DNA of 36,643 nt from Persephonella sp. Its GTDB lineage: Bacteria > Aquificota > Aquificia > Aquificales > Hydrogenothermaceae. The stretch covers positions 1 through 36,643 of the forward strand of contig JALSNI010000047.1 of NCBI GenBank assembly GCA_026987075.1. The letters are read 5' to 3'. Made by a program: the position numbers and the translations under genes. Shown one piece after another: positions 1 to 36,643 of the stretch (positions within the stretch are counted from its first letter, which is position 1; each line of letters begins with the position of its first letter). Below the pieces are notes generated by a model. The model was not told the DNA's origin, searched no databases, and was given only the letters and a program-made list of their open reading frames with translations.

Positions 1-1
1 G

Positions 2-61
2 AAAAAATATTCCCATTTTCTTGAGATTATTGGAAAAGCCCATAGATTAGAAATAAAATAA
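2..61 (+). CDS. C-terminal end of an upstream CDS (partial, KKYSHFLEIIGKAHRLEIK*)
   Basis: Open frame from base 2 to a TAA at 59-61, immediately before the SD of the next gene; too short to identify. Confidence 0.35.
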   Translation, partial: KKYSHFLEIIGKAHRLEIK

Positions 62-73
62 ACGGAGGTCTCC

Positions 74-2071
74 ATGGAAACATTATTTCCAGAATTTACT
101 GTAAATGAAGAAAATATAGATAAACAGAAAGAATTAGTTTTAAAACAGATTAAAGAAAACAAAGAAAAAATTGAGAAATTACTTTCCTTACCAGAAAAAA
201 CTTACGAAAATTTTGTTACCCCTTATCAGCTTATCCACGAAAGGTTAGGAATGCTGTTTTTTCCTATATCCCATCTAAACTACGTAAAAAACTCCCCAAA
301 AACACAGGAGGTATACACTGAGCTAATTACTGTAATTACTGAATACTACACACAGTTAAATCAGGATGAAAGAATATACAGAGCTTTTAAAGAAATTCTA
401 CAGAAAGAAGGAGACAGGCTTTCGGAAGAAAAAAGAAAGGTGTTACAGGACGCAATAAAAGATTTTGAGCTTTCTGGTGTTGGACTGCCTGAAGAAAAAA
501 GAGAGAAAGTAAAAGAGATAAATATAAAGCTGTCTCAACTTCAAAACCAGTTTGCCCAGAATCTCCTTAATGCAACAGACAGCTATGAGATGATAATAGA
601 GGATTACGAGGATGTAAAAGAACTTCCTGATTCTGATTTACAATCTGCAAAAATTGAAAAAGATGGAAAGATTGTTTATAGATTTACCCTTCATCAGCCC
701 TCTTACATATCATACATGACTTACGGTTCAAACAGAGAGAAAAGGGAGCAGTTATACAGAGCATACGTAACAAGAGCTCCCCAAAATGAGCAGGTATTGG
801 AAGAAATCCTTCTGCTAAGGGATGACCTTGCGAAACTGTTAGGTTTTAATAGCTATGCAGAGCTTTCTCTGTCTAAAAAAATGGCCGAATCTCCAGAGCA
901 AGTTATAAGTTTTTTAAGGGAACTTGCTGTCAAAAGCAGGCCTCAGGCTGAAAAGGAGTATCAGCAGTTAAATGAGTTTGCTAAATCTTTAGGACTTGAA
1001 GGTAATGTTCAGGCTTATGACTTTGCCTACTATGCAGAGAAGCTGAAAAAGAAACAGTTTAATGTAAATGATGAGGATTACAAACCCTACTTTGAGAAAA
1101 ATGCTGTTATAAAGGGACTGTTCAATTTCCTGAAAAAGCTGTTTAAGTTAGATTTTGAGGAAGTAAAAGCTCCTGTATGGCATCCTACTGTTTCTGTTTT
1201 TCATTTATACAGAAAGGGAAATCTGATTGGAAGACTTTATTTAGATTTAGAAGCACGGAAAGGAAAAAGAGACGGTGCATGGATGGATGAATGGGTCAGT
1301 TATCACCGCAATATAGAGGGGAAAACAGTCCCTCCAGTGGCTTTTATAGTGGCTAATTTCTCTCCTTCTTCAGAGGATAGACCTTCCCTCCTTAGACCAT
1401 ACGATGTTGAGACTCTTTTCCACGAGATGGGACATGCACTCCATCACCTTCTTAGCAGAGTTGAAGAACCATTTGTCAGCGGAATATCTGGAGTTGAATG
1501 GGATGCAGTAGAGTTTCCCTCCCAGTTTTTAGAAAAGTTTGCATACGAGCCAGCAGTTTTAAAAGAGTTTGCTTACCACTATAAAACAGGAGAACCAATA
1601 CCAGAGGAGATGATTCAAAAGCTGAAAGAGTCAAAAAACTTTATGTCAGCACTGTCTATGCTGAGACAGATAGAGTTTGCCCTGTTTGATATGCTGATTC
1701 ACATAGGAAGACATACTGCAGAAGATGTTCAGAAAATTCTTGACCAGGTGAGAGAAGAAATCTCTGTAATAAAACCCCCATCATACAACAAATTCCAGTG
1801 GTCTTTCAGTCATATATTTGCTGGAGGTTATGCTGCAGGTTATTACAGCTACAAATGGGCAGAGGTGCTTTCTGCCGATGCTTACTTTATGTTTATTGAC
1901 AGCGGCATTTATAACGATGATGTAGCAGAAAGTTTTTACTCAGAAGTGCTTTCAAAAGGTGGAAGTAGACCAGCCATGGAACTGTTTAAAAATTTTGCCG
2001 GTAGAGAGCCTGATGTAGATGCACTCCTCAGGCTCAGTGGAATAAAAACATCACAGGAGGAAAAGGTATGA
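74..2071 (+). CDS. M3 family oligopeptidase (oligopeptidase A / Dcp-like zinc metallopeptidase)
   Basis: 665 aa ORF with HExxH motif in FHEMGHALHHLL and M3-like overall sequence; SD GGAGG upstream. Confidence 0.93.
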   Translation: METLFPEFTVNEENIDKQKELVLKQIKENKEKIEKLLSLPEKTYENFVTPYQLIHERLGMLFFPISHLNYVKNSPKTQEVYTELITVITEYYTQLNQDERIYRAFKEILQKEGDRLSEEKRKVLQDAIKDFELSGVGLPEEKREKVKEINIKLSQLQNQFAQNLLNATDSYEMIIEDYEDVKELPDSDLQSAKIEKDGKIVYRFTLHQPSYISYMTYGSNREKREQLYRAYVTRAPQNEQVLEEILLLRDDLAKLLGFNSYAELSLSKKMAESPEQVISFLRELAVKSRPQAEKEYQQLNEFAKSLGLEGNVQAYDFAYYAEKLKKKQFNVNDEDYKPYFEKNAVIKGLFNFLKKLFKLDFEEVKAPVWHPTVSVFHLYRKGNLIGRLYLDLEARKGKRDGAWMDEWVSYHRNIEGKTVPPVAFIVANFSPSSEDRPSLLRPYDVETLFHEMGHALHHLLSRVEEPFVSGISGVEWDAVEFPSQFLEKFAYEPAVLKEFAYHYKTGEPIPEEMIQKLKESKNFMSALSMLRQIEFALFDMLIHIGRHTAEDVQKILDQVREEISVIKPPSYNKFQWSFSHIFAGGYAAGYYSYKWAEVLSADAYFMFIDSGIYNDDVAESFYSEVLSKGGSRPAMELFKNFAGREPDVDALLRLSGIKTSQEEKV

Positions 2072-2388
2072 TAGTAGTTATGACAAAATTTCCCATCAAT
2101 CAAGAGTATCTTGAAACTTTTGAGCAGTATGCGTTAGAAAGGTTTGGTGAAAAAGGTCTGAAAGAGCAAGAAGGATTTATAAAAATGAACCTTCTAAAAC
2201 CAGAAAACTTCCCTCCAAATAGTAGAAATAACATATTTATAATAGAAACTTACTGGAAAGACATGGAATCTCTGAAAAAGTATATGGAAAGCGATGCATT
2301 CAGAAAAGCTCACGAAAATCCTCCACCAAGGGAGTGGTTTGCTGGGCATCCTGTTGTTGAGGTATATACAGTTATAAAAGAGGGGTAA
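2068..2388 (+). CDS. Antibiotic biosynthesis monooxygenase (ABM)/IsdG-like dimeric ferredoxin-fold protein
   Basis: 106 aa with ABM pattern (ETYWKDMESLKKYMESDAFRKAH); overlaps upstream stop. Confidence 0.75.
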   Translation: MIVVMTKFPINQEYLETFEQYALERFGEKGLKEQEGFIKMNLLKPENFPPNSRNNIFIIETYWKDMESLKKYMESDAFRKAHENPPPREWFAGHPVVEVYTVIKEG

Positions 2389-2389
2389 G

Positions 2390-3472
2390 ATGAACTTTAT
2401 ATCAGCAACCTATCTTATTAGCTCAGATAAGAAATTTTCTCCTGAAGATAAATTCAGTAGCTACATAAAGGAGTTATTTGGAGAGGGAAAGTTTTCTCCT
2501 AAAATTTCAGAAGCAGAATATATGTATGATGAAGACTCAGGATTACATAAAGGACTGATAAAAGTAGATTTTCCTATTGTTATCTTTAAACATAACATTG
2601 CTTCTATCCTTACATTGTTATATGGAGAACTTGTTGTCCCAGAAAATGTCAAACTTATTGATATTGAGTTTCCTCCAGCATTTCTTGACCATTTTTCTGG
2701 ACCAAACTTTGGGATTGATGGAATAAGATACATATTAAACATCAAACACAGACCATTAGTATCTATACCACTCAAATACACAAACGGTGTTGAAAAAGAA
2801 GATTTCGTAACTCTTCTTAAGAGTGTAATTGAAGGTAACCCTGACATTATAAGAGAAGATGAACTTTTCTTAGATGACTCTTACATACCTTTTGAAGAAA
2901 GGATAAATAGTGTTTGCAGAATATTAGATAACTATAGCAAAAATATTATCTACGCACCTTTGCTTCATGGAAATATTGTTGAAATAGCAGACAAAATAGA
3001 TTTTGCATCTAAAAAGGGAATAAAAGCGTTCCTGTTAAATTTATTTCCTATAGGGATAGAAAATCTGTATTTCCTATCAAAAAAATACAAAGTTGCCTTT
3101 CTAATAAATCCTGGATACCCTCCATTTTTTTATGAAAAAGACCAGTTTGGTATAGAACCCTCTTTATTTTTCGGAAAGATACTTAGATTAGCTGGTGCTG
3201 ACATGATTTTTATTCCTTCCCCATTTAGACATAAAATTGTGCCCCATTACCGCTCTGTAGAAATTGCAAACTCACTTTTAGAAAGTTTTGAAAACATAAA
3301 TAAATCATTTCCTGTAATTTATGGAGGCGTATCAGAAAAGGAGTTATATAACATATTTTCAGATTTTGGAAGTCAGGTAATAATTGATACAGAAATACCA
3401 TTTTATTCTGCAGATGTCATAACAGAAAAAGTAATCTCCCTTATGGATACTGTAAAAAGTATTAACAGGTAA
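2390..3472 (+). CDS. Divergent RuBisCO-like protein (form IV, MtnW/DK-MTP-1-P enolase-like)
   Basis: RuBisCO superfamily signatures: FSGPNFGIDGIRYILNIKHRPL, GNPDIIREDELFLDDSYIPFEERI, FGIEPSLFFGKILRLAGADMIFIPSP; next to MtnX-like phosphatase. Confidence 0.82.
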   Translation: MNFISATYLISSDKKFSPEDKFSSYIKELFGEGKFSPKISEAEYMYDEDSGLHKGLIKVDFPIVIFKHNIASILTLLYGELVVPENVKLIDIEFPPAFLDHFSGPNFGIDGIRYILNIKHRPLVSIPLKYTNGVEKEDFVTLLKSVIEGNPDIIREDELFLDDSYIPFEERINSVCRILDNYSKNIIYAPLLHGNIVEIADKIDFASKKGIKAFLLNLFPIGIENLYFLSKKYKVAFLINPGYPPFFYEKDQFGIEPSLFFGKILRLAGADMIFIPSPFRHKIVPHYRSVEIANSLLESFENINKSFPVIYGGVSEKELYNIFSDFGSQVIIDTEIPFYSADVITEKVISLMDTVKSINR

Positions 3473-3477
3473 AGAGG

Positions 3478-4158
3478 GTGGAGAAGGCAATATTTTTTTC
3501 TGATTTTGACGGAACAATAACAAAAAAAGATGTTATTGAAGCTATTATGTCTAATTTTGCACCCTCCCATTGGGAAGACATTTACACTTACCTTACAGAA
3601 GGAAAACTTGACATAGATGTAGGAATAAGAATGATGTTTAATCTACTTCCCTGTGAAAAAAAAGAAGAAATCGTAAATTGGTGTTTAGAAAATGTAGAAA
3701 TAAGAGATGGTTTTAATGAATTTTTATTGTATCTAAAGGAAAAAAACATTCCCTTTGTTATTTTAAGTGGAGGGATGGACTTTTACATATATCCACTTTT
3801 AAAGGAATATCTACCCTTGATTTATAAGATTCACTGCAATAGATTTATCTGCAAGGGAGGGAGAATGGATGTCTTTTTCGGTTATAGATGCAGTAAAGAG
3901 TGTAAGAGGAATTGTGGAGTATGTAAACCGTATATCATTCAAAAATATTACAAAAATTATAACCTGAAATTCTATGCAGGAGATGGTATTACAGACCTTG
4001 ACGCATGTCAATATAATGATATAATTTTTTCAACAGGAGGGTTCACAGAGTATTTAAAGGAGAAAAAAAAGAGGACAATAAATTTTGAAACATTCTATGA
4101 AATCGTAAATGCTATGGAGGAAATGGAGAGGGATATAAATCATGAAAATCATCTGTGA
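3478..4158 (+). CDS. mtnX: HAD-family phosphatase, MtnX-like (2-hydroxy-3-keto-5-methylthiopentenyl-1-phosphate phosphatase)
   Basis: DFDGTIT motif, LSGGMDFYI, CxxxCxxxCGxCKP cluster, FYAGDGITDLDA; GTG start; follows RuBisCO-like gene. Confidence 0.82.
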   Translation: MEKAIFFSDFDGTITKKDVIEAIMSNFAPSHWEDIYTYLTEGKLDIDVGIRMMFNLLPCEKKEEIVNWCLENVEIRDGFNEFLLYLKEKNIPFVILSGGMDFYIYPLLKEYLPLIYKIHCNRFICKGGRMDVFFGYRCSKECKRNCGVCKPYIIQKYYKNYNLKFYAGDGITDLDACQYNDIIFSTGGFTEYLKEKKKRTINFETFYEIVNAMEEMERDINHENHL

Positions 4159-4171
4159 AAAATCTGTGAAA
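4151..4171 (+). repeat. Tandem direct repeat (ATCTGTGAAA x2, 11-bp period)
   Basis: atctgtgaaa a atctgtgaaa, overlapping the mtnX stop and upstream of the cbb3 operon. Confidence 0.7.
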
Positions 4172-4214
4172 TCGTGTAAAATGTTTTCTATCAAATATTT
4201 TAGGAGGTAATCTC

Positions 4215-4976
4215 ATGGGAGAAAACACGGCCGTCAAGTGGATTCTGTTCTTCTTCTTCCCGGCCCTGTTCATTTACGGCCTGTTGCACGTTTACTCTTC
4301 AAAACCTGCACAGGCAAAAAGAACAAAAGACCTTACGGCGCAGGAAGAAGCAGGAAGGAAAGTTTACAACAAGTTCTGTGTTGGTTGTCACGGAGTTAAT
4401 GGAGACGGACAATCGGAAGCTGCAAAATTCTTCAAAGACAAGCCACCAAACTTTCACACAGCTGTTTTCAGATGGAAGTCTACTCCTGAAGGGACACTTC
4501 CAACAGATGAAGACTTGATGCACATTTTAAACTGGGGGATTCCTCAAACCCCAATGCCATCCTTCAAACTTGTTCCAGAAGTTCAAAAGAGAGCAGTCAT
4601 TGCTTACATCAAAACATTCTCAGACAGATGGGAAAAGGAAAAACCAGGAGAATCTGTATATAGACACATCAAAAAACCTGAATGGTTTGGCTCTCCTGAA
4701 TCAGTTGAAAAAGGTAAGCAGATTTACGCCCAAAACTGCACAGCATGTCACGGTGAGCAGGGAAGAGGAGATGGTCCACTTGCATCAACACTTCCTGTTC
4801 CACCAACAGACCTGACATATCCTGTTAGAGCTGCAGGTCCAAATCCAGAGGATACTTTCAGAGTTCTTACTGTTGGTCTTGAAGGTTCTCCAATGCCTAA
4901 GTTTGATTTTCTGTCTGAAGAAGATAGATGGCATCTCGTTTCTTACATTGCTTACCTCATGAACAAAGGTAAATAA
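4215..4976 (+). CDS. Membrane-anchored diheme cytochrome c
   Basis: N-terminal TM helix, two CxxCH motifs (CVGCH, CTACH); directly upstream of ccoN. Confidence 0.9.
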   Translation: MGENTAVKWILFFFFPALFIYGLLHVYSSKPAQAKRTKDLTAQEEAGRKVYNKFCVGCHGVNGDGQSEAAKFFKDKPPNFHTAVFRWKSTPEGTLPTDEDLMHILNWGIPQTPMPSFKLVPEVQKRAVIAYIKTFSDRWEKEKPGESVYRHIKKPEWFGSPESVEKGKQIYAQNCTACHGEQGRGDGPLASTLPVPPTDLTYPVRAAGPNPEDTFRVLTVGLEGSPMPKFDFLSEEDRWHLVSYIAYLMNKGK

Positions 4977-4990
4977 TAAGGAGGGTAAAA

Positions 4991-6382
4991 ATGGCAGCTA
5001 ACAATCAAGAACTGCAAAACCTTGTCAACTATGGGCTTGTTAAAGCTCATGTTGCAATGGGTCTGATATTTTTCATAATCGTTGCATTAATGGGATTTTT
5101 ATACTCTCTTCAGCTTGACGGTATATACCCATTTCCTGGCATAGAGTTTTTATCTCCTGGTAGAGTAAGAATGATTCATACAGCAGGTGCTGCATATGGA
5201 TTCCTTGTAAACATGTTTACTGGTCTTCTTTACTGGGCTGTTCCAAGATTTACAGGTTATAAGGTTCTAAGTGATGCTCTTGGATGGTTTATGTTTATTG
5301 CACTGCAAGCAGCAGTTTTAATAACGGTTGTTGCTATTCTTTTCCTTGGAATGGCAGATAACGTTGAGTGGGGTGAAACTCCATGGTGGCTTGACCCTAT
5401 AATTGTATTCTGGCTTCTGCTTCATCTATTGCAGTTTGGTGCTCCACTCTTTAAAGCCTCTCAGAGAGGGCCCCTCTACGTTACAGGCTGGTATATTTCT
5501 GCTATGCTCGTATGGACACCACTCGTTGTTTTTATGGGTAACCTGATTCCAAGATTCTGGGCTGTTGGTTCTGGTGCAGGTGCAGTTCAATCAACATTTA
5601 TTCACGACCTTGTTGGTCTTTATGTTACTCCTGTTGCGTGGGGTCTGATGTATTACTTTGTTCCTGTTATTATGAAAAAACCTATGTGGTCTCACGGTTT
5701 ATCACTTCTTGGTTTCTGGGGACTGGCATTCTTCTATCCAATGAACGGTGTTCACCACTTCCTGTGGTCTCCAATACCAATGTTTGCTCAATATTCAGCT
5801 GTTTTTGCAACAGTTGCTGTTGAGTTTGCAGTAACCTCTGTTCTTATTAACTTTATGATGACACTGAGAGGTTCTGCAGAACAGCTTAAATACAATGTTC
5901 CATTGAGATATATGTATACAGGTGCTATCTTTTACTGGATTACATGCTTCCAGTGTGCATTCCACGTAACACTTACATTCCAGAAGGTAATCCACTTTAC
6001 TGACTGGGTAACTGGACACGCTCACCTGATAATGTTTGGAACGTTTGGACTGTGGGTTCTTGGTATGGCTGAATATGTATGGCCAAGACTGTTTGGAAAA
6101 GAAACAATGTATTCAAAAGGTCTTTCAGAAGGTGCTTACTGGCTCCTTATGATTGGTGTTCTTGCGATGTTCTTTGACCTTACAGCAGCAGGTCTGGTTC
6201 AGGGATTTGACTGGATAGGTCTTAACCCATGGATAGATTCTGTAAACTTCTCTAAACCATTCTGGTATTTCAGGTCTATAGCTGGAATCATGATGATAAC
6301 AGGACTGTTCATGTATGCACTGAACTTCTATAAAACTGCAACTGCTAAAGCTGGACTTACAGCAGAGCTCAGAGAAGTGTAA
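4991..6382 (+). CDS. ccoN: cbb3-type cytochrome c oxidase subunit I
   Basis: 463 aa multi-TM haem-copper oxidase; RMIHTAGAAYGFLVN, GVHHFLWSPIP, WVTGHAHLIMFG; SD GGAGG. Confidence 0.95.
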   Translation: MAANNQELQNLVNYGLVKAHVAMGLIFFIIVALMGFLYSLQLDGIYPFPGIEFLSPGRVRMIHTAGAAYGFLVNMFTGLLYWAVPRFTGYKVLSDALGWFMFIALQAAVLITVVAILFLGMADNVEWGETPWWLDPIIVFWLLLHLLQFGAPLFKASQRGPLYVTGWYISAMLVWTPLVVFMGNLIPRFWAVGSGAGAVQSTFIHDLVGLYVTPVAWGLMYYFVPVIMKKPMWSHGLSLLGFWGLAFFYPMNGVHHFLWSPIPMFAQYSAVFATVAVEFAVTSVLINFMMTLRGSAEQLKYNVPLRYMYTGAIFYWITCFQCAFHVTLTFQKVIHFTDWVTGHAHLIMFGTFGLWVLGMAEYVWPRLFGKETMYSKGLSEGAYWLLMIGVLAMFFDLTAAGLVQGFDWIGLNPWIDSVNFSKPFWYFRSIAGIMMITGLFMYALNFYKTATAKAGLTAELREV

Positions 6383-6396
6383 GGAGGTAGGGAATT

Positions 6397-7128
6397 ATGG
6401 GTAAGATGGAACGTTTTTCATTTGTTGCGTTAGTTGCAGGAATAATTTTCTTCCTGTTTGCTGACTTTATATCTTGGGCTCTGCCGATGTTTGTTCTAAA
6501 GGATATAAAGAAAAAGTCAGTTGAAGACCTGGCAGCTGAAGCTATAGCTAAAAACACAACTGCATGGTCAGATTTTAATAAATTAGCAAGATATTATCCT
6601 GAATCTTTCAAAAAGCTTTGCGAATATACAGAAGCCTATAGTGGAGCATCTGAAGTTATTAAAGACTGTAAACCAAATGAGAAAACATTTGCAAAAGCTC
6701 TCAGAATAGGGCATAGATGGTATATAGCTGAAGGTTGCTGGAACTGCCACTCTCAGATGGTCAGACCAGTTTCTAATGAAACACTTAGATTTGGAATTCC
6801 AGGGGTTTCTAATACTGTATCTTATCCTTCTGAATTCCAGAACGAGCTCCAGGCTCCTGTTCTCTGGGGAACAAAGAGAGTTGGACCTGACCTTATAAGG
6901 GAAGCTGCTGTTCATAACATTGGATGGCAGGTGGCACACCTCTATAACCCTCAATCTACATCTCCAGGCTCTAATATGCCCGGATATCCATGGTTTTTTG
7001 AGAAAGATAAAAATGGAAATATTGTTCCTAACGAAAGAGGTCTTGCTCTTCTTACTTACGTGATGTGGCTTGGTAGCTGGGAAGTAAAACCACCTAAGCC
7101 ATTTAGAGTAGAAACTGCAGAAAAATAG
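6397..7128 (+). CDS. ccoO: cbb3-type cytochrome c oxidase subunit II
   Basis: 243 aa, single TM, EGCWNCHSQMVRPV haem motif, GTKRVGPDLIRE. Confidence 0.95.
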   Translation: MGKMERFSFVALVAGIIFFLFADFISWALPMFVLKDIKKKSVEDLAAEAIAKNTTAWSDFNKLARYYPESFKKLCEYTEAYSGASEVIKDCKPNEKTFAKALRIGHRWYIAEGCWNCHSQMVRPVSNETLRFGIPGVSNTVSYPSEFQNELQAPVLWGTKRVGPDLIREAAVHNIGWQVAHLYNPQSTSPGSNMPGYPWFFEKDKNGNIVPNERGLALLTYVMWLGSWEVKPPKPFRVETAEK

Positions 7129-7163
7129 GGGCTGTAGTGCCCCCTTTCTCCTAAAAAGGAGAA
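7128..7163 (+). other. Two consecutive hairpins in the ccoO-downstream intergenic region
   Basis: GGGGC-tgtagt-GCCCC (7128-7143) and TTCTCC-taaaaa-GGAGAA (7146-7163). Confidence 0.6.
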
Positions 7164-7177
7164 TATGGAGGTAAAAG

Positions 7178-7474
7178 ATGAGAATATCTCAAAAAACAGT
7201 AGCTTTACTTATACTGTTCATATTCCTGTTTGTTGTTGGAACAATTATCGCAGTCAGAACAGTTGCATATCTTGAAGCTGGTATGTCCGGTTCTGAGATG
7301 AAAGGCTTCCTTGTGGAAGTAATAGCCTATGTTGTAGCTCTTACTGGATGGTTTTTACTATTTGTCTATTCTTATATGAAGGGGGATTTTAAGGATATAG
7401 AAGGTCCCAAATATGAGATTTTAGAGATGGAAGAAAAAATTGTAAAAGCAGAAAAAGAAGGAGGTAAATACTGA
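7178..7474 (+). CDS. Small two-TM membrane protein of cbb3 operon
   Basis: 98 aa with two hydrophobic segments; SD GGAGGT; position in oxidase operon. Confidence 0.75.
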   Translation: MRISQKTVALLILFIFLFVVGTIIAVRTVAYLEAGMSGSEMKGFLVEVIAYVVALTGWFLLFVYSYMKGDFKDIEGPKYEILEMEEKIVKAEKEGGKY

Positions 7475-7698
7475 TGGCTTCACATCTTGAAAATACAAAG
7501 GCTGTAGATAAAATAACATACGTTACAGATGCAGTTCCAACATGGTGGATGCTGTTCTGGATTGGTTATATTCTGTTTGCTGTTGCTTACATTGTTTTTG
7601 ACTGGATTCCAGATTTCTTAGGCTGGCTTGATGTTTTAGGAAAGGGCCCAGAAGCAGCAGATAAGTATATCTGGCTTAGAGAGTTAATGAGACATTAA
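7474..7698 (+). CDS. Small FixP_N/CcoP N-terminal-like membrane subunit
   Basis: 74 aa; PTWWMLFWIGYILFAVAYIVF resembles the CcoP N-terminal TM domain; no haem motif. Confidence 0.65.
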   Translation: MASHLENTKAVDKITYVTDAVPTWWMLFWIGYILFAVAYIVFDWIPDFLGWLDVLGKGPEAADKYIWLRELMRH

Positions 7699-7734
7699 TA
7701 AAACAGTAAATTGAACTCAATAATACTTTATTGA

Positions 7735-7761
7735 AGAAGGGGCGTTAAGCCCCTTTTTTTT
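7735..7761 (+). terminator. Rho-independent terminator of the cbb3 operon
   Basis: GGGGC-gttaa-GCCCC followed by T8. Confidence 0.9.
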
Positions 7762-7845
7762 GCTTCATGATAGTTTTCGGTTTTATTATGTGAAATTATT
7801 TATACCGTAAATACCCGTATTTAAATTAGAAATTTAATAAAAAGA

Positions 7846-7874
7846 TTGACATTTTATTAATTGTATTTTATCTT
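7846..7874 (+). promoter_or_regulatory. Sigma70-type promoter upstream of candidate sRNA
   Basis: TTGACA (7846-7851), 17-bp spacer, TATCTT (7869-7874). Confidence 0.6.
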
Positions 7875-7880
7875 ATTAAT

Positions 7881-7935
7881 ACCTCCCCCCTCCCTCCCCC
7901 CAATTTCTGAGGCTCCGCAATGGAGCCTCCTTTTT
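7881..7935 (+). ncRNA. Candidate C-rich small RNA (about 55 nt) with anti-SD-like 5' end
   Basis: Predicted TSS about 7 nt after the -10; ACCTCCCCCCTCCCTCCCCCC then a terminator hairpin; no ORF. Confidence 0.5.
7909..7935 (+). terminator. Rho-independent terminator
   Basis: GAGGCTCC-gcaat-GGAGCCTC followed by CTTTTT. Confidence 0.88.
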
Positions 7936-8631
7936 AAGACTTGTTTTTTGTGATATCATAAAATGTAGAAAAAAAAGAGGTTATTTCTGTGTTTCCTATA
8001 AAAGACAACATTCCAACAAGAACATTTCCTATTCTTACGGTGCTATTAATCGTAATAAACTGTATTGTGTTTCTCTATGAGTTATCTCTGCCTCCACAAT
8101 TTTTGAAACTCTTTATCCATCAGTATGGGTTGTTGCCTGTTGATATCCTTCAGTTCAGAATAGACAAAGTTATAACTTCAATGTTTATTCACGGTGGGTT
8201 TGCTCACCTTTTTGGTAACATGCTGTTCTTGTGGATATTTGGTAATAATGTTGAAGACGCTTTAGGAAAATTTAGGTTCATTATTTTCTATCTTATTTCT
8301 GGGTTTGGAGCTGCATTGACCCAGTCCGTAGTAAGTCTTACAGCTGGAAATCCTTTTATCCCTATGGTTGGAGCTTCAGGAGCTATAAGTGGAATATTAG
8401 CTGCATACATAAAACTTTATCCCCATGCAAAGGTCTTAACTTTTATACCTCCATTTTTCTTTATGTTGTTTGTTTTGCCTGCCTGGTTTTTTATAGGATA
8501 CTGGTTTTTCCTTCAGGTTCTCTTTGCTATTGTGGTTCCGCCAGGCATAGGAGGTGTAGCGTGGTATGCCCACATAGGAGGGTTTGTAACTGGTTGGTTT
8601 TTGATAGATATTCTGTATAGACCTTCAAAAA

Positions 8632-10398
<1,767 letters not shown>

Positions 10399-10412
10399 AT
10401 GGTATAAAATAT

Positions 10413-10431
10413 AACTTAAAAGAGTTAAGTT
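10413..10431. promoter_or_regulatory. Palindrome AACTTAA-aagag-TTAAGTT upstream of exbB
   Basis: Perfect 7-bp arms just downstream of TATAAAAT (10403-10410). Confidence 0.55.
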
Positions 10432-10440
10432 TGAGGTGGT

Positions 10441-10908
10441 GTGTTGTCTCTTACAGAAATAATTCTAAACATTGCCCTTATTGGTGGAGACCCAGTTCTC
10501 TACATTCTTATTTTGATGAGCATAATAGGTGTTGCTGTTGTTATTGAGAGATTAATCGTCATTCCCAAGATTGAGAAAAATATGATGAGTTATGACCCTC
10601 TAACACTTAAACTTTCTTTAGAAAAGCGGTTAGGAATTTTGGCAACCTTTGGTAATAATGCTCCATTTATAGGTCTTTTTGGAACAGTTTTAGGGATTAT
10701 AAAGGCATTTCACGACCTTGGAATTTCAAAAGAGTTTGGTGTGAGGGTTGTGATGACAGGTATATCGGAAGCCCTCGTTGCAACAGCAATGGGATTATTT
10801 GTTGCAATACCTTCTGTAATAGCATATAACTACTTTGTCAGAAGGGTGAAAAAAATTCTTCTTACTTATGAATATAAGAAAAATCTACCTGTAGATATGA
10901 GGGAGTGA
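10441..10908 (+). CDS. exbB: MotA/TolQ/ExbB proton channel family protein
   Basis: 155 aa; LATFGNNAPFIGLFGTVLGIIKAF, GISEALVATAMGLFVAIPSVIAYNYF. Confidence 0.93.
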   Translation: MLSLTEIILNIALIGGDPVLYILILMSIIGVAVVIERLIVIPKIEKNMMSYDPLTLKLSLEKRLGILATFGNNAPFIGLFGTVLGIIKAFHDLGISKEFGVRVVMTGISEALVATAMGLFVAIPSVIAYNYFVRRVKKILLTYEYKKNLPVDMRE

Positions 10909-11309
10909 TGAAACTTATAGATGATGACGACAGAGAAATATCTGAAATAAATATGACACCTTTTGTAGACATCATATTAGTTGTCCTTATAATATTTCTT
11001 GCCACTGCGACATTTATTGTGGAAGGTAAAATTCCACTAAACCTTCCAAAATCACAGACAGCAGAAACAGGTGAAATAAAAGAAAGAAAAATTATAATAA
11101 CAATAAAAAACGATGGTTCAATATTTTTAGATGATAAAAGGATTTCTAAAAAAGATTTAAAAGAAAAAATAAAAATATTGAACAAGAACAGCACTGTAGT
11201 GTTAAGAGCAGACAGGAATGTTCCATTCCAAAAGGTTGTTGATGTGATAGACATATGTAGAGCTGAAGGAATTGAAAAATACACTGTAGAAACTATGAGA
11301 TTTGAGTAG
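10905..11309 (+). CDS. exbD: Biopolymer transport protein ExbD/TolR
   Basis: EISEINMTPFVDIILVVLIIFL, C-terminal ADRNVPFQKVVDVIDICRAEG. Confidence 0.93.
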   Translation: MMKLIDDDDREISEINMTPFVDIILVVLIIFLATATFIVEGKIPLNLPKSQTAETGEIKERKIIITIKNDGSIFLDDKRISKKDLKEKIKILNKNSTVVLRADRNVPFQKVVDVIDICRAEGIEKYTVETMRFE

Positions 11310-11312
11310 CAT

Positions 11313-12188
11313 TTGGAAAGAGTTTTAGATGATAAAAAGGTTTTTTTAATAGGACTTTTAACGTCTATTCTTTTTCATGGAGTTATACTGTTATCCCTGA
11401 TATATTTGGGAAAACCAAAAGAAAAGGAGAAGCATAAAGAAAAAGTTGTTTACATAAACATAGTAAAGCCAAAAAAGAAAGAAAACAAAGCTCCTAAAGT
11501 AAGGAAGAAAATTCCTAAAGGACAGAAAAAACAGATTAAGCCAAAAATAAAACCTAAAAAACATACTGTGATTAAAAAAACACCGCCAAAAATTAAAAAG
11601 AAAGTAAACGAACAAAAAAAGATACAACCAAAACCTATAAAAAAAGTTACAAAAACAGGAAAAGCGAAAAAAATTTCTAAAAAAGAACTCAAAATCCCCC
11701 AGATAAAACAAAAAGAATTACAGGAAGTAACAAAAGAAATCCAAAATATAAAAATAGATGAAAATATGTTAGAAGCGGACAGCTTCAATATATCAAATTT
11801 AAAAGGAAAAGAACTTATATATCAACATGGAACAACAGAAGAGAAAAGGGAAGAAAAAGTATCAGATGAAGACATTCTTGCTTACATAAAGGAACTTGAA
11901 AGATATTTAAACGAACTTGCAAGAAAGAAAGACCTTTATCCTCCGATGGCAAAAAGATTAAGAATTGAAGGGTCTTTAGTTGTAAGATTTACTATTAAAG
12001 CAGACGGCTCTGTTGATGAAAACTCCATTCAGATAATAGACAGCAGCAGCTACAACATTTTAGACAAAGGTGCAGTAAAACTGATAAAAAAGTATGTTCC
12101 TATGTTTGCCCAAAAGTATGGTAAAAAACCTCCGAAAGGGGATTTAACAATAGAGTTGCCAATAACTTTTGAGATAATAGGTTGGTAA
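11313..12188 (+). CDS. tonB: TonB family protein
   Basis: N-terminal TM, Lys/Pro-rich linker, C-terminal YPPMAKRLRIEGSLVVRFTIKADGSV; TTG start; follows exbBD. Confidence 0.92.
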   Translation: MERVLDDKKVFLIGLLTSILFHGVILLSLIYLGKPKEKEKHKEKVVYINIVKPKKKENKAPKVRKKIPKGQKKQIKPKIKPKKHTVIKKTPPKIKKKVNEQKKIQPKPIKKVTKTGKAKKISKKELKIPQIKQKELQEVTKEIQNIKIDENMLEADSFNISNLKGKELIYQHGTTEEKREEKVSDEDILAYIKELERYLNELARKKDLYPPMAKRLRIEGSLVVRFTIKADGSVDENSIQIIDSSSYNILDKGAVKLIKKYVPMFAQKYGKKPPKGDLTIELPITFEIIGW

Positions 12189-12628
12189 TGAAAAAGGTTT
12201 ATATTTTTACAGATGGTTCATCTTTAGGAAATCCAGGACCAGGGGGCTGGTGTGCTATTCTCCGATACAACAAACACGAAAAAATACTGAAAGGAGGAAA
12301 AAAACAAACAACAAATAATGAAATGGAATTAACAGCAGTTTTAGAAAGTCTAAAAGCATTAAAAGAACCCTGTGAAGTGTATCTTTATTCTGACTCAAAA
12401 TATGTAGTAGATGCTATTGAAAACTGGATACATGATTGGGCAAAAAAAGGATGGAAAAATGCAAAAAAAAAGGACATTTCTCATAAAAGTTTATGGAAAG
12501 AAATTTATAATTTAATGAAAAAACACAAAATCTACACATTTTGGGTAAAAGGGCATTCTGGACACAAAGAAAATGAGCTTTGTGACAGAATAGCAAAAGA
12601 AGAAGCAATAAGATACAGGGGGGAGTAA
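12188..12628 (+). CDS. rnhA: Ribonuclease HI
   Basis: IFTDGSSLGNPGPGGW, NNEMELTAV, YSDSKYVVDAI, WVKGHSGHKENELCDRIA; ATG at 12188 overlaps tonB stop. Confidence 0.96.
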   Translation: MKKVYIFTDGSSLGNPGPGGWCAILRYNKHEKILKGGKKQTTNNEMELTAVLESLKALKEPCEVYLYSDSKYVVDAIENWIHDWAKKGWKNAKKKDISHKSLWKEIYNLMKKHKIYTFWVKGHSGHKENELCDRIAKEEAIRYRGE

Positions 12629-12629
12629 A

Positions 12630-13055
12630 ATGGAAGTTATATTTATTACAGATATGTTTCAGCCAGCTGAGGAAGAAAACATCCATCACAATACAGGTAT
12701 TTTTGGAAATAAATTAGCCAACTGGATTGCTGGGAAATTGGTCAATTACAACTACAAGCCTAAAGTTATCCAACAAGATTGGGGGTGGCAGGTGCTTTTA
12801 GAAGAAAAGCCATATTTGTTGTATATTGGATGTCATAATCTGTGGGATGGAGAAGATTTAGATGCTGGTTTTGTAAAATGGCGATGTTTCACAAAAATAG
12901 AGGAGACTGGATTTTTAACTAAACTACGGAAAAACATTTTATTTTCTGAATTTGAAAAAAAGATAGGAAGAGTAGATTTTTATTTAAAGAATATTTTGTT
13001 TTCTGAAAATAGGATTAAAGTCATAACCATAGAAAATGATATGTCTGTTCATTAG
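12630..13055 (+). CDS. Hypothetical protein
   Basis: 141 aa ORF tightly spaced between rnhA and radA; no recognised motif. Confidence 0.65.
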   Translation: MEVIFITDMFQPAEEENIHHNTGIFGNKLANWIAGKLVNYNYKPKVIQQDWGWQVLLEEKPYLLYIGCHNLWDGEDLDAGFVKWRCFTKIEETGFLTKLRKNILFSEFEKKIGRVDFYLKNILFSENRIKVITIENDMSVH

Positions 13056-13063
13056 AGGAGAAA

Positions 13064-14407
13064 ATGGGCAAAATTAAAACAGTCTACATCTGCTCCCAGT
13101 GTGGAGCTACATTCCCTACGTGGTCTGGTAGATGTGCTTCCTGTGGAAGCTGGAACACTCTAACGGAAGAAATAAAAACAAAAAGCCAGGCTAAAAAAGA
13201 AAGAGGCAAATCTTCCTATAACAGACCAATTCCAATAACAAAAGCAAGTATAGAAGAGAAACAAGAGAGATTATCAACAGGAATAAAAACTTTAGATGAA
13301 GCTCTTGGAGGAGGCATTGTTCCCGGACAGGTTATTCTTATATCTGGAGAACCGGGAATAGGAAAATCAACTTTACTGTTGCAGGTCTCATCCAACATCT
13401 CTGCATATAAAAAGGTGCTTTACATTACAGGAGAGGAATCAGTCCATCAAGTTTATCTTAGAGGACAAAGAATTGGTGCTGTTAGCGAAAATCTACACAT
13501 CCTTTCAGAAACAGAGCTTAACAGCATACTTCACATCATAAAAGATTTTAAACCTGATTTCGTAATAGTAGATTCTGTTCAAACTTTATATTCAGCAGAT
13601 TTAGAGTCTGCTCCCGGTTCTGTGTCGCAAGTGAGAGAAGTAAGCAGTAAACTTACAGAAATTGCTAAAATTACTAATATTCCTGTTATTATTGTTGGAC
13701 AGGTTACTAAAGAAGGTAGTATAGCAGGTCCTAAAGTATTAGAGCATGTGGTGGATACAGTGGCTCAGTTTGAGGGAGAAAGGGGACACGCATACAGGGT
13801 TTTAAAAATAGTAAAAAACAGGTTTGGGGCATCAGGAGAGATAGCTGTCTTTTCTATGGAAGAAAAAGGTCTTAAAGAAGTAGAAGACCCATCTTCATTT
13901 TTTCTTTCAGAAAGACCTGAAGGTAAGTCAGGTAGTATAATATTTCCATTTACAGAAGGTGCAAAACCTGTTTTAGTGGAAGTTCAGGCTCTTGTATCAA
14001 AAACTGTTTATGCAGTTCCCCAGCGAAAAACACAGGGGTTTGACATAAACAGACTGTCTATACTAATAGCAATTATTGAAAAAGAGATAGGAATATTTTT
14101 GAAAGATAAAGACATATTTGTAAATGTTGTTGGTGGGGTTAGTATCAAAGAGCCAGCTGTTGACCTTCCAGTAGCCCTTGCCATTATATCTTCTATTATA
14201 GACAAACCTGTTCCCTCTAATCTTACAGCATTTGGTGAAATTGGTCTGACAGGTGAGATAAGGTCTGTTTATTATACAGAACACAGAATAAAGGAAGCAA
14301 AGAAGTTTGGTTTTGATAAAATTATTGTCCCTTATTCTACAGAGGTTGAAGACAAATCGTTAATTAAAGTAAAAAACATCCAGGAGGCTGTAAGCTATCT
14401 AAGATGA
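13064..14407 (+). CDS. radA: DNA repair protein RadA
   Basis: CSQCGATFPTWSGRCASCGSWN zinc finger, GEPGIGKSTLLLQ Walker A, KNRFG motif. Confidence 0.97.
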   Translation: MGKIKTVYICSQCGATFPTWSGRCASCGSWNTLTEEIKTKSQAKKERGKSSYNRPIPITKASIEEKQERLSTGIKTLDEALGGGIVPGQVILISGEPGIGKSTLLLQVSSNISAYKKVLYITGEESVHQVYLRGQRIGAVSENLHILSETELNSILHIIKDFKPDFVIVDSVQTLYSADLESAPGSVSQVREVSSKLTEIAKITNIPVIIVGQVTKEGSIAGPKVLEHVVDTVAQFEGERGHAYRVLKIVKNRFGASGEIAVFSMEEKGLKEVEDPSSFFLSERPEGKSGSIIFPFTEGAKPVLVEVQALVSKTVYAVPQRKTQGFDINRLSILIAIIEKEIGIFLKDKDIFVNVVGGVSIKEPAVDLPVALAIISSIIDKPVPSNLTAFGEIGLTGEIRSVYYTEHRIKEAKKFGFDKIIVPYSTEVEDKSLIKVKNIQEAVSYLR

Positions 14408-15051
14408 AAGACCAGGTTAAAAAACATCTAAAAATTCTGCAAGAATTAGGATACGAACATATTTTTGTTGAAAAATATTCTGAAGACAAAGAGGAAAAAG
14501 AAAAAAAATTGAAAGAAATAGATAGACAGATACAGCAGTGCAAAAAATGTGACCTTTACAAAAACAGAAAACAGGCAGTTCTCGGTGAGGGAAATCCTAA
14601 TTCTCCCCTCATGTTTATCGGTGAAGCCCCTGGTGGAGATGAAGACAAGTTAGGAAGACCATTTGTTGGAAGAGCTGGAAAACTACTGACAAAACTGATT
14701 GAAGCAGCAGGACACAAAAGAGAAGAATTTTATATAACAAACATATGTAAATGTAGACCACCAAATAACAGAACACCTACACCGTGGGAGATGGAAGCAT
14801 GTTTTCCATATCTTGAGCAACAACTTCAGATAATAAAGCCAAAAGTTCTCTGTCTTTTAGGAGCAACAGCGGCAAGGGCATTTTTGAAAAGAAATGTGGC
14901 GATAACAAAAGAAAGAGGAAGTATAATAAACTGGAATGATAAACTTCTCTATCTGACTTATCATCCAGCGTATGTTTTAAGAAATCCAAATGCAGAGATT
15001 ACATTATTTGAAGATATAAAAAAAGCAATAGAACTTGCAATTGAAAAATAG
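14404..15051 (+). CDS. Uracil-DNA glycosylase, family 4-type (Fe-S)
   Basis: CKKCDLYKNRKQAVLGEG, GEAPGGDEDKLGRPFVGRAGKLL, NICKCRPPNNRTP, HPAYVLR. Confidence 0.93.
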   Translation: MKDQVKKHLKILQELGYEHIFVEKYSEDKEEKEKKLKEIDRQIQQCKKCDLYKNRKQAVLGEGNPNSPLMFIGEAPGGDEDKLGRPFVGRAGKLLTKLIEAAGHKREEFYITNICKCRPPNNRTPTPWEMEACFPYLEQQLQIIKPKVLCLLGATAARAFLKRNVAITKERGSIINWNDKLLYLTYHPAYVLRNPNAEITLFEDIKKAIELAIEK

Positions 15052-15102
15052 CTCTGATTTCACTATTATTATTTTGGTATAAATCTTGTATAAGGGGGAA
15101 TC

Positions 15103-15792
15103 TTGGAGAGAAAGTTAGCTGTTGCTCTTGATGTAAGAGATAAAAACAGTGCATTGAAAATTTTAGATGATTTAAAAGGAAAGAATCTTATTATAAAAAT
15201 AGGTTATGCCCTTTTTCTAAAGGAAGGGTTTGAGATTATTACACATGTAAAAGAAAGAGGATTTGAAGTATTTCTTGACCTTAAGCTCCACGACATACCA
15301 AATACTGTTTATAATGCTGTTTTATCTGCGGTTGATAAGAAGATAGATTATCTGACCCTTCATGCATTAGGCGGCAGAGAAATGCTTTTAAAAGCAGTGG
15401 AGGCAAAAAATAATTCGAAATTGAAACTCCTTGCTGTAACTGTTCTGACCAGCCACAGTGAAGATTATATGGAATTTTTAGGTTCTAAATATTCACTCCA
15501 GCAGTTTGCACTGAAGCTTGCACAGACAGCTGTTGAAGTCGGTGTAGATGGAATAGTGTCCTCTCCTTTTGAGGTTAGAACTTTAAAAAACTCTATCGGC
15601 AAAGAATTTTTAGCAGTTACTCCGGGAATTCGGCTTGGAGAAGAAAAAAAAGACGACCAAAAAAGGACAGCAACGCCAGAGTTTGCAATCAAAGAAGGAG
15701 CAAACATATTAGTTATTGGAAGACCTATCCTCAGCTCAAGAAACAAAAGAGAGTTAGTGGAGGAAATACTGCAAAAAATAAACAATGCTTAA
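15103..15792 (+). CDS. pyrF: Orotidine 5'-phosphate decarboxylase
   Basis: LAVALDV, FLDLKLHDIPNTV, TPGIRL, VIGRPI; TTG start. Confidence 0.96.
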   Translation: MERKLAVALDVRDKNSALKILDDLKGKNLIIKIGYALFLKEGFEIITHVKERGFEVFLDLKLHDIPNTVYNAVLSAVDKKIDYLTLHALGGREMLLKAVEAKNNSKLKLLAVTVLTSHSEDYMEFLGSKYSLQQFALKLAQTAVEVGVDGIVSSPFEVRTLKNSIGKEFLAVTPGIRLGEEKKDDQKRTATPEFAIKEGANILVIGRPILSSRNKRELVEEILQKINNA

Positions 15793-17089
15793 ACATAAAC
15801 TTGAGCTTAAGCTTAAAAATAAACTTGTTCTTACTGTAAGTTTAAAGCAGCAGCTTTCTCTTCTTTTATTACCTAAATTAGAGTTAAAAGAAGCTATAAA
15901 AACAGAATTAGAAGAAAATCCTTTTTTAGAAGAAATCTATAATTTAGAAATAGACTACGAACCAGTAAAAGATTTTTCTAAATACTACGAAGAAGAAGAC
16001 AAATCTGTATACAACAGATTAGCCTATAAACCTTCTTTAATGGACATGTTAGAATTTCAGATAGATTTAGAATTTGAGGGAAAAGATAAGGAAATAGCCT
16101 CTGAAATTATAGGAAATATTGACGAAAAAGGATTTCTCCAGGTCTCAGTAGAAGAAATTGCTCAAAAAACAAAAACAACTACCCAGCGCGTTGAAGAAAT
16201 AAGAAAAAAAATAACAAGATTAGAACCAACAGGAATAGCATCTAAAGACATAAAAGAATCATTGCTCATTCAGTATGAAGAATTTTTTGGAATTGATAGT
16301 GAAGTGGAAGAAGTTATAACAGAAGGATTAGAGTGTTTAACAGACATAAGGTGTCTAAAGGATAGATTTCCCTACATAAAAAAAGAAAAACTTCAGGAAA
16401 TATTGTGTAACATAAAAAGTCTGAAACCATATCCAGTATTGAACTATACAGATGAACCAACAAGATACATAGAACCTGATGTTTATGTTTATGATAGAGG
16501 AGACAGTTTTGAAGTGGTTGTAAACGAAACAGACATACCAAAACTAAAACTTACAACCTCTTACAGAAATTTACTCAGAGACAACACACTTCCTGAGCAT
16601 ACAAAAAAATTCCTGAATGAGAAATTGCAAAGGGCTATTGGTATCATAAAGGGAATAGAGCAGAGAAGAGAAAACTTAAAAAAAATCACAGAAGTGCTTG
16701 TAAACTATCAGGCAGATTTCATAAGAAAAGGTAGAGAACATTTAAAGCCCCTCATACTGAAAGACGTTGCTGAAAAGGTAGAGCTTCACGAGTCAACTGT
16801 TAGCAGGATAGTTTCCAGCAAATATGTCCAGCTCCCAACAGGTATAGTTCCTTTAAAAACATTTTTCTCATCAAAGCTTAGCTCTACCAGTGGAGATATA
16901 TCAACAGAGAAGGTAAAATATATGATTGCCCAGCTGATAGAAAAGGAGGACAAGAGAAAACCTCTCAGCGACCAGAAGATAGCAGACATATTGAAGAAAA
17001 AAGGTATTAATGTTGCAAGAAGAACAGTTACAAAATACAGAGAACAATTAAATATACCTGATTCAAGGACAAGGAGGATAAAGCAATGA
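15785..17089 (+). CDS. rpoN: RNA polymerase sigma-54 factor
   Basis: N-terminal region-I-like LSLKQQLSLLLLPKLELKEAI, C-terminal ARRTVTKYREQLNIPDSRTRR RpoN box. Confidence 0.96.
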   Translation: MLKHKLELKLKNKLVLTVSLKQQLSLLLLPKLELKEAIKTELEENPFLEEIYNLEIDYEPVKDFSKYYEEEDKSVYNRLAYKPSLMDMLEFQIDLEFEGKDKEIASEIIGNIDEKGFLQVSVEEIAQKTKTTTQRVEEIRKKITRLEPTGIASKDIKESLLIQYEEFFGIDSEVEEVITEGLECLTDIRCLKDRFPYIKKEKLQEILCNIKSLKPYPVLNYTDEPTRYIEPDVYVYDRGDSFEVVVNETDIPKLKLTTSYRNLLRDNTLPEHTKKFLNEKLQRAIGIIKGIEQRRENLKKITEVLVNYQADFIRKGREHLKPLILKDVAEKVELHESTVSRIVSSKYVQLPTGIVPLKTFFSSKLSSTSGDISTEKVKYMIAQLIEKEDKRKPLSDQKIADILKKKGINVARRTVTKYREQLNIPDSRTRRIKQ

Positions 17090-17649
17090 GAGTAGAGCAT
17101 GTGGGAAAAAACATTGACGTAACTGAGTTTATCAAAAGCTACACAGAGCACAAGTTAGAAAGGCTAAAACCTTATATCAAAGACATTGATTTATCTGAAG
17201 ACTCTGTTCAGGTAAGAGTTACCTATTCGTTTGAAAAACATAGACACAGGAACAGAGTAGATATAGATGTTTACTTTAACACTCCCGGTGGTGGTGTAAT
17301 CCATGCATGGGAAGAAAGTAACGACCTCTATTCGGCTATAGATTTTGTTATAGATGAGGTAGAAAGACAGTTAGTGAGATTAAAAAGCCGTAGAAAAGAA
17401 GAAGCAAGAAGGCTTGCAAGAGCTGAAAAAATGAAGCAGACTGTTCCACAAGAAGAAAGTATAGAAAGGCCTCTTATCGTTCAGGAACCGATGCCATTAG
17501 AAAAACCCCTTTCTGTAGAAGATGCAATGATGCTTCTTGAAGAGACAGGAGCATTTTTCCTCCCTTTCAGAAATGCAGAAACGGGAGAGATAAACGTTAT
17601 ATACAGAAAGAAAGCTGGAAATTATGGTCTTATAACCCCCGGAGTTTAA
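17086..17649 (+). CDS. hpf: Ribosome hibernation promoting factor, long form
   Basis: N-terminal YfiA-like domain, C-terminal LVIQEPMPLEKPLSVEDAMMLLEETGAFFLPFRNAETGEINVIYRKKAGNYGLITP. Confidence 0.93.
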   Translation: MRVEHVGKNIDVTEFIKSYTEHKLERLKPYIKDIDLSEDSVQVRVTYSFEKHRHRNRVDIDVYFNTPGGGVIHAWEESNDLYSAIDFVIDEVERQLVRLKSRRKEEARRLARAEKMKQTVPQEESIERPLIVQEPMPLEKPLSVEDAMMLLEETGAFFLPFRNAETGEINVIYRKKAGNYGLITPGV

Positions 17650-17654
17650 CAGAA

Positions 17655-17683
17655 TTGACAAAAAGGTTCTGATATGTAATAAT
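17655..17683 (+). promoter_or_regulatory. Putative sigma70 promoter of rplM-rpsI
   Basis: TTGACA (17655-17660), 16-bp spacer, TAATAA(T). Confidence 0.5.
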
Positions 17684-17724
17684 TTTTGACTTGTTGGACA
17701 ACACAAAACTGTAAGAGGAGGACT

Positions 17725-18177
17725 ATGAAAACAGTAGATGCCCGTAAGTTAGATATTAAAAGAGAATGGTATGTGATTGATGCAACAGGGAAAAATCTTG
17801 GAAGACTCGCAACATTGATAGCAAATGTTTTAAGAGGCAAACACAAACCTTACTTCCAGCCAGACGTTGATGTTGGAGATTTTGTTATAGTGCTCAATGC
17901 AGACAAGATAACAGTAACTGGTAAAAAGCTGACAGACAAACTTTACAAATACCACACCCACAGACCTGGTGGACTGAGGGTAAGGTCTCTCCAGTGGATG
18001 CTTGAGCACAAACCAGAAGAAGTGATAAGACTTGCTGTTGAAAGGATGCTCCCTAAAAATAAGCTCCAAAAAAGATTTATGAAAAGACTGAAAGTTTACA
18101 CAGGCTCTGAGCATAAACACCACGCTCAAAAGCCCAAAAATCTTGAAGAGTTAACAGCTCTTTGGAAAAACTTTTAA
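17725..18177 (+). CDS. rplM: 50S ribosomal protein L13
   Basis: WYVIDATGKNLGRLATLIANVLRGKHKP; ATG at 17725 with SD GAGGA is more plausible than the 17686 ORF start. Confidence 0.97.
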   Translation: MKTVDARKLDIKREWYVIDATGKNLGRLATLIANVLRGKHKPYFQPDVDVGDFVIVLNADKITVTGKKLTDKLYKYHTHRPGGLRVRSLQWMLEHKPEEVIRLAVERMLPKNKLQKRFMKRLKVYTGSEHKHHAQKPKNLEELTALWKNF

Positions 18178-18198
18178 GCATTATGGAGGTAAAAAACC

Positions 18199-18627
18199 TT
18201 GGCAGAGATAGTAAAGATAGACCCTAAGGTTGCAAAATACGGAACAGGGAGAAGAAAAGAAGCTGTTGCAAGGGTTTGGATATTTCCCGGTTCAGGAAAA
18301 CTTTATGTGAAAAGCTCTTCTGGAAAAGAATGGGAAGGAAAGGAATATTTTGAGAGGGACATACTGATTGAAAAGATAAACATGCCTTTTGTTGTTACAG
18401 AAACACTTGGAAAGTTTGATGTGTATGCAACAGTAAAAGGTAGCGGAAAGCCTGCACAGGCAGAAGCTGTCATGTATGGAATAGCAAAGGCACTTCTTTC
18501 GTATAATCCAGAACTGAGACCTTCACTCAAGTCAGCAGGACTTCTAACAAGAGATGCAAGAATAAAAGAAAGAAAGAAATATGCACAGATGGGTGCAAGA
18601 GCCAAATACAGATGGTCTAAGCGTTAA
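18199..18627 (+). CDS. rpsI: 30S ribosomal protein S9
   Basis: YGTGRRKEAVARVWIFPGSG ... ARAKYRWSKR; TTG start with GGAGGT. Confidence 0.97.
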   Translation: MAEIVKIDPKVAKYGTGRRKEAVARVWIFPGSGKLYVKSSSGKEWEGKEYFERDILIEKINMPFVVTETLGKFDVYATVKGSGKPAQAEAVMYGIAKALLSYNPELRPSLKSAGLLTRDARIKERKKYAQMGARAKYRWSKR

Positions 18628-18631
18628 TACA

Positions 18632-18651
18632 GGGAGATTTCTCTCCCTTTT
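18632..18651 (+). terminator. Rho-independent terminator after rpsI
   Basis: GGGAGA-tttc-TCTCCC followed by TTTT. Confidence 0.75.
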
Positions 18652-18662
18652 ACTAATTAACA

Positions 18663-19697
18663 ATGAAAATAGGAATAATCGGTGCTTCTGGATATACAGG
18701 AGCAGAGCTTATCAGAGGCCTTTCCTACTACAGGGAAGTAGAGATAAACCAGATAGTATCAAGAAGTTTTGCAGGTAAAAAACTAAAAGATGTTTTTCCA
18801 CACTTGTCTTACAGCAGATATCAGGATTTAACCTTTGAGGAAGAGGCAGATTTAGACTCTTCAGACTTTTATTTTCTTGCTCTTCCCCATCAGCCTTCAG
18901 TAGAGCTTGTAAAATCACTGCACGGAAAAGGGAAAAAGATTATTGACCTTTCTGCTGCATACAGGATAAAAAATCCTGACGCTTATTTAGAGTATTACGG
19001 ATTTGAGCATAAGTATTCAGATTTACTCTACCAGTCAGTTTATGGACTTCCTGAGATTTTCAGAGAAGAGATTGAAAATGCATCTGTCGTTGCAAATCCC
19101 GGATGTTATCCAACAGCAACGCTACTTGCAATATTTCCCGCTGTAAAGGAAGGAGTTGTTCAGTCAGACAGCATAACAGTTAATGCCCTTTCAGGGATTT
19201 CTGGAGCAGGAAGAAGCTTAAAACAGCAGTTTCATTATCCAGAAGCATATGGAGATGTCTATGCTTATAAACCTATTAAACACAGACATATTCCAGAGAT
19301 AGAAAATGTTATAAACACTATTTCAGAAAGAAAGCTAACAGTAAGGTTTACTCCCCACATAATACCTGTATCAAGGGGAATGGTTGCAACCATTACATTT
19401 AAAACCAGTATGAACAAAAAGCAGTTAGAAGAGCTATACAGATTAGAATACAGATACGAACCATTTATCAGGATAGTAAATCAGCCTCCCCATATAAAAA
19501 ATGTTGTAGGTTCAAACTTTTGCGACATATACATTGATTATGATAAAAGGACAGGAGATGCAGTTATCATATCAGCCATTGATAACATTGGGAAAGGTGC
19601 ATCTCTTCAAGCTCTGCAAAACTTTAACATCATGAATAAAATTCCTGAAGATAAATATCTGATGGAAATATCCCACATCTCAATTCTATTTCCCTAA
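18663..19697 (+). CDS. argC: N-acetyl-gamma-glutamyl-phosphate reductase
   Basis: IGIIGASGYTGAELIRGL, NPGCYPTATLLA, GISGAGRS. Confidence 0.96.
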   Translation: MKIGIIGASGYTGAELIRGLSYYREVEINQIVSRSFAGKKLKDVFPHLSYSRYQDLTFEEEADLDSSDFYFLALPHQPSVELVKSLHGKGKKIIDLSAAYRIKNPDAYLEYYGFEHKYSDLLYQSVYGLPEIFREEIENASVVANPGCYPTATLLAIFPAVKEGVVQSDSITVNALSGISGAGRSLKQQFHYPEAYGDVYAYKPIKHRHIPEIENVINTISERKLTVRFTPHIIPVSRGMVATITFKTSMNKKQLEELYRLEYRYEPFIRIVNQPPHIKNVVGSNFCDIYIDYDKRTGDAVIISAIDNIGKGASLQALQNFNIMNKIPEDKYLMEISHISILFP

Positions 19698-19740
19698 ATG
19701 ATGTTAAAATATTGAAAAAATCAGATACAGCAGGTATCAA

Positions 19741-20697
19741 TTGATAAAAAGGGAAAGGGCAAAAGAGATAATAGATAACTTCAAAAATAAGAAAATCCTT
19801 GTTATAGGAGACCTTATTTTAGACAGATATCTATGGGGTGAAGTGGAAAGGATATCTCCAGAAGCTCCTGTTCCTGTTGTTGATATAAAAAAAGAAACCT
19901 TCAACCCTGGTGGAGCATCAAACGTTGCATGGAATGTTTCCCAGCTTGGAGCTGAGGTTTTTATGTCGGGAGTCGTAGGAAAAGACGAAGCAGGAAAACT
20001 CCTGATTTCTCTTATTGAGGAAAAAAATATAAATCCCCTTATAGTTGTTGATGAAGAAAGACCAACAACTGAAAAAACAAGGGTTATAGCAGTCAGTCAA
20101 CAGCTACTGAGAATAGACAGAGAAAAAAGGGTAAATCTCTCCCAGTCTATTAGCAGAAAGCTTATTAATCAGATTAAACATGCTGTAAAAAAGATAGATG
20201 CTGTTATAATTTCAGATTACGGAAAAGGCGTAGTAACACAAAATCTTATGAACTTTCTAAAAAGTTTGGAAATTCCTGTATTTGTGGACCCAAAACCATC
20301 AAACTTTTATCTGTATAAGGGAATAACCACAATGACTCCAAACAGAAAGGAAGCTTATGAATGTGTAAAAAAAGACAAAAATGTCCCTGTTGAAAAAGTT
20401 GGGAAAGAGATAATGGAGTTTTTAGGGATAGATACCCTTCTTATAACCCTTGGAGCAGAAGGAATGGCTATATTTGAGGGGGAAAGGATAACAAAGATAC
20501 CAGCAAAGGCAAAAAAGGTTTTTGACGTTACAGGGGCTGGAGATACTGTTATATCTGTTCTTACCCTTTCTAAAATTTCCGGTGCATCGTGGAAAGAGGC
20601 AGCATCTTTGGCAAATTATGCAGCAGGATATGTGGTTGGTGAGATAGGAACGGCAACAGTAAGCCCGGAAGAGCTGTTAGAACTTATTCCAGACTGA
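19741..20697 (+). CDS. hldA: D-glycero-beta-D-manno-heptose-7-phosphate kinase (RfaE domain I)
   Basis: GDLILDRYLWGEVERISPEAPVPVV, NPGGASNVAWN, VTGAGDTVISVL; PfkB fold without adenylyltransferase domain. Confidence 0.9.
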   Translation: MIKRERAKEIIDNFKNKKILVIGDLILDRYLWGEVERISPEAPVPVVDIKKETFNPGGASNVAWNVSQLGAEVFMSGVVGKDEAGKLLISLIEEKNINPLIVVDEERPTTEKTRVIAVSQQLLRIDREKRVNLSQSISRKLINQIKHAVKKIDAVIISDYGKGVVTQNLMNFLKSLEIPVFVDPKPSNFYLYKGITTMTPNRKEAYECVKKDKNVPVEKVGKEIMEFLGIDTLLITLGAEGMAIFEGERITKIPAKAKKVFDVTGAGDTVISVLTLSKISGASWKEAASLANYAAGYVVGEIGTATVSPEELLELIPD

Positions 20698-20763
20698 ACT
20701 TTACTAACAAAGCTGTTGCAGGTTATTATATTGTTACAAAAATAAAGATAAAGAGGTTATTTG

Positions 20764-21009
20764 ATGCTGATTAAATTTTTTATAAAACCAAGAAAAGGAG
20801 TTCTTGACCCTCAAGGGAGAGCTGTTTCTGAAAACTTAAGGTCTTTAGGTTTTGATAATGTGAAGGATGTTAAAGTGGGAAAGTATATAGAAGTATATCT
20901 GGAAGAGAAGAATAAGGAAAAGGCTGTAGAACAGGCAAAAGAGATGGCAAAAAAGGCTTTAGTAAACGAGCTGATTGAAGATTACGAATTTGAAGTGGTG
21001 GAGGACTGA
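20764..21009 (+). CDS. purS: Phosphoribosylformylglycinamidine synthase subunit PurS
   Basis: PRKGVLDPQGRAVSENLRSLGFDNVKDVKVGKYIEV; adjacent to purQ. Confidence 0.94.
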   Translation: MLIKFFIKPRKGVLDPQGRAVSENLRSLGFDNVKDVKVGKYIEVYLEEKNKEKAVEQAKEMAKKALVNELIEDYEFEVVED

Positions 21010-21011
21010 GG

Positions 21012-21701
21012 TTGAAATTTGGCGTTGCAGTTTATCCTGGTTCAAACTGTGATTACGACACATACAGGGTTATAAGAGATGTCCTGAAGGAAGATGTTCA
21101 GCTGATAGATTACAGAAGAACAGATATAGACCATTACGACTGTATAATCCTTCCTGGCGGATTTTCCTTTGGAGATTACCTCAGACCAGGAACACTTGCA
21201 TCACATACACCACTAACAGGAGCTATAAAGGATTTTGCTAAAAAAGGAAAGTTAGTTATAGGTATATGCAACGGCTTTCAGATACTGACAGAAGCCCATC
21301 TACTTCCGGGAGCATTGATGCCTAACATTCACGGAAAGTTTGTGTGCAGACATCAGTATCTCAGAGTTGAAAATGCAGACACCCCTTTTACGAACCAGTG
21401 TGAAGAAGGTCAGATTTTAAAAATACCAATTGCCCATCACGATGGGAATTATTTTGTAGATGAAGATACACTCAGGAAAATGGAGGATAACGGGCAGATA
21501 ATACTGAGATACTGCGATGAGTTTGGAAATATCACAGAAGAAGCAAATCCAAACGGCTCTATAAGAAACATAGCCGGCGTATCAAACGAAAAGAAGAATG
21601 TGTTTGGTCTTATGCCCCACCCTGAAAGGGCTTCTGAGAGTATTTTGGGAACAGAGGATGGGCTGTACATACTCCGCTCTATATTAGAGTATCACTCCTG
21701 A
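21012..21701 (+). CDS. purQ: Phosphoribosylformylglycinamidine synthase subunit PurQ
   Basis: PGSNCDYD, PGGFSFGDYLRPG, GICNGFQIL, GLMPHPER. Confidence 0.96.
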   Translation: MKFGVAVYPGSNCDYDTYRVIRDVLKEDVQLIDYRRTDIDHYDCIILPGGFSFGDYLRPGTLASHTPLTGAIKDFAKKGKLVIGICNGFQILTEAHLLPGALMPNIHGKFVCRHQYLRVENADTPFTNQCEEGQILKIPIAHHDGNYFVDEDTLRKMEDNGQIILRYCDEFGNITEEANPNGSIRNIAGVSNEKKNVFGLMPHPERASESILGTEDGLYILRSILEYHS

Positions 21702-22159
21702 ACAAGCCTGTTTAATACTTTTATAATACTTTTTTCCCTTCCAGAACCTATAATCTTCCTTACAACTTTCAGATTTTTATCTAAAATTACTGTTATTGGC
21801 GTTCCAAATATGCCAAAAGCAGACCGTGCTTTATAATCAGCTATCAAAACAGGAAGGTCAAACTTCCACTCTCTTTTTCTCTCCTCTATCTGCAGTATGT
21901 CTGTTGTTCCTATAACCACAGCATAAAAGTGAGCCTTTCCTTTGTATTGTTTTGCTATTTTGGAAACAGCAGGCAGTTCTTTTTTACAGGCATGACAGTA
22001 AAGCTGCCAGAAAATTAAAACCACAGGTTTACCTTTGAGCTGGGAAAGATAGACAGTTTTACCGTTTATGTCTGTGAATTTAACCTTTTCTAAATCCTTT
22101 CCGTAAGAAAAAAACACAACAGATATTGAAGCAATAAGGCTCATTACTATATTAATCAT
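21692..22159 (-). CDS. TlpA/ResA-like thioredoxin-family protein
   Basis: WQLYCHACKKELPAV (CxxC), FGIFGTPITVILD; the ATG at 22159 gives a signal-like N-terminus and avoids overlap with dgt. Confidence 0.8.
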   Translation of the reverse strand: MINIVMSLIASISVVFFSYGKDLEKVKFTDINGKTVYLSQLKGKPVVLIFWQLYCHACKKELPAVSKIAKQYKGKAHFYAVVIGTTDILQIEERKREWKFDLPVLIADYKARSAFGIFGTPITVILDKNLKVVRKIIGSGREKSIIKVLNRLVQE

Positions 22160-22210
22160 AGAACTCTCCGAAAGGTTATTTAGATATAAATATATTACAG
22201 TAGGTGAAAA

Positions 22211-23242
22211 ATGAAAGTAAGAGAGGAGATAGAACAGCTTGAGTATCAGATTCTTCATCCACGCTCAGCTAAAAGCAGAGAGGCAAAAAGGGAAAGGGAA
22301 GAGAAGGAGTGTGACCTGAGGACTAAATTCCAGAGAGACAGGGATAGAATACTCCACTCAAAAGCATTCAGGAGATTAAAGCACAAAACACAAGTATTCC
22401 TGTCCCCTGAGGGAGACCACTACAGAACAAGAATGACACACACCCTTGAAGTCGCCCAGATAGGAAGAACCATAGCAAGAGCTCTAAGACTGAACGAAGA
22501 CCTTGTGGAAGCAATAGCACTTGGACACGACTTGGGACATACACCTTTTGGACATGCAGGAGAGTTTATACTGAAAGAGGGAGCATCTTACCACCATGCG
22601 AAACAGAGCCTTAGAGTAGTTGAAAAACTTGCAAATGAAGGAAAAGGGCTGAATCTTACTGAAGAAGTTAGAGATGGAATACTGAAACACAGTAAAGGTT
22701 CTTCACCTTTAATAACAGAAGGAAACATGCCAAAGACTTTAGAAGGAGAAATAGTAAGGATAGCAGATAAGATAGCTTACATAAATCACGACCTTGAAGA
22801 TGCAGTGAGGGCAAAACTGATATCAGAAACAGACATACCTAAAAGTATAAGGAATGTGTTAGGAGAAACAAAGTCAGAGCGTATTACAACCATAGTAAAA
22901 AGCATAATAAACACAACTATAGAAGACGGATACAAACATATTGTGATGGAAGAGAAAGTATACAACGCAATGTATCAGCTGAGGCAGTGGCTTTTTGATA
23001 ATGTTTACCTATCAAAACCTGTAGTTGTTGAGCTTGAAAAGGGTAAGGGAATAGTAAAAGCGTTATACGAGTATTACCTTGAACACTACGAAGAGATACC
23101 CTATTACCACAAATATCTTCAGCTCTGGGGAGAATACGACCCAAAACAGGCTGCTGTTGACTATGTGGCAGGTATGACAGATAGGTTTGCAATCAGAACA
23201 TACCAGAAAATCTTCATCCCAAAAGGCTGGCAGATAATTTAG
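22211..23242 (+). CDS. dgt: Deoxyguanosinetriphosphate triphosphohydrolase-like protein
   Basis: HSKAFRRLKHKTQVF, RTRMTHTLEVAQIGR, LGHDLGHTPFGHAGE HD domain. Confidence 0.95.
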   Translation: MKVREEIEQLEYQILHPRSAKSREAKREREEKECDLRTKFQRDRDRILHSKAFRRLKHKTQVFLSPEGDHYRTRMTHTLEVAQIGRTIARALRLNEDLVEAIALGHDLGHTPFGHAGEFILKEGASYHHAKQSLRVVEKLANEGKGLNLTEEVRDGILKHSKGSSPLITEGNMPKTLEGEIVRIADKIAYINHDLEDAVRAKLISETDIPKSIRNVLGETKSERITTIVKSIINTTIEDGYKHIVMEEKVYNAMYQLRQWLFDNVYLSKPVVVELEKGKGIVKALYEYYLEHYEEIPYYHKYLQLWGEYDPKQAAVDYVAGMTDRFAIRTYQKIFIPKGWQII

Positions 23243-23715
23243 TATTCAATGATAACTGTTAGGATATCCTGGTAATCATTTGCAGCAGAAACATTCTGCA
23301 TAGGAGGGATAACACCAGTTATTGTAAAAACTTTTTCAGAAAAACCTGTTGTGTCTACAGTAATACTGCTGTTAATAGAGCATGTTCCATCTCCTCCACT
23401 ACCCCATATACAGCTATGATAATAGAGATTATAAAATAATTTCCCCCTTGTTGAAGGAGAAAGAAGGTATCTTCTACTTGGATTTTTGCTGTTTCCACCA
23501 ATAATCTTCACAGAAAAGTAAGCAGTACCATTTCCTGAACATCTGACTTTCAGATACCCAAAGCTCCTTTTTACTGTAGTTTCAAATGGATTATAGTTAC
23601 CAAAATATATATCTTCCATCTCAGCTGTGCAGCTTACTGAGTAACTGTGGTGTTTTTTTACCTGTGCAAAAGAAAGGTTAATAAACAGTATAACTACCAT
23701 AGTGTATATCCACAT
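23239..23715 (-). CDS. Spore coat U (SCPU)-domain pilus subunit
   Basis: Signal peptide; MEDIYFGNYNPF..., ITGVIPPMQNVSAANDYQDILTVIIEY SCPU-type C-terminus; downstream of usher. Confidence 0.8.
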   Translation of the reverse strand: MWIYTMVVILFINLSFAQVKKHHSYSVSCTAEMEDIYFGNYNPFETTVKRSFGYLKVRCSGNGTAYFSVKIIGGNSKNPSRRYLLSPSTRGKLFYNLYYHSCIWGSGGDGTCSINSSITVDTTGFSEKVFTITGVIPPMQNVSAANDYQDILTVIIEY

Positions 23716-23716
23716 T

Positions 23717-26232
23717 TTAATTCCCCCCTATTTCAAGGCTTTCTCTAAACTCCAGAAATTCTTCTAATTCGTCAAACTGTTCTGAATCAATGTTGTATAC
23801 TTTAATTTCCTTTCTGATAACTGTCTTTTCACTTTTTACAGATGAATGACTTTTTACAGCAATTTTCTTTTGAACATTGTTTTTAATGCTGTCTTCTTTT
23901 TCTTTGACAATAATACTATCTTTAGGAGACACACACTTATACTTTCCTATGAAAGGAACAACTTTGTTTATTACACTTTTATCTATATTTACTTTAAAAC
24001 TACACTTTCCGTATCCGTAATCTATTTCTATTGTATGTTCTCCTTCTGTTATGTTTTCTATAAATGCCTTTCCATTAAATCCTAACATTCCTATCTTATT
24101 ACCATCTACATAAAATCCTGTTCCTGCTGGAGGTGGCTCTCCTTCAAACTCTATTCTCAGACGAACAGAGTTCATCTTTTTTGATTTAAACTTAAGAATG
24201 TATCCGTGTTCTTTATAAGGAACAAAAGAATAGATATTTTTCTCAATATAAGTTTTCATATCCAGTGATTCTGGATTTATTCTGATTTCATTGGGGTTAT
24301 ATGCATACAGAGTTGGAATAAACAGTATTCCATTTTCATCTGTTTTACCTATAGGTCTGTTGTTAACTGTTATCTCTGCACCTTTTACTGGTGGCTCAAT
24401 CTTTACTATTCCAAAACTGTCATATGATTTTCTCTTTATATAAAAGTTCCCATCCATATAAATCAAATCTCCCCTTAATCCTAATCTGTAGGATAAATCC
24501 CTGTTATAGCCTGTGGTATAGGATACATGGGAAAACAGGTCAGCCATCTCTGTGCTAAGATTAAATCTACTGAAAATCCTTGAATAGCTGTCTGTTCTGT
24601 CTGCAGATACGTCGTATCCTAAACCTTTTTTCCCAGCAAGGTTTTTAGATAACCTAAGGGAATAGTATTTTTGTTTTTTATTATCCTGATACGTAAATTT
24701 ACCTGAGTGAGAAGAACCAAGGGGCATGGAAATAGCTCCTCTGAAAGTTTCTCTTTTTTCATCAGATTTGTATATGTTGTATGTAAGTATGAAAGATAGC
24801 CTTTTGAAAAAGTTCTTTGAGTAGGAGATATTAATATTAGTATTATCTTCCGCATCAACATAGCTCCTTTTTACGTAAGAAAGCGATAAACTTCCAAAAC
24901 TGAACAGATTAAATCCTAAAAATGCATTGTAGTAATCTTTAGGTTTTCCAACAACAGAAGATGGCTGAAAGAAGTTTTTATCACTTTTTATTGCAGTAAG
25001 CCTGATATTTAAAAGTTTGAAACTTTTACCATACTCTAAACCATACTGAAAACCTGTGGAGGAGTTATTTTTGTCGTAAGAAAAGGCTATTTTGGGAGAT
25101 AAAAGTCCAAACTTTCCTAAAAGGTAGTAAGCAGAAAATCCTGTATTCAAACCATCCTGTCCCTGAAGATACAGGTTTGCTTCCCCTGTAAATCTATCTG
25201 TAAATCCTTTTTTATACATTCCAGATAGCACAAATTTTGAATAATCAAAATCTTTTATTAGATAGTTTTTTCTTAAAAAACCTGCTGAAAAGGAATACTC
25301 AGAAAGTCCTTTTTTTAAAAGGTTTAGACTCGTGATATATGGAATTTCTACTACCTTTTCTCTACCTAATACGTCTCTTATTACTACTCTCATCTTTCCT
25401 TCTGGTGATATCACAGGTATGTCCCTGATTTCAAAAGGTCCTGGTTTTAACTCCTTAGAAAAAACTTTTGCGTTATCCACGAATATATCAACGGAGGAAG
25501 GTAGTGCAGTTTCCCCTGCAAAGTCTGGCAGTGGATATGTTATTATGTCAGGTCTCAGGGAGTAATCTGTTCCAACCCTTATTCCTCCTATTCTGAGCAC
25601 AGTATTAAAGTAAGAGTCCTGAGAGTAAACATCTCCAAATTCAATAGTCCTGATGTTTGGCACATCTGTTATTCTGAATGTCGTGTTAAGCCTGACAAAT
25701 TTCCTTTCTGTTTCTGAGTAGTTGAGATTAAAGTCAGATATAAGATTTACCTCGTCAAAGAAGTAGTTTAGCTTCAGATATGTTCTGAGCATGTTACTTG
25801 AGATATACTTAGAATACATTGTGTCGTAGGATACCACAAAACCCTTGCTTTTTACAGGGTCTAACTTCTTCCTTTCTTTTTTTAGTTTCTCTTTTTCAAA
25901 AAATTTAGGAGGAACAGTTATGTTTGCTGTGAGGAGGTTATAATTAATTTCAGACTTTACGCCATCTACACAGGTTATGCAATAATAAAGCTGATTTTTT
26001 ATTAATGTATCAAATGTATTGGGAAGTTTTGTCAGCCCTACTCTTTCTAAAATTGATTTTTTTACATAAAGACTTTTTTTTTAGTGTAAACTATATCGTC
26101 TCCTATGCTGATACCGTTAATGTAAAGCCCAAGTATTAACAGCCTGTAATCTTTCCCATCTGCAGTTTTACCATAAGAGAAACTGTTTATGCATAAACAT
26201 AAGCTACAGATTAATAATAAACTCTTTTTCAT
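23717..26232 (-). CDS. Outer-membrane usher of archaic (Csu-type) chaperone-usher pilus, interrupted by a -1 frameshift at A9 (26074-26082)
   Basis: Main ORF 706 aa (PDFAGETALPSSVDIFVDNAKVFSKELKPGPFEIRDIPV); the upstream other-frame segment encodes MKKSLLLICSLCLCINSFSYGKTADGKDYRLLILGLYINGISIGDDIVYTKKK, which joins in -1 frame to SLYVKKSILERVGL. Confidence 0.85.
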
Positions 26233-26950
26233 CTTCTGTTATTATCTTTATTTTGTCTGGAATTTCCTGAAACTCTGTCTCTTTTTTATCTTTATCTTTA
26301 GGAGGTTTGATAGTTAAAACTATTTCTTTTTGAGGCAGAACATACAGAGCCATTTTTTGTCTGTAAATTTCTTTATCACCTTTTATAAGAATTACGTTCA
26401 GTATTCTGGAAAAAGCATTTCCACTATTTCTTACAAGTAGTGAAACTTCTTTTTTGGATACATTTTGAGGTAAAAACGAAAGATTGTAATAAAGCTCTGT
26501 GCCAGGGGGGTTTATAAAAATAGGAACACTTAAATGTAGAACTACCTGGACAACAGTTTTTATACTTTTAGGCTTTTCTTCAAATTTTAACTCTTCTGGT
26601 AGCTGTTTCAGTATAAGTCTGTAGGTTCCCTGAACTTTAGAGTCGTATCCTCCCAAATACGCAAGTTTCACCAGCTGTTTCTGTCTCGGTTCTAATTTTA
26701 TGAAAGGTGGAACGACAACCATGTCTTCTGTGTCTTCTAATACAAAACTGCCATCTTTTTTTTGACTCCATTTTTTTACTTCTGTTTCAATTCTTATTGT
26801 TTTATCTGTTAGACTCTGTATCTCAAAGACAGCAGTATTTTTTTGTGGATTCATATATATCCTTATAGGTTTTATGGCAAAATCCAGAGCAAAAGCAGGA
26901 AAGAAATAAAAAAAGGAAAAGAGGAGTAGGGTTATGTATAATTTTTTCAT
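26204..26950 (-). CDS. Periplasmic pilus assembly chaperone (PapD/CsuC-like)
   Basis: Signal peptide; FAIKPIRIYMNPQKNTAVFEIQSLTDKTIRIETEVKKW, VVPPFIKLEPRQKQLVKL. Confidence 0.88.
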   Translation of the reverse strand: MKKLYITLLLFSFFYFFPAFALDFAIKPIRIYMNPQKNTAVFEIQSLTDKTIRIETEVKKWSQKKDGSFVLEDTEDMVVVPPFIKLEPRQKQLVKLAYLGGYDSKVQGTYRLILKQLPEELKFEEKPKSIKTVVQVVLHLSVPIFINPPGTELYYNLSFLPQNVSKKEVSLLVRNSGNAFSRILNVILIKGDKEIYRQKMALYVLPQKEIVLTIKPPKDKDKKETEFQEIPDKIKIITEDEKEFIINL

Positions 26951-26973
26951 TTATCCCCTCTTTCAAACATTCA

Positions 26974-27477
26974 TTAATAGGCTATATTTATTGTTACTGT
27001 GTCAGAATAAGTTCCAACTGGAGCAGGTTGTCCTCCAAAAGATACTGCGATGTGAAATGCAGATGGAGGGTCCCATGAAGGTGCAATCATAGATATAGGA
27101 TTTGCAAATAGATTGGAAGTAGAGGCAGAAGAGCTACCATAGTTAACTGTTGCACTTAACTGGTAATTAATTTGTAAAGTTGGGTCATCATCTTTTACCA
27201 TTATACCTAATGGTCCAGAAGGATTGTTAGAGCTTGTAGCAGACAATGTAAAGTCTGTCCCCCTTACACATCTAAAGTTAATAGTTCCTACAGAAACACT
27301 TATTGGCTCAAAAGGGTTATAATCCATATTAATATCGTTAACAGGATTGAGTATTTCACAGTAAGGATTTACAGTTACAGACACGCCAATATTATCATCT
27401 GCAGTGCTTCCATAGGAAACCCCAGATAATAATGCTATTGACAATCCACTGACTGCTAACTTTTTTTTCCAGTCCAT
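26974..27477 (-). CDS. SCPU-domain pilus subunit
   Basis: Signal peptide; VTVNPYCEILNPVNDINMDYNPFEP.., NFRCVRGT, PVGTYSDTVTINIAY. Confidence 0.88.
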   Translation of the reverse strand: MDWKKKLAVSGLSIALLSGVSYGSTADDNIGVSVTVNPYCEILNPVNDINMDYNPFEPISVSVGTINFRCVRGTDFTLSATSSNNPSGPLGIMVKDDDPTLQINYQLSATVNYGSSSASTSNLFANPISMIAPSWDPPSAFHIAVSFGGQPAPVGTYSDTVTINIAY

Positions 27478-27502
27478 TTTTCACTCCCCCTACAAAGAAA
27501 GT

Positions 27503-27517
27503 GGGGCATAAAGCCCC
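27503..27517 (-). promoter_or_regulatory. Intergenic hairpin between the two upstream pilin genes
   Basis: Minus strand GGGGC-tttat-GCCCC followed by ACTTTCTTT. Confidence 0.55.
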
Positions 27518-27528
27518 CTTAGAGAAAA

Positions 27529-27957
27529 TTAGTATCCTATTTCTACTGTCACAGTGTCAGAGTATGTATCTACAGATACATTTTGTCTAGCTGGAATAAC
27601 TATAGCAATGTCAACAGTTTCTGTTCCAGTCAGTCCGTCAGAATCTGTTCCACCTGTTACAGAAGGTGTTGCTGTAAAGCTGAGGGTGTCAGCAGTATTT
27701 TGACCCTCCAGTGTCCCGTCAGTGATAACATTGATTGTGTAGTTTGTTCCCTTAACACAGTTGAACTCTGTTGTTGTAGTTGCTGTCACATTATCCTCGT
27801 CAAAAGGATTGTAAGATACAGATACGTCAGGTGCCCCGTTAACAACCTCACAGTAAGCGTCAACTGTGGCTGTTACTGTGAAATCGTCTGTTGCTGTGCC
27901 GGCAAATGCGGCAAATGGTGCTGCAGCAAGAATTGCCCCTGCGAGTAACTTCTTCAT
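27529..27957 (-). CDS. SCPU-domain pilus subunit (probable major pilin, CsuA/B-like)
   Basis: Signal peptide; VTATVDAYCEVVNGAPDVSVSYNPFDE, EFNCVKGTNY, VDTYSDTVTVEIGY; first gene of locus. Confidence 0.9.
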   Translation of the reverse strand: MKKLLAGAILAAAPFAAFAGTATDDFTVTATVDAYCEVVNGAPDVSVSYNPFDEDNVTATTTTEFNCVKGTNYTINVITDGTLEGQNTADTLSFTATPSVTGGTDSDGLTGTETVDIAIVIPARQNVSVDTYSDTVTVEIGY

Positions 27958-28032
27958 GTTTCTAACCTCCCTAAAGTTTATTTTTACCCTCCCTCAGAGG
28001 GATTATGAATCTTTTATTAATTTCCAAAAGTC

Positions 28033-28061
28033 ATTTTAAATCCCAACATCAAAAAATTCAA
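28033..28061 (-). promoter_or_regulatory. Putative sigma70 promoter of the pilus operon
   Basis: Minus strand TTGAAT-N17-TAAAAT. Confidence 0.45.
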
Positions 28062-28084
28062 CACATTTTAAAAATTTGATGAGA

Positions 28085-28357
28085 CTATTTTTTTCTGTTT
28101 AATGTTTTTATCCAGTAATGGATGGTCTGCACTTTTATCTCAAATTTTCTTGACAGCTCGGTCAGAGTATAACCTTCGTTATACAGTCTGATAACTTCTT
28201 TTTTTGTGGATAATGGATATCTTTTTTTTATCCTGTCTAAAAAAAATCTTGAGTAACAGGATTTACACAGATATGTTTGTTTTCCATTGGATTTTCCGTT
28301 TTTTATTACTTTTGTTGATAGACAGTGAGGACAGGTAATTTCTATTTTTTTTCTCAC
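28085..28357 (-). CDS. IS1 InsA-like zinc-ribbon/HTH protein (solo)
   Basis: CPHCLSTKVIKNGKSNGKQTYLCKSC zinc ribbon plus HTH EVIRLYNEGYTLTELSRKFEIKVQTIHYWIK; no InsB-like partner. Confidence 0.75.
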   Translation of the reverse strand: MRKKIEITCPHCLSTKVIKNGKSNGKQTYLCKSCYSRFFLDRIKKRYPLSTKKEVIRLYNEGYTLTELSRKFEIKVQTIHYWIKTLNRKK

Positions 28358-28446
28358 TTTGTTCCCCCCGTATCTCTATTTATAATCCCCTATAAAAGTT
28401 TATATTAATAGTTTCTTAATAGGAATAATTTTCAAAAAGTGATGGT

Positions 28447-28464
28447 TATCAATTTTGTTTGATA
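28447..28464. promoter_or_regulatory. Inverted repeat TATCAA-N6-TTGATA upstream of hemC
   Basis: Perfect 6-bp arms. Confidence 0.45.
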
Positions 28465-28515
28465 GGTGAACCCTTTCAGGTTTATAATGTTTTCAAATGT
28501 TTTCAGGGGGATAAA

Positions 28516-29439
28516 TTGAGGATAAGGATAGGAACCAGAAAAAGTAAGCTTGCCCTGTGGCAGGCAAATTACATTGCCCAGAAGTTAAAGGAGTATTATC
28601 CAGATATTGAGGTTGAGCTTGTAAAGATAACAACAAAGGGAGACAAAATTTTAGACGTTCCCCTTGCAAAGGTTGGGGGAAAAGGTTTATTTGTAAAAGA
28701 GATAGAGGAGGCAATGCTAAGGGATGAGATAGATATTGCTGTTCATTCACTCAAAGATGTTCCAACATATTTTCCAGAAGGTCTTGGCCTTGTTGCTATT
28801 ACAGAAAGAGAAGACCCGAGGGATGCATTTTTATCTGTTAAATATAACTCTATTGATGAGATGCCAAAAGGGGCAGTTCTTGGGACAAGTTCCCTCAGGC
28901 GAAAAGCTCAAGTAATGATAAAGAGGAAAGACCTTGTAATAAAAGACCTGAGGGGAAACGTAGACACCCGTATAAGGAAACTTGAGGAAGGGGAGTATGA
29001 CGGTATCATATTGGCGTATGCTGGTCTTAAGAGATTAGGTCTACAGGATAAGGTTAAACAAATATTTGAACCAAATTATATGATTCCAGCAGTAGCACAG
29101 GGATTTTTAGGAATTGAAGCAAGGCTTGATGATGAGAAAACAAAAGAGATTATATCTGTCCTGAATCACGAAGAAAGCTATCTGCGAGCCACAGCAGAAA
29201 GGGCATTTTTGAGAAAACTTGAGGGAGGGTGTCAGGTTCCTTTGGCAGCTTATTCAGAAATATCCGATGGCAAACTGAAGATAACAGGTTTTGTGTCAGA
29301 CCTTACAGGAGATAGGTTTTTTAGAGATATTACAGAAGGGAATATTGAAAATGCTGAAAGATTAGGGGAAATTTTAGCAGAAAAACTGCTAAACATGGGA
29401 GCAAAGGAGGTATTAGAAGAGATTTATGGTGCTCAGTGA
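28516..29439 (+). CDS. hemC: Porphobilinogen deaminase (hydroxymethylbilane synthase)
   Basis: RIGTRKSKLALWQANYIA, VHSLKDVPT, LGTSSLRRKAQ, DLRGNVDTRIRKL; TTG at 28516 with AGGGGG SD preferred. Confidence 0.96.
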   Translation: MRIRIGTRKSKLALWQANYIAQKLKEYYPDIEVELVKITTKGDKILDVPLAKVGGKGLFVKEIEEAMLRDEIDIAVHSLKDVPTYFPEGLGLVAITEREDPRDAFLSVKYNSIDEMPKGAVLGTSSLRRKAQVMIKRKDLVIKDLRGNVDTRIRKLEEGEYDGIILAYAGLKRLGLQDKVKQIFEPNYMIPAVAQGFLGIEARLDDEKTKEIISVLNHEESYLRATAERAFLRKLEGGCQVPLAAYSEISDGKLKITGFVSDLTGDRFFRDITEGNIENAERLGEILAEKLLNMGAKEVLEEIYGAQ

Positions 29440-30439
29440 GATGGGAAAAATTTTGCTGTTCCAACCTGGCTCATTAGGTGATTCATTTTTTACATCTGCT
29501 TTATCAGATGTTATAAAAAAGGAAAAAAAGGATATAAAGATTTTCTTCTATACGACAGAAACTTCTAAAGAGATGGTTATAGACAATCCACACATAGATG
29601 ATTTTATAATCCATACAGGAAATTTAATAAAAGATATAAAAAATTTAAGGAAATTCACATTTGATTTGATAATTGACACATGGGCAATAGGAGATGCTTA
29701 CTACCGAATTGCATTCTCAAAAAGTAAAAGAAAAGTAGCTATAAGAAAGAAGAGAAGTGAAAAGTATCTTGTTCCTTTTGTGTATACAGACCAAATAGAG
29801 TTTAAAAGGCATGGCTATGTTTTCTGGGATAGAATGGAATTATTAAACTTCTTAGATATTGATGCAAACAAATACATTAAAAAAGAACTACCTGTTTACC
29901 ATATTTCTGAGGAAGTGATTAAAAAAGTTAAAGGATATATAAAAACAAAGGAAATTACAGAAGATGACTTTTATGTAATAGCACCAAAAGGATTATGGAA
30001 AACAAAAGATATTCCTGTTAACCTTGTTGCAAATATTACAGATATTCTTATGCTGGAATTTAACAAGCCAGTTGTTTTAGCGTCCCATCCTTCAGATAGG
30101 TGGTATTTAAATAAAATAGTGTCTTTGACAAAATCAAAACCTTATATATTTACTTCTGACAGTATAAGAGAGTTTGGAGCTCTTATAAAACTTTCTAAAC
30201 ATCTTATTTCTGTAGAAAGTCTTCCTTACCATCTTGCTGTAGGCTTAAGAAAACCAGCTACTGTGATACTGGGAGGATATCCAATATGGAAGCCTGAAAA
30301 TTACAGTTTACTTAACTTTGCTAATGTAGAAATGGAATGTAAGTTCTGTTGTAGTGCTAATTGTAAACTTGGAAACTATAGATGTTTGTTACAGATAAAA
30401 CCTGAAGATGTAATACACAAGGTTATGGACTTAAAATGA
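29426..30439 (+). CDS. Glycosyltransferase family 9 (heptosyltransferase-like)
   Basis: ILLFQPGSLGDSFFTSALSDVIKK..; C-terminal VILGGYPIWKPENY; alternative ATG at 29441. Confidence 0.82.
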   Translation: MVLSEMGKILLFQPGSLGDSFFTSALSDVIKKEKKDIKIFFYTTETSKEMVIDNPHIDDFIIHTGNLIKDIKNLRKFTFDLIIDTWAIGDAYYRIAFSKSKRKVAIRKKRSEKYLVPFVYTDQIEFKRHGYVFWDRMELLNFLDIDANKYIKKELPVYHISEEVIKKVKGYIKTKEITEDDFYVIAPKGLWKTKDIPVNLVANITDILMLEFNKPVVLASHPSDRWYLNKIVSLTKSKPYIFTSDSIREFGALIKLSKHLISVESLPYHLAVGLRKPATVILGGYPIWKPENYSLLNFANVEMECKFCCSANCKLGNYRCLLQIKPEDVIHKVMDLK

Positions 30440-31800
30440 AAAAGATTCTTTTGTTTTTATACATATTAGCTGTTATTTCGTTATTCTCTGGAAGTTTAGA
30501 TTACAGATTTAGAGGAGAAGAACCAACAAGAATGGTAATGGCTTATGAAATGAGCTATATAAGTAACTTTTCTCAACCTACTTATTTAGGAGAAGAGTAT
30601 TACAGGAAACCCCCTTTATTTAACTGGTTGATAATAGGGTATTCAAAGCTGTTTGGTTGGGAAGCCTATACAGGAAGACTGGTTAGTATCACTTTTACAG
30701 TTTTTGTTTCTCTTTTGATAGTATGGTTCTCTAATATTTTCGTTTTTAAGAGTTGGGAATATTCAGTTCTTTCCGGGCTAATTTTTTTAAGTTTTATTGA
30801 TGTATTGTTTTGGTACGGTTTCCTGGCAGAAATAGATATGACTTTAACTTTTTTTGTTTTCAGTATGATAATCAGTCTTATTCTTGCATTAAAAAGAAAA
30901 TCTTATGTATTGTTTGTGTTTTCTGGTATTTTAACAGGTTTTTCTTTTCTTCTTAAAGGATTTCCTGCATTTGTATTTCTACTTCTAACATTGTTTATTT
31001 TAACTTTATACGGATTTTACAAGAAATATAGTCTATTGTGGATGGTAGGTGGAGTTTTTTTATCTATGTTATTTTCTGTTGTTCCTGTTGTTTTATGGAT
31101 ATTATCACTGAAAAATCCTGAAACTTACATTGCTACCTTATGGAGCGAAAGTTTTGGTAGAGTGGAGCAATCTAAGGATATTTTTATATTCCTTAAACAT
31201 ATAATAATGTATCCTCTACTTAATATTAAACAGACATTACTTATTAGTGCTTTTGTTTTATTTATTGTATTTATAAAAAGAAGCCAGCTGAAAAGTGTTT
31301 CTGTTCCAGAGAATGTGTTCATACTGATTTTTTTATTTATTATAAACTATCTGCCATATCTAATATCTGCAGGGGCACGAGGTAGATATGTTCTCCCGTT
31401 GTTTCCAATAGTTGCAATACTGTTTTCATTCCTAATACATAGAATACATACACAGAAGATATTTAAAATTATAACTGGTATCTTGCTTTTTTCTTTTATT
31501 GTCAGAATTCTTGTTGGATTACTTTACTTTCCTTATGAAACTGAAAAGAAAGGTTTATATCGTAAAATCGCCCAGCATATAGTTCCAACAGTTAAAAATG
31601 GTGATGTCGCTACAAACTGTGTCGTTCACAAAGGTCTGATTTTTTATGTAGACATAATGACTCAAAAGATTGTCTTGTCTGAAAGAAAAAATCCTAATTG
31701 GGATTACTTTATAAGTTGTAATAAGAAATTGAACACAGGATTTCTCATCTCTTCATATGATTACAAAAGCGAAAAAATCTACCTGTATAAAAGAAGATGA
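30436..31800 (+). CDS. GT39/ArnT-like polytopic glycosyltransferase
   Basis: RFRGEEPTRMVMAYEM..EEYYRKPPLFNWL first-loop acidic motif, many TM segments. Confidence 0.8.
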   Translation: MKKILLFLYILAVISLFSGSLDYRFRGEEPTRMVMAYEMSYISNFSQPTYLGEEYYRKPPLFNWLIIGYSKLFGWEAYTGRLVSITFTVFVSLLIVWFSNIFVFKSWEYSVLSGLIFLSFIDVLFWYGFLAEIDMTLTFFVFSMIISLILALKRKSYVLFVFSGILTGFSFLLKGFPAFVFLLLTLFILTLYGFYKKYSLLWMVGGVFLSMLFSVVPVVLWILSLKNPETYIATLWSESFGRVEQSKDIFIFLKHIIMYPLLNIKQTLLISAFVLFIVFIKRSQLKSVSVPENVFILIFLFIINYLPYLISAGARGRYVLPLFPIVAILFSFLIHRIHTQKIFKIITGILLFSFIVRILVGLLYFPYETEKKGLYRKIAQHIVPTVKNGDVATNCVVHKGLIFYVDIMTQKIVLSERKNPNWDYFISCNKKLNTGFLISSYDYKSEKIYLYKRR

Positions 31801-33278
31801 TTAAAAAAGTTTTGCTGTTTCATCTTATTGTTGCTCTGCTGAAGATTTTTTACACAGTTGCTAACATCACAGACCTGTCCACTGAAGAAGCCCAGTATTG
31901 GCTTTGGTCGAAACATCTTGACTGGTCTTACTACTCCAAGCCTCCTTTAATTGCTTACATGAACTTCGTTTCTACTGCTGTTTTAGGAAACACAGAACTT
32001 GGGGTGAGAATTAATGCTGTGCTCCTTGGTTTTGGGATAGGAATTCTTGTTTTTCTTCTTATCCGTGAGATGTTTAAAGACGAGCATTTAGCCTTCTTTT
32101 CCTCTGTGTTTATAACTGCTGTTCCTGTTTATCAGATAGGAGGATATATATTTCTGACTGACACTCCCCTTGCTTTTTTCTGGCTACTTACTGTTTATCT
32201 GTTTTTTAAGGCAGTAGCAGAAAACAAACTATCTTTGTGGATAGGAACAGGTATTTCTGCAGGATTGGGTTTTTTGTCCAAGTTCACAATGGTTCTTTTT
32301 CTGCCTCCTGTTTTGATTTTTCTGTTTTTTTTCAGAAGAGATGTTTTTAAAAACAGGTATTTTTATGTCTCTATTGGAATAGCTTCCCTGTTTACTATTC
32401 CTGTTGTTGTGTGGAACTTTTTTCATGATTTTGTTACTTTCAAACATCTCCTTGGTCTTGGTGGGGGAAACGTTAAGGAGGTAACACTTGAAAAATCCCT
32501 TCGCTACATGGGGGAGTTTGTTTTATCCCAGATAGGAATAAACTCTATTTTTCTGTTTCCATTTTTTGCTTACGCCCTTTACAGGGGGTTTAAGGACAGA
32601 AGGGATTACAGGATTTTTTATCTGTGGATACTTCCTGTTTTTGTTTTTTTGGTATTTTTGTTCCTTGCAAGAAAAAAACATATAGAGGCAAACTGGCCTG
32701 CCTTTGGATATGCCACCCTTTATCTACTAACTGCCTATTACATTTATAAAAACAAGTGGTTTAAAACATTTCTTGTAGGTTTTGTCCTGTCTGTATGGAG
32801 TATATTTACCCTGTTTTACCCTTTTTATTTAGACAAAATAGGTCTTGGAAGGCTATACCCACCAAAGGTTGACCCTCTCCACAGACTTGTAGGATGGGAA
32901 GAACTTGGCAAAAAAGTAACACAGATTGTAAAGGAGTTAGAAACAGATAAATACTTTATTTTTTCCCGCAGTTACCACATTGCTTCTGAACTGTCTTTTT
33001 ATGTGGAAGGTAATCCTCAGACTTACTGTGTTGTTATTCAGCGGAGGATGAACCAGTTTGACCTGTGGCCGGGAATAGAGCAGTTTGAAGGGAAAGGATA
33101 CACAGGAATTTATGTTGCTTACTGGGGGCTTCCAGAAAAGGTAAAAAAATCTTTTGAGAGGGTTAAAGCCCATTATAAATATGATATTATTTATCGTGGC
33201 TGGAAATACAGGACTGTTCATATTTATGTTCTTGAAGACTTTAAGAAGCTACATCAGGATAAGGTGAACAGGTATTGA
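31797..33278 (+). CDS. GT39/GT83-like polytopic glycosyltransferase
   Basis: TDLSTEEAQYWLWSKHLDWSYYSKPPLIAYM, multi-TM. Confidence 0.82.
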   Translation: MIKKVLLFHLIVALLKIFYTVANITDLSTEEAQYWLWSKHLDWSYYSKPPLIAYMNFVSTAVLGNTELGVRINAVLLGFGIGILVFLLIREMFKDEHLAFFSSVFITAVPVYQIGGYIFLTDTPLAFFWLLTVYLFFKAVAENKLSLWIGTGISAGLGFLSKFTMVLFLPPVLIFLFFFRRDVFKNRYFYVSIGIASLFTIPVVVWNFFHDFVTFKHLLGLGGGNVKEVTLEKSLRYMGEFVLSQIGINSIFLFPFFAYALYRGFKDRRDYRIFYLWILPVFVFLVFLFLARKKHIEANWPAFGYATLYLLTAYYIYKNKWFKTFLVGFVLSVWSIFTLFYPFYLDKIGLGRLYPPKVDPLHRLVGWEELGKKVTQIVKELETDKYFIFSRSYHIASELSFYVEGNPQTYCVVIQRRMNQFDLWPGIEQFEGKGYTGIYVAYWGLPEKVKKSFERVKAHYKYDIIYRGWKYRTVHIYVLEDFKKLHQDKVNRY

Positions 33279-34984
33279 TAGAAAAGAAAAGTATTACTTT
33301 TTTATACAGAACTTATAAGAAACACTGGCCTTTACTTCTTCTTGCACTTTTTGGCTCTATTTTAGAGTCTGCATCTATGGCAGGTCTTGCTTATTTGATA
33401 AAGGATGTTGTTGATGACGTTTTTGTAGAGAAAAGTTATGAAAAGCTGATTGTTATTACTTCTGTTTTAATCGGTATAGCTGTTGGTAAGCAGGTTGGTT
33501 TTTTTCTAAAAAATTATCTGTATCCAGTTGTGATTTACAGAGCTTTAAGGGAAATGAGAGCAAAGATTTACAATCGTATTTTAAGGGCAAAGCCTTCCGT
33601 TTACAGAAAAGAAACTTCCGGAGACATAATCAGCAGAGCAACAACAGACGTGGAAAGGTTCGGTGAGATTTCTTCAACAATTGGGACAAACATAATAACA
33701 GAAACATTTACAGTTATAGGTATTATTGGGGTTCTCTTATATAGAGACTGGAAGATGTTTATGATTTTTGCTTTTACTGTGCCTGTTCTTGCATTTGCTC
33801 TTCAATACTTTGGAGAAAAAAGAAAAAAATATTCTAAAAGACTTCAGGAGAGTTTCTCTCAGTATATACAACATCTAAATCAGATTGTATCTGGCATTGA
33901 AGTAGTGAAGCTGTTCCACGAGAAAGTATTCTTCAGGTATTTTAACAGGATAAACAGTGATTTATTTAAAAGGCAGAAAAAAAACAGATTTTACGAGACT
34001 GTTTATCTTTCTTCTGTGGAGATTGTGGCTTATATTGCCACAGCAGGAATAATATTTTATGGGGGAATCAGAATAATAAAAGGAGAGATAACTGCTGGTG
34101 ACTTTTTCTCCTTTTTAGGAGGGGTTTTAATACTTGTTAACTCTCTCCAAACCCTCCAGAGGGGAGCAATTAATCTGAAAGCTCTCACTCCTGTAGTTGA
34201 GAGGATAAAGTATGTTTTAAATCTTCCTGTAGAAGATGATAAGGGAAAGGATTTTAAAGGTCTGAAGGAGAGCATAAGATACAAGAATGTTACCGTTAAG
34301 ATAGGTGAAAGTGTCTTACTGAAAAATATAAACCTGAAAATAAAAAAAGGTGAAAAGTTAGGTATAGTGGGGGCAACAGGTTCTGGAAAGTCAACTCTTG
34401 TAAAGATACTGCCAGCACTGATAACTGAGTATACTGGAGAAGTCTTGATTGATAATGTAGAGCTGAGAGGTTATTCTGTTTTTTCCCTTAGGGAAAAGGT
34501 TGGTATGGTTTCACAGGAAGTATTTATATTCAATGATACACTGAGGAATAATCTACTTATAGCAAAACCTGATGCAACAGACGAGGAGCTTATTCAGGCA
34601 CTTAAAAAAGCTAAAGCAGACTTTGTTTTTCGTTTAGAAAATGGACTTGACACAGTATTAGGTGAGAAAGGTTCAAGACTGTCTGGAGGAGAGAGACAGA
34701 GGATTTCTATTGCAAGGATATTTTTGAAAAATCCAGACATAATCATCTTTGACGAGGCAACTTCAGCCCTTGACGTGGAAACAGAAGAATACATTATGGA
34801 AGAGATTGGAAAGTATTTCAAAGATAAAACTGCCCTAATTATTACCCACAGACTGAAGCTCCTTGAGATAACAGACAGAATAGTTGTTATGGAAAATGGA
34901 AAAATTATTGAGGAAGGGACAAAGGAGGAGCTTATTAAGAAGAAGGGAGTATTTTACAGATTTTCTGTTATCTCAAGCAGCTGA
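33275..34984 (+). CDS. MsbA-like ABC transporter (lipid flippase type)
   Basis: GATGSGKSTLVKIL Walker A, LSGGERQRISIARIFLKNPDIIIFDEATSALD; fused TMD-NBD. Confidence 0.92.
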   Translation: MIEKKSITFLYRTYKKHWPLLLLALFGSILESASMAGLAYLIKDVVDDVFVEKSYEKLIVITSVLIGIAVGKQVGFFLKNYLYPVVIYRALREMRAKIYNRILRAKPSVYRKETSGDIISRATTDVERFGEISSTIGTNIITETFTVIGIIGVLLYRDWKMFMIFAFTVPVLAFALQYFGEKRKKYSKRLQESFSQYIQHLNQIVSGIEVVKLFHEKVFFRYFNRINSDLFKRQKKNRFYETVYLSSVEIVAYIATAGIIFYGGIRIIKGEITAGDFFSFLGGVLILVNSLQTLQRGAINLKALTPVVERIKYVLNLPVEDDKGKDFKGLKESIRYKNVTVKIGESVLLKNINLKIKKGEKLGIVGATGSGKSTLVKILPALITEYTGEVLIDNVELRGYSVFSLREKVGMVSQEVFIFNDTLRNNLLIAKPDATDEELIQALKKAKADFVFRLENGLDTVLGEKGSRLSGGERQRISIARIFLKNPDIIIFDEATSALDVETEEYIMEEIGKYFKDKTALIITHRLKLLEITDRIVVMENGKIIEEGTKEELIKKKGVFYRFSVISSS

Positions 34985-35019
34985 TGGTAAAATATTCAAA
35001 AAATTTTTAAGGAGGTAAG

Positions 35020-36096
35020 TTGTTTTACATTTTTTTACTTACTGCACTTTTTCTGCTCCTTTATTTAGAGTTCAGACCTTTTAGGAGTGTAAAGATAAAA
35101 GAAGATAGCTGTAAAGAATTAGACAGGGAGCTTGAAGGGATAAAAAAATACAATGTCATCGCCCACATTCATACCCAGTTTTCCTTTGACTCCCTTGGTA
35201 AACCTTCTGACATTAAAAAAGCTGTGGAAGAAAACAGTATAGATTTTGTATTTGTTACAGACCACGATAACGACAACTACAGGTTTTTTGAAGACAGTCA
35301 GATTTTTGCAGGTATTGAAAAAAACACACCTGAAGGAAGACTTTTACTACTTGGAAATAAGCTTCCTGTTATTTCCCATCCAAACAACTTTGAGTTTGAA
35401 CATTACAGGTGGAAGGGAGAGTTTAAAAAGGATTATCTGTATGAAATTATCAACATAAAGGACGGTGTTGTATGGAATAAGGCTCTATCTGTTATCTCAC
35501 TGATAAAAAATCTGATTTTACTTCCCTTTACGAGAAATATTCTCCACAAATGGAATGCTCTAATTCCTTTGGAAAAGTGGGTCAGGCTTTATTTTGCAAG
35601 AGCAAAAGGGCTGAAGATGATAGGAGGTCTTGACCTTCACATAAAACTTGTTTATCAGGAACATACCCACGGCATTTTAATCCCATCTTACAGGTCTGGA
35701 TTTAGATGGCTTGTAAACAAAGTCTACTCCCGTCAGCCTCTCAAGGATAAAAATGAGGTTCTAAGAGCCCTAAAAGAGGGAAATCTGTTTATATCACTAA
35801 AGCAGACAGAAGGAGATTTCTGGGGAGAGTTTGAAGATAGAGTGTATCTTCCAGGAGAAAAAGCCCCGAAGGGAGCAGTTTTAAACTGCCTGTGCAGAAA
35901 AAGTAAAACTGTAAAACTGTTAAAGTGTGAAAACAGTCCTGTTGTTATAACAGAAAGAGATAGTTTTTCTTATACAGCTGAAAGGGAGGGCTTTTATCAC
36001 TTTGAGATTTACGAGTATGACTTTAAGATAGGAAATCTGTATTTTGGTTTCAGGCCTGTTATCATAACAAATCTGTTTGAGGTGGTAAATGGCTGA
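35020..36096 (+). CDS. Membrane-anchored PHP-domain phosphoesterase
   Basis: N-terminal TM; HIHTQFSFDSLG, FVTDHDND, ISHPNNFE, GGLDLHIK metal-ligand motifs. Confidence 0.85.
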   Translation: MFYIFLLTALFLLLYLEFRPFRSVKIKEDSCKELDRELEGIKKYNVIAHIHTQFSFDSLGKPSDIKKAVEENSIDFVFVTDHDNDNYRFFEDSQIFAGIEKNTPEGRLLLLGNKLPVISHPNNFEFEHYRWKGEFKKDYLYEIINIKDGVVWNKALSVISLIKNLILLPFTRNILHKWNALIPLEKWVRLYFARAKGLKMIGGLDLHIKLVYQEHTHGILIPSYRSGFRWLVNKVYSRQPLKDKNEVLRALKEGNLFISLKQTEGDFWGEFEDRVYLPGEKAPKGAVLNCLCRKSKTVKLLKCENSPVVITERDSFSYTAEREGFYHFEIYEYDFKIGNLYFGFRPVIITNLFEVVNG

Positions 36097-36643
36097 AAAA
36101 AGAATAATTCCCCCAGACTGGGAGCTGAAGATAAAATGGAACGTGAAGTTGTTCAGACTTATAAACTCTAAAAGAAGCAAGGTTTTAGACAGGTTTTACA
36201 GATACTTTTTTTATATGGGAAAGACATATTCTCTGATTGTATTTTTTCCTATTTTTTTTGCTGTGGCAGGAATAAAGGGAGTTTTACATCTTACTATTTC
36301 CCTGATTATTACTGGAATACTTATGCCCTTTTTAAAATACACCTTCAGGCACAAAAGACCTTCTAAACTGCTGAACGATGTTTATCTTTTAGAGCCTGTT
36401 ACACTGAAGAGTTTTCCTTCTGCTGATGCTGCTTTTGCCTTTACAGTTACAGGTGTTATGCTTTTTTACGGAAATTTATGGATTGATTTGGTGTTTATCA
36501 TTTATGCACTGCTGATAGCATACGGAAGAATTTATATGGGAGCTCACTTTCCTGTTGATGTTATTGTAGGCTCTGTTATTGGTCTGTTTTCTGCATTTGC
36601 TGGTGGACAGATACTTCCTGAAGTGCTTACTCTGTTAATAATA
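36089..36643 (+). CDS. PAP2-family membrane phosphatase (partial, runs off window)
   Basis: KYTFRHKRP (KX6RP), FPSADAAFAF, RIYMGAHFPVD (RX5HX3D); ATG 36089 overlaps preceding stop. Confidence 0.85.
   Translation, partial: MAEKRIIPPDWELKIKWNVKLFRLINSKRSKVLDRFYRYFFYMGKTYSLIVFFPIFFAVAGIKGVLHLTISLIITGILMPFLKYTFRHKRPSKLLNDVYLLEPVTLKSFPSADAAFAFTVTGVMLFYGNLWIDLVFIIYALLIAYGRIYMGAHFPVDVIVGSVIGLFSAFAGGQILPEVLTLLII

Follow-up and report, generated by a model that had tools for sequence, protein, structure and literature searches.

A predicted compact small RNA with a C-rich anti-Shine-Dalgarno 5′ arm, encoded beside the cbb3 oxidase operon of Persephonella

The C-rich small RNAs (sRNAs) FsrA of Bacillus subtilis and IsrR of Staphylococcus aureus are controlled by Fur and use C-rich single-stranded regions to pair with Shine-Dalgarno (SD) sequences, which lowers the translation of redox and iron enzymes (PMC9410917). 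RoxS and RsaE, from B. subtilis and S. aureus, likewise place C-rich regions on ribosome-binding sites and are linked to respiration through ResDE/SrrAB (PMC4409812), and the Rhizobiales sRNAs SmelA075 and SmelA099 carry an explicit C-rich anti-SD motif, CCUCCUCCC (PMC3927594). Within the phylum of the bacterium considered here, a survey of Aquificales noncoding RNAs (A. aeolicus candidates, Lechner 2014) combined dRNA-seq with comparison to arrive at about 100 candidates (PMC4227106); its main text makes no mention of an RNA that is C-rich, contains CCUCC or is linked to rhomboid. Searching the literature for Persephonella together with sRNA led to that survey alone. In the literature so covered we found no described C-rich anti-SD sRNA from Aquificota, the examples compared being from Firmicutes and alphaproteobacteria.

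The locus described here lies in a window of 36,643 nucleotides (nt) of Persephonella sp. DNA, the whole stretch that was analysed (contig JALSNI010000047.1). By analogy, the predicted RNA may work like FsrA, IsrR and RoxS. FsrA and IsrR, however, are larger and contain several stem-loops together with their C-rich regions, and unlike these Fur-controlled RNAs, units of the kind found in the window (type A) show no Fur-like site and no consistent FNR or Fur box across 16 promoter sequences. RoxS and RsaE, from a different phylum, hold several C-rich regions within a larger folded RNA, and the motif of SmelA075 and SmelA099 sits in hairpin loops and is repeated three or four times, whereas here there is a single free 5′ arm. 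Nor does the unit match any of the described families: an Rfam search returned nothing at the gathering score and nothing convincing at E values up to 10. Because its action would resemble that of FsrA, IsrR and RoxS, yet no family model matches it and its build is simpler, we regard it as a probable new family of a known kind. The features of the locus, and the type B paralog discussed further below, are the following.

4215..7699, + strand: adjacent cbb3-type oxidase operon, with AAGGAGGT-like SD sites and mostly weak predicted sRNA pairing
4215-4976, + strand: c-type cytochrome of the cbb3 operon
4991-6382, + strand: CcoN of the cbb3 operon
6397-7128, + strand: CcoO/FixO of the cbb3 operon
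7178-7474 and 7474-7699, + strand: two small ORFs of the cbb3 operon
about 7735..7761, + strand: terminator of the cbb3 operon, upstream of the unit
7830..7845, + strand: AT-rich element AAATTTAATAAAAAGA, conserved in the genus (73% mean identity vs 43% further upstream), a candidate UP element or operator
7846..7874, + strand: sigma-70-type promoter, TTGACA-N17-TATCTT
7881..7901, + strand: predicted start of the sRNA and its unpaired C-rich arm ACCUCCCCCCUCCCUCCCCCC, proposed to act as the anti-SD seed
7902..7908, + strand: short A/T-rich linker (83% mean identity)
7909..7935, + strand: intrinsic terminator hairpin and U tail, the predicted sRNA 3′ end
7949..7959, + strand: TGTGATATCAT, conserved in relatives, which probably serves rhomboid as an extended -10
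7989..8663, + strand: rhomboid protease gene (PF01694, 118.7 bits), outside the sRNA and its usual downstream neighbor in the genus
G000:C46:19261-19317 (L076:801-857), window genome: type B unit

An earlier note had read this intergenic stretch as a compact sRNA with a C-rich anti-SD 5′ end, and every element that it named is present base for base: the -35 (TTGACA, 7846-7851), the 17-nt spacer, the -10 (TATCTT, 7869-7874), an A at 7881 that opens the tract ACCTCCCCCCTCCCTCCCCCC (7881-7901), and the terminator GAGGCTCC-GCAAT-GGAGCCTC at 7909-7929, followed by CTTTTT at 7930-7935. The placement of the cbb3 operon terminator at 7735-7761 was likewise confirmed. No ORF is found between 7846 and 7935. 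The predicted RNA folds into the terminator hairpin alone (-15.6 kcal/mol, z = -4.6) and leaves the 5′ tract single-stranded, so that a transcript of ∼55 nt would consist of a 20-nt unstructured C-rich 5′ arm and the hairpin with its U tail. The tract had been called striking, and it occurs once in the whole genome and is the sole mostly-C pyrimidine tract of at least 18 nt within the window (C in 17/20).

Of the 14 genus genomes, 12, the window's own included, give strong matches to the intergenic stretch, as do other genera, an extent of conservation that places the element beyond chance; the two genus genomes without a match are only 74-78% complete. The named carriers are Persephonella and Hydrogenothermaceae genome bins. 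What relatives share is a block composed of the AT-rich upstream element, the -35, the -10 (mainly as TTGACA-N17-TATATT), ACCTCCCCCCTCCCTCCCCC, a short A/T linker and the terminator. Mean identity in the genus is 95% over the tract and 97% over the terminator, compared with 73% for the promoter and 43-47% in the flanks. A covariance model of the unit matches 31 of 41 family genomes, a few of these matches being paralogs or partial. In an alignment of 25 sequences, 99% of the stem cells are paired, and seven of the nine stem pairs show two-sided changes, compensated over 23 distinct sequences. Run over ∼410 kb of stretches that include the window and stand in for the whole genome as background, the model gives 85 bits at the 7881 locus, 37 bits at the paralog, and at most 22 bits elsewhere. 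Since it can reach 22 bits by this route, the weak matches of about 21-37 bits outside the family, in families f2 and f5, call for caution.

These observations, including the covariance and synteny search that the earlier note had suggested, point to a lineage-wide sRNA family rather than a one-off. With its own promoter, its own intrinsic terminator, no ORF and conservation as a unit, 7881-7935 is in our judgment almost certainly a stand-alone sRNA gene, predicted from its sequence to be transcribed; block conservation, stem covariation, the occurrence in other gene contexts and the presence of unlinked paralogs all support the compact C-rich sRNA first proposed. Two further observations concern other lineages. 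In genera g2 and g6 (L044, L045, L015, L016), repeated GTTATGAAC / GTTATTAAC boxes, possibly an operator, lie upstream of the promoter. In family f2 (L088, L090, L093, L094, L095), a C-rich tract is joined to a hairpin with an interrupted T run; these units may not be homologous sRNAs, because in some of them the tract appears to be spanned by a short reading frame.

The C-rich arm is complementary to GGGGGAGGGAGGGGGGAGGT, and owing to its run of C its best complements are SD sites of the GGGGAGGG type. Pairing had been proposed with the GGAGGU sites that are common in the window; the anti-SD principle stands, although it does not extend to every GGAGGU, as the C run prefers GGGGAGGG-type sites and gives weaker pairing with most of the AAGGAGGT-like sites in the cbb3 operon. 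GGGGRGG is found shortly before ATG 30 times in the genome vs 13 times for the reversed pattern. In a genus-wide search for GGGGAGGG-N-ATG, the gene that recurred was coxB, which encodes a CoxB-type cytochrome c oxidase subunit II; some matches were dropped, as they fall inside genes or represent the type B tract read antisense. All 12 coxB orthologs (11 from the genus, 1 from genus g3) keep GGGGAGG or GGGAGGG by the ATG while their spacers have diverged, though the 12 sites are not independent, because orthologous SD sites share descent. In most genomes a G-rich site also precedes the following gene, coxA; in G015 this site is GAGGGAGGGGG, which pairs with the sRNA at -31 kcal/mol. As computed, this conserved complementarity at ribosome-binding sites, together with the unpaired C-rich seed, is what characterizes C-rich SD-blocking sRNAs.

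Mean predicted sRNA pairing is -19.9 kcal/mol for coxB and -19.4 kcal/mol for coxA, compared with -10.0 kcal/mol for 366 sampled starts and -12.9 kcal/mol for strong-SD starts, the background being drawn from contigs already known from pattern hits with start codons picked by SD strength. The cbb3 cistrons pair similarly with 16S rRNA and more weakly with the sRNA, mostly at -10 to -16 kcal/mol; in the window genome ccoO departs from this pattern, with about -20 to -22 kcal/mol. For these pairing controls the standard anti-SD was assumed, because a strict search of the window genome bin found no 16S tail. A multiheme cytochrome also came up repeatedly as a candidate; a start was found for six of its orthologs, and five of these keep GGGGAGG or GGGAGGG. 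Well-paired starts are enriched in CXXCH proteins at borderline significance only (p = 0.04), and this is not used as evidence.

From gene anatomy, conservation, covariation, distribution and the complementarity to the cox sites, the explanation that we favor, and to which we give roughly an even chance, is a trans-acting sRNA that masks the SD of coxBA and of certain further mRNAs but leaves cbb3 mostly unaffected. Sigma-70 RNA polymerase would produce the ∼55-nt RNA from 7881-7935, and its C-rich arm would pair with G-rich GGGGAGGG-type SD regions, probably helped by Hfq; hfq genes are present in 14/14 genus genomes, with two in most. Such pairing should block ribosome binding, and hence the direction of control would be repression. 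Among the candidate targets, support is best for the coxBA mRNA of the second, CoxA/CoxB-type terminal oxidase, and the adjacent cbb3 operon would be largely spared because its SD sites are AAGGAGGT-like. The net physiological effect would be to favor cbb3 over Cox and to trim some other mRNAs.

A reading that we take seriously, as a tentative contender, is a real but broad sRNA that damps many mRNAs with G-rich SD sites in a dose-dependent manner, or that has main targets other than cox. GGAGG is present in 32% of sampled starts (118/366), other starts of the window genome pair as strongly as cox, and the multiheme cytochrome provides an additional recurrent candidate. Moreover, the sRNA is present in genome G001, in which coxB was not detected, and in genera without this coxB, and cox is therefore not its sole target. 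On the other hand, the common AAGGAGGT sites show just moderate pairing, and the cox sites stand out as conserved outliers over 12 genomes despite their diverging spacers.

It is improbable, by comparison, that the RNA mainly partners other RNAs, as a sponge or as the sponged species, with the paralog or G-rich 3′ regions rather than cox mRNA on the other side. The sequence GGAGGGAGGGGGAT is found in non-coding DNA right after genes in G000, G009, G001 and G006 (L226, L230, L227, L229) and could supply 3′ sponge sites, but in G001 and G006 it is joined to a terminator-like stem, and the cox sites are located exactly at ribosome-binding sites.

The gene context bears on whether the unit could instead serve rhomboid as a leader or attenuator, which we consider quite improbable. 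In the genus, and likewise in genera g3 and g5, the unit mostly lies directly after the cbb3 operon and precedes rhomboid, a downstream neighbor that favors a leader. Elsewhere the neighbors differ (gene names here are readings of translations): in genus g6 the unit lies between apparently convergent glnA and gltX, in g2 it lies ∼0.7 kb past the last small cbb3 ORF with one ORF intervening and a protease-like gene following, and in g8 it comes after a ccoG-like gene. There is thus no fixed linkage to a downstream gene, and one paralog is located near recA/topA. The terminator shows no visible alternative fold, and the conserved promoter-like element of rhomboid lies downstream of it. The earlier note had argued from such an element that rhomboid seems to have its own -10; this conclusion holds, but the position does not, since the conserved element is TATCAT at 7954-7959, within TGTGATATCAT, and not TAAAAT at 7959-7964. 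Its occurrence in other contexts leads us to reject the reading of the unit as simply the leader of rhomboid, and the varied neighbors together with the separate -10-like element fit a stand-alone gene, as had been proposed. That the element acts as DNA, through a quadruplex or similar structure on the G-rich minus strand, is hardly credible: this strand does read as 20 nt of G and A, but it has no canonical four-tract quadruplex motif, the tract always lies between promoter and terminator in the same orientation, and the stem covaries.

A second, unlinked C-rich unit (type B), AGCATCCCCCTCCCTCCCC(C)TCCATTTCCTGCGGG..., lies between topA and gatC/recA in most genus genomes, and it pairs with the cox sites equally well. 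Upstream of it, a nearly invariant ATGATAAAAATCATT is present in nine genomes, centered ∼51 nt before AGCATC, and would be centered near -41.5 if the type B start is ∼10 nt upstream of AGCATC. Its spacing, TGAT-N4-ATCA, resembles an FNR/CRP site, and the window genome has three CRP-type genes; since the FNR/CRP match, taken by itself in one sequence, falls short of significance, the identity of the regulator is a guess. An alternative reading of the palindrome as a Fur box was set aside, as the spacing fits FNR/CRP better; the Fur-box match likewise lacks significance in any one sequence. Separately, a yifB/comM-like gene (G000:C9:2614-2628; L221, L205) carries GGAGGGAGGGGGATGCT across its SD and initiation codon, which complements type B perfectly over 17 nt; among the genus genomes searched, this exact site occurs outside the sRNA gene in the window genome only.

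C-rich units of family f5 (L087, L089, L091) have TGATAACTATTATTA just upstream of or in the promoter, twice in L087. It agrees with the Fur box at 12 of 14 positions (shuffle p ≤ 0.006), and these units may accordingly be Fur-controlled. A possible third unit in the window genome, at L192:6924-6974 (G000:C26), combines a TTGACT promoter-like element, CACCACCACTCTCCCCCTTTCC and a strong terminator. One could speculate, with considerable doubt, that Hydrogenothermaceae and perhaps other Aquificota possess a small network of very short C-rich sRNAs with like 5′ arms. Its members would be type A at the cbb3 operon, type B with its FNR-like site, the form from a related family that carries a Fur box, and possibly a third; by masking GGGGAGGG-type SDs, they would let oxygen and iron signals bear on which terminal oxidase and cytochromes are made.

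The design of the type A RNA, a bare seed and a terminator, is close to the smallest possible. It is conserved across genera of thermophiles from hot vents, and C-G pairing should help at high temperature. If the favored explanation is true, it would amount to a post-transcriptional choice between two terminal oxidases in a microaerophile, which is a concrete and testable prediction.
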